64,000 bases of DNA from Streptomyces sp. SID8374. Its GTDB lineage: Bacteria; Actinomycetota; Actinomycetes; Streptomycetales; Streptomycetaceae. The notes under the pieces are model-generated. The model worked only from the letters and a program-made list of their open reading frames with translations, made no database searches and was not told where the DNA came from. This document shows positions 1 through 64,000 of this stretch, piece after piece (within the stretch, counting starts at the first letter, position 1; every line of letters starts with the position of its first letter). The stretch is taken from positions 1,674,001 through 1,738,000 of the forward strand of contig NZ_WWGH01000001.1 in assembly GCF_009865135.1 (NCBI RefSeq), written 5' to 3'. A program made the position numbers and the translations under genes.

Positions 1-1612
1 ACAGCCGGCTACGGGCGTACGCCGGGGCACGGAGCTGGAGCGAGCGCTCCGCGTGCTGGGCGGCGGCCCGGTACTGCTGGAGGTCGCGGTGACAGTGGCC
101 TAGCTCATGGGCGAGCTGGGCCTCGTCGAAGGGGCGGGCCCACGGCGGCGCCTCGTCCCCGGGGCGCGCGATCTCCAGGGCGTGCTCCGCCCGGGTCAGC
201 GCGGCGGTGCAGGCCCGCGCCTCGCCGAGGATGCCGTGGCCGCGCGCCTCGACCGAGTGCAGCAGTGCCTGGACGAGGGGCGGGGCGGAGGAGCCGATGC
301 CCTGCTGGGAGACGCGGGCGAGCTGGACGGCCTCCCTGCCGTGGCCGAGGTGGACGGCCTGGCGGCTCATGGTGATCAGGACGTACGCCCCGTAGCCGCG
401 GTCCCCGGCGGCCTGGGCGAGCCGCAGGGCCTGGACGAAGTACCGCTGGGCCAGGCCGTGGGCGGCGATGTCGAACGAGGTCCACCCGGCCAGCCGGGTC
501 AGGTCGGCGACCGCGGCGAAGAGGCGGCGCCCGGTGGTCTCGCCGTAACTCCCGCGGAGCATCGGCTCGGCCTCGTGCTCCAGATACCGCACGAGGGCCT
601 GGCGGGCGTGGCCGCCGCCGTAGGTGTGGTCGAGGGTGCGGAAGAGCTCACCGACCGACCGCAGCGCCGCGACGTCACCGTGGCCCACCCGCAGGCCGGG
701 CCCGCGCTCGGTCTGCCGCTGTCGCGGGACCACGGGGAGCGACTCCGTACCCGTACCCGTACCGGAAGCGGCTCCGGAGCCGGGCAGAGGCCCGGGCAGG
801 GGCCCCACCCCTGGTCGGCCGCCGGGACCGGGCTGGGCCGTTCCGGACGGGTCCGCCCCGGGCGGCTGGCCACCGGCCGGGGCGTGGTGGCCGACGGAAG
901 GAGCGGGCCGACCGACGGGCCGCACAGGTCCGCCGGGCCGGGGCAGGCCGCGGAGATCGGTGCGCAGCCCCCCGTCCGTACGACTCAGCCCTGAAGCGTC
1001 CGTACGGCCCGGGCCTGACGCCTCCGTGCGGCCCATGCCGGGTGCCTCGGCCGTACGTCCCAGGCCCGGCGACTCCGTACGGCCCGGTGCCGGGGCTCCA
1101 CCGGCGGCCCCGGCACCTCCCCTGCGGTGCGGGGCGGGCGGCTGGGCCGCCCCGCCGTCGCGGGCCACCCACTCGTCGGCGCGGCCGATCAGCCAGTCGC
1201 GGCTGGGGACGACGAGACCGGCGGGGGTGAAGGCGATCTTGCGCAGCTCGGTGTGCGTACCCGAGTCCTTGCGCCACAGGCCGCTCACGATGTCGACGGC
1301 CTCGGCGGGGGTGGCCGCGAACTCCAGCCCCGCGTAGACGGGTGCGCAGGCGTCGAGACCCAGGTCCTGGGCCGAGAGCCGGCGGCCGAGGCGCCGGGTG
1401 AAGACCTCGGCGATCAGGGCGGGGGTGGTGCCACGGGGCTGCTGTCCCCGCAGCCAGCGGGTGACCGAGGTCTTGTCGTACCGCAGGTCCAGTCCGTGTT
1501 CGAGGCCGAGCTGATCGACCCGGCGGGCGAGGCCCGCGTGGGAGAACCCGGCTTCCGCGATGAGAGAGGCGAGGCGGCGGTTGGGCGTGCGCTGCGGGGG
1601 TCGTTCCGACAT
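1..1612 (-). CDS. TPR-type regulator with N-terminal HTH (partial)
   Basis: The gene reads leftwards from an ATG at 1612 and is still open at position 1, so the C-terminus lies outside the window. The first ~75 residues look like a helix-turn-helix/XRE-type segment (RPPQRTPNRRLASLIAEAG, then RYDKTSVTRWLRGQQPRG). This architecture is typical of large Streptomyces regulators of the NsdA/BldD-associated TPR class. Residues ~170-300 are a Gly/Pro/Arg linker with a repeated GRTEAS/GRTDAS motif. From ~300 on, alpha-helical TPR-like repeats follow (VQLARVSQQGIG, ACTAALTRAEHALEIA). It is divergent from lipB. The role is inferred to be transcriptional control of development or antibiotic production; the target is unknown. 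Confidence 0.75.
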   Translation of the reverse strand, partial: MSERPPQRTPNRRLASLIAEAGFSHAGLARRVDQLGLEHGLDLRYDKTSVTRWLRGQQPRGTTPALIAEVFTRRLGRRLSAQDLGLDACAPVYAGLEFAATPAEAVDIVSGLWRKDSGTHTELRKIAFTPAGLVVPSRDWLIGRADEWVARDGGAAQPPAPHRRGGAGAAGGAPAPGRTESPGLGRTAEAPGMGRTEASGPGRTDASGLSRTDGGLRTDLRGLPRPGGPVRPVGRPAPSVGHHAPAGGQPPGADPSGTAQPGPGGRPGVGPLPGPLPGSGAASGTGTGTESLPVVPRQRQTERGPGLRVGHGDVAALRSVGELFRTLDHTYGGGHARQALVRYLEHEAEPMLRGSYGETTGRRLFAAVADLTRLAGWTSFDIAAHGLAQRYFVQALRLAQAAGDRGYGAYVLITMSRQAVHLGHGREAVQLARVSQQGIGSSAPPLVQALLHSVEARGHGILGEARACTAALTRAEHALEIARPGDEAPPWARPFDEAQLAHELGHCHRDLQQYRAAAQHAERSLQLRAPAYARSRL

Positions 1613-1914
1613 CAGCTGTACGGTCTCCTGCCTTCGGGGGCCCGGGCAGCCCCTGGGGAACGGCGCGAATTTAGCGTCCGCCGGGGCGGTCGGAGACACC
1701 CTTTGCTCCACGTTCATCCGATCGTGTGAGGATTGTGGACAGAGCTGACAGAAGGGACCGGACCTCCCTCACGTCGGGAAGCACCTCATCCACCTGCCGG
1801 TGGGCCGGCCGGGTGACGGTCGTACAGTGGTTGCGGGCGCGATCAGTGCAGGGTGCCGTCATCCCGGGGACACCCCTTCGGGCACACGGCGCCCGACGTA
1901 GGGAGGCATCTGTC
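1613..1914. promoter_or_regulatory. Divergent promoter region, regulator/lipB
   Basis: About 300 bases without a gene separate two divergently transcribed genes, so both promoters must lie here. A good ribosome binding site (GGGAGG, near 1899-1904) precedes the lipB GTG. I see no convincing operator or hairpin. Confidence 0.5.
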
Positions 1915-2748
1915 GTGAGCGAGCTGCGGTTCGTCCGTCTGGGCTTCGGTGACGAGGCCGTCGAGTACACGGAGGCCTGGCAGAAGCAGCGCGAGGTGCA
2001 CGCGGCCCGGTTCGAGGACCTGGTGCCGGACACCTGTCTGCTCCTGGAGCACCCGCCCGTCTACACGGCGGGCCGTCGTACCGCCGACAGCGAGCGACCG
2101 CTGGACGGCACCCCGGTCATCGATGTGGACCGGGGCGGAAAGATCACCTGGCACGGCCCGGGGCAGCTCGTCGGCTACCCGATCCAGAAGCTGCCGCGCC
2201 CGGTCGACGTCGTCGCGCACGTCCGCCGCCTGGAGGACGCGCTGATCCGTACGGCCGCCGACTTCGGGGTGGAGACCTCGCGGGTCGAGGGCCGCAGCGG
2301 TGTCTGGGTGCTCGGCGACCCGGTCGAACAGCGCCAGGCGCTCGGCGGGCTCTCGCTGGACTTCGACCCCAGACTCCAGGACGAGGAGTTCGACCCGCGG
2401 CTCAACGGCCCGGAGTACGCCCCGTCCAACGCGGGCCAGCGCCGCGAGGACCGCAAGCTGGCCGCGATCGGGATCCGGGTCGCCAAGGGTGTGACGATGC
2501 ACGGCTTCGCGCTCAACGTGAACCCGGACAACACCTGGTTCGACAAGATCGTGCCGTGCGGCATCCGTGACGCGGGGGTGACGTCCCTCTCGAACGAGCT
2601 GGGCCGCGAGATCACCATCGAGGAGGTGCTGCCGGTCGCCGAGAAGCACCTGCGGGACATCCTGGAGAACGCGGAGCTGGCGCCCCGCACCATCGACCGG
2701 CCGGCCGAGCAGTCGGCCGAGCAGCCGAAGGCCGCGGCCCCGGCGTAG
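1915..2748 (+). CDS. lipB: Octanoyl-[ACP]:protein N-octanoyltransferase
   Basis: LipB moves the octanoyl group from octanoyl-ACP to lipoyl domains of 2-oxoacid dehydrogenases and the glycine cleavage H protein, the first step of lipoate synthesis, in the cytoplasm. The family motifs are visible: [15 protein letters not shown], the catalytic lysine in KLAAIGIR (Lys181) and the nucleophile in [10 protein letters not shown] (Cys215). I chose the GTG at 1915 because GGGAGG sits upstream and the protein then starts [10 protein letters not shown]; longer in-frame starts would add a non-conserved leader. At 277 aa it is longer than enterobacterial LipB, mainly from a ~35-residue insertion before the catalytic lysine (rich in [11 protein letters not shown]). 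lipA follows 159 bases downstream. Confidence 0.95.
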
Positions 2749-2907
2749 TACCGGCCAGTAGCCCCGACCACCGTCACCGGCCGGGGAATAGGCCCCGTCG
2801 GCCGCAGGTTGGCCAGACGTAAGGCCGTTTGATTTACGGGCGTACCCTGGTGTTCGCCGAAGAATCCCATGCGAATCCCACGCAGCAGAAAGCAAAGGGG
2901 AGCCGGA

Positions 2908-3885
2908 GTGTCCGCTGTCGCACCCGACGGGCGCAAGATGCTGCGCCTGGAGGTCCGAAACAGCCAGACCCCCATCGAGCGCAAGCCCGAGTGGATCAAA
3001 ACGCGGGCGAAGATGGGCCCCGAGTACAAGCAGCTGCAAAATCTCGTGAAGGGCGAGGGGCTGCACACGGTCTGCCAGGAGGCGGGCTGCCCCAACATCT
3101 TCGAGTGCTGGGAGGACCGCGAGGCCACCTTCCTCATCGGCGGCGACCAGTGCACGCGGCGCTGCGACTTCTGCCAGATCGACACGGGCAAGCCGCAGGC
3201 GCTGGACCGTGACGAGCCCCGCCGGGTCGGCGAGTCCGTCGTCAAGATGGACCTGAACTACGCCACCATCACCGGCGTCGCCCGCGACGACCTGGAGGAC
3301 GGCGGATCCTGGCTGTACGCCGAGACCGTCCGCCAGATCCACACGCTGACGGCGGAGCGGGAGGCGGGCGCGACCAAGGTCGAGCTGCTGATCCCCGACT
3401 TCAACGCCGAGCCCGAGCAGCTCGCCGAGGTCTTCTCCTCGCGCCCCGAGGTGCTCGCGCACAACGTGGAGACGGTGCCGCGCATCTTCAAGCGCATCCG
3501 CCCCGGCTTCCGCTACGAGCGGTCCCTGGAAGTCATCACGCGGGCCCGCGAGGCCGGTCTGGTGACCAAGTCGAACCTGATCCTCGGCATGGGCGAGACC
3601 CGTGAAGAGGTCAGCGAGGCGCTCCAGGACCTGTACGACGCGGGTTGCGAGCTCATCACGATTACGCAGTACCTGCGGCCCACCGTGCGCCACCACCCGG
3701 TGGAACGCTGGGTGAAGCCGATGGAGTTCGTGGAGCTGAAGGACGAGGCCGACGCGATCGGCTACTCCGGCGTGATGTCGGGGCCGCTGGTGCGTTCCTC
3801 GTACCGCGCGGGCCGTCTCTTCCAGCAGGCGATGGAGGCCCGTGGCGCGGCCACCGGAAGCGTGCCGGCCGCCCAGGCCGTGTGA
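2908..3885 (+). CDS. lipA: Lipoyl synthase (radical SAM)
   Basis: LipA inserts two sulfurs at C6 and C8 of the protein-bound octanoyl chain made by LipB. Both iron-sulfur cluster motifs are present: the auxiliary cluster cysteines at residues 56, 61 and 67 (CQEAGC, FEC), and the radical-SAM CxxxCxxC at 82, 86 and 89 (CTRRCDFC). The GTG at 2908 is preferred over the upstream ATG at 2869 because AAAGGGGAGC precedes it and the protein then begins [17 protein letters not shown], like other actinobacterial LipA. Length is 325 aa, normal for the family. A hairpin follows downstream. Confidence 0.96.
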
Positions 3886-3935
3886 GCAACCGTGTGAGTC
3901 CGCTCACCCGGACTACCGAGCAGTAACCGCAGGAA

Positions 3936-3987
3936 CGAAGCGGCTCGTGCGCTCCCCGCAGGTGAGGGGCGCGGATGGGCCGCTTCG
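3936..3987 (+). terminator. Hairpin downstream of lipA
   Basis: CGAAGCGGC (3936-3944) pairs with GCCGCTTCG (3979-3987) around a 34-base loop that contains a weaker inner G/C pairing (CTCCCC with GAGGGG). It lies 50 bases after the lipA stop and probably ends the lipB-lipA transcript. Confidence 0.5.
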
Positions 3988-4165
3988 GCGTGCGGAGCAC
4001 CGGAATGAAGGGTTCATTGGTGTTTGACCGCCCGGTCACGCACTGGTAACACCAAGCAGTGACCCTAGGTACACGTGCAGCGGCAGCTCCCACGGCCGCC
4101 GCCGTCACTGCTTCCCGTACTCAGTCCGCGCCCCGGGTGGCGCATTCACTCCGAGGGGGAACACC

Positions 4166-4366
4166 ATGCAGGCCGCACCGGTCCGCGCCCACGCCATTCC
4201 GTCCGTCACCACCGCCCTGCGCGCCGTCGAGTCGCTGCTGCTGAGCAGCGGCCAGCGCACCGCCCGCCGCAACGCCTGGACGGCCGTCCTGGAGGACCGC
4301 CGCCGGGCCAAGGACCGGGTGGAGTCCCCTTACGTGCCGGACGCGGTGGCCGACCACCGTTCCTAG
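4166..4366 (+). CDS. Small conserved hypothetical protein (66 aa)
   Basis: A short, mostly helical, charged protein with no membrane segment or motif I recognise; the central part is Arg-rich (SGQRTARRNAWTAVLEDRRRAKDRVESPY). The start has a GAGGGGGAACACC ribosome site. Position between lipA and the DUF4191 gene is conserved in Streptomyces as I recall it, which supports a real gene. It ends 30 bases before the DUF4191 start and may share its transcript. Function unknown. Confidence 0.7.
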   Translation: MQAAPVRAHAIPSVTTALRAVESLLLSSGQRTARRNAWTAVLEDRRRAKDRVESPYVPDAVADHRS

Positions 4367-4396
4367 GTCGCTTCCACGCCACGTAAACTTCGGTAC

Positions 4397-5104
4397 ATGG
4401 CGAGGAAGGCAAAAACCGAAGGCGCGGACAGCGCCGAGAACGCAGGGCGGCTCAAGCAGATCGCCCTGACCTACAAGATGACCAGGCGGTCCGACAGCAA
4501 GATCGGGTTCATCGTCGCGGGCGTGGGAATCGCCACGTTCGGTGTCCTCCTCGGCATCGGCTTCGTGATCGGCCACCCGGTCTACCTGGGCATCCTGGGC
4601 TTCGTCCTGGCCGTCCTCGCGATGGCGATCATCTTCGGACGACGTGCCGAACGAGCGGCCTTCGGGCAGATGGAGGGCCAGCCCGGTGCGGCGGCCGCCG
4701 TCCTGGACCGGATCGGACGCGGCTGGACCACGACCCCCGCTGTGGCGATGAACCGCAGCCAGGATGTCGTGCACCGGTCCGTCGGCAAGGCCGGCATCGT
4801 CCTGGTCGCCGAGGGCAACCCGAACCGGGTGAAGGGCCTCCTGGCGGCCGAGAAGAAGAAGATGGCCCGCATCGTGGTGGACGTCCCGGTCCACGACATC
4901 ATCGTCGGCAACGGCGAGGGCCAGGTGCCCCTGAAGAAGGTCCGCACCAAGATGCTGAAGCTCCCCCGCGTCCTGACCGGCCCCCAGGTGACCACCACCA
5001 ACGACCGGCTGCGCGCGATGGGCGACCTGATGAGCAACATGCCGCTGCCGAAGGGCCCGATGCCGAAGGGCATGCGGATGCCGCGCGGCGGAAAGATGCG
5101 CTGA
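4397..5104 (+). CDS. DUF4191 membrane protein
   Basis: A 235-aa protein with a charged N-terminus (MARKAKTEG), two adjacent membrane segments at about residues 36-77 (IGFIVAGVGIATFGVLLGIG and VYLGILGFVLAVLAMAIIFG), then a basic cytoplasmic domain with GKAGIVLVAEGNPNRVKGLL and a Met/Pro/Lys-rich tail. This is the pattern of DUF4191, an actinobacterial family of unknown function conserved between lipA and glnA, also in mycobacteria. The conserved neighbourhood hints at a link with lipoylation, envelope or nitrogen metabolism, but nothing in the sequence gives a reaction. Confidence 0.88.
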   Translation: MARKAKTEGADSAENAGRLKQIALTYKMTRRSDSKIGFIVAGVGIATFGVLLGIGFVIGHPVYLGILGFVLAVLAMAIIFGRRAERAAFGQMEGQPGAAAAVLDRIGRGWTTTPAVAMNRSQDVVHRSVGKAGIVLVAEGNPNRVKGLLAAEKKKMARIVVDVPVHDIIVGNGEGQVPLKKVRTKMLKLPRVLTGPQVTTTNDRLRAMGDLMSNMPLPKGPMPKGMRMPRGGKMR

Positions 5105-5120
5105 GCACGCGTACGCAGGA

Positions 5121-5151
5121 CGGCCCCGGACCGAGGAATGGTCCGGGGCCG
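5121..5151. terminator. Bidirectional terminator between DUF4191 and RDD genes
   Basis: CGGCCCCGGACC (5121-5132) and GGTCCGGGGCCG (5140-5151) form a perfect 12-bp stem with a 7-base loop, placed between two convergent genes. Confidence 0.85.
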
Positions 5152-5176
5152 CCGCGTTCTGCGGGTGTACGGGCGT

Positions 5177-5644
5177 CTACATCCGAACCTGTACGGCGCG
5201 GCCGAGGCGGTCGTGGAGGCCGCGCCCGTCGCGGTCCCAGACGAGGGCGGGAATGACGAGCAGGAGCAGGACGGTACGTACGAGAACGCGCCCGAAGCCG
5301 AGGCGGCCGCCGTCCTCGGAGACCACGCGCAGCCCGAGGAGGCGCTTGCCGGGGGTGCAGCCGATGGTGCCGACGGTGAGGGCGCTCATGAGGAGGAAGA
5401 CGCCGAGCGCCCAGTTCCCCGCCGCCTGCTGGTCACCGCGAGCGAGCAGCCCGTATGCGATCACCATGCAGACCGACCAGTCGATGAAGATGGCGCCGAA
5501 ACGGCGGCCGAGCGGGGCGATGGCCCCCGGCCCCTCCTCGGGCAGCCCGAGCCGCTTGCCGCGGTAGCCGAAGTCGGCACCCATCTCTTCGGCGGCCGCG
5601 CGGGGCCCCGAGAGCCACGATCCGATTGCTTGCCTGTTGTCCAC
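5177..5644 (-). CDS. RDD-family membrane protein
   Basis: A 155-aa integral membrane protein with the RDD pattern: first membrane helix opening with LGRRFGAIFIDWSVCMVIAY (the Arg and Asp of the family name), a second helix NWALGVFLLMSALTVGTIG, then TPGKRLLGLRVV and a terminal helix VRTVLLLLVIPALVWD followed by GLHDRLGRAVQVRM. RDD proteins are poorly characterised; some affect ion transport or envelope stability. The gene is convergent with the DUF4191 gene and divergent from glnA, as in mycobacteria. Confidence 0.88.
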   Translation of the reverse strand: MDNRQAIGSWLSGPRAAAEEMGADFGYRGKRLGLPEEGPGAIAPLGRRFGAIFIDWSVCMVIAYGLLARGDQQAAGNWALGVFLLMSALTVGTIGCTPGKRLLGLRVVSEDGGRLGFGRVLVRTVLLLLVIPALVWDRDGRGLHDRLGRAVQVRM

Positions 5645-5742
5645 CCGTCCACGGTACTGCGCCCAGGTTTGGGCCCGACCGGGCGGGGCACGGAAACAGC
5701 CGCGCGGAGACAGCCGCTGAGATGCCGCCCACCCTCGCCCCG

Positions 5743-5781
5743 GTTAACTTGGGCGAAACAAATGGGTCATGCTTGAGAAAT
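5743..5781 (+). promoter_or_regulatory. GlnR box upstream of glnA
   Basis: Four half-sites follow one another at 11-base spacing: TTAAC (5744), GAAAC (5755), GTCAT (5766) and GAAAT (5777). This is the a1-b1-a2-b2 arrangement known for GlnR binding at Streptomyces glnA. It lies about 100 bases before the glnA start, in a promoter position for nitrogen control. Confidence 0.85.
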
Positions 5782-5878
5782 CACGCCTGCCTATGGTCGG
5801 GTCCAGCGTGTGCCACCGCACTGGCCGCACCACGAGCTACAACCCCGTCCCTCCCGGGCCGGGAGTAGGAGGAGTTGG

Positions 5879-7288
5879 ATGTTCCAGAACGCCGACGAAG
5901 TGCAGAAGTACGTAGCGGACAACGACGTCAAGTTCATCGATGTCCGGTTCTGCGACCTGCCCGGGGTGATGCAGCACTTCACGATCCCGGCAGCGACCTT
6001 CGACCCGGCCGAGGAACTCGCCTTCGACGGCTCGTCGATCCGCGGTTTCCAGGCGATCCACGAGTCCGACATGGCGCTGCGCGCGGACCTGTCGACGGCT
6101 CGGGTGGACCCCTTCCGCCGCGACAAGACCGTCAACATCAACTTCTTCATCCACGACCCGATCACGGGCGAGCAGTACAGCCGTGACCCGCGCAACATCG
6201 CCAAGAAGGCCGAGGCCTACCTCGCCTCGACCGGCTTCGCGGACACCGCGTACTTCGGCCCGGAGGCCGAGTTCTACGTCTTCGACAACGTCCGTTTCCA
6301 GACGTCGGCGAACGAGAGCTTCTACCACATCGACTCCGAGGCCGGCGCCTGGAACACCGGGTCGGAGGAGAACAACCGCGGCTACAAGGTCCGCTACAAG
6401 GGCGGCTACTTCCCGGTCCCGCCGGTGGACCACTTCGCCGACCTGCGTGCCGAGATCTCCCTGGAGCTGGACAAGAACGGCCTCCAGGTCGAGCGCCAGC
6501 ACCACGAGGTCGGCACCGCCGGCCAGGCCGAGATCAACTACAAGTTCAACACGCTGCTCGCCGCGGCCGACGACCTGATGCTCTTCAAGTACATCGTGAA
6601 GAACGTCGCCTGGCGCAACGGCAAGACCGCGACCTTCATGCCGAAGCCGATCTTCGGCGACAACGGCTCGGGCATGCACGTGCACCAGTCGCTGTGGCAG
6701 GGCGGCACGCCGCTCTTCTACGACGAGCAGGGTTACGCCGGCCTGTCGGACATGGCGCGCTACTACATCGGCGGCATCCTGAAGCACGCCCCGTCGCTGC
6801 TGGCGTTCACCAACCCGACGGTGAACTCGTACCACCGCCTGGTCCCCGGCTTCGAGGCCCCGGTCAACATGGTGTACTCGCAGCGCAACCGCTCCGCCGC
6901 GATGCGCATCCCGATCACCGGCTCGAACCCGAAGGCCAAGCGCGTCGAGTTCCGCGCCCCGGACCCGTCCTCCAACCCGTACCTCGCGTTCTCCGCGCTG
7001 CTGATGGCGGGCCTGGACGGCGTCAAGAACAAGATCGAGCCGGCCGAGCCGATCGACAAGGACCTCTACGAGCTGGCTCCCGAGGAGCACGCCAACGTCC
7101 AGCAGGTCCCGACGTCCCTCCCGGCCGTGCTGGAGGCCCTGGAGGCGGACAACGAATACCTCCAGGCGGGCGGCGTCTTCACGTCCGACCTGATCGAGAC
7201 GTGGATCGACTACAAGCGCACGAACGAGATCGCCCCGATCCAGCTGCGCCCGCACCCGCACGAGTTCGAGCTGTACTTCGACATCTAA
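5879..7288 (+). CDS. glnA: Glutamine synthetase type I
   Basis: Makes glutamine from glutamate, ammonia and ATP in the cytoplasm as a dodecamer. The 469-aa product has the GSI signatures: [10 protein letters not shown] near the N-terminus, [11 protein letters not shown], the ATP/metal motif [20 protein letters not shown], and [14 protein letters not shown]. Tyr397 in [10 protein letters not shown] is the site adenylylated by GlnE, which is encoded at 52-55 kb. The ATG at 5879 follows GGAGTAGGAGGAG and gives the expected MFQNADE start; an earlier in-frame ATG lacks this support. A GlnR box lies upstream and a strong hairpin downstream, so it is likely monocistronic. Confidence 0.98.
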
Positions 7289-7337
7289 GCCGCGGGTCGC
7301 GCTCGCTGAGCGCCTGACTCCTGATGCCTGAGGCACC

Positions 7338-7373
7338 GAGGGCCGCCACCTCCTTCCGGGGGTGGCGGCCCTC
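7338..7373 (+). terminator. glnA terminator
   Basis: GAGGGCCGCCACC (7338-7350) and GGTGGCGGCCCTC (7361-7373) form a perfect 13-bp stem with a 10-base loop, 50 bases after the glnA stop and before the convergent GNAT gene. Confidence 0.88.
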
Positions 7374-7412
7374 GCTCGTGCAGGCCTCGGGCGACCGGAA
7401 GCCGGCCCACCC

Positions 7413-7802
7413 TCACCGCAACGAAGGCCGCGCCCGTCCTGCCCACCACTCGTCCGCCGTGATGCCCAGCAGGACCACGTCGTGGTGGGCGCCCGCGAAG
7501 AACTCGTGTTGGCGCAGGCGGCCCTCCTCCGTGAAGCCGAGGCTGCGGTACAGGGCCAGGGAAGCGTCGTTGAAGGCGTGCTCGAAGCGGGTCTCGATGA
7601 CCAGGTGGTACGCGGCGGGGTTCGGGGTGCGGGCGGCGCGTTCGGTGGCCCAGGCGCGGAAGCTCTCGTCGGAGCGCGGAGGGTCGACCACGTCGGCGTT
7701 GCGGGTGTCCACGGTGTGCAGGGCCAGGGCGGGGAAGCCCTCCCAGTCGGCGGGTTCGATGCCTCGGAGGCGTATCCGCTCGCCGGTCCACAGGTCGCTC
7801 AT
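7413..7802 (-). pseudogene. GNAT acetyltransferase lacking its acetyl-CoA core
   Basis: The N-terminus (SDLWTGERIRLRGIEPADWEGF) and C-terminus (FNDASLALYRSLGFTEEGRLR, then HHDVVLLGITADEW) are those of a RimJ/RimL-type GNAT of about 175-180 aa, but the product is only 129 aa. HLVIET runs straight into RFEHAFNDASL, so the central strands and the R/Q-x-x-G-x-G/A pyrophosphate loop that binds acetyl-CoA are absent. The reading frame is intact, so this looks like an in-frame deletion of roughly 45-50 codons rather than a frameshift. It is probably inactive as an acetyltransferase. The start is an ATG at 7802. Confidence 0.65.
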
Positions 7803-7980
7803 CGCGCTCCCCCGGGTCCATGTCCGGGTCCGTTGTTCGGCGTGGTCGCCTCGGTCGTCATCCGGTCACAGTAGAGGCGACCGGCACCGTGTTCGGCGCC
7901 TTTTCGGGCGACCGCGCCCTCCGGCCCGCCAGGCGGCAGCCCAGGCAGCCGGGGTGGCCCCGGCGGGCGCGTAGGCATGA

Positions 7981-8016
7981 CTGTGCCCCCCGGACCGTTC
8001 GGAACCGGGGGCACAG
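7981..8016 (-). terminator. Terminator of the small hypothetical gene
   Basis: CTGTGCCCCC (7981-7990) pairs with GGGGGCACAG (8007-8016) around a 16-base loop, directly after the stop of the minus-strand gene ending at 8022. Confidence 0.75.
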
Positions 8017-8021
8017 CGCTG

Positions 8022-8327
8022 TCAGCGGCCGTAGCGGATCAGGGCGCGGACCATGCGGCAGGTGGTGTCGGACGGCGGGTGCATGCCCAGGCGTTCGGCG
8101 GTGGTCCGTATCTTGTGGTTTCCGGCGCTGGCCGGCTGGTAGACCCCGCTGTCCAGCAGGGCGATCGCGAGGCGCATGGCCTTGAGGCGGCGGTTGTGCG
8201 ACACGTACCACTCGCGGGGGCGGCCCGCGGGCAGGCGCTTCTTCGTCGGCGGGGTGGGAAGCGGCGGGTGGAAGGGCATCGGGAGCTGTCGGTCGAGCGG
8301 CTCGGTCGTGGCTGCGGCAACGGCCAT
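8022..8327 (-). CDS. Small conserved hypothetical protein (101 aa)
   Basis: A basic protein with a Pro-rich N-terminus (PMPFHPPLPTPPTKKRL) and a helical C-terminal half (VSHNRRLKAMRLAIALLDSG, TAERLGMHPPSDTTCRMVRAL). I do not recognise a family with a known role. The start at 8327 is preferred to the ATG at 8333 because AGGAGG lies at 8334-8339, six bases before 8327 but touching 8333. It has its own terminator. The helical, Arg-rich C-terminus could bind nucleic acid, but that is a guess. Confidence 0.7.
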   Translation of the reverse strand: MAVAAATTEPLDRQLPMPFHPPLPTPPTKKRLPAGRPREWYVSHNRRLKAMRLAIALLDSGVYQPASAGNHKIRTTAERLGMHPPSDTTCRMVRALIRYGR

Positions 8328-8446
8328 CGGCATCCTCCTGGCAGGGTGGTGGAACCCTCACGAACTCCCTCCATTTTACTGCCCCCCACTGACAATCGCC
8401 CCTGGCCAGAGGCGTTTTCGGCAGTCCCTCGCGTAACCTTGGCCCC

Positions 8447-8806
8447 ATGGAGATCTGGATCAATCCGGCCTGTTCCAAGTGCCGTAGCGCGGTCAGTCTG
8501 CTGGACGCCGAAGGGGCCGACTACACCGTCCGGCGCTACCTGGAGGACGTGCCCTCGCCCGAGGAGATCCGGGCCGTTCTCGACCGGCTCGGCCTTGAGC
8601 CGTGGGACATCACGCGGACGCAGGAGGCGGTGGCCAAGGAGCTCGGGCTCAAGGAGTGGCCGCGGGACGCCGGTTCGCGGGAGCGGTGGGTCACCGCCCT
8701 GTCCGAGCACCCCAAGCTGATCCAGCGGCCCATCATCACCGCCGATGACGGTACGGCTGTTGTGGCGCGGAGTGAGGAAGCCGTGCGGGATGCTTTGGGG
8801 CGGTAA
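8447..8806 (+). CDS. ArsC/Spx-like thioredoxin-fold protein
   Basis: A 119-aa protein of the glutaredoxin-dependent arsenate reductase (ArsC) family. It starts with a thioredoxin-like strand and CxxC (INPACSKCRSAVSLLDAEG), followed by RRYLEDVPSPEEI and the family motif HPKLIQRPIITADDG, where the arginine normally contacts the oxyanion. The gene stands alone, without arsenic transporters or ArsR, so a role in redox or thiol chemistry is as likely as arsenate reduction. It is convergent with the AhpD-like gene, only 9 bases apart. Confidence 0.88.
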   Translation: MEIWINPACSKCRSAVSLLDAEGADYTVRRYLEDVPSPEEIRAVLDRLGLEPWDITRTQEAVAKELGLKEWPRDAGSRERWVTALSEHPKLIQRPIITADDGTAVVARSEEAVRDALGR

Positions 8807-8815
8807 GACCGGTTT

Positions 8816-9313
8816 TCAGCGTTCGTCCGTGCCCGCTCGCTTCGCCGTGGCGAGGGCTATGCGGTTCCAGGTGTTGATCGTGAGGATCAGGGCGAGGAGC
8901 TGGGCCAGTTCCTGCTCGGCGAAGTGGTCCGCCGCTCTGGCGTAGATCGCGTCCGGGACCCCGGCGTCACCGATTCGCGTGACCGCGTCCGTCAGGGCCA
9001 GGGCCGCCTGTTCCCGTTCCGTGAAGAAGTGGGGCGCCTCCCGCCAGACCGCCACCATGTGCAGCCGCTCCTCGCTCTCCCCCGCCTTCCGCGCGTCCGT
9101 CGTGTGCATGTGGAGGCAGTACGCGCAGTGGTTCAGGTGCGAGGAGCGGATCTGGACCAGCTCCACCAGCGTGGGGTCCAGGTCCTCGCGGGCCGCCGCG
9201 TCCAGGCCGATCACCGCCCGGAACACCCTCGGGGCGGCCTTCGCGAAATTGAGCCGGGCGGTGGGGGCGGGGGTGGCGGTGCGGTTCTGCGGCTTGATCT
9301 CCGTCGTCGTCAT
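8816..9313 (-). CDS. AhpD-like/carboxymuconolactone decarboxylase-family protein
   Basis: A 165-aa helical protein with the AhpD signature CAYCLHMH at about residues 62-69: a redox-active CxxC followed three residues later by a histidine that relays protons. Family members reduce peroxides or transfer reducing equivalents, and many have no known substrate. The stretch HFFTEREQAALALTDAVTRI is typical of the CMD fold. It is divergent from the MocR-type regulator with a gap of under 50 bases, a pairing that suggests this gene is the regulator's target. Confidence 0.88.
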   Translation of the reverse strand: MTTTEIKPQNRTATPAPTARLNFAKAAPRVFRAVIGLDAAAREDLDPTLVELVQIRSSHLNHCAYCLHMHTTDARKAGESEERLHMVAVWREAPHFFTEREQAALALTDAVTRIGDAGVPDAIYARAADHFAEQELAQLLALILTINTWNRIALATAKRAGTDER

Positions 9314-9360
9314 GGGTACGAATCTATGGGCGCAGGCGACCGGTTGTGGGGTGCATTCCG

Positions 9361-10782
9361 ATGGCTGAATCGTGGGTCAATTCGGCGGAGATCCTGGGCA
9401 GTGATCTGCCGTTGGAGCTCTCCGGTACGGGGAACCGCCGGGCCGTCCTGATGGGCGCCCTCCGCGAGGCCGTGCGCAGCGGGCGGCTCTCCCCGGGTAC
9501 GCGGCTGCCGCCGTACCGTTCGCTCGCCGCCGACCTCGGGCTCGCCCGTAACACCGTCGCCGACGCCTACGCGGAGCTGGTCGCGGAGGGCTGGCTCGCC
9601 GCCCGCCAGGGCTCCGGCACCCGGGTCGCCGAGCGCGCCGCGCCCGTCACTCCGGCCCACCGCCCCCGCACCCCGGAACGCCCCTCCCGCCCCGTCCACG
9701 ACCTGGTCCAGGGGCAGCCGGACCCCGCCGCTTTCCCGCGCACCGCCTGGCTGGCCTCCGCCCGGCGGGCGCTCACCGCCGCCCCCAACGACGCGTTCGG
9801 GCCCGGCGATCCGCACGGGCGGCCCGAGCTGCGGCAGGCGCTGGCCGGCTATCTGGCCCGGGTGCGCGGGGTGCGGGCCTCCCCGGAGCGCATCGTCCTC
9901 TGCTCGGGCGCCGCGCACGGGCTGCGGCTCCTGGCGGAGGTGGTGGGCGGCCCGTGGGCGGCGGAGGCGTACGGGCTGCCGTTCCACCGCGAGCTGCTCG
10001 CCTCGCACGGTGTCGGCACCCGGCCGGTGGGTGTCGACCGGGACGGGGCCCGGGTCGATGAGCTGACCCGCCACGACCGGGCCGTACTCCTCACGCCCGC
10101 CCACCAGTTCCCGACCGGCGGGCCCCTGCACCCGGCGCGGCGGGCGGCGGTGGTCGACTGGGCGCGGTCCACGGGCGGGCTCGTCGTGGAGGACGACTAC
10201 GACGGGGAGTTCCGCTACGACCGGCAGCCCGTGGGGGCCGTTCAAGGACTCGATCCCGAGCATGTGGTGCTGCTGGGGTCGGTGAGCAAGAGCCTCTCCC
10301 CCGCCCTGCGGATCGGCTGGATGGTGCTGCCCGAGCGGCTGGTGGCGCCTGTCGTCGCGACGAAGGGCGAGCGCGAGCAGTTCTCCGGCGCCACCGATCA
10401 GCTCACGCTCGCGGACTTCGTCGACTCGGGGGCGTACGACCGTCATGTACGCCGGATGCGGCAGCGCCACCGGCGGCGCCGGGACCAGTTGGTGGCGGCG
10501 CTGGAGCAGCGGGCGCCGCACGTCCGGGTCACCGGGATCGCGGCGGGGCTGCACGCGGTGGTGGAGCTGCCGCCCGGCACCGAGCGGTCGGTGGTGCGGG
10601 CGGCGGCCTGGCAGGGGCTCGCGGTGGAGGGGCTCGCCGACTACCGGCATCCGGGGGCGGAGCGGGCAGCGCGGGCGGAGGGCGAGCGGGACGGGCTCGT
10701 CGTGGGGTACGCCACCCCCGCCGAACACGCCTACCCGGAGGCGTTGGAGGCCCTGTGCCGGGCCCTTCCGCCGCCGGGGTGA
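9361..10782 (+). CDS. MocR/PdxR-type GntR-aminotransferase regulator
   Basis: An N-terminal GntR winged helix (residues ~22-90: LMGALREAVRSGRLSPGTRL, then LAADLGLARNTVADAYAELV) is joined by a Pro-rich linker to a fold-type I aminotransferase domain (~110-470). The PLP site is visible: DYDGEFRYDR and the lysine in LLGSVSKSLSPALRIGW. MocR regulators use PLP as cofactor and effector. An in-frame GTG at 9346 is possible; I chose the ATG at 9361, with GGGG about ten bases upstream. It probably controls the divergent AhpD-like gene. Confidence 0.9.
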   Translation: MAESWVNSAEILGSDLPLELSGTGNRRAVLMGALREAVRSGRLSPGTRLPPYRSLAADLGLARNTVADAYAELVAEGWLAARQGSGTRVAERAAPVTPAHRPRTPERPSRPVHDLVQGQPDPAAFPRTAWLASARRALTAAPNDAFGPGDPHGRPELRQALAGYLARVRGVRASPERIVLCSGAAHGLRLLAEVVGGPWAAEAYGLPFHRELLASHGVGTRPVGVDRDGARVDELTRHDRAVLLTPAHQFPTGGPLHPARRAAVVDWARSTGGLVVEDDYDGEFRYDRQPVGAVQGLDPEHVVLLGSVSKSLSPALRIGWMVLPERLVAPVVATKGEREQFSGATDQLTLADFVDSGAYDRHVRRMRQRHRRRRDQLVAALEQRAPHVRVTGIAAGLHAVVELPPGTERSVVRAAAWQGLAVEGLADYRHPGAERAARAEGERDGLVVGYATPAEHAYPEALEALCRALPPPG

Positions 10783-10836
10783 GCCATCCCGGGTGCCGGG
10801 CGGTCGCCGCCCGCACCGGACCGGGCCGGTCAGGCC

Positions 10837-11061
10837 GCTCGTGCCGTCGCCCGCGCCGGGCCGAGCCCCGGTCACCGGCCGCCCGTGCCCATCGCACGCG
10901 CCCGGCCCAGCCCCCGGTCACCGTACGCTCGTGCCCACCGCTCGCGCCCGGCCGAGCCCCCGGCCACCGATCGCTCGTGCCGTCGCTCGCGCCCGGCCGA
11001 GCCCCCGGCCACCGATCGCTCGTGCCGTCATCCGGGCCCGGCCGAGCCCCCGGTCACCGGG
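10837..11061. repeat. Five tandem copies of a 44-46 bp repeat
   Basis: Units start at 10837, 10881, 10927, 10973 and 11018, each opening with GCTCGTGCC or GCCCGTGCC, passing through CGGCCGAGCCCCCGG and ending in CACCG. Copies three and four are nearly identical and the outer ones are more diverged. The last unit covers the stop codon of the oxidoreductase gene at 11054, so the array may have grown from that gene's 3' end. It fills the gap between two convergent genes. Confidence 0.85.
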
Positions 11062-12007
11062 CGGTCGCCGCCTGGCTCTCCGCCTCCGCCAGCAGCTCCG
11101 TCAGCCGGAGGCCGAAGCGGGCGTCGCAGGGGTGCGGCACCCCCGTACGTACCGCTTCGGACAGCGCGTCCACCGCTCCCCGGAACGCCGCCTCCGCGCC
11201 GTCCCAGCCCGGGATCGCGGCCGTCCCGTGCTCGCCCCGCACCTCGATGTCCATGCCCGCCGCGGCCGGCGGGGCGCTCAGGCCGAGGGTCACCGTGCTG
11301 GAGGCGCCGGAGGTGTGGCGCAGGATCAGGTGCGTGGTGTCGGCGGGGCCGCGCGCGGCGGTCAGCTCGGTGACCTCCCCCAGCACCGGGATCAGCACCG
11401 ACAGCGCGTGCGGGCCGACGTCCCACAGGCCGCCCTTCTCGCGCCGCCACGGGGAGTCCGCGTACTCGCTGGTGGACCCCTCGGCGTAGAGCGAGCCGAG
11501 CCACTGGGCGCGGGCGGTGAACCAGCCGTCCACCGCCGCCTGTTCGGCGATCCACGCGGCGGTCTCGGGCGCGAAGCGGAGCGTGCAGAAGACGACGGAG
11601 GCCACCCCTGCCTTCGCCGCCGCCTCCGCGACCGCGCGGGCCCCCTCCACCGTCGTGGCGACCGGCTTGTCCATCAGGAGGTGACAGCCCGCCTCCGCCG
11701 CCCGGACCGCGAGCGGCGCCTGGATGTCCGGCGGCAGCGCGAAGGCCACCGCGTCGCTCGTCTCCAGGAGCTCGTCGATCCCGGCCTCCCCCGTGTACGC
11801 CCGGGTCCCGTGGGCGGCGGCCAGGGCCTCCGCCGCCTCGGCGCGCCGGCCCCACACCCCGCTCAACTCGACGCCGGGGTGGGCGGCGAGCGCTGGGGCC
11901 TGCGTGTTGCGCGCCCAGGGGCCGGTACCGAGGAGGCCGATGCGCAGGGGGGTGGGGGTGGGGCTGGTGGAGCTGTTGGGGCTGGTGGTGTCGGCGGGTG
12001 TCGTCAT
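11054..12007 (-). CDS. Gfo/Idh/MocA-family oxidoreductase
   Basis: A 317-aa NAD(P)-dependent dehydrogenase. The Rossmann motif LRIGLLGTGPWARN (about residues 21-34) is followed by VWGRRAEAAEALAA, and the family DKP catalytic segment appears as CHLLMDKPVATTVEGARAV (EKP in most members). The C-terminal substrate domain holds GGLWDVGPHALSVLIPVLG. Substrates of the family are sugars, inositols or related polyols; this one cannot be predicted. The ATG at 12007 is chosen; the 73 residues upstream in frame are low-complexity and Arg/Pro-rich. The 3' end is part of the tandem repeat array. Confidence 0.9.
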   Translation of the reverse strand: MTTPADTTSPNSSTSPTPTPLRIGLLGTGPWARNTQAPALAAHPGVELSGVWGRRAEAAEALAAAHGTRAYTGEAGIDELLETSDAVAFALPPDIQAPLAVRAAEAGCHLLMDKPVATTVEGARAVAEAAAKAGVASVVFCTLRFAPETAAWIAEQAAVDGWFTARAQWLGSLYAEGSTSEYADSPWRREKGGLWDVGPHALSVLIPVLGEVTELTAARGPADTTHLILRHTSGASSTVTLGLSAPPAAAGMDIEVRGEHGTAAIPGWDGAEAAFRGAVDALSEAVRTGVPHPCDARFGLRLTELLAEAESQAATAR

Positions 12008-12251
12008 GGGGGTCAGTGTGCCCGGTGCGGGGGCCGGAGTGCCTGGTGCCGGGGGCGAGTGCCGGGTGTGGGGGTGCCCGGACCCAGGGCGGCGGAATGT
12101 GGTGGCGCGGGGCGGGCGTGGGCCGTTACGTTTTCGGGGCCGGCCGCGGGACTTCGGCTGCGACTTCCGAGACTTGCCTGTGAAGCGATGATTTCGTTGT
12201 TCGCGCCTCCATTCCCCGGCCGGCATCCGCAGTCCTCACCGGGGGAAGTCC
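12008..12251. other. Divergent intergenic region
   Basis: About 240 bases between the oxidoreductase and the vWA operon. The first 100 bases are G-rich and degenerate (repeats of GTGCCGG/GGGG). The part nearer the vWA gene is less GC-rich (ATGATTTCGTTG at ~12188) and should hold its promoter. GGGGGAAG precedes the ATG at 12252. Confidence 0.4.
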
Positions 12252-13772
12252 ATGAACACGCCGCCCGAGCCCCTTGCCGATCTCCGCGAGACCCTTGCCG
12301 ATCTCGTCGCCGCCGAAGACGTCCTGCTCTTCGCGAATGCGGCGATCACCGCGACCGGACAGCGCGAGTTCCGTTCGGGCGCCCTCGATCAGCAACTCTC
12401 GCTGGACTTCCTGCATACGTACGTCCGGGTCAATTACCGCCGTGTGTACGCCGCTTCGCTGGCCCTCGACATCAACGACCACAACGCCGCCCGTATCGTG
12501 CTCGGCCTCCTGGAGACCGCCGGTGAGGCGAGCGCCGATGAGCGGCGCACCGAGGGCCGGCTCATCGCCGCCCGGCTGGCGCTGCTGCCTCCGCAGCGGG
12601 TCTACCGGCTCTTCGGCGAGGTGCGCCGGGCCGGGATCAACAACCGGCGTACCCGGGCGATCATGCGGAACTGGCTGGCGGCCCGGCCGGACCTGGGGCA
12701 CGACGCGGTGAAGTACCGCAGCGGGGTGAAGACGGCCGCCCGGCACATCCATCTGCGCTGCGCCGAAGGGGCCGGGGCGGAGGTCGGGGCGTTCCTGTTC
12801 CGGCCGGGGAAGCTGCCGCGGTACGAGCACCCGCTGCTGGACGCGTGGCGGCGCGCGCACTACGAGCAGGGGGCCGTGGCCGAGCTGCCGTTCACCGTGG
12901 CGGAGGGGTTCGCGGCCCGGCACGGGATGAAGCGCGAGGCGTTCCTGAAGCGGGCCGCGCCCCGGATGACCCGGCTGGAGCGGCTGCGGACCCTGGAGCA
13001 GCGGGCGGTGGGCGACCGCCGACCGGACGTCGATCTGACCGTGATGCCGCTGACCCGGCTGGCCCTGTACGTCCTCGCGCTCCCCTTCGAGGAACGGGTC
13101 GCCCGCCGTACCGAGCTGACCGGTGCCCTGCGCACCGCCGCCCGCCGGGCCGCGGGCCGGCACGCCGGGAGCTGGGGCCGGGTGCACGCGGTGCTGGACG
13201 ACAGCTTCTCCTCGTCCGGGTCGGGGCAGAAGCGGCGCCGGCCGCTCGCCGTGGCCCTGGCCTGCCATCACCTGCTGGAGGTGCTCGCCGCGCCGGGCGC
13301 GTACCGGGGGCTGTGGACCTCGGGCCGGGGCGATGCCCTGCTCGTACGTCCGTGGGGGCCGACCCCGCTGGGGATGCGGGTCCTGGACGCGCTGGAGCCC
13401 GGGCAGGGTGGTGCGGCCCCGGACCGGCTGGTGATCGTTTCGGACGGCTGGGACAACGCCCCGGCGGGGCTGGCGGGCGAGGTGCTGCGGGTGTGGCGCT
13501 CGCGGCTGGATCCGGGGCGGCGGACGGCGGTGGTGCACGTCAACCCCGTATACGACGCGGGCGGTTTCGATGTGCGGCGGCTCGCGGCGGGGGTTCCGAC
13601 GGCCGGGATCCGGGACGCGGAGGATCTGCCCGCGCTGGTGGAGATCGCCCGGTTCGCGGAAGGCCGGACCGGGGCGGCGGAGCTGCACGCGTATCTGGAC
13701 CGGCGCGTGGCCCTCTTCCTGGGAGAGGGCCACCGACAGGAAAAGCAGGAAGAGGAGGAGGCAGTCTCGTGA
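12252..13772 (+). CDS. vWA-domain protein with helical N-terminus (TROVE-like layout)
   Basis: A 506-aa soluble protein. Residues 1-~290 are helical and contain LPPQRVYRLFGEVRRAGINN, an Arg-rich NNRRTRAIMRNWLAARPDL and DAVKYRSGVKTAARHIHL. The C-terminal half is a von Willebrand A-like domain: the MIDAS motif DxSxS appears as LDDSFSSSGSG (residue ~316) and the later metal-site strand as LVIVSDGWDN (~396). Helical repeats followed by vWA is the arrangement of Ro60/TROVE proteins, which bind Y RNA, but the sequence is not close enough for me to assign that family. It overlaps the next gene by 4 bases (GTGA), so the two act together. Function unknown; an RNA-handling or stress/conflict role is a hypothesis. 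Confidence 0.75.
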   Translation: MNTPPEPLADLRETLADLVAAEDVLLFANAAITATGQREFRSGALDQQLSLDFLHTYVRVNYRRVYAASLALDINDHNAARIVLGLLETAGEASADERRTEGRLIAARLALLPPQRVYRLFGEVRRAGINNRRTRAIMRNWLAARPDLGHDAVKYRSGVKTAARHIHLRCAEGAGAEVGAFLFRPGKLPRYEHPLLDAWRRAHYEQGAVAELPFTVAEGFAARHGMKREAFLKRAAPRMTRLERLRTLEQRAVGDRRPDVDLTVMPLTRLALYVLALPFEERVARRTELTGALRTAARRAAGRHAGSWGRVHAVLDDSFSSSGSGQKRRRPLAVALACHHLLEVLAAPGAYRGLWTSGRGDALLVRPWGPTPLGMRVLDALEPGQGGAAPDRLVIVSDGWDNAPAGLAGEVLRVWRSRLDPGRRTAVVHVNPVYDAGGFDVRRLAAGVPTAGIRDAEDLPALVEIARFAEGRTGAAELHAYLDRRVALFLGEGHRQEKQEEEEAVS

Positions 13773-14908
13773 ACCGGCTGGAGCTGACCGGGCTCACCAC
13801 CCGGCCCTCGCAGGTGTGGGGCGGCGTCCGGCTCGTACCGCTGGTGCGTGAGGCCCCGGTGGACGGGCTCCGGCTGCACCGGGAGGTGTACGAGCGGCTC
13901 GGGGCGGGGGCCGTCGAGGTCGGGCCCCGTACGCGGTACGTCTCCTACATCCCGCACGGGCTGGTCGCCGACTGGTCCGGGGACGGGGAGGGCGCCGAAG
14001 GGCAGGGCGGGCAGTCGGCCGCGTACGGCACCCAGTTCGGCGGGCCGGACGCGCCCCGTACCCTTCGGCTGCCGCGCCCGCCCCTCCACCGCATGGCCAA
14101 GCGCCGCCCCGGCGACCGGCTCCGGTTCCTGCCGCTCCACCTGGCTCTGGAGGGCTACCTCGCACTGCACTTCGGCGGACCGTCGACCGCCTGGGAGGAG
14201 TGGTCGCGGCGGGCGCTGCGCGACGGGCTGTCGCCGCGCGCGGAGGACGCGTACCTCGGGTGGTCGGTGCGGGGGCTCGGGGACGCGCTGCGGATCTTCG
14301 AGATCCACCCGGACCAGTGCGGGGTGATGGTGTACGTCGCCGACGCGCTCGCCGCCGCCTTCGTGGTGCCGCACCCGGAGGACTACCGGCTGCTGCACGC
14401 CTCGCTGGTGGAGGACCTGTACGGGGAACTGGTGCACCAGTACGCGCTGTACGGGGCCCCGGTCGCGGAGTTCGGGGCACGCCTCGGGGACGGGGCGCAC
14501 ATCCGTACGCTCGCCGATCTCCGGGCGGCGGCGCGCGGGCAGGAGCGGGCGTGGGAGGAGGCGCACGAGGCGCTGTTCGCGCGGGAGCTGCTGGACTCCT
14601 CGTACGGGTTCGACCGGGTGTACCGGATGGGGTCGTTCACGCTGTGGCGGTTCCTGCCGCCGTTCGTCCGGGACGGCGGCGGTCAGCACATCGGGGAGAC
14701 GATCACCGACCACAAGGGACAGGTCGCCTACCTCAAGACGTTCCGGCTCTCCGACGCCCAGATCCGGCGCGGCTATCTGCTGCACGTCCTCGCGGGCGCG
14801 GAGTGGGAGCTGTCCCGGGCGGCCGCGACGCTGGGGTCAAGCCGGGAGGAGCTGGTGCGGCGGATCCGCGCCGCCGGGTTCTCGGAGCTCCTCAAGGGCA
14901 ACGTATGA
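13769..14908 (+). CDS. ARPP-like protein with C-terminal Fis-type HTH
   Basis: A 379-aa protein starting at a GTG inside the stop of the vWA gene, so translation is coupled. The N-terminus (LTTRPSQVWGGVRLVPLVRE, then RYVSYIPHGLVADW) resembles ARPP-type domains reported in predicted bacterial conflict operons; this is a tentative match from memory. The middle contains GYLALHFGGPSTAWEEWSRR and a repeated use of aromatic and acidic residues. The last ~45 residues (LLHVLAGAEWELSRAAATLG, then SSREELVRRIRAAGFSELLK) fit a Fis/HTH_8 DNA-binding helix-turn-helix. It could sense something through the N-terminal domain and bind DNA, or load the vWA partner. It ends in a 30-bp direct repeat. Confidence 0.7.
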   Translation: MNRLELTGLTTRPSQVWGGVRLVPLVREAPVDGLRLHREVYERLGAGAVEVGPRTRYVSYIPHGLVADWSGDGEGAEGQGGQSAAYGTQFGGPDAPRTLRLPRPPLHRMAKRRPGDRLRFLPLHLALEGYLALHFGGPSTAWEEWSRRALRDGLSPRAEDAYLGWSVRGLGDALRIFEIHPDQCGVMVYVADALAAAFVVPHPEDYRLLHASLVEDLYGELVHQYALYGAPVAEFGARLGDGAHIRTLADLRAAARGQERAWEEAHEALFARELLDSSYGFDRVYRMGSFTLWRFLPPFVRDGGGQHIGETITDHKGQVAYLKTFRLSDAQIRRGYLLHVLAGAEWELSRAAATLGSSREELVRRIRAAGFSELLKGNV

Positions 14909-14966
14909 CGCGTACCTACAGGGTGAACCTCTGCGGGACGCGTACCTACAGTGCAAACCCTTGCGG
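14907..14966. repeat. 30-bp direct repeat, two copies
   Basis: Two adjacent 30-bp units (14907-14936 and 14937-14966) share GACGCGTACCTACAG and CTGCGG/TTGCGG ends, differing in the middle. The first unit overlaps the stop codon of the Fis-type gene. They lie just before the glnII promoter. Confidence 0.85.
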
Positions 14967-15008
14967 GACGAGTCCCGACAAGGCGCCCTTTTAACGCAGG
15001 AAGCCTCG

Positions 15009-15046
15009 GTAACACGGGGTTCACACTCGGGCAACGGACGGGAAAT
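15009..15046 (+). promoter_or_regulatory. GlnR box upstream of glnII
   Basis: Half-sites GTAAC (15009), TTCAC (15020), GCAAC (15031) and GAAAT (15042) are spaced exactly 11 bases apart, the same layout as at glnA. The box ends 55 bases before the glnII start. Confidence 0.85.
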
Positions 15047-15101
15047 CGCACCTTGCCAAGCTGCGCGGCATAGACCGCTGCACCCGCAAAGGATGGCGTC
15101 C

Positions 15102-16136
15102 GTGACGTTCAAGGCTGAGTACATCTGGATAGACGGCACCGAGCCGACCGCCAAGCTTCGCTCCAAGACGAAGATCATGGACGGCACGCCGTCGGGCGAC
15201 GTGGCGGATCTCCCGATCTGGGGATTCGACGGTTCCAGCACCAACCAGGCCGAGGGCCACGCCTCCGACCGCGTGCTGAAGCCCGTCTTCACCTGTCCGG
15301 ACCCGATCCGCGGCGGCGACGACGTCCTCGTGCTGTGCGAGGTCTTCAACATCGACATGACGCCGCACGAGTCCAACACCCGGGCCGCGCTGCGTCCGGT
15401 CGCCGAGCAGTTCGCGGGCCAGGCCCCGATCTTCGGCATCGAGCAGGAGTACACGTTCTTCGACGGCCACCGGCCGCTCGGCTTCCCCGAGGGCGGCTTC
15501 CCGGCCGCGCAGGGCGGCTACTACTGCGGGGTCGGCGCGGACGAGATCTTCGGCCGCCAGATCGTGGAGAAGCACCTCGACAACTGCCTGGCCGCCGGGC
15601 TCGGGATCTCCGGCATCAACGCCGAGGTCATGCCCGGTCAGTGGGAGTTCCAGGTGGGCCCGCTCTCCCCGCTGGACGTCTCCGACCAGCTGTGGGTGGC
15701 CCGTTGGCTGCTCTACCGCACCGCCGAGGACTTCAACGTCTCCGCGACGCTGGACCCGAAGCCGGTCAAGGGCGACTGGAACGGCGCGGGCGCGCACACC
15801 AACTTCTCCACCAGGGCGATGCGCGAGGGGTACGAGGCGATCATCACCGCCTGCGAGTCGCTGGGTGAGGGCTCCAAGCCGCTGGACCACGTGAAGAACT
15901 ACGGCGCGGGCATCGACGACCGGCTCACCGGCCTGCACGAGACCGCCCCGTGGAACGAGTACAGCTACGGCGTCTCCAACCGCGGCGCCTCGGTCCGTAT
16001 CCCCTGGCAGGTGGAGCAGGACCAGAAGGGCTACATCGAGGACCGCCGTCCCAACGCCAACGTCGACCCGTACGTCGTCACGCGGCTGATCGTCGACACC
16101 TGCTGCACCGCGCTGGAGAAGGCCGACCAGGTCTGA
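15102..16136 (+). CDS. glnII: Glutamine synthetase type II
   Basis: The eukaryote-like octameric/decameric GS found in Streptomyces, Frankia and rhizobia; heat-labile in many species and not regulated by adenylylation. Signatures are LPIWGFDGSSTNQAEG, APIFGIEQEYTFFDG, AEVMPGQWEFQVGP, the ATP-binding KPVKGDWNGAGAHTNFST and RPNANVDPYVVTRL. The GTG at 15102 is preferred to the ATG at 15093: AAAGGA lies eight bases before the GTG but overlaps the ATG, and the product then begins TFKAEYIWIDG as in relatives (344 aa). GlnR box upstream, strong terminator downstream. Confidence 0.97.
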   Translation: MTFKAEYIWIDGTEPTAKLRSKTKIMDGTPSGDVADLPIWGFDGSSTNQAEGHASDRVLKPVFTCPDPIRGGDDVLVLCEVFNIDMTPHESNTRAALRPVAEQFAGQAPIFGIEQEYTFFDGHRPLGFPEGGFPAAQGGYYCGVGADEIFGRQIVEKHLDNCLAAGLGISGINAEVMPGQWEFQVGPLSPLDVSDQLWVARWLLYRTAEDFNVSATLDPKPVKGDWNGAGAHTNFSTRAMREGYEAIITACESLGEGSKPLDHVKNYGAGIDDRLTGLHETAPWNEYSYGVSNRGASVRIPWQVEQDQKGYIEDRRPNANVDPYVVTRLIVDTCCTALEKADQV

Positions 16137-16157
16137 TCCCGGCACCAGGACGCATAC

Positions 16158-16195
16158 GGGGAGGGGCCCGCCGGTTCGCCGGCGGGCCCCTCCCC
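16158..16195 (+). terminator. glnII terminator with TTCG loop
   Basis: A perfect 17-bp stem (16158-16174 with 16179-16195) closed by a TTCG tetraloop, 21 bases after the glnII stop. Confidence 0.93.
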
Positions 16196-16258
16196 TTGTC
16201 CTTTCCCCACTCGTTCCCTTACTCGTTCCCCGCTCGTTCGAGACCGGAGGAAGGAAAA

Positions 16259-16318
16259 GTGAGCAAGAAAAAGCGCAGCGTGAGGAAGGTAACGCCAAGA
16301 GTCCGTATCGACGGGTGA
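16259..16318 (+). CDS. Possible 19-aa basic peptide ORF
   Basis: A GTG follows the very strong ribosome site GGAGGAAGGAAAA and opens a 19-codon frame rich in Lys and Arg (SKKKRSVRKV). The stop is 10 bases before the next small ORF. It may be a leader peptide for the downstream genes; there is no evidence other than the ribosome site and the composition. Confidence 0.3.
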   Translation: MSKKKRSVRKVTPRVRIDG

Positions 16319-16328
16319 GAGGAGTCTG

Positions 16329-16481
16329 ATGCATTGCCGCAATGTCTGCTTCAATGGAGCCATGGCCAGCTTCCAGTACATCGCGTCGGGTCGCAGCGAC
16401 CTCGAGCCGTTCTGGCCTTCCCGTCAGCACCATGATTTCGACCGGGTGTGTTGCCGCGCGTGGAACGCGCAGGCCCTCTAA
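16329..16481 (+). CDS. Small Cys-containing ORF (50 aa)
   Basis: The ATG at 16329 follows GAGAGGAG and opens a 50-codon frame beginning MHCRNVCFNGAMASFQ. It contains the aromatic/acidic stretch SDLEPFWPSRQHHDFDRV and ends CCRAWNAQAL. Two pairs of cysteines (positions 3/7 and near 41/42) stand out. It is followed 82 bases later by the winged-helix gene. The internal ATG at 16362 is an alternative start. I do not recognise it; a leader peptide or a small metal- or redox-sensing protein are possibilities. Confidence 0.5.
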   Translation: MHCRNVCFNGAMASFQYIASGRSDLEPFWPSRQHHDFDRVCCRAWNAQAL

Positions 16482-16563
16482 AGCCGCTCACCCCGGCCTT
16501 CGGTCCGCGCGCACGACGTAAGTCCGTCCTCGACGACTCCTCGCGCGAAAGAGCTGACCCTCC

Positions 16564-17241
16564 ATGGCGAACACTCGTACTTTCTCCGCCGCTTCCGCTG
16601 CCACCGCAGCCTCCCCGGCGCCCGCTGCGGCCAACCCCACCGCCCGCTCCCTCTCCCCCAACCGGCACCGCCTGCGCGCCGTCGACCGTGACGAGGTCGC
16701 CCGGCTCTCCGACGTGGCCGACTTCCTGCCGCCGGGCGCGACCTGGCTGCCCGCTCCCCAGCACACGCTTCCCGCCCTGCCGGGCCAGCCGCCGATGATC
16801 GGTTACCTGGTGCTCGTCCCGGCCGACCAGCAGCCCGCGCTCGCCGGTGCGGTCGCCGCCTCCCAGCAGGCCTCCCAGCACACCCGCCAGCCCGACCGGC
16901 AGGGCCGCGCGCCCTTCGGCCAGCAGTTGGCGCCGGAGCCGGTCGAGGAGGCGCCGTCGCCCGGCCCGGTCCGGATCGACTCGACGCGGCGTACGGCCTC
17001 CGTCGACGGGGTCACCCTCGACCTCACGTACCTGGAGTTCGAGCTGCTGGCCCACCTGGTGGCGCACCCGCACCGGGTGCACACCCGCGACCAGCTGGTG
17101 ACGACGGTGTGGGGGTACGGGCACGTGGGCGACGGGCGCACCGTCGACGTCCATGTCGCCCGGCTGCGCCGCAAGCTCGGTGCGGAGCACCGGCGTTCGA
17201 TCCAGACGGTCCGCCGGGTGGGGTACAAGTACACGCCCTGA
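16564..17241 (+). CDS. Orphan OmpR/PhoB-type winged-helix regulator
   Basis: A 225-aa protein without a receiver domain. The first ~145 residues are Ala/Pro/Gln-rich, with VARLSDVADFLPPGATWLPA and a hydrophobic strand MIGYLVLVPADQ. The C-terminal ~90 residues form a Trans_reg_C winged helix: VDGVTLDLTYLEFELLAHL, HPHRVHTRDQLVTTVWGYG, then RTVDVHVARLRRKLG and the wing VRRVGYKYTP. Such orphan regulators bind DNA without phosphorylation at a canonical Asp. It sits just after glnII, but its targets are unknown. Confidence 0.88.
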   Translation: MANTRTFSAASAATAASPAPAAANPTARSLSPNRHRLRAVDRDEVARLSDVADFLPPGATWLPAPQHTLPALPGQPPMIGYLVLVPADQQPALAGAVAASQQASQHTRQPDRQGRAPFGQQLAPEPVEEAPSPGPVRIDSTRRTASVDGVTLDLTYLEFELLAHLVAHPHRVHTRDQLVTTVWGYGHVGDGRTVDVHVARLRRKLGAEHRRSIQTVRRVGYKYTP

Positions 17242-17265
17242 CCGGCCCGATCGCCCCGCACGTCC

Positions 17266-17308
17266 GGCGGCCCCGGACCACGGTTCCGCACCGTGGCCCG
17301 GGGCCGCC
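17266..17308. terminator. Bidirectional terminator
   Basis: Arms of 19 bases (17266-17284 and 17290-17308) pair with one mismatch around a 5-base loop, between the convergent winged-helix and MMPL genes. Confidence 0.85.
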
Positions 17309-17316
17309 CCCGTGTG

Positions 17317-19458
17317 TCACACCTTCTGACGTACGGGGGTGGCGTCCACGCGCGGGGCCGGCTCGTCGCCCTCCAGGCTCGGCAGCCGGGAAAGGCCCTT
17401 CGGCGTACGCCAGTTGCGCTCGCCGAGGAGCAGCATCACGGAGGGCAGCAGCACCATCCGCACGACGGTGGCGTCCAGCAGCACCGCCACGGCGAGGCCG
17501 ACGCCCATCTGCTGCATGTCCTGCATGGAGAGCGTCCCGAACACCGCGAAGACCGCCACCATGATCGCGGCCGCCCCGGTGACCGCCCCGGCCGTGCGGC
17601 GGATGCCGGTGGCGATCGCCGCCCGGTTGTCCAGGCCCTCGCCTCGGGCCTCACGGATCCGGGAGACCACGAACACGTGGTAGTCCATGGAGAGGCCGAA
17701 CAGGACCACCAGGACGAAGAGCGGCATCCACGCCTCGATCGCGCCGACCCCCTCCGAACCGATCAGCGAGGCGCCCCAGCCGCGCTGGAAGACGGCGGTC
17801 ATCACCCCGTAGGCGGCGGCCACGGAGAGCAGGTTGAGGACGATGGAGGTGACGGCGATGACGTACGACCGGAAGCAGAACAGCATCAGCAGGAACGTCA
17901 CCGCGGTGATGAACGCGAAGACCGGGGCGATGCCGCGCCGCAGCTGGTCGTTGAAGTCGACGGACCCGGCGGTCTCCCCGGTGACGTACGCCCGCGCTCC
18001 CGTCCCGTCGAAGGCGGCGGGCAGCCGCCGCTCGCGCAGTTCGGTGAGGCCGGCGGTGCCGTCCGGGAGGGGGACCTCGATCTCGGCGACGTTGGCGGCG
18101 CGGTGGACGGTGACGTTCTCGAAGCCCGCGAAGGCCTTGCCGATGTCCGGGGCCGTGATGTCGGCCGCCTCGACGACGACCAGGGCGGGGGCCGGGCCGC
18201 CGGGGAAGCTCCCGGTGATGGTGCGGTGGGCGACGGAGAGCTGTGAGTCGGAGCCGAACTGCTCCTCCAGGCCCAGGGTTTCGGTCTTCATGCCGAGCGC
18301 GGGAGCGGCCAGGCCGAGGAGGAGGACGGTGGCGGCGACGGCGAAGAGGCGGGGGCGGGCGAGGACGGGGCCGAGGACCCGGCCCACGATGCGGCCGCTG
18401 CCCGGGGAGGTGTGGCGGGCGCGGCGGTTGAGGAACGGGATGCGGCCCGCGTCGACGCGGTCGCCGAGCCAGGAGAGCAGCGCGGGCAGGACGGTCACCG
18501 AGCCGAGCATGGCGATGAAGACGACGATGATCGTGGCGAGGGCGAAGCCCTTGAACAGCAGGAGCCCGGAGAGGAACATGCCGCCCATCGCGACCATCAC
18601 GGTCAGCCCGGAGACGAGCACCGCCCGGCCGCTGGTGGCGGCGGCGATCCGCAGGGCGGTCTCGGCGTCCCGGCCCGCCGCCCGCTCGTCGCGTTCGCGG
18701 CGCAGGTAGAAGAGGCAGTAGTCGACGCCGACGGCGAAGCCCATCAGGAACATCACGGAGTACGTCGTCTGGAACAGGTGCAGTTGGTGGCTGGCGAGGG
18801 AGAGCAGGCCGAAGGCTGCCAGGCACGCGGTGAGGGCGAGGCCGACCGGGAGGAGGGCGGCGACGGCGGCGCCGAAGGCGACGAGCAGGATGCCGAGGGC
18901 GAGCGGTACGGCGGTGAACTCGGCCCGCCGGAAGTCGTCGGCCAGCAGGTCGCCCAGCCACTTGCCCGCGCTGGCCTCGCCGAACTGGTGGACCTCGACG
19001 CCCGGGTGGTCCTTCGCCACGGCCGCCACGGCGTCCAGCACCGGCTGGACCCGGTCGGGGGCGGTCCGTGCGTCGCCGCGCATCGCGAAGGTGATCAGGG
19101 CGTCCTTGCCGTCCTCGGAGGGGAGGGGCGCGGCCAGGTCCTGCACCTCGCCGGTCGCCCGTACGGCATCGGTCAGTGCTGTGGCAGCCGCCTTCCAGTC
19201 GCCGGGGGCGGGGGCGGAGACCATGACCAGTTCGCCGGCGGGCTTGGCGAGACCGGCGTCCTGGAGGATCTGCTCGGCGCGGGCGGAGTCGCCGGCCCCG
19301 TTCTCCGCGTCGGACATCTCGACCATGCCGGCCGCGCCGCCGATGCCCGCGGCGAGCAAGACGAAGAGCAACCAGCCGAGAACGGCCGTCTTGCGGTGGT
19401 GTGTGCTCCACACACCGATGCGTGCCGCGAGGTTGTGCCTCGCGCGGTTGCGCTTCAT
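17317..19458 (-). CDS. MMPL-family RND transporter
   Basis: A 713-aa membrane protein of the MMPL/RND superfamily. A helix near the N-terminus (TAVLGWLLFVLLAAGIGGAAG) is followed by an extracellular loop of ~135 residues. Then come five to six helices including TYSVMFLMGFAVGVDYCLFYL, whose G-x-x-x-D-Y motif is typical of proton relay. A duplicated second half has ETAGSVDFNDQLRRGIAPVF and VLFGLSMDYHVFVVSRIRE. MMPL proteins export lipids, siderophores or small toxic molecules using the proton gradient. It is divergent from the two-component system, and an array of short repeats lies just before its start. Confidence 0.93.
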   Translation of the reverse strand: MKRNRARHNLAARIGVWSTHHRKTAVLGWLLFVLLAAGIGGAAGMVEMSDAENGAGDSARAEQILQDAGLAKPAGELVMVSAPAPGDWKAAATALTDAVRATGEVQDLAAPLPSEDGKDALITFAMRGDARTAPDRVQPVLDAVAAVAKDHPGVEVHQFGEASAGKWLGDLLADDFRRAEFTAVPLALGILLVAFGAAVAALLPVGLALTACLAAFGLLSLASHQLHLFQTTYSVMFLMGFAVGVDYCLFYLRRERDERAAGRDAETALRIAAATSGRAVLVSGLTVMVAMGGMFLSGLLLFKGFALATIIVVFIAMLGSVTVLPALLSWLGDRVDAGRIPFLNRRARHTSPGSGRIVGRVLGPVLARPRLFAVAATVLLLGLAAPALGMKTETLGLEEQFGSDSQLSVAHRTITGSFPGGPAPALVVVEAADITAPDIGKAFAGFENVTVHRAANVAEIEVPLPDGTAGLTELRERRLPAAFDGTGARAYVTGETAGSVDFNDQLRRGIAPVFAFITAVTFLLMLFCFRSYVIAVTSIVLNLLSVAAAYGVMTAVFQRGWGASLIGSEGVGAIEAWMPLFVLVVLFGLSMDYHVFVVSRIREARGEGLDNRAAIATGIRRTAGAVTGAAAIMVAVFAVFGTLSMQDMQQMGVGLAVAVLLDATVVRMVLLPSVMLLLGERNWRTPKGLSRLPSLEGDEPAPRVDATPVRQKV

Positions 19459-19471
19459 GCGATGTCGCCCC

Positions 19472-19524
19472 CAGAAATGCCAGAAATTGTCAGAGATAAC
19501 AGAGATGTTCGATATGCCAGAGAT
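19472..19524 (-). promoter_or_regulatory. Array of five CAGARAT heptamers
   Basis: CAGAAAT at 19472 and 19481, and CAGAGAT at 19491, 19500 and 19518, giving spacings of 9, 10, 9 and 18 bases. The array starts 14 bases before the MMPL start codon, in the leader or promoter of that gene. On the minus strand it reads ATYTCTG. It could be an operator for the adjacent response regulator or another regulator. Confidence 0.5.
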
Positions 19525-19757
19525 GAGTGCCGGACGCGTACGTACGTCCGTCGGAACGCTTCGAATCTAGGAACCGGGGGCCCGTCCGCCCCAGCCGCCG
19601 GACCCCCCGGTCGCGAGGGGCCGGCACGAGGGTCGGGGGTGGTGCCAGCCACACCCCCGGGTGGGTGGCGTACCGGCTGCCGCCGCGGGGCGGTCGGAGG
19701 CGAGACTTGCAGCGGAACGGGGGCCGGCTCGGGTCCCGTGAGGGGAGAGGGAGCACC

Positions 19758-21029
19758 ATGAACGCACTCGCGACACGGGTACGGCCGCCGATGCTGGCGG
19801 CGGGACGAGGGCTCGTCCTGTCGGTCTACGGGCTGGCGGTCTCCATCATCCTGTTCGTCCTCGCGGTGCTCTCGATCACCTTCATCCTGCTGGGCATCGG
19901 GGTGTTCACCACGCCGCTGGTGCTGGAGGGGGTGCGCCGCCACGCGAACCAGCGGCGGCTGTGGGCGGCCGACTGGTCCGGTGTACGGATTCCGGTCCCG
20001 TACCGCCCGTTCCCCCCGGACCTGCGCCGGGGGGTCACCGGGCAGGTGGAGCGGACCACGCTGCTGCTCAAGGACCCGGCGACCTGGCGGGACCTCCAGT
20101 GGCTGCTGGTCGACATGACGGTCGGCCCGGTCGTGGCGATACTCGCCGCCGCTCTGCTGATCTACCCGGTCGAGGGGCTGGTTCTGGCGGCGGGGCTGTG
20201 GCGCGTGTTCCAGGACGGCAGCCCGTACTGGTACGGGTTCGTGCCCGTGGACAGCCAGGCGACGGGGCTGGCCGCACTGGCGCTCGGGGCTGTGGTCCTC
20301 GCCGTCGGTCTGAAGGCCGCGGCGCCGCTGCTACGGCTGCACTTCGTGATCGCCCGCCCGCTGCTGGCGCCCACCCCGGAGCAGACGCTGGCGCAGCGCG
20401 TGGACCGGCTCACCGAGACCCGGCACGAGGCGGTGGACACCGCCGCCTCCGAGCTGCGGCGCATCGAGAGGGACCTGCACGACGGGGCGCAGGCGCGGCT
20501 GGTCGCGATGGGGATGAACCTGGGCACGATCGAGGCGCTCATCGAGAAGGACCCGGCGCAGGCGAAGAAGATGCTGGCGATGGCCCGGGAGTCGTCGGCG
20601 GAGGCGCTGACCGAGCTGCGCGACCTGGTCCGGGGCATCCACCCGCCGGTCCTCGCCGAGCGGGGGCTGGGCGACGCGGTCAAGGCGCTGGCCCTGCGGC
20701 TGCCGGTCGCCACGGAGGTGACGGTGGAGCTGCCGGGGCGGGCGGAGGCGGCGGTGGAGTCGGCGGCGTACTTCGCGGTGAGCGAGGTCCTGACCAATGC
20801 GGTGAAGCACTCCGGGGGCGACCGGATCTGGGTGGACCTGCACCACGGCGACGGGATGCTCCGGATCTCCGTGACGGACAACGGCGGGGGCGGTGCGCGG
20901 ATCGGATCGGGCTCCGGGCTGAGCGGAGTCGAACGGCGGCTCGGTACATTCGACGGCGTCCTGGCCGTCAGCAGCCCCGCGGGCGGTCCCACCATGGTCA
21001 CCATGGAGCTGCCTTGCGTGTTGTCCTAG
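19758..21029 (+). CDS. Sensor histidine kinase (NarL/DesK class)
   Basis: A 423-aa kinase. The N-terminal sensor half (~residues 15-195) has four membrane segments, including LVLSVYGLAVSIILFVLAVL, VAILAAALLIYPVEGLVLAA and LAALALGAVVLAVGLKAAAP. The HisKA_3 dimerisation motif is ERDLHDGAQARL, with the phosphorylated His241. The HATPase domain follows (AAYFAVSEVLTNAVKHSGG, then VTDNGGGGARIGSGSGLSG). The ATG at 19758 has GGGAGAGGGAGC upstream. The response regulator gene overlaps its end by 16 bases. The signal is unknown; the neighbouring MMPL exporter is a plausible target, suggesting an envelope or drug signal. Confidence 0.93.
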   Translation: MNALATRVRPPMLAAGRGLVLSVYGLAVSIILFVLAVLSITFILLGIGVFTTPLVLEGVRRHANQRRLWAADWSGVRIPVPYRPFPPDLRRGVTGQVERTTLLLKDPATWRDLQWLLVDMTVGPVVAILAAALLIYPVEGLVLAAGLWRVFQDGSPYWYGFVPVDSQATGLAALALGAVVLAVGLKAAAPLLRLHFVIARPLLAPTPEQTLAQRVDRLTETRHEAVDTAASELRRIERDLHDGAQARLVAMGMNLGTIEALIEKDPAQAKKMLAMARESSAEALTELRDLVRGIHPPVLAERGLGDAVKALALRLPVATEVTVELPGRAEAAVESAAYFAVSEVLTNAVKHSGGDRIWVDLHHGDGMLRISVTDNGGGGARIGSGSGLSGVERRLGTFDGVLAVSSPAGGPTMVTMELPCVLS

Positions 21030-21661
21030 CCGAAGACCTCTTCCTGCTGCGCGACGGGCTGGTGCGCATGCTGGAGGCGTACGGGTTCGAGATCGCCGCA
21101 GCGGTGGAGACCGGGCCCGAACTGACCAAGGCGCTGGCCGAGTCGGAGCCGGACGTCGCGGTCGTCGACGTCCGGCTCCCACCGTCCCACACGGACGAGG
21201 GCCTGCAATGCGCCCTGGCCGCCCGGCGGGCGCGGCCGGGACTGCCGGTGCTGGTGCTCTCGCAGCACGTGGAGCAGCTGTACGCCCGGGAGTTGCTGGC
21301 CGACGGGAACGGGGGCATCGGCTATCTGCTCAAGGACCGGGTCTTCGACGCCGACCAGTTCATCGACGCCGTACGACGGGTGGCGGCGGGCGGCACAGCG
21401 ATGGACCCGCAGGTGATCTCGCAGCTCCTGTCGCGCCGTTCGCAGGACGAGCCGATGGGCGGCCTCACCCCGCGCGAGCGGGAGGTGATGGAGCTGGTGG
21501 CCCAGGGCCGGTCCAACACGGCGATCGCCGCTCAGCTGGTGATCACGGAACGGGCGATCGCCAAGCACACGTCGAACATCTTCGGCAAGCTCGGCCTGCC
21601 GCCCTCGGACGACGACAACCGCCGTGTGCTGGCGGTGCTTGCTTATCTGGACCGGGGGTGA
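21014..21661 (+). CDS. NarL/LuxR-type response regulator
   Basis: A 215-aa response regulator starting at a TTG inside the kinase gene (GGAG lies six bases upstream). The receiver domain begins RVVLAEDLFLLRDGL, with phospho-acceptor Asp52 in VAVVDVRLP and the switch lysine in YLLKDRVFD. The C-terminal LuxR HTH has LTPREREVMELVAQGRSNTA and AIAKHTSNIFGKLGLPP. Overlap with the kinase gene means the two are made in a fixed ratio. Targets are unknown; the MMPL gene next door is the first candidate. Confidence 0.93.
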   Translation: MRVVLAEDLFLLRDGLVRMLEAYGFEIAAAVETGPELTKALAESEPDVAVVDVRLPPSHTDEGLQCALAARRARPGLPVLVLSQHVEQLYARELLADGNGGIGYLLKDRVFDADQFIDAVRRVAAGGTAMDPQVISQLLSRRSQDEPMGGLTPREREVMELVAQGRSNTAIAAQLVITERAIAKHTSNIFGKLGLPPSDDDNRRVLAVLAYLDRG

Positions 21662-21818
21662 GCGCCGGTTGGTGCCGCATTGACCTTGTTCGCACGGCAG
21701 TTGGGCATTCGGGGCGCTTTCCCGCTGGAGCTTCGTACGAATCGGCCGGGAGGCTGAACAGGGCGCCGGGTCCGCGCGTATGGGACGTCACGCTTCTCCC
21801 TCGAAGCAGAGGAGTCCC

Positions 21819-23417
21819 ATGCGACGCACAGCACGTACACCCCGTACGTCCCGCAAGAAACGCTCCAGCCTGGCCAACCGGGCCATAGCCGCCTCCGCCG
21901 CCCTGATCCTGGGCGGGGGCGGGCTGGTGGCGGTCAATGTCTACGCCTCTGCGGGGGAAGGGCCGTCCGGTTCGGCGCCCGACACCCGGACCCAGAACGC
22001 GGGTCGCCAGATGTCCACCATCGACTGTCCCGATGCCGGTAACGAACTGCCCGACGTGCCCGAGCGGGCACGCCCCGAGGTCGACCGCGAACTCGCCGCG
22101 ATGGATACCCAGATCACCGATGCCTACCGCCAGTTCGCCGACCGGAAGGAGCAGATATCCCAGGATCCCGGGCTCGCCGAGAACGCCGTGCTCGGCCCGT
22201 TGCGGAACAAGCGGACGGCGAGTCTCGACCGCATCGGCATCGCGATCGGGCGCGTCGGAGAGCGGCCCCAGGGGATCGAAGGTCTCGCCGCGTGCAGCCT
22301 GCGCGCCGACGACAGCGCCTCCGGCAACCCGGGCGACACGGGCGGCGGCGGCAACGGCGGCAATGGCGACGGCGGCCAGGACAACGGCCAAGGGCAGGAC
22401 CAGGGCCAGAATCAAGGCCAGGGCGATGACCAGGGCCAAGGCGACAACCAGGGCCAGGGTGGCAACCAAGGCCAAGGCGACGGCCAGCAACCGGGCGACG
22501 GCGGTCAGGGTCCAGGCCAGGGCCAGGGCGGCAACGGTCCCGAGCCGTCCGATTTTGTCGACATCCAGTCCGTCCAGCCCAATGTCCAGCGCCCCCGCCA
22601 GCGCCGCGGCGCCTCCCGGGGCACCTTCACCACCGACTGCGGCCGTAACGAGAACGGGAAGTTCAACCCGGACAACGTCATCGTCGCGCCCGGCGTGAGC
22701 AACGGCGCGCACCATATGCACGACTACATCGGCAACCAGGCCAACGACGCCTTCGCCAGCGACGACGATCTGGCGAACGGCGCCACCACCTGCCGCAACC
22801 AGGGCGACCGGTCGACCTATTACTGGCCCGTGCTGCGCCTCCAGAACGGGCAGAACGCGGCCGACGTGAACGACGACGGCGGCGGCAAGGACCAGAACGT
22901 CGGCGAGATCCAGACGCCGTCCCAGGTGACCCTGAAGTTCGTCGGCTCCCCCGTCGGCAGGGTCACGGCCATGCCGCGCTTCCTGCGGATCATCACCGGG
23001 GACGCGAAGGCGTTCACCAACGGCGACGCCAACGCCAACGCCTCCTGGAGCTGCACCGGCTTCGAGGACCGCCAGCTGAAGGACAAGTACCCGATCTGTC
23101 CCGAGGGCAGTCAGGTGGTGCGTACGTTCGCCTTCCAGAACTGCTGGGACGGGCAGAACACCGACAGTGCCAACCACCGCACCCATGTGGCGTTCGCGCA
23201 GCCCAACGGCCGTTGCCCGAGCGGGTTCCGGGCGGTGCCGCAGCTCGTCCAGCGGATCGTGTACGACGTGCCGCCGGGGCCGGGGTTCGCCGTCGACTCC
23301 TTCCCCGAGCAGCTCCACAAGCCGATCACCGACCACGGCGACTTCATCAACGTCTTCGACAAGCAGCTGATGAAGAAGATGGTGCGGTGCATCAACGACG
23401 GGCGCAGGTGCCGCTGA
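21819..23417 (+). CDS. Secreted DUF1996 protein with Gly/Gln-rich linker
   Basis: A 532-aa protein with a long Arg/Lys-rich N-terminus and a hydrophobic stretch ([20 protein letters not shown]) that acts as a signal peptide or anchor. Residues ~170-245 are low complexity: GQG/NQG/DQG units between glycine runs. The C-terminal ~270 residues form a DUF1996 domain ([66 protein letters not shown]) with conserved Cys and His/Asp residues. DUF1996 occurs in secreted fungal and actinobacterial proteins, some fused to carbohydrate-binding modules; its activity is not established. The ATG at 21819 is chosen for its GAGGAG site over the ATG at 21780. Confidence 0.9.
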
Positions 23418-23439
23418 TCCGGCACCTGCGGCACCGAGA

Positions 23440-23475
23440 GGGCCGGTGCCGGTGATTCGGCACCGGCACCGGCCC
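23440..23475. terminator. Bidirectional terminator after DUF1996 gene
   Basis: A perfect 15-bp stem (23440-23454 with 23461-23475) around a 6-base loop, between convergent genes. Confidence 0.9.
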
Positions 23476-23506
23476 CCGTGACGCCCGTCCCCCTCGACCT
23501 GCGCGG

Positions 23507-24004
23507 TCAGCTCCCGTGGTGACCGGAGTGCCCTTCCTCGCTCCCCCCACCACCGCTCTCCCCCGAGTGGTGCGGCGAGGCGGTCTCCACCGTCCCCCCG
23601 AGCCGGCCGCGCAGCACCGCGACCACCTTCGCGTCACCGACGGCGACCCAGCGCCGGCCGACGAGGTACGAACCGCCGTAGTCCTTCGCCTCGTTGATCC
23701 ACTCGCGCTGGCCGCGGTCGGTGGCGAAGGTGGTCAGCACATAACGCCCGGTCGACGTCTTGCAGTTGGCCTGCCGGAGCTCCTGGGCGTCGGTCTGTAC
23801 GTTGGGTTCGCAGCCGGCCTTCTCGGCCAGCTGCTCCAGGGTTCCCGTCGCGGTCGGCGGCGCCGAGGGACGGTCGTTCCCGGCGCCGTCGGCCGTGTTC
23901 TGTTTGCCGTCCGCGGTGCACCCGCTCAGGAGCAGCAGTGCTGCCAGGAGGGTGCCAGCGGCCCGGGTGCCGGCTCCGCGTCGCCATTCCGGTTCTGTCG
24001 CCAT
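23507..24004 (-). CDS. Small predicted lipoprotein
   Basis: A 165-aa protein with a type II signal: Arg-rich start, hydrophobic core AAGTLLAALLLLS and lipobox LLSGC, so it is anchored to the outer face of the membrane after the cysteine is lipidated. Two further cysteines in AGCEPNVQTDAQELRQANC could form a disulfide. The mature part contains GRYVLTTFATDRGQREWINE and the tail is His/Gly/Glu-rich (SGGGGSEEGHSGHHGS), a possible metal-binding end. The start at 24004 is chosen; an ATG 15 bases upstream is possible. Function unknown. Confidence 0.82.
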   Translation of the reverse strand: MATEPEWRRGAGTRAAGTLLAALLLLSGCTADGKQNTADGAGNDRPSAPPTATGTLEQLAEKAGCEPNVQTDAQELRQANCKTSTGRYVLTTFATDRGQREWINEAKDYGGSYLVGRRWVAVGDAKVVAVLRGRLGGTVETASPHHSGESGGGGSEEGHSGHHGS

Positions 24005-24031
24005 CGGCCCATCCTGCACCCAAAACCGGCC

Positions 24032-24799
24032 TCAGGTACGGGTGACGGCCAGGCTCGTCACATAGGCCTCCCGGACCGTGCCGCCGGGGAACGCGGCAGC
24101 CAGAAGCTCGCGTTCCCGCTCCAACACAGGCTCCGCCACCGCCCGGTCCGCGACCAGGAAGATGGAATGGCTGGCGAGGTTGGCGAGGTGGACGTCGAGG
24201 GACACCTCCCGGCTCCACTCCACCTGCCGGGTGCGGAAGTCGACCCCGGCGGGGAGCTCGGCCCGAAGCCGGGCGTCGGGGTCGTACGCCGCCACGTGCT
24301 GGTCCTCCTGCCCCTCGCCGAAGGCGTCCAGCACCCGTCGCTTCTGGTCGCCGATCCACGCCACGCGCGGGTCGGAGTCGTTCCACCACAGGGCGAGCGC
24401 CCCGCCCGGCCGCAGCACGCGACGCGCCTCGGGGACCGAGCGGGCGGGGTCGGTCCAGTGCCAGGACTGGGCGTACGTGATCAGGTCCAGCGACCCGGTC
24501 CGCAGCGGGAGTCGATTGCCGTCACCCCGCACCACGGGCACGTGCGGCAGCCCCCGGCGGAGCTGCCCGGCCATTCCGTCACCGGGCTCCACCGCCGTGA
24601 CCCTGGCGCCCCGGCCGTCCAGCAGGGCGGTGGCGATCCCGGTCCCGGCCCCCACGTCCGCGACCCGGGCTCCGGCCAGGGGGCGGCCGGAGAGCTCCTC
24701 GACCGCGTCCAGCAGGGCGGGCGGGTAGGAGGGCCGGTGGGCGGCATAGGAGGCGGCCACCGCGTCGAACGAGCGGGCGCGGGCTGAGTTCGTCGTCAT
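24032..24799 (-). CDS. Class I SAM-dependent methyltransferase
   Basis: A 255-aa methyltransferase of the UbiE/Methyltransf_11 type. SAM-binding motif I is ARVADVGAGTGIATALLDG (about residues 43-61), followed by VTAVEPGDGM (acidic residue for the ribose), then VVRGDGNRLPL and LITYAQSWHWTDPAR. Relatives with AQSWHW methylate small molecules of mostly unknown identity. The ATG at 24799 follows GGAGGG. It is divergent from the hydrolase-reductase operon and sits only 27 bases downstream of the lipoprotein gene, so the two may be co-transcribed. Confidence 0.9.
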   Translation of the reverse strand: MTTNSARARSFDAVAASYAAHRPSYPPALLDAVEELSGRPLAGARVADVGAGTGIATALLDGRGARVTAVEPGDGMAGQLRRGLPHVPVVRGDGNRLPLRTGSLDLITYAQSWHWTDPARSVPEARRVLRPGGALALWWNDSDPRVAWIGDQKRRVLDAFGEGQEDQHVAAYDPDARLRAELPAGVDFRTRQVEWSREVSLDVHLANLASHSIFLVADRAVAEPVLERERELLAAAFPGGTVREAYVTSLAVTRT

Positions 24800-24892
24800 C
24801 CCTCCATCATGGCCGAGCCGCCTCCCGCACGGCGGGCGGGAAATCCCTGCACGCCTCTGGTCCCCCCGGGTACCCGTCAGTACATTGACACC

Positions 24893-25798
24893 ATGTCTAA
24901 CACGCAGCCAGCGGCGGTCGCGTCCGAGCGGACGCCCCTCAAGGCCCGCAAGGTCTCCTTCGCCTGGGAGAAGACCCCCTTGCACTGGGTGCCGGGCGAC
25001 CCGTTCACCACGCACACCATCAACGTGCTCCACCTGCTGCTTCCGGCCGGGGAGCGGTGGTTCATCCATGTGTACCGGCAGGTCCTCCCGTACATCCATG
25101 ACGAGCAACTCCGCGAGGACGTCATCGGGTTCATCGGGCAGGAGGCCGTGCACTCGCAGGCCCATGACGATGTGCTGCCGCATCTGCGGGAGTTGGGGCT
25201 GGACCCGACCCCGTACACCGCGCAGGTCGACTGGTTCTTCGAGAAGCTGCTCGGGGACCGGACGCTGCCGCCGGGGCGGCCGTCGCAGTGGTGGCTGATG
25301 GAGCGGGTGGCCATGATCGCGGCGATCGAGCACTACACGGCCTTCCTCGGCGACTGGATCCTCAACGCCGAGGCGCTGGACCGCAAGGGCGCCGATCCGA
25401 CCATGCTGGACCTGCTGCGCTGGCACGGGGCGGAGGAGGTGGAGCACCGGTCGGTGGCGTTCGAGGTGTTCATGCATGTCGACGGCGGCTACCGCAGGCG
25501 GGTGCGGACGTGGGCGGCGGCCTTCTCGGCGCTGGTCTTCCTCTGGCAGCGCGGGACCCGGTTCTTCATGGAGAACGATCCGAGTCTGCTGGACGGCAAG
25601 GCCTCGTTCAAGGCGTTCCACACCAGCGGGAAGGAAGGGACGCTGCCCAGCACCGGCGCGATCCTGCGGTCCATACCCAGCTACCTCAGCCGCTCGTACC
25701 ACCCCTCCCAGGAGGGCAGCACGGCCCAGGCCGTCGACTACCTCGCCCACTCGCCCGCGGCGCTCGCCGCCGAGGCCCGTACGACGGGAACGTCCTGA
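24893..25798 (+). CDS. Metal-dependent hydrolase (PF10118 family)
   Basis: A 301-aa predicted metal-dependent hydrolase. His/Glu residues that could hold a di-metal site appear in ERWFIHVYRQVLPYIHD, FIGQEAVHSQAHDDVLPHL, AAIEHYTAFLG and WHGAEEVEHRSVAF, a pattern like a diiron or ferritin-like helical bundle. The family is uncharacterised biochemically. It is the first gene of an operon with a 2Fe-2S oxidoreductase four bases downstream and a TetR. That partnership suggests an oxygenase or hydroxylase reaction on a lipid-like substrate rather than simple hydrolysis. Confidence 0.85.
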   Translation: MSNTQPAAVASERTPLKARKVSFAWEKTPLHWVPGDPFTTHTINVLHLLLPAGERWFIHVYRQVLPYIHDEQLREDVIGFIGQEAVHSQAHDDVLPHLRELGLDPTPYTAQVDWFFEKLLGDRTLPPGRPSQWWLMERVAMIAAIEHYTAFLGDWILNAEALDRKGADPTMLDLLRWHGAEEVEHRSVAFEVFMHVDGGYRRRVRTWAAAFSALVFLWQRGTRFFMENDPSLLDGKASFKAFHTSGKEGTLPSTGAILRSIPSYLSRSYHPSQEGSTAQAVDYLAHSPAALAAEARTTGTS

Positions 25799-25801
25799 CC
25801 C

Positions 25802-26887
25802 ATGGCCCTGCCCCGTCTGCGCACCGTCGCCCTCGTCGCCGGTACCGCCCTGCTCACCCGGCGGGCGCTCCGCCGCCGGATCGCCCGGTCCCCGCTGTGG
25901 CCGATGCCCGCGCTGGCGGAGCCGATCTCCGGTCACTCGCAGCGGCGGGCGACCAGCATCCGGCGGCTGCTCATCACCGAGCGTGTCGCCGTCGCCGATG
26001 GCGTCGTACAACTACGGCTGGAGGGGGCCGCGTTGCCTCGCTGGCAGCCGGGGGCCCATCTGGATCTCGTGCTGCCCTCCGGGCTCGTGCGGCAGTACTC
26101 GCTCTGCGGTGATCCGGACGACCCGGGTACCTATACGGTCGCGACCCGGCTGGTGGAGGGCGGGCGGGGCGGGTCCCGTGAGGTGCACGAGCAGCTCCAG
26201 GAGGGGGCGGAGATCGAGGTGCGCGGGCCGCGCAACCGGTTCCCGCTGGTGGAGGCGGAAGCGTACGTCTTCGTCGCGGGCGGGATCGGGATCACCCCGA
26301 TCCTGCCGATGCTGCGCTCGCTGGCCGCACGGGGGGCCGACTGGCGTCTGCTGTACGGGGGTCGGTCCCGGGCCTCGATGCCGTTCCTGGACGAGATCGA
26401 GAAGCTCGGCGCCGAGGGTGGGCGGGTGACCGTGGTCGCGCAGGACGAAGCGGGGCATCCGGACACCGGTGCAGTGCTGGCGGGCATCGCCCCTGGTACG
26501 GCCGTCTACTGCTGTGGCCCCGAGCCCCTCATGGACGCCGTCACCGCCGCGCTCCCCGAGGGCTGCACCCTGCATCTGGAGCGGTTCTCCCCGGCGAGCG
26601 CCGACGCGGTGGGCGCGGCGGACTCCGGTGCCTTCGAGGTGGAGCTGCACCGCAGCGGGCGGACCGTGCAGGTCGCCGCCGGGCAGTCGGTGCTGGCCGC
26701 CGTCCGTGAGGAGCTGCCCCATGTCTCGTACTCCTGCGAGCAGGGCTTCTGCGGGACCTGCCAACAGCGCGTCCTGGAAGGTGAGATCGACCACCGCGAC
26801 GAGCTGCTGACCGACGACGAGCGCGCCGATTCGATGCTGATCTGCGTCTCGCGCTGCCGGGGAGCGCGGCTCGTCCTGGACCTGTAG
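25802..26887 (+). CDS. Phthalate dioxygenase reductase-like 2Fe-2S flavoprotein
   Basis: A 361-aa electron-transfer protein. After an N-terminal ~45-residue extension comes an FMN/FAD-binding barrel (VLPSGLVRQYSLCGDP), an NAD-binding domain (VFVAGGIGITPILPMLRSL, then AVYCCGPEPLMDAV) and a C-terminal plant-type ferredoxin domain. Its cluster ligands are CEQGFCGTC and the last cysteine of MLICVSRC. It passes electrons from NAD(P)H to a partner oxygenase. The upstream gene, four bases away, is the obvious candidate partner. Confidence 0.93.
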   Translation: MALPRLRTVALVAGTALLTRRALRRRIARSPLWPMPALAEPISGHSQRRATSIRRLLITERVAVADGVVQLRLEGAALPRWQPGAHLDLVLPSGLVRQYSLCGDPDDPGTYTVATRLVEGGRGGSREVHEQLQEGAEIEVRGPRNRFPLVEAEAYVFVAGGIGITPILPMLRSLAARGADWRLLYGGRSRASMPFLDEIEKLGAEGGRVTVVAQDEAGHPDTGAVLAGIAPGTAVYCCGPEPLMDAVTAALPEGCTLHLERFSPASADAVGAADSGAFEVELHRSGRTVQVAAGQSVLAAVREELPHVSYSCEQGFCGTCQQRVLEGEIDHRDELLTDDERADSMLICVSRCRGARLVLDL

Positions 26888-26922
26888 AGGCCACGCGGCC
26901 GCGCCCCGGTTAGGCTGTCCGG

Positions 26923-27660
26923 ATGACGACCGGGGTACGGCGCAGGATGGGCGTCGACGAGCGCAGGCAGCAACTGATCGGCGTCGCGCTGGACTTGTTC
27001 AGCCGGCGCTCCCCCGAGGATGTGTCGATCGACGAGATCGCCGCCGCCGCGGGCATCTCACGGCCGCTGGTCTACCACTACTTCCCGGGGAAGCAGAGCC
27101 TGTACGAGGCGGCGCTGCGCCGGGCGGCCGACGAGCTGGCCGCCCGTTTCCTGGAGCCGCCCGAAGGGCCGCTGGGTGCAAGGCTGTTGCGGGTGATGGG
27201 GCGGTTCTTCGACTTCGTCGACGAGCACGGGCCGGGCTTCTCGGCGCTGATGCGCGGCGGTCCGGCCGTCGGCTCGTCCACGGCCAACGCCATGATCGAC
27301 GGGGTGCGGCAGGCCGCGTACGAGCAGATCATCACGCATCTGGGGGTGGAAGACCCGCCCGCCCGGCTGGAGTTGGTGGTCCGCTCCTGGGTCTCGCTGG
27401 CCGAGTCGACCGCCCTGATCTGGCTGGACGGGCGGCGCATCCCGCGCGAGGAGCTGGAGATCCAGCTCGTCCACGACTTCGCCGCGCTGGCGGCCGTCAG
27501 CGCCGCGTACGACCAGGAGATGGCGGGCATCGTGCTGCGGGTGCTCTCCCAGGAGCCTACGGAAGGGCCGTTCGGGGACCTGCTGGCCCGGCTCTCCGCC
27601 CTCGCCCCCGCCGTACCGGCCGTCCCGGCACAGCGGCTGCCACGGGACGAAAGCCCCTGA
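26923..27660 (+). CDS. TetR-family regulator
   Basis: A 245-aa TetR protein. The N-terminal HTH is ERRQQLIGVALDLFSRRSPE, then IDEIAAAAGISRPLVYHYFP at about residues 30-50. The C-terminal ligand domain is helical (FDFVDEHGPGFSALMRGGP) and is of the type found with membrane-lipid or xenobiotic oxidation genes. It is the third gene of the operon and 35 bases after the reductase, so it likely regulates the operon itself. Confidence 0.9.
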   Translation: MTTGVRRRMGVDERRQQLIGVALDLFSRRSPEDVSIDEIAAAAGISRPLVYHYFPGKQSLYEAALRRAADELAARFLEPPEGPLGARLLRVMGRFFDFVDEHGPGFSALMRGGPAVGSSTANAMIDGVRQAAYEQIITHLGVEDPPARLELVVRSWVSLAESTALIWLDGRRIPREELEIQLVHDFAALAAVSAAYDQEMAGIVLRVLSQEPTEGPFGDLLARLSALAPAVPAVPAQRLPRDESP

Positions 27661-27761
27661 GCCGACGGGCCGTTGGCGCGCGAAGCCCCTGGGCCAGGGG
27701 CCGTTGCCGCGCGGGACGAAAGCCCTGGCCCGACAACGCCCCTACGCCGGAAGGCCGTTGC
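27643..27761. repeat. Degenerate three-copy repeat between convergent genes
   Basis: Three imperfect copies share GACGAAAGCCCCTG and GGCCGTTG cores. They run from the last codons of the TetR gene through the gap into the 3' end of the DUF2470 gene. A palindrome GCCCCTGGGCCAGGGGC (27685-27701) lies in the middle and may serve as terminator for both genes. Confidence 0.5.
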
Positions 27762-28446
27762 GGTGGGAGACGCGGCGGGCGGCGGCCAGCAGGGCGTGGA
27801 TCTGCGGGCCCGCCTGGTCGATGTCGGTCACCGGCTTGGGGAACGGCAGCCGCACGTCCCGGTGGCTGCGCGGGTACTCCAGGCGCAGCGTCACCCCGTA
27901 GCGGTCCATCGCCAGCGGTACGGCCCGCACCATCCCCCGGTCCGGGTGCGGGCGGACCAGGCGCAGCAGCAGGGGCACGAGTTCGCTGTGGTCGTCGACC
28001 AGGTGCGTCAGCATGCCCGCCTCGCACGCGGCGACCGGGTCCGTCTCCGTCCGCTCCAGCTCCTCCAGCGTGACGAACGTACGGCCCTCGGCGTCCTCCA
28101 GGACCGCCTGGCCGAACTCCATGCAGGTGGAGGCCTCGGTGTCCGTGCTGTACGGGGCGGCCAGCAGACCGGTCACCGTGACCCGGGCGCGGAGCCGGTC
28201 GCGTACGGGAGTGGGGGCGATGTCCGTGAACTCCAGGCGCGCCGGGACCCGCTGCCCGGCCGGGGCGTGGCCGCCCTCGGCGGGGGCGTGCAGGTGGATG
28301 TGGCCCATCGCCCCCGTGCCGTCCAGGCGGCGGACTTCGGTCTGCACCCCGTCGCTCACCACCGTCATCGAGTGGGCGACGACGAGGATCGACCGGACGC
28401 GCTCGGCGCGGGTCGGCTGCGTGGCACGGGCGCTGAAAGGACGCAT
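27742..28446 (-). CDS. DUF2470/HugZ-like protein under iron control
   Basis: A 234-aa protein. The C-terminal ~85 residues (LTHLVDDHSELVPLLLRLVR, then MDRYGVTLRLEYP and DVRLPFPKPVTDIDQAG) match DUF2470, the domain attached to HugZ-type heme-degrading proteins. The N-terminal ~130 residues (VVAHSMTVVSDGVQTEVRR, VTVTGLLAAPYSTDT) look like a diverged split-barrel/PPOX-like half. The iron box just upstream of the start shows regulation by the DtxR-type repressor DmdR/IdeR, so the gene is switched on when iron is scarce. Heme or siderophore iron handling is the likely role. The ATG at 28446 is the start used. Confidence 0.82.
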   Translation of the reverse strand: MRPFSARATQPTRAERVRSILVVAHSMTVVSDGVQTEVRRLDGTGAMGHIHLHAPAEGGHAPAGQRVPARLEFTDIAPTPVRDRLRARVTVTGLLAAPYSTDTEASTCMEFGQAVLEDAEGRTFVTLEELERTETDPVAACEAGMLTHLVDDHSELVPLLLRLVRPHPDRGMVRAVPLAMDRYGVTLRLEYPRSHRDVRLPFPKPVTDIDQAGPQIHALLAAARRVSHRNGLPA

Positions 28447-28486
28447 CCGAGTTCTCCAGAGGCGGTCAGGAAACCCAAGCGGTCAC

Positions 28487-28505
28487 TTAGGTATGCCTAA
28501 CCTAA
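28487..28505 (-). promoter_or_regulatory. Iron box (DmdR/IdeR operator)
   Basis: TTAGGTATGCCTAACCTAA matches the 19-bp iron-box consensus of actinobacterial DtxR-family repressors (TTAGGTTAGSCTAACCTAA) with few differences. It lies about 40 bases before the DUF2470 start. Confidence 0.9.
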
Positions 28506-28586
28506 CTCACGATGCACGGGTCGGGGTAGTCCGCCGTCAGAATCCGTCCTTCCACATCACTCCCCCGGGGCGCACTCCCGGGCCTC

Positions 28587-30740
28587 CTAGAGCTGGAGCT
28601 CGCTCTGTAGCGCCGCCGCCAGGCCGACCTCCGCGTTGTCCGCCTGGCCGCGTTCGAAGGCGCGCTGGTACGCCTCGTCGCCCACCGCCGCCCGCGCCTG
28701 GAGCTCGCAGGTCTCGCGGACCGCGCCCAGCTCCGGCGTACCGCGCTGGGGGTGGCCGACCATCCGCCAGTACGCGTGCCCCGTGCCGTACACCCGGGCG
28801 GCCTGGGCCCCCGCACCCTGGGCGGCGATCGCGGCGGCCAGGATGTCCAGGCCCAGCGCGATGCCGAAGCTGTCGCGGAGCCGGTGCTTGCCCGCGAGCA
28901 TGGCCCGGGCGTGCGTGGCGGAGGCCTCCGGGCGGCCCTGGAGCAGGGCGATCAGGGCGAGCTGGTAGTCCGCGTAGGAGCGGGTCCAGTGCTCACCGCC
29001 CCGCTCGCAGGCCCTCCGCAGCGCGGCGGCCGCCCGCCCCGACTCGGTGAGCCGGCCCAGCGCGGTGAGCGCGAAGACGGTGACGAGGCGGCAGCGCAGC
29101 CGGTGGGCGGACTCCACCGGGACAGTGCCCCCACCGGCCTCGGAGGCTGCCGTGACCCGCTGTTCAGCGGACCCCCCGTCCGAAGGAGCCGTCTCCGTCA
29201 TCCGCAGCACCCGTTCCGCCGCCTCCAGCGCCGCCGCGGGCTCACCGTTCATCAGCTGGGTGAGCCCCGAGAGGTAGGTGGCGCCGAGCATCCCCTCGTC
29301 GTCCCGGTCGTGGAGCGCGATGGCCGTGCAGAGCGCCCCGTACTTCTCGGCGGTCGCGAAGTCCCCCTGGAGCAGGGCCGCGACCCCGAGCACCCACTGC
29401 AACCGGGTCCGGTGCGTGCCCTCCACCGGGCCCGATTCCAGGGCCCGTTGGGCGTAACCTCGGGCCTCCGACAGATGGCCGCAGCAGGCCCAGAAGAAGC
29501 CGACCCGGCCCGCCATCTCCTGGGCCCCCGCCACATCGTGGGCGAGCAGGTGGTCCAGGGCGGCGCACAGGTCCAGGTGGGCGTCGGCGACCCTGTGGTA
29601 CCAGGAGACCTGGTCGGGGCCGGTCCAGCCGTCGTGGGCGCGGCGGGCGAGGCCGAGGAAGCAGGCGGCGTGCCGGTCGGCGGCGGCCCGCTCCTCGCCC
29701 AGCTCGGTGAGCCACATGCGGCCGTACTCGCGCAGGGTGTCCAGCATCCGGTAGCGGGTGCCGTCCCACTGCACGACGGACTGGGCGACGAGCCCTTGCA
29801 GCGCCCGGTCCACCTCGTCCGGGGTGAGCGGCCCCCCGGTGCACACCTCGCGCGCGACCTCCTCGTCGAAGTCCGTACGCAGCAGGGTGAGCCGTGCCCA
29901 CAGCAGCCGCTCCAGCGGGGTGCACAGCTCGTGGCTCCAGCCGATCGTCGTGCGCAGGGTGCGGTGGCGGCGGGGCCAGAGGGAGTCGTCGGCGAGGAGG
30001 TCGAGGCGCGATGCGGTGAGGTCCTCGGCGTCGACCGGGGCGTCGAAGCGGGTCCCGATACGGGTGGCGAGCTGGGCCACGGTGTGGCGGCCGATGCCCG
30101 CGGCGGCCAGTTCGATGGCGAGCGGGATGCCTTCGAGGCGGCGGCAGATGTCGGCGGCGGCCGCCCGGTCGCCCGGCGCGTCCAGCCCCGCGTGCGGGTC
30201 GCCCGCGCGCAGCCGGTCCTCGAAGAGCTGGAGCGCGTCGGGGGCGCCGTCGACGGGGAGCGGCTGGATGCGGACGACGTGCTCGCCCCGGGTGGCGAGC
30301 GGCTGCCTGCTGGTGACCAGGACGGTCAGGCCGGGCGAGGTGGTGAGCAGCTCGGCCAGCAGATGGGAGCAGGGGGCGCGCAGGTGCTCGGCGGAGTCCA
30401 GGACGAGCAGGAGGCGCTTGTCGCTGAGCCATTCGCAGAGCGCCTCGACGGGCATCCGCAGGGTGTGGTCGGCGAGCCCGACCGCGTCGGAGACGGTGGG
30501 GAGCAGGAGCGCGTCGTCGTAGAGCGGGGAGAGGTCGGCCCACCAGGCGCCGTCCGGGTAGCGGTCGGCGGCCGCGCGGGCCGCCCGGACGGCGAGCCGG
30601 GTCTTGCCGACACCGCCGGGACCGATCAGGGTGGTCATCCGCCGCGTGGTCAACGCGGTGTCCAGCCGGGCCAGTTCGGCCCGCCTCCCGACGAAGCTGC
30701 TCGTCTCCTCGGGAAGGAATCCCACCTTGGTCATCATCAC
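28587..30740 (-). CDS. NB-ARC/TPR regulator lacking a DNA-binding domain
   Basis: A 717-aa STAND-type ATPase. Near the N-terminus come SSFVGRRAELARLDTAL and the Walker A GPGGVGKTRLA (residues ~40-50). Next are the Walker B-like LLLVLDSAEHL, the sensor VLVTSRQPLATRGE and GIPLAIELAAAGIG. The C-terminal ~350 residues are TPR-like helical repeats. Relatives of this length usually carry an N-terminal SARP/OmpR domain or a C-terminal LuxR HTH; none is visible here and the protein stops after AALQSELQL. It may act through protein contacts. The start is a GTG, with two ATG codons directly after it. It lies downstream of pulA but is separated from it by a terminator. Confidence 0.85.
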   Translation of the reverse strand: MMMTKVGFLPEETSSFVGRRAELARLDTALTTRRMTTLIGPGGVGKTRLAVRAARAAADRYPDGAWWADLSPLYDDALLLPTVSDAVGLADHTLRMPVEALCEWLSDKRLLLVLDSAEHLRAPCSHLLAELLTTSPGLTVLVTSRQPLATRGEHVVRIQPLPVDGAPDALQLFEDRLRAGDPHAGLDAPGDRAAAADICRRLEGIPLAIELAAAGIGRHTVAQLATRIGTRFDAPVDAEDLTASRLDLLADDSLWPRRHRTLRTTIGWSHELCTPLERLLWARLTLLRTDFDEEVAREVCTGGPLTPDEVDRALQGLVAQSVVQWDGTRYRMLDTLREYGRMWLTELGEERAAADRHAACFLGLARRAHDGWTGPDQVSWYHRVADAHLDLCAALDHLLAHDVAGAQEMAGRVGFFWACCGHLSEARGYAQRALESGPVEGTHRTRLQWVLGVAALLQGDFATAEKYGALCTAIALHDRDDEGMLGATYLSGLTQLMNGEPAAALEAAERVLRMTETAPSDGGSAEQRVTAASEAGGGTVPVESAHRLRCRLVTVFALTALGRLTESGRAAAALRRACERGGEHWTRSYADYQLALIALLQGRPEASATHARAMLAGKHRLRDSFGIALGLDILAAAIAAQGAGAQAARVYGTGHAYWRMVGHPQRGTPELGAVRETCELQARAAVGDEAYQRAFERGQADNAEVGLAAALQSELQL

Positions 30741-30811
30741 CGTCCGGCACGCTGGGGCAGAGGGCGCCGGTGAGCCGACCGCGCCGGGCGGAACTCCTGC
30801 CGCACGAACCG

Positions 30812-30850
30812 GGCCGGTCCCGCCCCCGGGCAGAGGGGGCGGGACCGGCC
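30812..30850 (-). terminator. pulA terminator
   Basis: A perfect 16-bp stem (30812-30827 with 30835-30850) around a 7-base loop, about 70 bases after the pulA stop. Confidence 0.9.
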
Positions 30851-30917
30851 GGGTGGACCAGGACGGCTTGCGCGGCTCCTTCGCCGACGTCTGCCGTCAC
30901 CGTAGTGCCGGTGGCTG

Positions 30918-33900
30918 TCAGCGCAGGACGAAGACCGCCACCGTGCGTCCCGGTACGGTGAAACTGGCTGATTTCGCGTCGTACCTGGCTCGTTTGACCG
31001 TAAGATCCGCACCCTTGGCCTGGACCGGGTGCAGGGCGTACGACTTCCCCGCCGGGGCGGCGAGCCGCTGGGTGGCGGTGTCCGGGGTGGCGTTGAGGAC
31101 GACGGCGAGCTTGCCCAGGCGCATGGTGATCACGCCGGGGGTCTCGTCCTTGCCGGAGAGCGGGAAGGACAGGGCGGACTGCACCTGCCCGGTGGTGGTG
31201 AGGGAGAACTCCTTCTCGGTCGTACGGATGGTGAGCAGGTCGCGGTAGGCGGCCGAGGCGCCGTCGATCTGGGCGCACTGGGGGGCGATCGTGGCGGAGG
31301 CCGTCAGCAGCGGCTTGGCGTACGACCACTTGTCCTGGTTGTCGGCGGCGGGCGGCAGGCCCCGGCCGAAGCCGTTGCCGTCGCGGCAGTCCCAGTGCAG
31401 GGCGTTGAACCAGTCGCCGCTGTCGTAGGAGTTGCGGTCCAGCGACTTGGAGCGCAGCAGGTCCGAGCCCGCCTGGGAGAGCGAGGGGCCCTGCGACAGG
31501 ACGGAGGCGCCCATCGCGACCACCTGGGCCCTGGCCCGCTCGGCGGCACTCGTCCCCGCCGGGAGCTTGAAGGCGAGGGTGTCGAAGAGGGTTTCGTTGT
31601 CGTGGGCGTCGGAGTAGGCCAGCGCGTCACCGGGGACGGCCGCGTATCCGGCGGGCGCCCCGTTGTAGTCGACGTCCGAGCCCTTGACCGTACGCCCGGA
31701 GGTGTCGGTGAAGGTGTAGTCGGCGAGGTTGCCGGTGAGGCCGACCTTGATCAGGTCCTGGTAGTGCAGCAGCCGGGCCTTCTGCTCGACGCGGCTGCCG
31801 TTGGCGGGTGAGGAGTTGGGGTCGGTGTAGAGGCCGGTGGCGAAGCCCTGGACGCCGGGGTCCTCGTCGAAGGGGCCGCCGCCGCGCACGGCGTCACGGG
31901 CCCGGTCGGAGAAGGTGGCGATGCCGGTGCCGGCCATGTTCTTCTGGGTGGCCTGGACGAAGCGGGCGTCGTCGGCGATCTCGCCGAAGTTCCAGCCCTC
32001 CCCGTACAGGATGATCTTCTTCCCGTCGACGCCGTCCTTGGCGGGCGTGAGCCGGTCCAGCGCCTTGCGGACCTCCAGGATGTTCTCCTTGGGGTGGTGG
32101 CCCATCAGGTCGAAGCGGAAGCCGTCGACCTTGTACTCCTTCGCCCAGGTGACGATGGAGTCGACGACGAGCTTGCCCATCATGGTGTTCTCGGGCGCGG
32201 TGTTGGCGCAGCAGGTGGAGGTGGCGACGGTGCCGTCCTCCAGGAGCCGCTGGTAGTAGCCGGGCACGATGCGGTCGAGGACCGACTTGTCGTCCTGGCC
32301 GGAGGCGACGGTGTGGTTGTAGACGACGTCCATGACCGTGCGCAGCCCGGCCTGGTTGAGGCCCTGGACCATCTGCCGGAACTCGACCGTGCGCTTGGTG
32401 CCGTCGGGGTCGGAGGCGTACGAGCCTTCGGGGACGGTGTAGTGGAACGGGTCGTAGCCCCAGTTGAACCCGTCCTTGGCGGCGGCCTTGCTCACGCAGG
32501 CCTGCTGCTCCTCGGAGTCGGGGGCGTAGACGTGCAGGTCGCACGCGGGCTTGGCCTGGTCCTTCTTCTTCTCGGGGATGGTCCCGATGTCGAAGACGGG
32601 CAGCAGGTGGACGTAGCTGGCGCCGGAGTCCGCGAGCTTCTTCAGGTGCCGCATGCCCTTGGACCGGGTGTCGGTGAAGGCCAGGTACTCACCGGGGTGG
32701 GTCGCCGTGCGGTCCGTGATGGAGAAGTCCCGGACGTGCAGCTCCTGGATCTGGGCGTCCCGCAGCGGGGTGGCGGCGGGCTTCTTCAGGCCGGACCAGC
32801 CGCGCGGCGCCAGCTTCGGGTCGGTGAGGTCGACGACGAGGCTGCGGGCGGAGTCGGCGGTCAGGGCGGTGGAGTAGGGGTCGGTGACCTTGTTGGTGAC
32901 CAGTTTCTGGACGGTGGGCGCCCAGACGGTGACGGCGTACCGGTAGGGCTTGCCCTGCCAGTCCTTCTTGCCGGTGACCGACCAGACGCCGGTGCGGTCG
33001 TCGCGCTTCATCGGGTGTGTACGGCCGTCGAGTTCGAGGGCCACGGCCTGGGCGGTCGGGGCCCACACGGAGAGCGTGGGCGTGCCGCCACGGAAGACCG
33101 GGCCGAGGGACGCGTCGGCCGCCTTCTTCCCGTACAGGTCGTCCAGGATGCCCGCCGTCTGTACGCCGGTTGCGGCGAGCAACGCGCCATTCGCGGCCCG
33201 CTGCGTGGCGATGAGCTGACCACGCAGGGACTCACGGACGCGGTCCCGGTCGCGGGGGTCGACGGTGAAGGCCGGATACTCCTTCAGGTGCGGGAACTTG
33301 GCCTTCTGCGCGTCGCTGAGCGCGGCCTGGTTGAGCCGCAGCCACTGGCCCTCGTCGGAGAGCGCCCCGTCCACGACGGAGATGCCGCCCTTCTTGGCGT
33401 ACACGAGCTGCTGGCTGGTGGCGTCGGTCGTCTTCACCTTCCAGACGACGGTGTCCGCGTCGATCCACTGCGCCTCGGCCTTGGTCAGATCGGGGGCCGC
33501 GCCCCCGCCGACCTGCGGAAGCAGATAGCCGGGCTTGCCGCCGATCATCCAGACCTCGTGGCCGTACGTGGCGAGGTCGAGGGACTGGTCGCTGGGGAGG
33601 TCCTTCTCGTCACCCTTGTGCAGGATGTAGCTGAGCGAGGTGGCCCCTTCGACGAGCGGCACCTCGAAGGTGACTCCGTACGCGTCCTTCTTCACCGGCA
33701 TCAGCGGCTTGGCCCAGTCGGTGGGCTCCTTGGCGCCGGTCCAGGTGTGCAACCCCCAGCCGTCGTAATTCCCGTCGGACCGGTGGTAGTTGAGGACGGC
33801 TTTCGTCGTGTCCTGCGGCGGCGCCTCCGGGGCTTCGACCGCCTGCTCGTCCTTGCCCTGCTGGATCCAGACCTGCCCGGTCACCCCGAGGTCGATGCTC

Positions 33901-36236
33901 CGCTGCGGCCCGTCCGCCGTGCCGTTCTTCTCGACGGTGTACGGGACGGAGTCCGTGCCCTTCTCCAGGTCGATCCAGGCGAACGCGCCGTACGCGTCCC
34001 ACCCGATGAACTCGGCGCTCTTGTCACCGGACTTGAGCTGCCATCCCTCGTAGTCGCCGTCCGCGCGCTGGTAGTGCACGACGGCCCGGTCACGCTCGAC
34101 GGCGACGGGCTTCGGCACCGGCGGGGTCTGCCCGGCGGTGGTCGTGGCGAGAGCGCTGGAGGTGCGGCCCGTCCGGTCGACGGCAACGGCCTTGTAGCGC
34201 AGGGGCGTTCCGGCCTTGACGGTCTCGTCAAGATACTGCGTGACCTTGTACGGGGCGTGGTCGGCCGAACCGAGCGTCTGCCACTTCCCGTTGCCCACCT
34301 GGGCGGCGAAGACGACCCGGTTGAGCTGTCCGCCGTCCACATCGGCGGCGATCTCGACGGTGCCGGTGGCTCCGGCGGCCGGGGCCTTCAGGGTGATGGC
34401 GGGCTTGGCGGCGGGTGCGCCGAGCGGCTTCTCCGCCCGCAGCACGATGCTGGAGAGGGCGGGCACGGTGACGGTCACCTTCGTGTCCGCACCGCTGCGG
34501 ACGGTGCCGGAACCACCGTAGATCGTACGGAAGTCGACCCCCGCCGACTCCACCGCCAGCTGGACCTTCTTCGGCGTGGTGGCGTTGTTGGAGGCCACCA
34601 GGTACTCGTACGGCCGCTTGGTCTCGATGCGCGAGGTGGCGTACACCGACCCTTCCGCGTACCGCTCGCGCTGCACCCCGTCCCGCAGCGCCGGGTGCTC
34701 CTTGGTGAGCTTCGAAAGCCCGGCGATGGAGCGGTAGATGGGGTGCTTGGTGTCGTACGCGTCCGAGGCGTGGGTGCGGTCGGTGTCGAGCTGGTCGTCG
34801 TCCAGGTAGTCGGCGGTCTTCGAGGCGAAGAGGGTCTGGCGGGCGTCCTTGTCGCCGCCCGCGCCGGTGAAGCCCTGCTCGTCGCCGTAGTAGATCACCG
34901 GGTTGCCCCGGCCGAGGAACATCAGCTCGTTGGCGAGCCGGGCCCGCTTCAGCAGCTCCGCGTCATCGGCCTTGGGGTTGTCCTGCTTGAGGAAGGTCCC
35001 GATGCGGCCCATGTCGTGGTTGCCGAGGAAGGTGACCTGCTCGTAGGCGTTGGCCTTGTCCGTGGTGTAGCGGTAGTCGTCGCCGTACACCGAGGCGAGC
35101 CGGTCGGCCGGGGCGCCCTGGGAGGCGAACTGCCGGGCGGCCTCCTGGAAGGGGAAGTCCAGCGTCGAGTCCAGCTGCCCCCGCGTGACGTACGGCGAGG
35201 TGATCGCCGGGTCGGCGGAGTAGACCTCACCGAACATGAAGAAGTTCTTCCGCCCCTGCTTGGCGGCGTACGCGTCCAGCGCGGTGGCCCACTGGGTCCA
35301 GAAGTCCAGGTCGACGTGTTTGACGGTGTCGATGCGGAACCCATCTATGCGGAAGTCGCGGACCCACTTCTCGTAGATCTTCTGCATCCCCTTCACGACC
35401 TCGGGACGCTCGGTCCACAGGTCGTCGAGGCCGGAGAAGTCGCCGTACTCGTTGGACTCGCCGGCCCACGTCGAGTCGCCCCGGTTGTGGTACATCGTCG
35501 GGTCGTTGAGCCAGGACGGGACCTTCTTCTCCGTGCCGGGCGCCTGGACCGGGGTGTACGGGAAGGAGTCCTGGTCGACCTTCTTGATGCCGTCCCGGTC
35601 GTCGAAGGGGCGGCCGCCCTTGTCGAGGTAGGGGAAGGCACCCTTGGGCTTGTAGCCGTAGGCCTTCTCCGCGTAGTCGACGGTGTCGGCGGTGTGGTTG
35701 GTGATGACGTCGAAGAAGACCTTCATGCCCTTGGCGTGGGCCTTGTCGATCAGCTTCTCCAGGTCGGCGTTGGTGCCGAAGTGCGGGTCGACCTGGGTGA
35801 AGTCGGTGATCCAGTAACCGTGGTAGCCGGCCGAGGCGTCCTGGCCGGTGCCCTGGACGGGCCGGTTCTTGAAGATCGGGGCGAGCCAGATCGCGGTGGT
35901 GCCGAGGCCCTTGATGTAGTCCAGCTTCTGGGTGAGGCCCTTGAGGTCGCCGCCCTGGTAGAACCCCTTGTCGGCGGGGTCGAAGCCGTGCTCCAGGCGT
36001 GAACCCTTCAGCCCGCCCCGGTCGTTGGCGGTGGAGCCGTTGGCGAAGCGGTCCGGCAGCACGAAGTAGAACTGCTCACGGGTGAGGTCGTGCCGGGCCG
36101 ACTCGCGCGCCAGCCGGGCGTCGGAGGGCGGTGCGGGTGGTCGGGGCGATGCGGCGGCGGTGGCCGCCGGGACGACGGGCAGCAGCGCCACGCAGAGCGC
36201 GGCAACGACCCCTCGTCTGAGGGTGGTTCTGGACAC
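30918..36236 (-). CDS. pulA: Secreted alpha-amylase-pullulanase fusion
   Basis: A 1772-aa secreted enzyme with a signal peptide ([20 protein letters not shown]). Layout: GH13 alpha-amylase domain (~55-600; [13 protein letters not shown] ~300, GEVYSADP ~337, FLGNHDMGR ~408); an Ig-like segment (~620-700); two CBM41-like modules ([16 protein letters not shown] ~717, [18 protein letters not shown] ~815); CBM48-like segments (~1010-1130); a second GH13 pullulanase domain ([26 protein letters not shown] ~1375, [11 protein letters not shown] ~1412, [13 protein letters not shown] ~1545); and a C-terminal beta domain. It can cut both alpha-1,4 and alpha-1,6 bonds in starch and pullulan. The GTG at 36236 has GAGGAG upstream. 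All catalytic residues are present in both domains. Confidence 0.95.
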
Positions 36237-36273
36237 GAGAGGGGTGCTCCTCGGCTGGTGTCAGGAGGGTTGG

Positions 36274-36308
36274 CCGTGGGCCGGAGGCAGCACGCCTCCG
36301 GCCCACGG
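36274..36308 (-). terminator. Terminator between aml and pulA
   Basis: A perfect 15-bp stem (36274-36288 with 36294-36308) around a 5-base loop. It follows the amylase gene and ends only 38 bases before the pulA start, so pulA either depends on readthrough or has a promoter overlapping the hairpin. Confidence 0.88.
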
Positions 36309-36319
36309 GGAGTTACGGG

Positions 36320-38047
36320 TCAGCTGCGCCAGACGTCGGCGGTCAGCGTGACCTTTCCGGAGGACGGGACGGTGGCGGTGCGGTTGGCGCCGCTCTCCCA
36401 GGTGACGTTGCCCTGTCCGTCCTTGCGGAGGTACTTGTACGCGAAGGACGTCCCGGCGGGCAGACTCACGTCCAGCTTCCAGACGGGGTACGTGGCCGGG
36501 TCGAGTTTCAGGGCGGCCGCCGGGTTCCAGTTGCCGAGGGCGGCCTGGTCGCCGGTGACGTAGATGTTCTGGCCGAGCTGGGTGGTGGCGTTGACGCCGA
36601 AGGAGGCGCCGGACTGGCCGTTGCCGGGGCCCGGGTTGGAGCCGCCGCCACCGGAGCACGTACGGGCATTGGCGTGCAGGGCCACGGCCGTACCGGCGCC
36701 GAGCGTGGCGGTGAACTGGCCGGAGCCGTTCACCGTGACGCCCCGGCCGCTCTGCACGTCGCAGTAGTCACCGGCGGGCAGGGAGGTCTGGAAGGTCCGG
36801 GTCAGCGGGGAGGACTCGTGGTTGATGGCCACGTACGCCTTGTTCCCCCGGCCGAAGGCGATCTGGTCGCCCCCGTTGTCCCACCAGTTGGTGACGGCCT
36901 GGCCGCGGGCCGCGTTGCGGAAGCCGACCATGGAGGAGACCTCGCGCCAGTCGTGCTGGCACTTCCAGCCGTCGGCGTAACAGGCGTTCACCTGACCGTT
37001 GTTGGGAGGTCCGGCGTCGTGGTCGCTGAACTCGTAGCCGGAGTGGACGTCCGGGGAGCCGTAGGGCCAGGCCAGCATGAAGACGTTGGCCAGGGTGTAG
37101 GCGGAGCCGTTCTTGTAGCTGAGGGTGTCGCCGCCGCGCTCGGTGTCGTGGTTGTCGACGAAGACGGCCGACTTGCCGGACTCCATGAAGCCCCAGCCCT
37201 CGCCGAAGTTCTTCAGGTTGGCGAGGTTCTCGTTGAGGAAGACCTGCTTGAGGCTGCGCGCGTACCGGAACTCCTGGACGTCCCCGGTGCCGAGGTACTC
37301 GGAGGGCGAGACGGCCTCGCCCGCCCCGTAGATCGCCTCCTGCTTCCAGTAGGCGTTCGGGTTGGTCAGCCGGGACTTGATGTTGGCGAGGTCGGCGGCG
37401 GGCATGTGCTTGGCCGCGTCGATCCGGAAGCCGTCGACCCCGAGGGAGAGCAGGTCGTTGAGGTAGCCGGCGATCTTGCCGCGTACGTACTCCTCGCCCG
37501 TGTCCAGGTCGGCGAGGCCGACGAGTTCGCAGTTCTGGACGTTGGCGCGGTCGTTGTAGTTGGTGATGGGCGTCTGGCAGTGGTTGAGGTCGTTGACCGA
37601 GTAGAGCCCCGGGTAGTCGTACTTGGTGTACGACGAGCCGCCGGTGCCGGTGCCGCTGCCTGCCGACATGTGGTTGATGACGGAGTCCACGACGACCTTG
37701 ACCCCGGCCGAGTGACACGTGTTGACCATGGCGGAGAAGGCGGCCCGGTCACCGAGACGACCGGTGATCTTGTAGCTGACGGGCTGGTACGACGTCCACC
37801 ACTGGCCGCCCTGGATGTGCTCCTGGGGCGGTGAGACCTGGACGTAGCCGTAGCCCGCCGGACCGAGGGTGTCCGTGCAGGCCTTGGCTATGGAGGCGAA
37901 CTTCCACTCGAACAGCACGGCGGTGACGTCCTTGTCGCCCGGAGCGGCGGCCCGCGCGGGCGCGGCGCCGAATCCGGTGGGGATGACAAGGGCGGCAGCG
38001 GCGCCGGCCACGAGGGCGAGCGCGGCAGACAGGGGTCTGCGTGCCAT
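36320..38047 (-). CDS. Secreted alpha-amylase with CBM20
   Basis: A 575-aa extracellular alpha-amylase. Signal peptide [18 protein letters not shown] is followed by APARA-like cleavage. The GH13 domain contains [13 protein letters not shown], the nucleophile region [11 protein letters not shown] (~residue 211), the acid/base glutamate in YGAGEAVSP and [11 protein letters not shown]. The last ~95 residues are a CBM20 starch-binding domain ([20 protein letters not shown]), joined by a Gly/Pro linker ([15 protein letters not shown]). Several cysteine pairs fit Streptomyces amylases. The ATG at 38047 follows GGAGGAAAG. CTTGC/GCAAG operators lie upstream, so maltodextrin induction through a MalR-type repressor is likely. 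Confidence 0.96.
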
Positions 38048-38133
38048 GTCTTTCCTCCTGCGGGGGTGGGGGAAACGCGGGTGACGGTGCAGCCTCAGCC
38101 GGCAACGCGCCATGCCCTCAAGGCTCCTGAAGG

Positions 38134-38160
38134 TTCTTGCTGCAAGAATGCAAACCTTGC
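38134..38160 (-). promoter_or_regulatory. MalR-type operator upstream of aml
   Basis: TTCTTGC-T-GCAAGAA (38134-38148) is a perfect palindrome around one base, followed by GCAAACCTTGC (38150-38160). The CTTGC/GCAAG motif is the known recognition element of Streptomyces MalR/Reg1. It lies about 90 bases before the amylase start. Confidence 0.75.
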
Positions 38161-38255
38161 CGCGGACCAGACCGTACGAGCCCGTCAGGGACTGGTCAAC
38201 CCTTTGGACATCCCCCGCTCACATCCACGAAACAAGCCAGTTTTCTTCGCGGTTT

Positions 38256-38286
38256 CTTGCTGCAAGGTCTTTCGCAAGATATTGCG
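38256..38286. promoter_or_regulatory. Second CTTGC/GCAAG operator cluster
   Basis: CTTGC-T-GCAAG (38256-38266) is followed by CGCAA-GATA-TTGCG (38273-38286). It is 210-240 bases upstream of aml, between it and the plus-strand gene at 38600. It may allow looping with the proximal site or control another promoter. Confidence 0.6.
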
Positions 38287-38330
38287 GGCCTGTTACGTTT
38301 CATCCGACTCCGGTCCGGTCGGCCGAGGGT

Positions 38331-38354
38331 TCCGGGACCGCTCGCGGTCCCGGA
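38331..38354. repeat. Perfect 10-bp hairpin
   Basis: TCCGGGACCG (38331-38340) and CGGTCCCGGA (38345-38354) pair around a CTCG tetraloop. It marks the left edge of a structured stretch before the gene at 38600. Confidence 0.7.
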
Positions 38355-38390
38355 CTCCACGCGCCCGGCCGGCCGGGCCGGTCACGACAA

Positions 38391-38456
38391 GAGAGGCGTC
38401 CAGGAGTCGCACAACTCCCCGCCGGCCCTTCCTGGGCCGACTCCTGGACGCCTCTC
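38391..38456. repeat. Perfect 19-bp inverted repeat
   Basis: The arm at 38391-38409 (GAGAGGCGTCCAGGAGTCG) recurs inverted at 38438-38456 with a 28-base spacer. It is too widely spaced for an ordinary terminator loop yet perfect. It could be a terminator, an operator or a remnant of a mobile sequence. Confidence 0.85.
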
Positions 38457-38599
38457 CTGTACGTGTCGCCACTGTGCCTATCGTTGCCCGCCAGCGCGAT
38501 CGGGACGCAGCCGCCGCCGACGAGGCCAAGGGTTATGTCCGTTTTACTGCCTCGGATATCGCATCTTGTCCAAGCCGGTTCACCGATACCCTCTCGGGC
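38457..38599. other. Region before the accessory gene
   Basis: About 140 bases that should contain the promoter of the gene at 38600. A TTTTACTGCC stretch near 38542 is AT-richer than the surroundings. I see no clear -10/-35 pair. Confidence 0.3.
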
Positions 38600-39442
38600 A
38601 TGACAACCGCACCCCGCCCCCGCTTCTCCGTACGACTCGGAATCTCCAAGGCCGTCGAGGAGACTCCGTACGACGGCGTCCCGGAGCACCTCCTGGGGCC
38701 CTTGCGCCACTGGGTGGGGACCAACTTCACCGACTACGACCCCGACGCCACCGCGATCTGTCTACAGATGCGTATTGGCGTGCCGCCGAACCAGAGCGCA
38801 CGCAGCAGACTCGTCGCCACTGATGGCTGGGAACTCCTCGACATCGTAGACACCATCCTCGGCTATGCGGATGAGCATGGTTGGGATGGCCGAGATGACG
38901 ACCGACCATTGGCGCGGCTGTTGGACATGGCCGGATCTGCTTACCAGGTCAACAACCAAGGTGACGGCCTGGAGGAACGCATCACTCCAGGCGTCCGCGA
39001 AGCGGTGAGCCAAGCCGTCTCCGATGCGGAGGCCGAACCCACCGCCGGGTCAGCGGCCGAGCACCTGTCCACCGCCTGGCGAGCTGCGTACGGGCTCCAC
39101 CCGGATCCGGTGCGGGCGTACAGCGAGGCGATCAAGGCCGTCGAATGCGCGGCGCACTCGGTCATCCAGCCAAACCACGGCCGGGCCACTCTCGGCACCA
39201 TGCTGGGCGAGGTCGGGAACGCACGAGCGAAGTTCACCACGGCCATCTCCACTCCCCCGAGCGGGGACCCGATCGCCCCAATGGAAGCGATGATGCGTGC
39301 ACTGTGGGACGGACAGACTTCCCGGCACGGCAAGCAGACCCCGACCGTGCCCGAGACACTGGAGGCCGCGCGGGCCGGCGTCCACCTCGCAGCCGCCCTC
39401 GTGCAGTGGTTCAGCTCCGGTGCAGTGGTCCGTACCCCTTGA
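38600..39442 (+). CDS. Accessory protein with abortive-infection-like C-terminus
   Basis: A 280-aa soluble protein. The N-terminal ~150 residues (RFSVRLGISKAVEETPYDGV, PLRHWVGTNFTDYD, WELLDIVDTILGYADE) are unfamiliar. The C-terminal ~130 residues (VRAYSEAIKAVECAAHSVIQ, then GRATLGTMLGEVGNARAKF and TLEAARAGVHLAAALVQWF) resemble the Abi/AbiJ-like C-terminal helical domains of phage-defence and unknown accessory proteins. Codon use is less GC3-biased than neighbouring genes (stretches such as GCGGATGAGCATGGTTGGGA), suggesting recent acquisition. It stands alone between aml and the second LacI gene. The ATG at 38600 is the best conserved-looking start; a longer upstream frame is non-coding in appearance. 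Function not established. Confidence 0.65.
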   Translation: MTTAPRPRFSVRLGISKAVEETPYDGVPEHLLGPLRHWVGTNFTDYDPDATAICLQMRIGVPPNQSARSRLVATDGWELLDIVDTILGYADEHGWDGRDDDRPLARLLDMAGSAYQVNNQGDGLEERITPGVREAVSQAVSDAEAEPTAGSAAEHLSTAWRAAYGLHPDPVRAYSEAIKAVECAAHSVIQPNHGRATLGTMLGEVGNARAKFTTAISTPPSGDPIAPMEAMMRALWDGQTSRHGKQTPTVPETLEAARAGVHLAAALVQWFSSGAVVRTP

Positions 39443-39695
39443 TACGAATCGCGCCCTGAGTACCTGAGCCGCCCGCTACAGGGCACCGTGAGCCGTGGAC
39501 CTGCCGCTGACGTGCCAGCACGTCAACCTGCGGGCTTGTCGGCCTGCCTGCTGTCCAGCCAGGCCTACACGACTTCGTCCAGGTCCTGGCGAACCTCGAT
39601 CCCAGCAAGCACGCACTCCGCTCGGAACCCGCCTTTGGAGGTCTTCCGGGAGGTGCCTGGACGTGTCCCCGGTGTCCCGGTCAGCCGTCTTCGGG
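39443..39695. other. Gap between accessory gene and LacI gene
   Basis: About 250 bases between two convergent genes. I find no convincing gene or hairpin. A minus-strand frame ending at 39565 reads ECVLAGIEVRQDLDEVV before its stop and could be the eroded end of a gene, but there is too little to assign. Confidence 0.3.
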
Positions 39696-40738
39696 TCAGC
39701 CGCTCCGTACCGCCGCCGTCGAACCCCGTACGACCAGCTCCGGCTGGAAGACGTACTCGGTGCGCTGCACCGGGCTCCCGCCGATCTCCTCCAGCAGGGC
39801 CCCCACCGCGGCCGCCGCCATCGCCTGCACGGGCTGGCGCACCGTCGTCAGCGGCGGGTCGGTGAAGGCGATGAGCTGCGAGTCGTCGAAGCCGACGACC
39901 GAGACGTCACGCGGTACGTCGAGTCCCCTCCCCCGGGCCGTCCGCACGACGCCCAGGGCCATCAGGTCGCTGCCGCAGACGATGCCGGTGCACCCCGCGT
40001 CCAGCAGGGCGCCCGCCGCCACCTGGCCGCCCTCGACGCTGAACAGGGTGGAGCAGACGAGCCCTTCGGCCTCCGCCCGGTCCATTCCGAGCAGCGAGAT
40101 CGCCGCCTCCACGAACCCGTCCCGCTTGCGCCGCGAGGGAACGTACCGCTGCGGGCCGATGGCCAGGCCGACCCGGCGGTGGCCGAGGTCGGCGAGGTGG
40201 CCGACGGCCATCCGTACGGCAGCGTTGTCATCGGGCGAGACGAACGGGGCGCTGATGCGCTCGTTGTAGCCGTTGATCAGGACGAACGGCACACCGCGCT
40301 CGGTGAGCGCGGCGTACCGTGCCGGGTCGGCCGAGGTGTCGGCGTGCAGCCCGGAGAGGAAGACGATGCCGCCGACGCCGCGCTCCACGAGCTGTTCGAC
40401 CAGCTCGTCCTCGGTTGCCCCGCCCGGGAGTTGGGTGCAGAGCACGGGCGTGTAGCCGTGCCCGGCGAGCACCTGCTCCACGGACTGCGCGAACGCCGGG
40501 AAGATCGGGTTGGTGAGTTCGGGTGTCACCAGGCCGATCAGTCCGGCGCTGCGCTGCCGCAGCCGTACGGGCCGTTCGTAGCCCAGGATGTCGAGGGCCG
40601 CGAGCACCCGCTGACGCGTGGTGTCCGCGACGCCCTGCTTCCCGTTCAGGACCCGGCTGACCGTCGCCTCGCTGACCGCCGCCTGGCCGGCGATGTCGGA
40701 GAGGCGGGGCGCGGCCGTGGTCCTGGGTGCGGGCAGTG

Positions 40739-40742
<4 letters not shown>
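39696..40742 (-). CDS. LacI-family regulator, MalR paralogue
   Basis: A 348-aa LacI repressor. The HTH is LSDIAGQAAVSEATVSRVLN (about residues 13-32), with Ala where most relatives have Gly in the turn, followed by hinge helix LAALDILGYERPVRLRQRSA. The sugar-binding domain runs LIGLVTPELTNPIFPAFAQS to VGFDDSQLIAFTDPPLTTVR. Its HTH and hinge are very similar to MalR at 46078, so it may recognise the same CTTGC/GCAAG sites. The GTG start at 40742 overlaps the aglA stop (GTGA), so it is the last gene of the mal operon and is made only when the operon is on. Confidence 0.92.
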
Positions 40743-42415
<1,673 letters not shown>

Positions 42416-42530
42416 GTCGTCCCTGGGGTGTCTGGGTGGGGAGCGGCGCCGGTGGCCGGGTCGGGGTTTCCGGCGCCGCCGTGACAACTGCGGTGATGCG
42501 TGCGGGTTCTGGTGGTCCAGGAGGGGTCTC

Positions 42531-43409
42531 TCAGCCCTTGACGGCTCCGGCGGACATGCCGGTGACCAGGTGCTTCTGTGCGAACAGGAAGACCAGGGCG
42601 GCCGGGATGGCGATGAGCACGGAGGCCGCCGTCATGGGGCCCCACTGGGCGCCGTACTGGTTGACGAACTTCTGGAGTCCGCCGGCGAGCGTCAGGTTCT
42701 CGTCACCGACCAGGAAGGCGGAGGCGTACGCCACCTCGCCCCAGGCGGTGATGAAGGAGTAGAACGCGGTGACCGCGAGGCCCGGCTTGGCGAGCGGCAG
42801 GATCAGGCGCCAGAAGGTGCCGAACGGGGTGAGGCCGTCGACCTGGCCCGACTCGTCGATCTCGCGCGGGATGGTGTCGAAGAAGCCCTTCATCATCCAG
42901 GCGCAGAACGGCACCGAGATGGTGAGGTAGGTGATGACGAGACCGGCGGGCTGGTTGAGCAGGCCCAGGCTCGCCATGATGTTGTAGATCGGCACGATGA
43001 GGACGGCGACCGGGAACATCTGGGTGATCAGCAGGGTCCACATCAGCCCGCGCTTGCCGGGGAAGCGGAAGCGGCTCACCGCGTAGCCGGTGGTGGCGGC
43101 GACGAAGACACCGATGACGGTGGAGAGCCCGGCGATGATCGCGGAGTTGGCGAACCAGGTGAGGAACTCGGTGTCGCGGATCAGGTTCGTGTAGTTGACG
43201 AACGTGGTCTCGCGGAAGAAGTCCGTGGTGGTCGCGTACTTGGCGGGCTTGAGCGAGGTCAGCAGGACCCACAGCACCGGGAAGACCGCGATCACCGAGG
43301 TGACGATCAGGGTGAGGTGCAGCGCGACCGAGGCGAGCGGCGAACGGTCGCCGCGGAGGCGGACCTTGCGCCCGGTGCGGCGTGCGGAGGTGTCGGTAAC
43401 GGTGGTCAC
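42531..43409 (-). CDS. malG: Maltose/maltodextrin ABC permease MalG
   Basis: A 292-aa inner membrane permease with six helices (VALHLTLIVTSVIAVFPVLW, then FANSAIIAGLSTVIGVFVAA, and ILIPI-like NIMASLGLLNQ segments). The EAA loop that docks the ATPase appears as IDESGQVDGLTPFGTFWRLI followed by LPLAKPG. It forms the transport channel with MalF. Its ATG overlaps the malF stop (ATGA). No ATP-binding subunit is encoded nearby; Streptomyces uses the shared ATPase MsiK. Confidence 0.95.
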   Translation of the reverse strand: MTTVTDTSARRTGRKVRLRGDRSPLASVALHLTLIVTSVIAVFPVLWVLLTSLKPAKYATTTDFFRETTFVNYTNLIRDTEFLTWFANSAIIAGLSTVIGVFVAATTGYAVSRFRFPGKRGLMWTLLITQMFPVAVLIVPIYNIMASLGLLNQPAGLVITYLTISVPFCAWMMKGFFDTIPREIDESGQVDGLTPFGTFWRLILPLAKPGLAVTAFYSFITAWGEVAYASAFLVGDENLTLAGGLQKFVNQYGAQWGPMTAASVLIAIPAALVFLFAQKHLVTGMSAGAVKG

Positions 43410-44425
43410 CAGTTGTCTCCCTGGGAGCGCAGGACTCGCCGGTAGACCACGGCGAAGAGCATCAGGAGTACGAGGATCAGCACGCCCCAGGTGGAGGACT
43501 GCGCGAAGTCGCGCGGGCTGATCTCGAAGGAGAACTTGTACGCCTGGGTGACGAGGATCTGGGTGGCCTCACCGGGTCCGCCGCGGGTCAGCAGGAAGAT
43601 CACCGGGAACATGTTGAAGGTCCAGATGGTGGAGAGCAGGATCACCGTGGTGGAGACCGGGCGCAGGCCGGGCAGCGTGATGTGGCGGAACCGCTGCCAG
43701 GCGGTGGCCCCGTCCATCTCGGCGGCCTCGTACTGCTCCGAGGGGATGGACTGCAATCCGCCGAGCAGGGCGACCATCATGAAGGGGACGCCGAGCCAGA
43801 CGTTGACGGCGATGACCGCGAACTTGGCCCAGGTCGGGTCGTTCAGCCACGGGATGCCGTCGATGCCGACACCGCCGAGGACGGTGTTGAGCAGGCCGCG
43901 CTCCTCGTTGTAGAGGAAGCGCCAGGCGAAGACCGAGACGAAGCCGGGGATGGCCCAGGGCAGGATCAGGGCCATGCGGTAGGCGGAACGGCCGGCGATA
44001 CGGCGGTTGAGGATGTTGGCGAGCGCCATGCCGAGCGCGAACGTGATGCTCACGCAGGAGACCGTCCACACCAGCGTCCAGCCGAGCGTGCCGAGGAACT
44101 GCGAGCCGGTCAGCGCGTCGATGTAGTTGTCGGCACCGACGAACTTGTAGGTGGCGGGCAGTTCGTTGACGCCGATCGTGCGGGCGACGTTGCGCTCGTT
44201 GGCGTCGGTCATCGACAGGTAGATCCCGCGCAGCAGCGGGTAGCCGATGATCACGCTGATCACGACGACGACCGGGGCGACCATGGTCCAGGCGTACCAG
44301 TGGGTCGACAGGCCGCGCCGGAAACGGCCGGGGGCCGGTGGTGGGGTGCCAGTACCGCGGCTCCGGCCGCGGGCGACGTCATCGCCCGCGGCCTTCACCA
44401 CCGACTGGCTGGTGTGGACAGCCAT
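43406..44425 (-). CDS. malF: Maltose/maltodextrin ABC permease MalF
   Basis: A 339-aa permease with a basic N-terminal tail (RGRSRGTGTPPPAPGRFRRG) and six helices (WTMVAPVVVVISVIIGYPLL, LGWTLVWTVSCVSITFALGM). The EAA motif is EQYEAAEMDGATAWQRFRHI. It partners MalG in importing maltodextrins delivered by MalE. The gene starts 19 bases after malE and overlaps malG. Confidence 0.95.
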   Translation of the reverse strand: MAVHTSQSVVKAAGDDVARGRSRGTGTPPPAPGRFRRGLSTHWYAWTMVAPVVVVISVIIGYPLLRGIYLSMTDANERNVARTIGVNELPATYKFVGADNYIDALTGSQFLGTLGWTLVWTVSCVSITFALGMALANILNRRIAGRSAYRMALILPWAIPGFVSVFAWRFLYNEERGLLNTVLGGVGIDGIPWLNDPTWAKFAVIAVNVWLGVPFMMVALLGGLQSIPSEQYEAAEMDGATAWQRFRHITLPGLRPVSTTVILLSTIWTFNMFPVIFLLTRGGPGEATQILVTQAYKFSFEISPRDFAQSSTWGVLILVLLMLFAVVYRRVLRSQGDNW

Positions 44426-44444
44426 CAGTCGGCCAACCTTCCTG

Positions 44445-45716
44445 TTACTTCCAGTCCTTCAGGAGCTTGCGGTACGCGTCGCCGGTGGTCTTCGCGGCCT
44501 TCTCCGGCGTGGTCTGGCCGGTGAGGACCTTGGTGTACTCGATGCCGAGCGGGGCGAAGAGGCTGCCGCCCTCGGGGATCCAGGGGCGCTCCACGGCGGT
44601 CTCGACGACCGGCTTGAAGAAGCCGACGATCTCGCTGTTGACGGCCTCCTTCTTGGCGTACGCGGAGGTGCGCGTCGGCAGGAGGTTCAGCTCACCGGCG
44701 GTGGTGGCCTGGGACTCCACGGAGGTCATGTACTCGACGAAGGCGTAGGAGGCCTCCAGGTTCTTCGAACCGGCGTAGACCGCGAGGTTGTGGCCGCCCT
44801 GCGGGGCGCCGTGGGCGGCGGAGCCGGCCGGGACCGTGGCGATGCCCAGGTTGTCCTTGTCCGTGAACTCCTTGCCGGTCAGCGTGTCGGCGACGGCCCA
44901 GGGGCCGTTGATCATCATCGCGACGTCGCCGTTCTTGAACGCCTGCATCATGTTCTCCCAGCCGTCCGAGGCATCCGTCTTCGCGGTGCCGTCGTCGACC
45001 AGGGCCTTGACCGCCTTGAACGCCTTGACGCCCTCGGGCTTGTCCACGGTGACGGTCTTGGTCTCGGCGTCGACCAGGTCGCCGCCCTCGCCGTAGAGGA
45101 AGGAGAGGAAGAAGTACGGGTCGTCGCCGCGCAGGTAGAGGCCGGTCTTGCCGGTCTTGTCCTTGATCTTCTTGGCGGAGGCCTTCAGCTCTTCCAGGTT
45201 GGCGGGCGGCTCCACGCCCGCCTTCTCCATCAGCTTCTTGTTGTAGAAGATGCCCATGGAGTCGATGACCTGCGGAACCGCGAAGGTCTTGTCCTCGAAC
45301 CTGGTGGACGCGACGGCCTGCGGCAGGAAGTCGTCCTGGTTCTTCAGGGCGGGGGTGCCGTCCAGCGGGGCCAGGTAGCCGAGGGAGGCGAAGTCCGGCG
45401 TCCAGGCGACCTCGGAGCGGATCACGTCGGGGGCGGAGCTGCCGGCCTGGGCCGCGTTCTTGAACTTGTTCTGCGCGTCACCGAAGGGGACGCTGACGTA
45501 CTTGACGTCGACCTTCGGGTGCTTCTTCTCGAAGCCTTCGGCCAGTTTCTTGAAGACCTTGTCCTCGCTGCCGACGCTGGAGGTGTCCCACCAGGTCACG
45601 GTGCCGGAGAGCTCACCCGAGCTCTTGCCGCCGTCGGACTTGTCGCCGCTACCGCAGGCGGTCGCCGCGAGCGCCAGGGCCGCGACCAGGGCGGTGGCCG
45701 TTATGCCACGTCGCAT
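44445..45716 (-). CDS. malE: Maltose/maltodextrin-binding lipoprotein MalE
   Basis: A 423-aa solute-binding lipoprotein. The signal peptide ends in a lipobox with Cys21 (LALAATACGSG), so the protein is tethered outside the membrane. The SBP_bac_1 fold shows TVTWWDTSSVGSEDKVFKKL at the mature start, IDSMGIFYNKKLMEKAGVEP and NGPWAVADTL. It captures maltose and maltodextrins for MalFG. The ATG at 45716 follows AAGGAG. It is the first gene of the operon, with MalR-type operators just upstream. Confidence 0.95.
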   Translation of the reverse strand: MRRGITATALVAALALAATACGSGDKSDGGKSSGELSGTVTWWDTSSVGSEDKVFKKLAEGFEKKHPKVDVKYVSVPFGDAQNKFKNAAQAGSSAPDVIRSEVAWTPDFASLGYLAPLDGTPALKNQDDFLPQAVASTRFEDKTFAVPQVIDSMGIFYNKKLMEKAGVEPPANLEELKASAKKIKDKTGKTGLYLRGDDPYFFLSFLYGEGGDLVDAETKTVTVDKPEGVKAFKAVKALVDDGTAKTDASDGWENMMQAFKNGDVAMMINGPWAVADTLTGKEFTDKDNLGIATVPAGSAAHGAPQGGHNLAVYAGSKNLEASYAFVEYMTSVESQATTAGELNLLPTRTSAYAKKEAVNSEIVGFFKPVVETAVERPWIPEGGSLFAPLGIEYTKVLTGQTTPEKAAKTTGDAYRKLLKDWK

Positions 45717-45799
45717 CTGAACTCCTTCAACTGCCGTACCGCTCCGTCGCGGCGCCGGGTCGACGTGAACGTAACAAGGATGAAAGACCACCGAAAGAC

Positions 45800-45820
45800 C
45801 TTGCGGAAGATTTCTGCAAG
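45800..45820 (-). promoter_or_regulatory. MalR-type operator at the malE promoter
   Basis: CTTGC (45800-45804) and GCAAG (45816-45820) form an inverted repeat with an 11-base spacer, 85-105 bases upstream of the malE start. Confidence 0.7.
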
Positions 45821-45959
45821 CCCTGTTGATCGTTACATTCGCGTGTCCTCAAGGTTGCCGTCAAGCCCCTTGACGGAACCGGCGGACCCCTGGCAGGGCC
45901 AGGCCACGTACGGCATATCCGCAGTGCGACGATCCGACCGCAGCCCGCAGCGGAAGACC

Positions 45960-45981
45960 GCAAGAGCTTGCAAGACCTTGC
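45960..45981 (+). promoter_or_regulatory. MalR-type operator at the malR promoter
   Basis: GCAAG-AG-CTTGC (45960-45971) runs on into CAAGACCTTGC, giving three CTTGC/GCAAG half-sites within 22 bases. It is about 100 bases before the malR start and is probably an autoregulatory site. Confidence 0.72.
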
Positions 45982-46077
45982 CGGGGCGCAGGGCCCGGAC
46001 GGGGCCGGTACGGGGGTGCGCGCGCCCGTACGACGCACAGTGGGCAATCCGACACCTGGCCGGTACAGTCCACTGAC

Positions 46078-47133
46078 ATGACCGCACGGCTTGCCGATAT
46101 CGCAACTCAGGCGGGGGTCAGCGAAGCGACGGTCAGCCGAGTCCTGAACGGCAAGCCCGGGGTCGCGGCGACCACCCGCGAATCCGTTCTCGCGGCCCTC
46201 GACGTCCTGGGCTACGAACGCCCCGTACGGCTGCGCCGGCGCAGCGCGGGCCTGGTCGGACTGATCACCCCCGAGCTGGAGAACCCGATCTTCCCGGCGC
46301 TGGCCCAGGTCATCGGCCAGGCGCTGACCCGGCAGGGGTACACCCCGGTCCTCGCCACCCAGACCCCCGGCGGCTCCACCGAGGACGAACTCACCGAAAT
46401 GCTGGTGGACCGGGGCGTCTCGGGCATCATCTTCGTCTCCGGGCTGCACGCCGACACCTCGGCCGACATGCAGCGCTACGAGCAACTGCGCGGGCAGGGT
46501 GTCCCCTTCGTCCTGGTCAACGGCTTCTCCGCCAAGGTGCAGGCCCCCTTCATCTCGCCCGACGACCGGGCGGCGATGCGGCTGGCGGTGACCCACCTGG
46601 TGGCGCTCGGCCACACCCGGATCGGCCTCGCGGTCGGCCCCAAGCGCTTCGTGCCGGTGCTCCGCAAGATCGAGGGCTTCCACGCCACGATGCAGGAGCA
46701 GCTGGGCCTGGCCCCGGACGAGGTCGAGGAGCTGATCCAGCACTCCCTGTACACACTGGAGGGCGGCCAGGCCGCCGCCTCCGCCCTGATGGAGCGCGGC
46801 TGCACGGCGGTCGTCTGCGCGAGCGACATGATGGCGCTCGGGGCGATCCGGGCGGCCCGCAGGCTCTCCCGCGAAGTCCCCCGGGACCTCTCCGTGGTCG
46901 GCTACGACGACTCGCCGCTCATAGCGTTCACCGATCCCCCGCTGACCACCATCCGGCAGCCGGTGACGGCGATGGGCCAGGCCGCGGTGCGCACGCTGCT
47001 GGAGGAGATCGGCGGAACCCCGGCTCCGCACAGCGAGTTCGTCTTCATGCCGGAGCTGGTGGTGCGCGGGACGACGGCCGCCGGTCCCGGTACGGGTCCC
47101 GTAGGTGGCACAGGGTCCCACCCTCGTCCTTGA
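46078..47133 (+). CDS. malR: Maltose operon repressor MalR (LacI family)
   Basis: A 351-aa LacI-type repressor divergent from malE. The HTH (LADIATQAGVSEATVSRVLN, residues ~5-24) is canonical and the hinge helix is LAALDVLGYERPVRLRRRSA. The effector domain contains VGLITPELENPIFPALAQVI and SVVGYDDSPLIAFTDPPLTT. In Streptomyces, MalR represses malEFG and often amylase genes until maltose or maltotriose is present. The CTTGC/GCAAG sites in the intergenic region fit this. A Gly/Pro-rich tail follows the core. The end is 58 bases from the PAP2 gene. Confidence 0.94.
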   Translation: MTARLADIATQAGVSEATVSRVLNGKPGVAATTRESVLAALDVLGYERPVRLRRRSAGLVGLITPELENPIFPALAQVIGQALTRQGYTPVLATQTPGGSTEDELTEMLVDRGVSGIIFVSGLHADTSADMQRYEQLRGQGVPFVLVNGFSAKVQAPFISPDDRAAMRLAVTHLVALGHTRIGLAVGPKRFVPVLRKIEGFHATMQEQLGLAPDEVEELIQHSLYTLEGGQAAASALMERGCTAVVCASDMMALGAIRAARRLSREVPRDLSVVGYDDSPLIAFTDPPLTTIRQPVTAMGQAAVRTLLEEIGGTPAPHSEFVFMPELVVRGTTAAGPGTGPVGGTGSHPRP

Positions 47134-47191
47134 GGTGCAGAATGTGCGACCGGAACCCGACCGGAGGATGATCGAAGGCAGGGGAATCTCT

Positions 47192-48109
47192 ATGGAAGAC
47201 TCTCTGCCTATGGGTGAGACGGACGTGACAGCGCAGGAAGACGGGAAGACCGGCTGGTCGGACCGCTTCCGATCCCTGCGATCGCCCCGCCGCCCCCGGC
47301 TCTGGTTCGAGATCCTGCTCATCGCGGTCAGTTACTGGCTGTACTCGCTCGTGCGCAACGCCGTGCCGGAGCAGAAGACCCAGGCCCTGAAGAACGCGGA
47401 CTGGATCTGGTCGGCGGAGAAGTCCCTGGGCCTCGCCTTCGAGGAAACGGTCAATCACGCGGTCAATTCCGTGACATGGCTGATCGTGTCGATGAACTAC
47501 TACTACGCGACCCTGCACTTCATCGTGACCATCGGCGTCCTCGTCTGGCTCTTCCGCCGCCACCCCGGCCGGTACGCGGCGACCCGCCTCGTCCTCTTCG
47601 CGACGACGGCGGTGGCCCTGCTCGGCTACTACCTGTATCCGCTGGCGCCACCCCGCCTGATGAACGGCGCCGACTTCATCGACACCGTGCTCGTGCACGA
47701 GACCTGGGGCTCCATGGCCTCGGGCAACTTCAAGAACATGTCGAACCAGTACGCGGCGATGCCGTCGATGCACATCGGCTGGTCCCTCTGGTGCGGCCTG
47801 ACGATATTCGCCCTGGCCTCGGCGCCCTGGGCCCGCATCCTGGGCCTGCTCTACCCGACGCTCACCCTGGTCGTCATCGTGGCCACCGCCAACCACTTCT
47901 GGCTGGACGCGGTGGGCGGCATGGCCTGCCTCGCCTTCGGCTACGCGGTCTCCCGCGCCTGGTACGGCTCGCTGCCGCAGCACCTGCCGAAGTGGGTGCC
48001 GGGGAAGCGGAGCGGCCGGCTGACGGGGGTGCGGGCGGCGGCCCGGCTGCCACGACCGGCGGCGGAGCCGGAGCCCGAGCCGGAGACGGCGGGGGCACGG
48101 AGACCGTAG
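47192..48109 (+). CDS. PAP2-family membrane phosphatase
   Basis: A 305-aa membrane protein with about six helices and the PAP2 phosphatase motifs in degenerate form: KNMSNQYAAMPSMHIGWSLW (PSMH-type motif 2) and ATANHFWLDAVGG (motif 3, H-x3-D). The N-terminal segment RPRLWFEILLIAVSYWLYSL is typical of the IPC-synthase-like/AUR1 group that moves phospho-inositol or phospho-sugar head groups. The ATG at 47192 follows AGGGGA; earlier in-frame starts at 47168 and 47105 are possible. A lipid-phosphate or phospholipid-head-group reaction is likely. Confidence 0.87.
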   Translation: MEDSLPMGETDVTAQEDGKTGWSDRFRSLRSPRRPRLWFEILLIAVSYWLYSLVRNAVPEQKTQALKNADWIWSAEKSLGLAFEETVNHAVNSVTWLIVSMNYYYATLHFIVTIGVLVWLFRRHPGRYAATRLVLFATTAVALLGYYLYPLAPPRLMNGADFIDTVLVHETWGSMASGNFKNMSNQYAAMPSMHIGWSLWCGLTIFALASAPWARILGLLYPTLTLVVIVATANHFWLDAVGGMACLAFGYAVSRAWYGSLPQHLPKWVPGKRSGRLTGVRAAARLPRPAAEPEPEPETAGARRP

Positions 48110-48113
48110 GCAC

Positions 48114-48154
48114 ACAGTGGTGCGGGCGGACGCGATGTCCGCCCGCACCACTGT
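48114..48154. terminator. Bidirectional terminator after PAP2 gene
   Basis: A perfect 17-bp stem (48114-48130 with 48138-48154) around a 7-base loop, between the convergent PAP2 and amidohydrolase genes. Confidence 0.93.
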
Positions 48155-48163
48155 TTCCGCGTC

Positions 48164-49762
48164 TCAGCTGCGGTGCACGATCCGGCCGCCCGTGACCGTG
48201 AGCCGGACCGGCGCCTCCCCCAGCTCGTCCGCCGGGGCCTCCACCGGGTCCACCCCGAAGGCGGTCAGGTCGGCCCGGAAGCCGGGCGCGATCCGCCCCG
48301 CCACCTCCTGCTCCCCCGCCGCGACGGCCGCGTGCGAGGTGCAGCCCTCCAGGGCCATCAGCCCGGTCAGCGCCTGTTCCGGGGCGACGGGCTCGGTGTC
48401 GTACGCCCCCGGAAGCCGCCGCAGCCGTGCGGTGGCCAGCACCTGCCGTACGTCGAAGTGGGCGATCGGCCAGTCCGAGCCCAGCGCCAGGTAGGCCCCC
48501 GCGTCGCGCAGGTCACGGCAGCGCCAGGCGCGGGCGGCGCGCTCGCCGCCGAGCCGCCGGGACCAGGCGTCGGTGTGGTCGGCGCGGGTGTACGCGGTGT
48601 GGGTGGGCTGCATGGAGGCGATCACCCCGAGCCGGACGAACCGCTCGGCCATCTCGTGCGGGATCGACTCGATGTGTTCGATCCGGTGGCGGAGCCGGCC
48701 GCTCTCCCCCAGCCCTTCCACGGTGTCCAGGACGTGCCGCACGGCCGCGTCCCCGATGGCGTGGGTGGCGGTGCGGACGCCGGCGCGGTGGAGATGGGTG
48801 ACCGCTTCGGTGTACGCGGCCGGGTCCGGCCAGAACGCCTCGGTGCCCTGGCCGTGGCAGTCGGCCTCCTCCAGCCAGGCGGTGCCGCCCTCGACGGTCC
48901 CGTCCATGAAGAACTTGACCCCGCCGACCCGCCACAGCCGCCCGGCCTCGCTCTGGAGACGTACCAGCTCCTCCAGCGCCTCCTTGTCCGCGCCCGGCAT
49001 GCACCAGGGTGCGAGCCGGAGCCGTACGGGCAGGTCGGTGTCCTCCTCCACGGCGGCCAGGAACCCGGGCACGGAACCGTCCCCCAGGTCCATCACATGC
49101 GCCCCGGTCAGCCCGGTGGCGGCCATCGCGGAGAGCAGCTCCACCAGCCCGGCGCGGCGCTCGGCCAGGGAGGGCCGGGGCAGGAACGGGGCGAGGAGGT
49201 CCATGGCGGCGTGCTCCACGAGGTGCCCGGTGGGCCGCCCGTCCCGGTCGCAGACGACCTCGGACCGCTGGGCGAAGGTACGGGGCCCGGTGATGCCCGC
49301 CCGCTGGAGGGCGGCGGCCGAGGCGAGGGCGGAGTGCCCGTCGTAGAGACGGAGGAAGGCGGGCGCACCACCGAGGGCGTCCTCGATGTGGCTGTGGCTG
49401 ACGGGGAGGTCGCCGAAGGCGTTGTGGTCCAGCCCCCACCCGATCACCCACCCCTCGGTGCGCGGGGCGGCGGCGAGGGCGGCCCTGAGCTGGTCGAGGT
49501 CGCGGACGGCGGTGAGGTCGGTGCCGGTGGCCATCTCCAGCCCCCACACGGGGTGGCTGTGGGCGTCGGTCAACCCGGGGGTGAGGGTGGCACCGGCGAG
49601 GTCGAGGTGCTCGGTACCGGGTCCGCGCAGCTCACGTAGCTCGTCGGCGTCCCCGACCCCGATGATCGTCCCGCCCTTGACGGCGACGGCGGTGGCTTCG
49701 GGCCGTCCCGGATCGAGGGTGCGGACGCGGGCTCCGGTGATGAGGAGGTCGGCTGCGGGCAC
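48164..49762 (-). CDS. Amidohydrolase (YtcJ-like)
   Basis: A 532-aa metal-dependent amidohydrolase. The HxH metal motif is in TPGLTDAHSHPVWG, followed by a long family-specific N-terminal insert, DGTVEGGTAWLEEAD, HAIGDAAVRHVLDTVEGLG, HRIEHIESIPHEM and the final metal Asp in ALGSDWPIAHFD. The group hydrolyses N-acylated or N-formylated small molecules; the natural substrate here is unknown. It lies 23 bases downstream of the APC permease, so import and hydrolysis are probably linked. The start is GTG. Confidence 0.92.
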   Translation of the reverse strand: MPAADLLITGARVRTLDPGRPEATAVAVKGGTIIGVGDADELRELRGPGTEHLDLAGATLTPGLTDAHSHPVWGLEMATGTDLTAVRDLDQLRAALAAAPRTEGWVIGWGLDHNAFGDLPVSHSHIEDALGGAPAFLRLYDGHSALASAAALQRAGITGPRTFAQRSEVVCDRDGRPTGHLVEHAAMDLLAPFLPRPSLAERRAGLVELLSAMAATGLTGAHVMDLGDGSVPGFLAAVEEDTDLPVRLRLAPWCMPGADKEALEELVRLQSEAGRLWRVGGVKFFMDGTVEGGTAWLEEADCHGQGTEAFWPDPAAYTEAVTHLHRAGVRTATHAIGDAAVRHVLDTVEGLGESGRLRHRIEHIESIPHEMAERFVRLGVIASMQPTHTAYTRADHTDAWSRRLGGERAARAWRCRDLRDAGAYLALGSDWPIAHFDVRQVLATARLRRLPGAYDTEPVAPEQALTGLMALEGCTSHAAVAAGEQEVAGRIAPGFRADLTAFGVDPVEAPADELGEAPVRLTVTGGRIVHRS

Positions 49763-49785
49763 GGTGATGGCTCCTTGGGTGGTCG

Positions 49786-51249
49786 TCAGAGGGTTACGGA
49801 GGCGGAGAGGGGCTTTGAAGGTTCGGCCGGGTCCTCAGGCGGCTCGGCGGCGAAGGCGGCGTACACCTCGGGCCGGAGGCGCCGGAGACGGCGGGCGAGG
49901 AGGAGCCCGAGCAGGAAGACGCCGGGCACGAGCGCGACGAGGAGGACGTTCACGCCGGTCGAGGCGCCGGTGAACAGGTCCACGTTGTACGAGACGAGCC
50001 CGATGGCCCCGGTCAGCAGCACGGCCGCCACCAGCGGGGCGACGACGGTCCGCAGCACGCCCTCCTGGTGCGGGACGCGCCGGAAGAACAGGAACACAGC
50101 CAGTGCGGCGAGCAGTTGGAGGACCATGAGCCCGATCATGCCCGGGGTGTTGACCCAGAGCAGGAGCTGCGCGTACGGGTCGGCCCCGGCGGCGGCGAAC
50201 CCGATGACGACGAGGGCCCCGAGCACGGTCTGCGCGGCCCCGGCGACGTACGGGGAGCGGTGGCGCGGGTGGACGCGGCCGAGGAGCGGGGGCAGGACGC
50301 CTTCCTCGGCGAGGGCGAGCCCGTACCGGTTGATCGCGTTGTGGAAGGCGAGCAGCGAGGCGAGGACGCTGGTGACGATGAGGATGTGCATCAGGTCGGC
50401 GGCCCAGGGCCCGACGTAGGTGGTGATGGCGGAGAAGAAGAGCCCGCCGGGATTGTGGGCGGCGGCCTGGATCACCTTGTCGTCCCCGAACGCCTGGATG
50501 ACGGTCCAGACGATGAAGGCGTAGAAGAGGCCGAGGAAGGCGACGGCGATGTAGGTGGCGCGGGGGACGGTCCGTTCCGGGTGCCGGGCCTCGCGGCGGT
50601 AGATGACGGTGGACTCGAACCCGGTGAAGGCGGCGAAGGCGCAGGCCAGGACGGCGGCCATGCCGGGCACGAAGACGTTGCCGGCGGAGAAGGAGGCCAG
50701 GGAGAGCCCCGAGGCGCCTCCATCGAGGAGGACGCCCCCCGCGAGCAGGACGAGGATCCCGGTCTCGGCGAGGAGCAGGACGCCGAGCACCTTGGCGCCG
50801 AAGTCGATGGAGCGGAAGCCGCCGTACCAGATGAGCACCAGCCCGAGGAGGGAGACGGGCAGCCAGGGCACGTCGAGGCCCCACAGGGCGTGGGCGGTGT
50901 CGGCGGTGGCGGAGCCGAGGAGCCCGTAGACGCCGATCTCCATGCCGTTGTAGCCGAGCATGGCGATGAGGGCGGCGGCGATCCCGAGGGGCTTGCCGAG
51001 CCCGCGCGTGATGTACGCGTAGAAGGCCCCGGCGCTGCGGACGTGGCGGCTCATCGTGGTGAACCCGACGGCGAAGATCGCGAGGGTGACCCCGGCGACC
51101 AGGTACCCGACGGGGGCGCCGATGCCGCCGAGCAGGAGGGCGATGGGGGCGACGCCTGCCATGACGGTGAGCGGGGCGGCGGCGGAGATGACGAAGAAGG
51201 CGATGTCGGCGGTGCCGAGTGTGCCTTTCCTGAGGGTGGGCGCAGACAT
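49786..51249 (-). CDS. APC-family amino acid permease
   Basis: A 487-aa permease with about 12-14 helices. It starts TADIAFFVISAAAPLTVMAG with the APC signature in the first helix (unwound G-containing segment GVAPIALLLGGIGAPVGYLV), and TGFESTVIYRREARHPERTV is the conserved loop of the family. It imports amino acids or related amines in exchange or with protons. It is the first gene of an operon with an amidohydrolase, suggesting uptake of an N-acyl amino compound. The divergent TetR gene and a palindrome in the gap suggest the regulation. Confidence 0.92.
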   Translation of the reverse strand: MSAPTLRKGTLGTADIAFFVISAAAPLTVMAGVAPIALLLGGIGAPVGYLVAGVTLAIFAVGFTTMSRHVRSAGAFYAYITRGLGKPLGIAAALIAMLGYNGMEIGVYGLLGSATADTAHALWGLDVPWLPVSLLGLVLIWYGGFRSIDFGAKVLGVLLLAETGILVLLAGGVLLDGGASGLSLASFSAGNVFVPGMAAVLACAFAAFTGFESTVIYRREARHPERTVPRATYIAVAFLGLFYAFIVWTVIQAFGDDKVIQAAAHNPGGLFFSAITTYVGPWAADLMHILIVTSVLASLLAFHNAINRYGLALAEEGVLPPLLGRVHPRHRSPYVAGAAQTVLGALVVIGFAAAGADPYAQLLLWVNTPGMIGLMVLQLLAALAVFLFFRRVPHQEGVLRTVVAPLVAAVLLTGAIGLVSYNVDLFTGASTGVNVLLVALVPGVFLLGLLLARRLRRLRPEVYAAFAAEPPEDPAEPSKPLSASVTL

Positions 51250-51320
51250 GTTGAGGAGGGCCCTTCTGCGGCGAGCGGGCGGCGGCCCCGTGCCCCGGTT
51301 TCACCCGGGCCACGGATAAA

Positions 51321-51339
51321 CCTAAAGGCTTTCGGTTTT
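51321..51339. promoter_or_regulatory. Palindromic TetR operator
   Basis: AACCTAAAGGCTTTCGGTT is a 19-bp palindrome with one mismatched pair (arms AACCTAAAG and CTTTCGGTT). It lies in the 158-base gap between the divergent permease and TetR genes. Confidence 0.72.
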
Positions 51340-51407
51340 GGGGAATGTAGCCTCACCACAGGTCATCGGGGAAGACCTTTCGCCGACGCAGATCAGGAGA
51401 CGCACAC

Positions 51408-52022
51408 ATGGGACGGCCGCGCACACCGCTGCTCGACCGGGAGCGCATCGGCGCCACGGCACTCGAACTCATCGACGAGCAGGGCGAGTTCAGCGTCCCG
51501 CAGGTGGCCCGGAGGCTGGGGGTGCAGACGGGTTCGGTGTACCACCATGTGGACGGCCGGGCGGGGGTCGTGGAGCTGGTACGCGAACGTGTCAGCGCTT
51601 CCATCGACACGGCCACGCTGGACCTGCGCCCCTGGGACACGGCCCTGACCGCCTGGGCCCGCTCCTACCGGGCCGCCTTCGCCGCCCACCCGCACGCGAT
51701 CCCGCTGCTCATGACGTCACCGGTACGGGCCCCGAAGGTGCTGGAGCAGTACGAGCACGCGGTACGGCTGCTCCTGGAGGTGGGCTTCCCGATGGCCGAG
51801 GTGATGACGGTGATCACGGCCCTGGAGAACCTGGTCCTGGGCTCAGCCCTGGACCTGGCGGCCCCGGAGACGATGTGGGAGCTGCCCGAGGACTCCCCGG
51901 GGACGGCAAACCTGGCGCAGGCCTTGGCGGCAACGCCTCCGTCCCGGGCGGACGCGGCGTTCGAGCTGGCGCTGGGGGCGTTCGTGGAACACTGCCGCCA
52001 CTTCAGCCGGTCCGGCGCTTGA
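51408..52022 (+). CDS. TetR-family regulator (TetR_C type)
   Basis: A 204-aa TetR protein of the original tetracycline-repressor subgroup: HTH at LELIDEQGEFSVPQVARRLG then VQTGSVYHHVDGRAGVVELV, and C-terminal TetR_C helices (WARSYRAAFAAHPHAIPLLM, GFPMAEVMTVITALENLVLG). Divergent from the permease/amidohydrolase operon, which it probably represses. The last codons and TGA stop (SGA-stop) lie inside a copy of an interspersed repeat, so its 3' end may have been altered by insertion. Confidence 0.9.
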   Translation: MGRPRTPLLDRERIGATALELIDEQGEFSVPQVARRLGVQTGSVYHHVDGRAGVVELVRERVSASIDTATLDLRPWDTALTAWARSYRAAFAAHPHAIPLLMTSPVRAPKVLEQYEHAVRLLLEVGFPMAEVMTVITALENLVLGSALDLAAPETMWELPEDSPGTANLAQALAATPPSRADAAFELALGAFVEHCRHFSRSGA

Positions 52023-52154
52023 GGACACCTCCCCCGACCCTCACCCGCACCACAACCAGCCCGTCCGGCGCTTGAGGACATCTTTTCCGCCCGCGCACGT
52101 GGGCGCCTGCCCCCGGCGGAGGCCCGAAATCCAGCCCCTCCGGCGCTTGAGGAG
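52009..52154. repeat. Three copies of an interspersed CGGCGCTTGAGGA repeat
   Basis: Copies at 52011-52026, 52057-52079 and 52132-52154 share TCCGGCGCTTGAGGA, the latter two preceded by CAGCCC. This sequence recurs between genes across Streptomyces genomes as I recall it. The first copy supplies the TGA of the TetR gene. A GC-rich foldable stretch (GCGGGGC with GCCCCGC) follows to 52204, downstream of glnE. Confidence 0.75.
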
Positions 52155-52212
52155 CGGGGCCCGGGGCAGCGCCCCGACCGGGGCCCGGGGGCGGCGCCCC
52201 GCGAGGACGGCC

Positions 52213-55209
52213 CTACACCACCGCCCCGTAGAACCGCTCCTCCACCACCGCCCGAGCCCGCCGCGTAATCCGCCGGTAGTCGTCCAACATGTCCCCGACA
52301 TGCCCCGGCTCGTACCCCAGGTACCGCCCCACGGCCGTCATCTCCCGAGGGTCGGACGGAAACGTGTCCCCCGCCCGCCCCCGCACCAGCATCACCGCGT
52401 TCCGGACCCGCGTCGCCAGCACCCACGCCTCGTCCAGCATCTCCGCGTCCTCACCCGGGATCAGCCCCGCCGCGCACGCCGCCGCCAGCGCCTCGCGCGT
52501 ACGCGTCGTCCGCAGCCCCGGCTCCGCCCACCCGTGCTGCATCTGCATCAGCTGCACGGTCCACTCGACATCGCTCAGCCCGCCCCGCCCCAGCTTCGCG
52601 TGGAGCGTGGGGTCCGCGCCGCGCGGCATCCGCTCGGACTCCATCCGGGCCTTCAGCCGGCGAATCTCGCGTACGGCGTCCTCACCGAGCCCCTCCATCG
52701 GATACCGCAACGGGTCCACCAGCTCAAGGAACTCGGCCCCCAACTCCGCGTCGCCCGCCATGTGTTCGGCCCGCAGCAGCGCCTGGCTCTCCCAGACCAG
52801 CGACCAGCGCCGGTAGTACGCCTCGTACGACTTCAGCGTCCGCACCATCGGCCCGGTCTTGCCCTCGGGCCGCAGGTCGGCATCGATGAGCAACGGCGGG
52901 TCGGCGGTGGGCAGTTGCAGCAGTCTCCGCATCTCCCCCACCACCGCGTTGGCCGCCCGCGCCGCCTCCTCGTCGCTCACGCCCTCGCGCGGCCGGTGCA
53001 CGAAGAGGACATCGGCGTCGGAGCCGTAACTCAGCTCGTGCCCGCCGAAGCGGCCCATGCCGATGACGGCGAACCGGGTCGGCAGGGTGTCGCCCCACCG
53101 CTCGCGTACGGCGGCCCGCAGCGCACCCGCGATGGTGGCGGCGTTGAGGTCGGTGACGGCGGAGCCGACCCGGTCGACGAGGGCCCCGTGGTCCTGCTCG
53201 GCCGGGCTGTCCTCGGTGCCGTAGGAGCCGATGATGTCGGCGGCCGTCGTACGGAACAGCTCCCGCCGCCGCACCCCGCGCACCACCGCGACCGCCGACT
53301 CGGCGTCCCCCGCGCGCCCCACCGCGGCCAGCACTTCCTGCTCCAGGTGCTCCCGGGTGCGCGGCTTCAACCCCTCCGGGTCGCCCAGGATCGCCACCGC
53401 CTCCGGGGCCCGCAGCAGCAGGTCGGGGGCGAGGCGCCCGGCGGAGAGGACCCGGGCGAGGTTCTCCGCCGCCGCCCCCTCGTCGCGCAGGAGCCGCAGG
53501 TACCACGGGGTCTTGCCCAGCGCGTCGGACACCTTGCGGAAGCCGAGGAGCCCGGCGTCCGGGTCGGCGGAGTCCGCGAACCAGCCGAGCAGCACCGGCA
53601 GCAGCGTGCGCTGGATCGCCGCCTTGCGGGAGACCCCGGAGGAGAGGGCCTCCAGGTGGCGCAGGGCCGCGCCGGGGTCCGCGTAACCGAGCGCCTCCAG
53701 CCGGATCGCGGCGGCCTTCGGGCTGAGCCGGGACTCGGCGGGGGCCAGCTGCGCCACGGCGTCCAGCAGCGGCCGGTAGAAGATCTTCTCGTGCAGCCGC
53801 CGCACCACCGAGGCGTGCCGCCGCCACGCCTTGTTCAGCTCGGCGACCGGGTCGGTCCGCATCCCGAGCGACCGCCCGAGCCGCCGCAGGTCCGCCTCGT
53901 CCTCGGGGACCAGGTGGGTGCGGCGCAGCCGGTAGAGCTGGATGCGGTGCTCCATGGAGCGCAGGAAGCGGTACGCCTCGTCCAGCTGGGCCGCGTCCGC
54001 GCGCCCCACGTACCCGCCTTCGGCGAGCGCCCGCAGGGCCTCCAGCGTGGTCCCGCTGTGCAGCGAGGCATCACTGCGCCCGTGCACCAACTGGAGGAGC
54101 TGCACGGCGAATTCGACGTCCCGCAGCCCGCCGGGCCCGAGCTTCAGCTCCCTCTCGATCCGGTCGGCGGGGATGTTGTCGACGACGCGGCGGCGCATCT
54201 TCTGCACGTCGGGGACGAAGTTCTCCCGGTCGGCGGCCTGCCAGACGAGCGGGGATACGGCGTCGACGTACTCCGCGCCCAGCTCCGGGTCGCCGGCGAC
54301 CGCGCGCGCCTTCAGCAGCGCCTGGAACTCCCAGGTCTTCGCCCACCGCTGGTAGTAGGCGAGGTGGGAGGTGAGGGTGCGCACGAGGGGCCCGTTGCGG
54401 CCCTCGGGGCGGAGGTTGGCGTCGACCTCCCAGATGGTGCCCTCGGCGGTGTTCTCGGAGCAGATCCGCATCATGTGGGCGGCGAGCCGGGTGGCCGCCT
54501 GCATGGCCTTGTTCTCGTCGACCCCGTCGCGCGCCTCGGCCACGAAGATCACGTCGACGTCGGAGACGTAGTTCAGCTCGTGCCCGCCGCACTTGCCCAT
54601 CGCGACGACGGCGAGCCGGCACTGCGCCGCGTCCTCGGGGGCCGCCGTGCGGGCGACGGCGAGGGCGGCACGGAGGGTGGCGGTGGCGAGATCGGCCAGT
54701 TCGGCGGCGGTCTGGGCGAGGTCGGTGGTCCCGCAGACGTCGCGGGCGGCGAGGGTGAGCAGGCAGCGGCGGTAGGCGACGCGGAGCGAGTCCGGGTCGA
54801 CGGCCTCGGCGAGCCCGCGCTCGAACTCGGCGACCCCGGGGTGCAGGTCGGCCGCCTCGTACGTGACGAGCGCCTGCCAGTCGCGCGGGTGCCGGGCCAG
54901 ATGGTCGCCGAGCGCCTCGGAGGCGCCGAGGACCCCGAGGAGCCGGTCGCGCAGGGGCTTGGCGGTGACGAGGGTGTCCAGCAGCACCTGACGCTCGCCC
55001 TCCGCCTCGGCCTCCACGAGCCGGACGAGGCCGCGCAGGGCCAGATCGGGGTCGGCGGTGGCGCCGAGCGCCTCCAGGAGGACGGGATCGGACCGTACGG
55101 AGGCGAGGTCGTCCAGCTCCAGGAGCTGCTCGGCGGCGGACGGGTCGGTGAATCCGTGCCGCAGCAGTCGGGTGAACGTGCTGCTCCTGCGCCCCGGCAC
55201 CGTCGTCAT
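52213..55209 (-). CDS. glnE: Glutamine synthetase adenylyltransferase/deadenylase
   Basis: A 998-aa bifunctional enzyme that adenylylates GSI on Tyr397 and removes the AMP, tuning GS to nitrogen supply. Two nucleotidyltransferase cores are visible: an N-terminal one with GGHELNYVSDVDVIFV (about residue 210; deadenylase) and a C-terminal one with GGHELSYGSDADVLFVH (about residue 730; adenylylase). Each has the paired aspartates and is followed by a helical GlnE bundle (e.g. LRDVEFAVQLLQLVHG and LSDVEWTVQLMQMQHG). The ATG at 55209 gives TTVPGRRSSTFTRLLRHGF; the 56 upstream codons look non-coding. Its substrate GSI is encoded at 5.9 kb. Confidence 0.96.
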   Translation of the reverse strand: MTTVPGRRSSTFTRLLRHGFTDPSAAEQLLELDDLASVRSDPVLLEALGATADPDLALRGLVRLVEAEAEGERQVLLDTLVTAKPLRDRLLGVLGASEALGDHLARHPRDWQALVTYEAADLHPGVAEFERGLAEAVDPDSLRVAYRRCLLTLAARDVCGTTDLAQTAAELADLATATLRAALAVARTAAPEDAAQCRLAVVAMGKCGGHELNYVSDVDVIFVAEARDGVDENKAMQAATRLAAHMMRICSENTAEGTIWEVDANLRPEGRNGPLVRTLTSHLAYYQRWAKTWEFQALLKARAVAGDPELGAEYVDAVSPLVWQAADRENFVPDVQKMRRRVVDNIPADRIERELKLGPGGLRDVEFAVQLLQLVHGRSDASLHSGTTLEALRALAEGGYVGRADAAQLDEAYRFLRSMEHRIQLYRLRRTHLVPEDEADLRRLGRSLGMRTDPVAELNKAWRRHASVVRRLHEKIFYRPLLDAVAQLAPAESRLSPKAAAIRLEALGYADPGAALRHLEALSSGVSRKAAIQRTLLPVLLGWFADSADPDAGLLGFRKVSDALGKTPWYLRLLRDEGAAAENLARVLSAGRLAPDLLLRAPEAVAILGDPEGLKPRTREHLEQEVLAAVGRAGDAESAVAVVRGVRRRELFRTTAADIIGSYGTEDSPAEQDHGALVDRVGSAVTDLNAATIAGALRAAVRERWGDTLPTRFAVIGMGRFGGHELSYGSDADVLFVHRPREGVSDEEAARAANAVVGEMRRLLQLPTADPPLLIDADLRPEGKTGPMVRTLKSYEAYYRRWSLVWESQALLRAEHMAGDAELGAEFLELVDPLRYPMEGLGEDAVREIRRLKARMESERMPRGADPTLHAKLGRGGLSDVEWTVQLMQMQHGWAEPGLRTTRTREALAAACAAGLIPGEDAEMLDEAWVLATRVRNAVMLVRGRAGDTFPSDPREMTAVGRYLGYEPGHVGDMLDDYRRITRRARAVVEERFYGAVV

Positions 55210-55394
55210 TGCACGCTCTCCCGCCGCCCGAACCGATCTGCGTAACTGCTCATCTGCGTAACTGCTCGGCCGCGCCCTCGCCGCGTCACAGCTCTCCGAG
55301 CCTAGTCCTGTGCCGATGAATTCGGGGCGGCGGCGGAGTCCACCCACAGGGAAAGCACCTGACAGCACCCCCTTCACGCCACCTCGGAGGAACC

Positions 55395-55916
55395 ATGACC
55401 ACGACGGACCAGCCCCCGGCCACCGAGCTGGACGCCCGCTACAGCAGCGAGGGAGCGACCGCCCGCCCCTGGCCGGAGACGGCCGCCGTGCTCACCGACG
55501 CCCCGCTGTACTGGCTCTCCACGGCCCGCCCCGACGGCCGCCCCCATGTCACCCCGCTCATCGGCGTCTGGTCGCAGGGCGCCCTCCACTTCTGTACGGG
55601 CCCGGCGGAACGCAAGGCGCGCAACCTGGCGGGCAACCCCGAGGTGGTCCTGACGACGGGCGCCAACGCCCTCGACGCGGGCTTCGACGTGGTGGTCGAG
55701 GGCCGGGCGGACCGGGTGACGGACCACGGGCGGCTGACGGCGCTGGCCCGGGAGTGGGAGGCGAAGTACGGCGCCGACTGGCACTTCGACGTCGAGGACG
55801 GCAGCTTCGTCCAGCCGGAGGCGGGCCAGGCGCACGTGTTCGCGGTCCGCCCCCGTACGGTGTTCGGCTTCGGCAAGGGGGAGCCGTACAGCCAGACGCG
55901 CTACCGCTTCACGTGA
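55395..55916 (+). CDS. Pyridoxamine 5'-phosphate oxidase-like protein
   Basis: A 173-aa split-barrel flavin- or F420-binding protein: LTDAPLYWLSTARPDGRPHV, VWSQGALHFCTGPAERKARN, VLTTGANALDAGFDVVVEG and FAVRPRTVFGFGKG. Small PPOX-fold proteins of this type in actinobacteria often use F420 or heme; the substrate is unknown. The ATG follows GGAGGAACC. The end overlaps the convergent methyltransferase gene by 8 bases. Confidence 0.9.
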   Translation: MTTTDQPPATELDARYSSEGATARPWPETAAVLTDAPLYWLSTARPDGRPHVTPLIGVWSQGALHFCTGPAERKARNLAGNPEVVLTTGANALDAGFDVVVEGRADRVTDHGRLTALAREWEAKYGADWHFDVEDGSFVQPEAGQAHVFAVRPRTVFGFGKGEPYSQTRYRFT

Positions 55917-56715
55917 TCCGCGCCCCTGCCGTACCGATGACGACGGTGGCGTACAGCTCCTCGGAGACCACCACGCGCACCACCAGCCCGGCGCCGCGCA
56001 GGACCTCCACCGCCGCGTCCCGCTGCCGCTCACTGGCCTCCACCAGCAGGCTGCCGCCCGGGGCGAGCCACTCGGGCGCCTCGGCGGCGACCCGGCGCAT
56101 GACGTCGAGGCCGTCGCCGCCGCCGTCGAGGGCGACCCGGGGTTCATGGACGCGGGCCTCGGCGGGGAGCAACGCGACATCGGCGGTCGGAACGTACGGA
56201 ACGTTGGCCAGCAGTACGTCGACGCGACCGCGCAGACCGGCGGGCAGGGGCTCGAACAGGTCGCCCTCGTAGACCTGCCCGAGACCGCCGACGTTGCGCC
56301 GGGCGCAGCGTACGGCGGCGGGTTCGACGTCACAGGCGTGCAGGTCGACCCGGCCCCGGGCGGCGGCCGCTTCGGCGGCGAGGGCGACGCCGAGCGCACC
56401 CGAACCGCAGCAGAGGTCGACGACGACGGCCCGCTCCGGGGCGAGGGCGGCGGCCTGCGCCACCAGGAACTCGGTACGCCGACGGGGTACGAAGACCCCG
56501 GCGTCCACGGCCAGGCGCCGGCCGCAGAACTCGGCCCAGCCCAGGACATGTTCGAGCGGAAGCCCGGCGACACGGTCCTCGACGAGCGAGGCGAGGTGGT
56601 CCGGGGACGCGGCGGCCTCATGGAGGAGGGAGGCCTCGTCCTCGGCGAAGACGCAACCGGCGCGACGCAGGGTGGCGACGGTGGCGGAGAAGGAACTCAA
56701 GGGGTGAACCGACAT
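55909..56715 (-). CDS. Putative protein N5-glutamine methyltransferase
   Basis: A 268-aa HemK/PrmC-like methyltransferase of the actinobacterial side branch. Features: LEHVLGWAEFCGRRLAVDAG, VFVPRRRTEFLV, SAM motif VVVDLCCGSGALGVALA, and the catalytic loop LLANVPYVPT, where PrmC has NPPY. The NVPY variant marks a paralogous family of uncertain target; true PrmC methylates the GGQ of release factors. The N-terminal helical domain (SATVATLRRAGCVFAEDEA) is kept. Convergent and overlapping with the PPOX-like gene. Confidence 0.88.
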   Translation of the reverse strand: MSVHPLSSFSATVATLRRAGCVFAEDEASLLHEAAASPDHLASLVEDRVAGLPLEHVLGWAEFCGRRLAVDAGVFVPRRRTEFLVAQAAALAPERAVVVDLCCGSGALGVALAAEAAAARGRVDLHACDVEPAAVRCARRNVGGLGQVYEGDLFEPLPAGLRGRVDVLLANVPYVPTADVALLPAEARVHEPRVALDGGGDGLDVMRRVAAEAPEWLAPGGSLLVEASERQRDAAVEVLRGAGLVVRVVVSEELYATVVIGTAGARIT

Positions 56716-56902
56716 GCGGGGGAACGCCTTCCGGGAAATCCGATGGGCGCTCGCGATCGGTCCGAACCGTCCGGCCGTCCTACACCGTTACCGGTCGTGC
56801 GACGCGATCGTGCGAGGTGAGCACCCGGCCTGATCCAGCGGTAATGGGTCTCACCTCCCCGGTCCGTCCCCGTACCGGTGCACGGGGGGTCGTAACACTA
56901 CA
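56716..56902. other. Gap upstream of the methyltransferase
   Basis: Nearly 190 bases that should contain the promoter of the methyltransferase gene. No gene, repeat or operator is evident. Confidence 0.3.
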
Positions 56903-56931
56903 ACAGCCCGCGCCACGGGGGCGCGGGCTGT
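56903..56931 (-). terminator. Terminator after the DHA2 exporter gene
   Basis: A perfect 12-bp stem (56903-56914 with 56920-56931) around a 5-base loop, just after the exporter's stop at 56943. Confidence 0.87.
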
Positions 56932-56942
56932 CGTCCGGCCGT

Positions 56943-58502
56943 CTACAGGTCGACGCTGTCACGCAGCTTGGTCGGTGTGAGGAACAGCGAAGCGATGACA
57001 CCGACGACCGCGATGCAGGCCGAGATGAGGAAGATGTGCCCGGTGGCGTCCCCGTAGGCGGCCCGGACGACCTCCTGGATTTGCGGCGGCATGGCGGCGA
57101 CGTTCAGGGTGGATCCGCCGGAGCCGGAGGCGGCCGGGTCGATGCCCAGCTCCGCCAGCCCGTGGGCGATCTTGTTCGCGACCTGGTGGGCGAGGACCGC
57201 GCCGAGGACGGAGACGCCCATGGTGCCGCCGAGGGAGCGGAAGAAGGTGATGGCCCCGCTGGCCGCGCCGATCTCGCTGAGGGGCACGGTGTTCTGGAGG
57301 ACGAGCACCAGGTTCTGCATCGACATACCGACACCCACACCGACCCCGAGCATCCCCAACGCCACGGCGACGAGGGGCGTTTCGTGGTCGATGAAGGAGA
57401 GCCCGAGGAAGCCGAGGGCGAGGATGACGACACCGGTGACGATGTACGGCTTGACCTTGCCGGTCTTGGAGACGAGGCGTCCGGCGACGGTGGAGGAGAC
57501 GAGCACGCCCGCCATGAGCGGGATGGTGAGCAGCCCGGCCTCGGTCGGCGAGTAGCCGCGCCCAATCTGGAAGTACTGGCCGAGGAAGACCGCGCCGCCG
57601 AACATCGCCATGCCGACCGCGAGGCTCGCGACGATGGCGAGGGCGGGGTCGCGGCGCCGGACGACGTGCAGGGGGACGACGGGCTCCTTGACCCTGGCCT
57701 CGACGAAGACGGCCGCGCCGAGGATGAGCACGCTCCCGCCGACCATGAGGCCGGTCTGCCAGGAGATCCAGTCGAAGTCGCCGCCGACGAAGGTGACCCA
57801 GAGGAGCAGGAGGCTGACCCCGGCGGCGATGAGCGAGGCGCCGAGGTAGTCGACCTTGGTGTCGGAGCGGCGGACCTCGGCGAGGTGCAGGGTGCGGGCG
57901 AGCATCACGGAGGCGAGCAGCGTGAAGGGCACGGCGATGAAGAAGCACCAGCGCCAGCCGAGCCAGGAGGCGTCGGTGATGAACCCGCCGAGCAGCGGCC
58001 CGCCGACGGTGGCGACGGCCATGACGCCACCGAGGTAACCGTTGTAGCGGCCGCGCTCCTTGGGGCTGATCATCGCGGCGATGATCACCTGGACGAGGAC
58101 CTGGAGCGCCCCCATGCCGAGCCCCTGGACGGCGCGGAAGGCGATGAGCTGCTCGGTGGACTGAGCGAAGCCGCAGGCGATCGACGAGACGACGAAGAGC
58201 CCGATGGCTATCTGGAGCAGCAGCTTCTTGCTGAAGAGGTCGGCGAGCTTGCCCCAGATCGGGGTGGAGGCGGTGGAGGCCAGCAGCGTCGCGGTGACGA
58301 CCCAGGTGTACTGCGACTGGGTGCCGTCGAGGGACCCGATGATCTGCGGGAGCGCGACCGAGACCACGGTGGTGCTGATCATGGCGACGAACAGCACGAT
58401 GAGCAGCCCGCTGAGGGCCCGCAGGACGTGCCGGTGGTCCATCGGTGCGGGGGCGGGGGCGGGGGCCCCGGCCGGGGCGGCGGTGGTGTGTGCTGCGCTC
58501 AC
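56943..58502 (-). CDS. DHA2-family drug exporter (14 TM MFS)
   Basis: A 519-aa MFS transporter with 14 predicted helices, starting after an Ala/Pro-rich tail. Motifs: TTVVSVALPQIIGSLDGTQS, motif A WGKLADLFSKKLLLQIAIGL and motif C-like GPLLGGFITDASWLGWRWCF, characteristic of EmrB/QacA-type proton antiporters. It exports drugs or endogenous metabolites. The GTG at 58502 is preferred over the TTG at 58508 because GGAGG lies six bases upstream of it. A divergent TetR gene with operator repeats lies between, a typical drug-induced pair. Confidence 0.93.
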   Translation of the reverse strand: MSAAHTTAAPAGAPAPAPAPMDHRHVLRALSGLLIVLFVAMISTTVVSVALPQIIGSLDGTQSQYTWVVTATLLASTASTPIWGKLADLFSKKLLLQIAIGLFVVSSIACGFAQSTEQLIAFRAVQGLGMGALQVLVQVIIAAMISPKERGRYNGYLGGVMAVATVGGPLLGGFITDASWLGWRWCFFIAVPFTLLASVMLARTLHLAEVRRSDTKVDYLGASLIAAGVSLLLLWVTFVGGDFDWISWQTGLMVGGSVLILGAAVFVEARVKEPVVPLHVVRRRDPALAIVASLAVGMAMFGGAVFLGQYFQIGRGYSPTEAGLLTIPLMAGVLVSSTVAGRLVSKTGKVKPYIVTGVVILALGFLGLSFIDHETPLVAVALGMLGVGVGVGMSMQNLVLVLQNTVPLSEIGAASGAITFFRSLGGTMGVSVLGAVLAHQVANKIAHGLAELGIDPAASGSGGSTLNVAAMPPQIQEVVRAAYGDATGHIFLISACIAVVGVIASLFLTPTKLRDSVDL

Positions 58503-58555
58503 GCGCAACCTCCGGAAGGTTCGTACGTAGGGGATAAGGCTTCACCATACATGCA

Positions 58556-58582
58556 CACTGAGCAATTTTGCCCACTGAGCAA
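58556..58582. promoter_or_regulatory. TetR operator with direct repeats
   Basis: CACTGAGCAA occurs at 58556 and 58573, 17 bases apart. The second copy is part of TTGCCCACTGAGCAA (58568-58582), an imperfect palindrome. The site lies between the divergent exporter and TetR genes, close to both starts. Confidence 0.68.
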
Positions 58583-58611
58583 CAATCCGAACCCCGGGGG
58601 ATAATGCCCCC

Positions 58612-59211
58612 ATGGACAGCAGCACCGCGGGACCGGGACTCCGGGAGCGCAAGAAGGAAGCCACCCGGCAGGCCGTGCACGAGGCGACCCTGCGCCTGAC
58701 CGTGGAGCACGGCTTCGACCATGTGACGGTCGAGGCGGTGGCGGACGCGGCCGGGATCTCCCGCCGGACGTTCTCGAACTACTTCACCAACAAGGAGGAC
58801 GCTCTCCTCTACGGCGAGGAGCAGCAGATCAGGGCCCTGGTCCGCACGGTCCGGGACCGCCCCGCCGACGAACCGGCCTGGCCGGCCCTGCGCGCGGCGG
58901 TGGCGCAGTTCTCGGAACGCGTGGCTCCTCCGGAGCGCGACTGGGCGGTCCGCACCCGCCTGGCGATGCGCCACCCCTCCCTCCTGGCCCGCCAGTTGGC
59001 CAACCACGCGGCCCTGGAACGCGACCTGGCCGAAGCGGTGGCCGCCCGCCCGGGCCCGACCTCGGCCCCGGTCCGCCCGATCGTGCTGGCGGCGGGGTTC
59101 CTGGCCTCGCTCAGGATCGCGATGCGGATGTGGATCGAGGAGGACCTGGCCCGGGAGCCGGCGGCGGTGATCGACGAGGTGCTGGACGAGATGGGGCGGG
59201 GGTTCGGGTAA
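58612..59211 (+). CDS. TetR-family regulator of the DHA2 exporter
   Basis: A 199-aa TetR protein. The HTH is KKEATRQAVHEATLRLTVEHGFDHVTVEAVADAAGI split over residues ~12-47, with SRRTFSNYFTNKEDALLYG as the recognition part. The C-terminal part (RLAMRHPSLLARQLANHAAL) is helical. Divergent from the exporter, so it probably represses it until a drug binds. Confidence 0.9.
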   Translation: MDSSTAGPGLRERKKEATRQAVHEATLRLTVEHGFDHVTVEAVADAAGISRRTFSNYFTNKEDALLYGEEQQIRALVRTVRDRPADEPAWPALRAAVAQFSERVAPPERDWAVRTRLAMRHPSLLARQLANHAALERDLAEAVAARPGPTSAPVRPIVLAAGFLASLRIAMRMWIEEDLAREPAAVIDEVLDEMGRGFG

Positions 59212-59328
59212 AACTCTGACCGCCTCCTCTCCCCTTCGGAGCCCGCCATCAGCACCACCTCTGACTCCGACCCCATCCTCTGGCTCGGCACAGAAACCTG
59301 CGCGCTCGGCCCCTACCGGGCGGACCTG

Positions 59329-59820
59329 GTGGAGACGTACTGGCGCTGGGAGCAGGACCCCGCGCTCCTGGTCGGCTACGGACGCCAGCAGCCGGAGTCC
59401 CTGGAGGCGCGCACGGAGGGCATGGCCCATCAACTGCGCGGGGACAACATCCGCTTCACGGTGCACGACCTCGCCACCGGCGTCCCGGTCCCGGCCGGGG
59501 TGGCGACGCTGCTGCCCGACCCGTCCGTCCGCACGGCGGAGTACGTCGTGATGCTGGCCCCCGAGGCACGCGGACGCGGCCTGGGCACGGCCGCCACCCG
59601 GCTGGTGTTGGACTACGCGTTCCACATCACCAACCTGCGCATGGTCTGGCTGAAGGTCCTGGCCCCCAACAAGGCAGGGCGGCGTGCCTACGAGAAAGCC
59701 GGCTTCCGGACCGCCGGAACCCTGCGGGAGGCGGGCTACTGGCTCGGAACGGTCTGCGACGAGATTCTGATGGACACGCTGGCCACCGACTTCACGGGCC
59801 CGTCGGTCATCACGGCCTGA
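59329..59820 (+). CDS. GNAT acetyltransferase
   Basis: A GNAT with the acetyl-CoA motif APEARGRGLGTAATRLVLDY (residues ~77-96) and YEKAGFRTAGTLREAGYWLG. The coordinates use the first canonical in-frame start, GTG at 59329 (163 aa). However, the same frame continues upstream with family-like sequence from 59248 (ISTTSDSDPILWLGTETCAL, GPYRADLVETYWRWEQDP), preceded by GGAG, where the first codon is ATC. The real protein may start at a rare ATC or have lost its ATG by point mutation. The substrate is unknown. Confidence 0.8.
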   Translation: METYWRWEQDPALLVGYGRQQPESLEARTEGMAHQLRGDNIRFTVHDLATGVPVPAGVATLLPDPSVRTAEYVVMLAPEARGRGLGTAATRLVLDYAFHITNLRMVWLKVLAPNKAGRRAYEKAGFRTAGTLREAGYWLGTVCDEILMDTLATDFTGPSVITA

Positions 59821-59828
59821 CGGCCCGA

Positions 59829-59862
59829 AGGCGGCTCACCGCACCGTTGCGCGGAAGCCGCC
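59829..59862. terminator. Weak hairpin between GNAT and GntR genes
   Basis: GGCGGCT (59830-59836) pairs with AGCCGCC (59856-59862) around a loop that itself can pair (CCGC with GCGG). It lies between the convergent GNAT and GntR genes. Confidence 0.4.
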
Positions 59863-59880
59863 CTCAGGACCAGGCCGTAC

Positions 59881-60645
59881 TCAGAACCGGGAGTCGTCGA
59901 CGTCGATCTCGTACGCGATCTCCCAGCGGATGTCCGGGACGATGATGTCGGCGGTCTCGACCGGACGGCCCTCCGAGTCGAAGTAGATGCGCTCCAGTTG
60001 TGTGACCAGGTCGCCCACGGAGATGTTGAGGAAGTTGGCCTGCTCGCGCGTGGCGCGGGCCGGTCGTGGCATTTCGAGGGCGGTGGAGATGTTCACGTTG
60101 ATGGAGCGCATACGGGCGACCACGCCGATCTTGCCCCGCGGCCCCATCTCCGGGAGCAGCACCTCCGTACCGCCGGTGATGGCCATCGGCTCCCAGCTCG
60201 TGGCGAGTTGCGCCGGCTGACCGTCCGCGAGGAACTCGTAGTGGGTCATGACGCAGAGGTCGCCGGGCTCGATCGCCAGCCGGGCGGCGATGTCCTCCGT
60301 GGCGGGAACCCGCGCCCGGCTGTTGCACTCCCAGGTGCCATCGCCGCCGTGGTCCTTCAGGCCGGCGCGGAACGGGGAGCCGGTCCGCTCCTGACGGAGG
60401 CGTGAGCGGACCATCCTGAGGCGCTGGCGGGCTTTGCGGACGTACGTACCGGAACCGGCACGGCCTTCGAGGATGCCCTCGATGATCAGACGTTCCATGG
60501 CCCGCTGGGCGACGGAGTGGCCGACGCCGTACTCCTCGGCGAACCGGGCGCGGGACGGCAGCTTGTCACCGACGGCCCATTCACCCGACAGCACCCGGGT
60601 ACGGATCTTGTCGGCCACCTGCAAGTACGGGGTATCGCGAGGCAT
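59881..60645 (-). CDS. GntR-family regulator (UTRA type)
   Basis: A 254-aa HutC/GntR protein. The winged helix covers residues ~7-70 (YLQVADKIRTRVLSGEWAVG, RFAEEYGVGHSVAQRAMERL, GRAGSGTYV). The C-terminal UTRA domain contains MTHYEFLADGQPAQLATSWE and LERIYFDSEGRPVETADIIV. UTRA GntR proteins in Streptomyces include KorA-type repressors of integrative plasmids as well as sugar regulators. It is divergent from three small genes, with two palindromes in the gap. Confidence 0.9.
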   Translation of the reverse strand: MPRDTPYLQVADKIRTRVLSGEWAVGDKLPSRARFAEEYGVGHSVAQRAMERLIIEGILEGRAGSGTYVRKARQRLRMVRSRLRQERTGSPFRAGLKDHGGDGTWECNSRARVPATEDIAARLAIEPGDLCVMTHYEFLADGQPAQLATSWEPMAITGGTEVLLPEMGPRGKIGVVARMRSINVNISTALEMPRPARATREQANFLNISVGDLVTQLERIYFDSEGRPVETADIIVPDIRWEIAYEIDVDDSRF

Positions 60646-60696
60646 TTCGGCGGCTCCGTGAGGGTGCGGCGTTCAGGGCTCGATATTGACAAAGCT

Positions 60697-60726
60697 AACC
60701 CATCAGGTTGAAGCTGAGCACTCAGC
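60697..60726. promoter_or_regulatory. Candidate GntR operators
   Basis: AACC-CATCA-GGTT (60697-60709) and GCTGAG-CA-CTCAGC (60713-60726) are adjacent palindromes in the 119-base gap between the GntR gene and the small genes. TTGACA at 60686 could be a -35 element. Confidence 0.55.
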
Positions 60727-60764
60727 ATTACATGGAGTGACATCGACTTCACCAGGGGAGAAGT

Positions 60765-61142
60765 GTGCGCTCAGCACAAGCGCGGGCAGCGGCACTGACC
60801 GGCATGCTCACCGCCGCCATCGGCACCGAGCCGCGCGTAGCCGACACCGAGGCCGGCATCCGCGTCGAAGCGGACCTCCCCACCGAACTCACCGAGGCCG
60901 AGCACACGGCGGTACTCGCCGCCCTGGCCACGGCCGACCACTTCGGGCACACCCTCACCCGCACCGCCGAATTCGTCTGGGCCGAGATCAGCAGAGAGGC
61001 GACCGTGACCACGACCGATTTCCCCGACGCGGCCTACCGCGACCTGCTCGCCCACACGACGACGTGCGGAACCTGCCGAGCCGGAGCGGTCTGCTCCACC
61101 GCGGCCAAGCTCGTCCGCACCTGGCGCGAGACGCGCGCATAA
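60765..61142 (+). CDS. Small hypothetical protein (125 aa)
   Basis: Starts at GTG after GGGGAGAAGT. The N-terminal 80 residues are acidic and Ala/Thr-rich (MLTAAIGTEPRVADTEAGIR, LTEAEHTAVLAALATADHFG). The C-terminus carries three cysteines in CGTCRAGAVC, a possible metal-binding knuckle, followed by STAAKLVRTWRETRA. I do not recognise a family. Its place opposite a GntR repressor and before a second Cys-containing protein resembles regulatory modules around Streptomyces integrative elements, but no integrase is in the window. Confidence 0.7.
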   Translation: MRSAQARAAALTGMLTAAIGTEPRVADTEAGIRVEADLPTELTEAEHTAVLAALATADHFGHTLTRTAEFVWAEISREATVTTTDFPDAAYRDLLAHTTTCGTCRAGAVCSTAAKLVRTWRETRA

Positions 61143-61201
61143 GGGCGCCCCCTGCCGACCGGCACAGCTCGCCCACTCCCCCAGAGAGACGGAGGCACCA
61201 C

Positions 61202-61258
61202 ATGCGCACGCCCGCCCCTCACGCCTTACTCCTGGCCCCGCCCGGGAGGCACCGATGA
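61202..61258 (+). CDS. 18-codon leader ORF with a TTA codon
   Basis: An ATG with a strong GGAGG site (seven bases away) opens an 18-codon frame whose stop overlaps the next start as ATGA. Codon 9 is TTA (in HALLLAPPGRHR it is the first Leu), which in Streptomyces needs the bldA tRNA. Translation of the next gene could therefore be coupled to a developmentally limited tRNA. The size and coupling suggest a regulatory leader. Confidence 0.55.
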   Translation: MRTPAPHALLLAPPGRHR

Positions 61259-61551
61259 TCGCCCTGTCCCCGACGGACGTCCGCACCTGCGAGGCCTGCT
61301 GGACCGCCCCGGTCACGGCGGCCCGCCACACGGAGACCGGCCGTGACCTGCTCTGCGAGGAGTGCGCGGCGGGCGACTACCCGCGCCGCGTGGACCTGTT
61401 CCCGCCGTTCGGGATCTACGGCCTGCCGGCCCGCAAGGTCCGGCCGGATGGCAAACACCGAGGCAACCCGGGCCCGCCCCCACCCGACCCGGGCCCACCG
61501 CTCCCCAACCCACCACCGGCACCTTCACCACCAGGAACACCCCCGGTGTAG
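61255..61551 (+). CDS. Small zinc-ribbon-like protein with Pro-rich tail (98 aa)
   Basis: Residues 12-37 contain CEACWT and LLCEECAAGD, two CxxC pairs about 20 residues apart, typical of a zinc ribbon. The middle reads YPRRVDLFPPFGIYGLPARK, and the last ~35 residues are almost entirely Pro and Gly. The start overlaps the leader ORF stop (ATGA), so translation is coupled. Function unknown; a DNA- or protein-binding adaptor is possible. Confidence 0.72.
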   Translation: MIALSPTDVRTCEACWTAPVTAARHTETGRDLLCEECAAGDYPRRVDLFPPFGIYGLPARKVRPDGKHRGNPGPPPPDPGPPLPNPPPAPSPPGTPPV

Positions 61552-61738
61552 CGCGCCTCGGATCCGCTCCGGCTCACGACGGGCGCGGGCCCCGTCCACC
61601 ACCCTTCGGGTGAGGCCTCCTCCGGGAACATCCGGCGATGTCGTCGGCCCACTCCTGCGCCCACGACCGCAGCGGCGGGGGGGGCGTCTCGCTCACCAAG
61701 CCCGTGCGCCGCGACCTGGCGCTCTTGGCACGACCTCG

Positions 61739-62155
61739 TCAGCCGTGCCCTCGCCGTGCCCACCGTCGCAGCCCGCCGACAGCACGTTCCTTATGACGGC
61801 GGATTGAAGAGAATTCGCCGGGACTCGTCCTGAGCGCCATGAGCGGGGTCCATCGCTGACGTCCGGTGCGAGCCGTCCACCTCACTGCGGGAAAGTCCGT
61901 AATCTCCGAGATGCGCTCCCGGTCGATCACCCGCGTGCGCAGATAGCCACGGACCATCATCCGTGAGTGCTCACACGTCACACCGAGCCGGTATCCCCGC
62001 ACTGCCAGCACGGAGAACGCGATCACGGCCAGACCTGCCGCGAGCCGCAGCACGCCGCGGTCGGCTTGCACCGCGTACGCGATGCCGGCAACCGCCGGAA
62101 CGGCTCCGAGGCCGCTGTTCCCCAGACGGTTGAGTGTCGTTGGTGAGCACTCCAT
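61739..62155 (-). CDS. PH-domain membrane protein
   Basis: A 138-aa protein with two short membrane helices (SGLGAVPAVAGIAYAVQA, LRLAAGLAVIAFSVLAVRGY) followed by a small bacterial PH-like domain (RLGVTCEHSRMMVRGYLRTR, VIDRERISEITDFPAVRW). This layout matches PH_6-type proteins related to the mycobacterial CFP-6 antigen. The ATG at 62155 follows GAGGAA; the in-frame extension upstream overlaps the glnA2 terminator region and looks non-coding. Function unknown. Confidence 0.8.
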   Translation of the reverse strand: MECSPTTLNRLGNSGLGAVPAVAGIAYAVQADRGVLRLAAGLAVIAFSVLAVRGYRLGVTCEHSRMMVRGYLRTRVIDRERISEITDFPAVRWTARTGRQRWTPLMALRTSPGEFSSIRRHKERAVGGLRRWARRGHG

Positions 62156-62300
62156 GACGTTCCTCGGGTGGTCGCGGCTACCGGCGCAGCCTACAGCCGA
62201 CGGTCCGCGCAACGTCACGAGCGCCAGGACAGACGACCGGGTACGCGTATGCCCCCACCGGAGGCACCGCCGTGTCGACCCGGGCCCTGGCTCTCGCCTC

Positions 62301-62348
62301 AACGGCTTCGGGCCCCGACGGCGCATACCGTCGGGGCCCGAAGCCGTT
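62301..62348 (-). terminator. Terminator of the glnA2-like gene
   Basis: A perfect 21-bp stem (62301-62321 with 62328-62348) around a 6-base loop, 30 bases after the stop of the minus-strand GS gene. Confidence 0.95.
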
Positions 62349-62378
62349 CATGCGAGCTCTGCGCCGCCGGCCGGTCTC

Positions 62379-63740
62379 CTACAGCACCGGCAGCAGGTTC
62401 TTCAGCTCGAAGGCCGTGACCTCGCTGCGGTACTCCTCCCACTCCTGCTTCTTGTTGCGGAGGAAGAAGTCGAAGACGTGCTCGCCCAGCGTTTCGGCGA
62501 CCAGTTCGCTCTTCTCCATCAGGGAGATCGCCTCGCCCAGGTTCTGCGGGAGCGGTTCGATGCCCATGGCTCGGCGTTCCGCGTCGGAGAGGGCCCAGAC
62601 GTCGTCGTCGGCGCCGGCCGGGAGTTCGTAGCCCTCCTCGATGCCCTTGAGGCCTGCGGCGAGGAGGACCGCGTAGGTGAGGTACGGGTTGGCGCCGGAG
62701 TCGATGGAGCGGACCTCGACGCGGGCCGAGCCGGTCTTGCCGGGCTTGTACATCGGGACGCGGATCAGGGCGGAGCGGTTGTTGTGGCCCCAGCAGATGT
62801 ACGAGGGGGCCTCGCCGCCCGCTCCGGCGGCGCGGGAGGAGCCGCCCCAGATGCGCTTGTAGGAGTTGACCCACTGGTTGGTGACGGCGGAGATCTCCGC
62901 CGCGTGCGTCAGAAGGCCCGCGATGAAGGAGCGGCCCACCTTGGAGAGCTGGTACTCCGCGCCCGACTCGTAGAACGCGTTGCGGTCGCCCTCGAAGAGG
63001 GAGAGGTGGGTGTGCATGCCCGAACCCGGGTACTCCGAGAAGGGCTTGGGCATGAACGTGGCCTGCACGCCCTGCTCCAGCGCCACCTGCTTCATCACCA
63101 GACGGAACGTCATGATGTTGTCCGCCGTGGAGAGCGCGTCCGCGTAACGGAGGTCGATCTCCTGCTGGCCGGGGGCGCCCTCGTGGTGGCTGAACTCGAC
63201 CGAGATGCCCATCGATTCGAGCATCGTGATTGCCTGGCGGCGGAAGTCCATGCCCACGTTCTGCGGGGTGTGGTCGAAGTAGCCCGAGCTGTCCGCCGGG
63301 GTCGGGCGGGTGCCGTCGACCGGCTTGTTCTTCAGGAGGAAGAACTCGATCTCGGGGTGCGTGTAGAACGTGAAGCCGAGGTCCGACGTCTTCGCCAGGA
63401 TGCGCTTCAGCACGTAGCGCGGGTCCGCGAAGGACGGGGAGCCGTCCGGCATCAGGATGTCGCAGAACATCCGCGCGGTGCCGGGGGCCTCCGCGCGCCA
63501 GGGCAGGATCTGGAAGGTGCCCGGGTCCGGCTTGGCGATCATGTCCGATTCGTACACCCGGGCGAAGCCCTCGATCGCCGAGCCGTCGAAGCCGATGCCC
63601 TCGTCGAAGGCCTGCTCCAGCTCGGCCGGGGCCACGGCGACGGACTTGAGGAACCCGAGGACGTCGGTGAACCACAGCCGCACGAAGCGGATGTCGCGCT
63701 CCTCAAGGGTCCTGAGGACGAATTCCTGCTGCTTGTCCAT
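62379..63740 (-). CDS. glnA2: Glutamine synthetase-like protein (GlnA2 type)
   Basis: A 453-aa GSI-fold enzyme: GFDGSAIEGFARVYESDM, THPEIEFFLLKNKPVDGTRP, FSHHEGAPGQQEIDLRYADA, TFMPKPFSEYPGSGMHTHLS and NSYKRIWGGSS. The region where GSI has its adenylylation tyrosine reads ALSDAERRAMGIEPLPQNLG without that Tyr, so GlnE should not act on it. In S. coelicolor the gene at this locus is glnA2, whose product is reported as a gamma-glutamylpolyamine synthetase rather than a true GS. The ATG at 63740 gives DKQQEFVLRTLEERDIRFVR; no GlnR box is visible upstream. A role in polyamine use is likely by orthology. Confidence 0.9.
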   Translation of the reverse strand: MDKQQEFVLRTLEERDIRFVRLWFTDVLGFLKSVAVAPAELEQAFDEGIGFDGSAIEGFARVYESDMIAKPDPGTFQILPWRAEAPGTARMFCDILMPDGSPSFADPRYVLKRILAKTSDLGFTFYTHPEIEFFLLKNKPVDGTRPTPADSSGYFDHTPQNVGMDFRRQAITMLESMGISVEFSHHEGAPGQQEIDLRYADALSTADNIMTFRLVMKQVALEQGVQATFMPKPFSEYPGSGMHTHLSLFEGDRNAFYESGAEYQLSKVGRSFIAGLLTHAAEISAVTNQWVNSYKRIWGGSSRAAGAGGEAPSYICWGHNNRSALIRVPMYKPGKTGSARVEVRSIDSGANPYLTYAVLLAAGLKGIEEGYELPAGADDDVWALSDAERRAMGIEPLPQNLGEAISLMEKSELVAETLGEHVFDFFLRNKKQEWEEYRSEVTAFELKNLLPVL

Positions 63741-63982
63741 TGCCACATCCTTGCAGTTCAGACGGTCCGTGCACCACCGCCCGGGGTAGGGGGACACTTC
63801 AGTATCGCGACCCGGGATTTCCCCCAGATTACGCACACGGTGTGAGAGAGAGCACTCGGCCACCCACTACGATCGGCGACCGTGGCGTGCGGGGGCCGTG
63901 GCGGCTCTCCCGCCCGCCTGCGCGCGTCGGCCGCCGGACCGGCCTTCCCCCCTCCCGCCCCTTCGCAGAAGGACTCGACGCC

Positions 63983-64000
63983 ATGAGTTTCGGCCCCAGC
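63983..64000 (+). CDS. Start of a gene cut by the window edge
   Basis: An ATG after AGAAGGA opens MSFGPS before the window ends. Only six codons are visible, so the product cannot be identified. Confidence 0.4.

Follow-up and report, generated by a model that had tools for sequence, protein, structure and literature searches.

What is made by an operon that joins a vWA protein of Ro60-like layout to an ARPP-like protein with a putative DNA-binding tail, and does anything else belong to it? Such an operon lies in a 64,000-nucleotide stretch of Streptomyces sp. SID8374 DNA, which we call the window; the host genome comprises 7.78 Mb in 4 contigs, and its closest named relatives, judged by gene 2, are Streptomyces, e.g., S. 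cyaneofuscatus. The original prediction, made from the DNA letters alone, took the two genes for a sensor-effector pair and a candidate conflict system. We examined the predicted products, the DNA upstream of them and their relatives in other genomes, and compared the locus with known Ro60, RNA-repair and ARPP systems.

Predicted products of the two genes

Both reading frames and their GTGA overlap were confirmed where they had been predicted (Table 1). The likeness of gene 1 to the helical-plus-vWA layout of Ro60/TROVE proteins held up in a structural search: all eight Foldseek matches to the gene 1 model at E ≤ 0.001 were Ro60/Rsr/TROVE, and Ro60 structures aligned with the model over 390-404 residues, the helical and vWA parts together. 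Gene 1 is predicted to adopt the fold of Ro60, a human autoantigen: a helical ring plus a vWA domain. At the sequence level, hhalign supported the vWA part only, and a weak match to the vWA_Ro60 profile (E 0.044) appeared in one of the three cyanobacterial relatives scanned. Pfam TROVE (PF05731) matched none of 32 gene 1 rows at E ≤ 1, BLASTP gave no similarity of gene 1 to TROVE/Ro60, and PDB sequence searches with single proteins or profiles returned nothing useful. Because the TROVE profile is not matched, we do not file gene 1 as a TROVE member and only predict that it works like one. The metal motif of the vWA domain, previously noted as an intact DxSxS, is present as DxSxS-T-D in gene 1 alignments of 32 and 13 rows, with T371 in at least 90% of rows and not in all (the protein alignments contained 32 and 31 of 81 proteins).

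Table 1. Features of the locus (positions in the window)
Feature	Position	Strand	Size or residues	Remarks
Predicted -10 element, TACGTT	12127..12132	+		predicted transcription start close to the first helix base of the RNA
Structured non-coding RNA, Y-RNA-like	12139..12224	+	86 nt	R1 E 7.7e-20 (this copy is among the R1 training sequences); no Rfam match
Gene 1	12252..13772	+	506 aa	predicted Ro60/TROVE-like RNA-binding protein
Gene 1, helical (TROVE/HEAT-like) part	12273..13166	+	residues 8-305	from the secondary structure of the model
Gene 1, vWA domain	13173..13661	+	residues 308-470	metal motif intact
Gene 2	13769..14908	+	379 aa	ARPP-2 protein with Fis-like C-terminus
Gene 2, ARPP-2 domain (PF22549)	13778..14632	+	residues 4-288	E 5.5e-122; profile link to ARPP-1
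Gene 2, Fis-like helix-turn-helix	14747..14884	+	residues 327-372	region conserved in Nostoc relatives

The ARPP-like character ascribed to the second gene proved correct: gene 2 matches ARPP-2 (PF22549) with 406.6 bits at a cut-off of 27, and a Nostoc relative scores 384.8 bits. The Fis-type helix-turn-helix assigned to its C-terminus stood in part, as the tail is Fis-like and the region is kept in Nostoc, but the match to the Fis-type profile (PF02954) did not rise above the cut-off. One of the PDB searches returned only NtrC-type tails (E 0.31-0.37) plus one chance row. We predict a Fis-like, DNA-binding function for the tail; the structure model of gene 2 was poor (pLDDT 52.7). Cysteine chemistry as proposed for ARPP was rejected for ARPP-2 because cysteine 184, next to Q183, is replaced by V in Nostoc. 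A search of the genome for ARPP-1 left even the controls without a match.

A conserved structured RNA upstream of gene 1

A pattern search detected a non-coding element upstream of gene 1 in 77 of 81 loci, with a size of 83-87 nt. It consists of a closing helix of 12 bp that has a single bulged C (12147 in the window), an internal loop, helix 2, a weak helix 3 and an apical hairpin. The closing helix occupies alignment columns 4-16/81-92; column 12, the sole unpaired position, is a pyrimidine (C, with U in a few rows), the helix around it is 100% paired, and the 3' strand (columns 81-92) has no unpaired column. We built a covariance model, R1, from 66 sequences with 26 pairs, Nostoc excluded, and it recovered the RNA additionally in two loci (L027 and L070); in two others (L034 and L050), the element is broken by an insertion.

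Pairing was assessed in two alignments, one of 66 of the 77 RNAs (11 near-duplicates left out) and one of 33 sequences including Nostoc. In the former, 99.0% of cells were paired, 7 pairs showed two-sided change, and none of 500 shuffles attained any of five pairing measures. In the latter, 98.0% were paired and 10 of 26 pairs covaried by two-sided change; 0 of 500 shuffles attained four of the measures and 4 of 500 the fifth, "further pair types", counts that are not probabilities when sequences are related. Structures slid by 1 to 3 columns had only 39-51% of cells paired, a control that favours a structure derived from the same sequences. Helix 3 was weak (92.4% paired, without two-sided change, in the 33 sequences), and the window RNA folded alone gave a z of -2.24, less striking than two Nostoc RNAs (z -4.2). 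Conservation through coding overlap was ruled out by the 83-87 nt variation and by persistence of the RNA where the divergent Gfo/Idh gene is absent.

A TAnnnT hexamer, picked as the best one within a 16-nt window, stands 5-9 nt before the RNA helix in all 60 non-redundant loci of the 77, at exactly 6 nt in 50 of them, and a G lies two bases ahead of it in 98% of loci. Transcription from such a position would make the 5' end of the RNA roughly coincide with the start of the closing helix. A scan for the generic sigma-70 consensus found no promoter.

Co-occurrence of the RNA and the two genes

We collected the best 80 of 101 genome places encoding a gene 2 relative, and a gene 1 match adjoined gene 2 in all 80; because these loci were fetched through gene 2, the count is silent on how often gene 1 occurs alone. 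Four gene 1 copies among the loci are damaged, three by deletion or insertion (L027, L034, L050) and one by a frame change (L030).

In a set of 396 genomes from the phylum, G000 and G107 were the only ones with strong RNA matches, and the same two encode full gene 1 and full-length ARPP-2. In G369, ARPP-2 survives only as a degraded remnant; another four genomes have ARPP-2 matches that fall short of the cut-off, and the two proteins scanned from them are ARPP-1. Four further RNA matches at E 0.04-0.94 and a weak gene 1 match in G296 (E 2.9e-4) look like chance.

Among 295 Streptomyces genomes, gene 1 was found in 46, the RNA in 45 and both in 43, and comparison of the two tables showed that, in every one of the 43, the two share contig and strand, with the RNA lying shortly before gene 1. 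All three genomes with gene 1 and no RNA at E ≤ 0.001 (G578, G609, G662) carry gene 1 fragments, the one in G578 containing a weak RNA match (E 0.0038); the RNA stands without gene 1 in G664 and G806. When 20 upstream stretches were inspected, the RNA was present in all 16 with intact gene 1 and also at a fragment (G711); at least 5 of the 20 stretches, and G107, come from contigs equal in length to contigs of the gene 2 set, so that not all are new genomes.

The pairing of the two genes extends beyond close relatives, as the original prediction required, into another phylum. Plasmid searches with gene 1 or gene 2 returned the same three records, all from Nostoc and two of them typed as conjugative, with identities of 45-46% for gene 1 and 42% for gene 2; in two of the three, XisH/XisI lies between the genes. 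With R1, the RNA was recovered immediately ahead of gene 1 on each of the three plasmids (E 2.4e-11 to 7e-11). Its outer helix is ACTGTTTG in Nostoc versus GCCGGCCG; of the 5 changed pairs, 4 are compensated on the other strand and 1 is U-G, and the bulged C is retained. Phage-borne cargo was ruled out: two scans of viral contigs (IMG/VR) gave no relative of gene 1 or gene 2, and phage records, searched with gene 2 only, held none of gene 2.

Comparison with Ro60 particles and a proposed model

The same genome also encodes a TROVE protein that is recognisable by sequence (PF05731, E 3.4e-11 and 2.8e-11 in separate scans), and YrlA (RF02553) lies directly upstream of its gene (locus L092, 55 bits, E 5.6e-11). 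Of 11 other actinobacterial TROVE loci that we scanned, 8 gave a YrlA match at E ≤ 0.01, with 30-56 bits; all the control matches score below the Rfam gathering score of 69 bits. At our RNA, neither Rfam as a whole nor its YrlA model gave a match in the window or in eight relatives' loci, and the best R1 match in 25 actinobacterial TROVE loci reached only E 0.031. A misread YrlA was ruled out, as Rfam is silent here, yet the same search detects YrlA beside the TROVE gene. Because the TROVE gene has YrlA and the RNA here has no Rfam match, one genome holds two loci of (for gene 1, predicted) Ro60 type with different RNAs. ARAGORN detected no tRNA-like module in the RNA, nor did it detect one in the YrlA control.

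Like bacterial Ro60 (Rsr)/YrlA, the locus combines a TROVE-like helical part and a vWA domain, here predicted, with a small structured RNA immediately upstream. Unlike it, gene 1 has neither a Pfam TROVE match nor BLASTP similarity, the RNA is not YrlA, the partner is an ARPP-2/Fis protein, and RtcB and RtcR are absent among the window's annotated neighbours. RNA-repair operons (rsr-yrlBA-rtcBA with RtcR) also pair a Ro60-type protein with RNA, and sigma-54 activators of the NtrC type likewise show a Fis-like tail, but no ligase, cyclase or AAA+ activator occurs among the window's annotated neighbours. With vertebrate and nematode Y RNAs and stem-bulge RNAs, our RNA shares a closed-end hairpin, a single bulged pyrimidine (mostly C) in the lower helix, an internal loop and an upper stem. 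In particular, its lower helix has the single bulged C of vertebrate-type Y RNAs, in which Ro60 has its site on a short helix interrupted by one bulged cytidine (PMC4726728).

The RNA is conserved and covaries, it co-occurs with gene 1, and the paired genes recur in two phyla. A structured RNA is their constant companion and speaks for an RNA-protein particle, and the predicted structure and the RNA together place the locus beside Ro60/Y RNA particles as a variant. We consider it probable that the conserved RNA of about 86 nt, the predicted Ro60/TROVE-fold protein and the ARPP-2/Fis-like protein form a three-part unit, the RNA serving the Ro60-like protein as a Y-RNA-type partner; we infer that the RNA is bound and a complex formed, and likewise all functions. 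Transcription is predicted to start close to where the closing helix begins, and the RNA might be either freed from the operon transcript or kept at its head. By analogy with Ro60, the helical ring formed by the gene 1 product would hold the bulged lower helix against its outer surface, and the RNA could gate access to the ring for misfolded or damaged RNAs, like Y RNAs on Ro60. The metal-binding vWA domain may recruit the gene 2 product, as the recurrent pairing and the overlapping reading frames suggest; the ARPP-2 protein is the simplest choice of docking partner because its gene overlaps gene 1. In the least certain step, the ARPP-2 protein might sense a signal of the nucleotide or ribose type and act back on the operon promoter through its Fis-like tail.

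On balance, we lean slightly towards a broader view, that the unit represents a second class of bacterial Ro60-RNA particle. It would comprise a fast-diverged Ro60 invisible to the TROVE profile, a family of Y-RNA-type RNA of its own, transcribed first in the operon, and an ARPP-2/Fis protein as the dedicated partner that connects it with transcription; it would be inherited as one unit on Actinomycetota chromosomes and Cyanobacteriota conjugative plasmids, and would run beside the ordinary Ro60/YrlA particle in the same cell. A description of the RNA-gene 1-gene 2 unit was not found in a partial survey of the literature, where an earlier report is possible, and the RNA has no match in Rfam. 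To our knowledge, the role of bacterial Ro60 particles is still largely open; a defined RNA, a Ro60-like protein and a third component in tractable Streptomyces and Anabaena would make it directly testable. Among laboratory strains, database listings show an ARPP-2 homologue in Streptomyces venezuelae and a gene 1 homologue in Trichormus/Anabaena variabilis. If true, the unit also ties the unexplained ARPP-2 family to RNA biology and adds an RNA family whose closing helix has the single bulge of the vertebrate Y RNA type.

Alternative explanations

The main rival, which we regard as rather unlikely, takes the RNA for a cis-acting mRNA leader of genes 1 and 2, to which one of their products (autoregulation) or a ligand binds, as opposed to a trans-acting partner RNA. 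The RNA does lie in cis, with a single match in each of the 45 Streptomyces genomes that carry it; it ends 19-61 nt ahead of the start codon in 61 of 77 loci, a scan found no terminator between it and gene 1, its promoter is the sole candidate seen for the operon, and in the window its CCCCGG is complementary to CCGGGG beside the start codon. However, the complementary stretch is missing in many relatives, and the gap to gene 1 is variable, from -45 to 311 nt in the remaining loci (the negative values, in 7 of 77, are start codons called too far upstream by our script). The element keeps its own fold within a longer transcript and occurs without gene 1 in 2 of the 45 genomes, its single-bulge helix resembles Y RNA, and the TROVE gene of the same genome has YrlA in the same placement.

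The conflict or sensor-effector reading of the original prediction found no support. In its ARPP form, an anti-ADP-ribosylation or other conflict system with the vWA protein as a peptide-binding chaperone, we judge it very improbable. ARPP takes its name from an association with ADP-ribosylglycohydrolase and rhodanese-phosphatase genes, near which vWA proteins are also found, and a role on ribose moieties has been proposed; the available part of that source names HIRAN, WYL and deacetylase as other partners, and in that part no Ro60-like protein or RNA (PMC9503650). Gene 2 resembles the ARG-centred systems (Viruses 2022, 14:1977) in being ARPP-2, profile-related to ARPP-1, and in the company of a vWA protein. 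The patchy presence of gene 1 (46 of 295 Streptomyces genomes, plus plasmids) would also suit such a system, as would one of the three Nostoc plasmids, in which gene 2 has a thermonuclease-family gene as its neighbour on the other strand. However, the seven window neighbours scanned (CMD, GntR-aminotransferase, Gfo/Idh, glutamine synthetase, response-regulator-type, MMPL and ArsC) are all ordinary and include no ADP-ribosylglycohydrolase or phosphatase gene, and a PADLOC scan of four proteins gave no match. The unit adjoins glutamine synthetase in most Streptomyces loci, and its flanks differ in Kitasatospora, Kibdelosporangium, Actinoallomurus, Saccharothrix, Nocardia, Hamadaea and Virgisporangium; the proposed survey for repeated partner genes revealed no constant third gene around the non-Streptomyces loci, whose neighbours were called by script, clustered and annotated in part. 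Within the same scope, variable flanks, ordinary window neighbours and the empty PADLOC scan also led us to reject a conflict system with nuclease or protease partners. Moreover, gene 1 is predicted to be Ro60-like over its whole length, and the conserved companion is an RNA.

Least credible of all is that the element is not an RNA but a DNA operator to which the gene 2 protein binds with its Fis-like tail. At the DNA level, too, GCCGGCC...GGCCGGC forms an inverted repeat, but pairs are preserved through G-U (for example in 17 of 66 sequences at columns 25/72; U-G also stands in 3 Nostoc rows), the bulge and loops are strand-specific (R1 scores 95-110 bits with the sense strand and no more than 28 with the opposite one), the internal helices covary, and the predicted -10 element is sited so that transcription would start close to the element's first base.

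TROVE loci and their candidate Y-RNA-like partners

The genome from which the window derives (Streptomyces sp. SID8374) carries a second TROVE gene, which is recognizable by sequence and has a YrlA RNA directly upstream. At another actinobacterial locus (L102), a match to RF01656, the nematode sRNA family of stem-bulge RNAs, which are relatives of Y RNA, lies directly upstream of the TROVE gene (E 5.5e-4; 36.2 bits, which does not reach the gathering score of 38). It may represent a third type of RNA partner resembling Y RNA.

In the window, a CCGGGG motif beside the start codon of the predicted Ro60/TROVE-like gene (gene 1) is complementary to CCCCGG of the structured RNA upstream, and judged from sequence an alternative pairing of the RNA with the start-codon region is possible. 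When a longer transcript was folded, the RNA retained its own fold.

Damaged units and plasmid neighbors

In two Streptomyces loci (L034 and L050), an insertion interrupts the RNA at an identical point, and the 3' half of the RNA is lost together with the part of gene 1 that encodes roughly the first 402 residues; the ARPP-2 gene (gene 2) has a full-length reading frame in L050, and in L034 that frame is interrupted. Two of the 45 RNA-bearing Streptomyces genomes (G664 and G806) gave no gene 1 match; their RNAs may be either remnants of the unit or RNA genes that stand alone. Genome G369, which has neither gene 1 nor the RNA, contains a degraded ARPP-2 remnant (L084). On two of the three Nostoc plasmids, XisH/XisI genes separate gene 1 from gene 2, and on the third a thermonuclease-family gene adjoins gene 2 on the opposite strand.

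The gene order of L045, from a record titled Microtetraspora glauca, is that of the Streptomyces loci, and that of L067, from a record titled Rhodococcus rhodnii, is shared with Kibdelosporangium aridum; both organism labels may be wrong. In the window, the interval that separates gene 2 from the glutamine synthetase gene contains GACGCGTACCTACAG twice, with 30 nt between the copies.

Coordinates of the features described (C, contig; L, fetched locus)
Feature	Location	Strand
TROVE gene, source genome (G000)	G000:C1 about 1341286 = L092:925-2511	minus
YrlA RNA upstream of it	L092:2607-2708	
RF01656 match	L102:2123-2186	minus
CCCCGG/CCGGGG	window 12214-12245	
Insertion in the RNA	L034:about 6391 onward	
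Insertion in the RNA	L050:about 6689 onward	
RNA without gene 1 match	G664:C1:6577005-6577094	
RNA without gene 1 match	G806:C11:11653-11744	
XisH/XisI genes	L093 and L095, 5204-5943	
Thermonuclease-family gene	L094:7276-7965	minus
Repeated sequence	window 14907-14951
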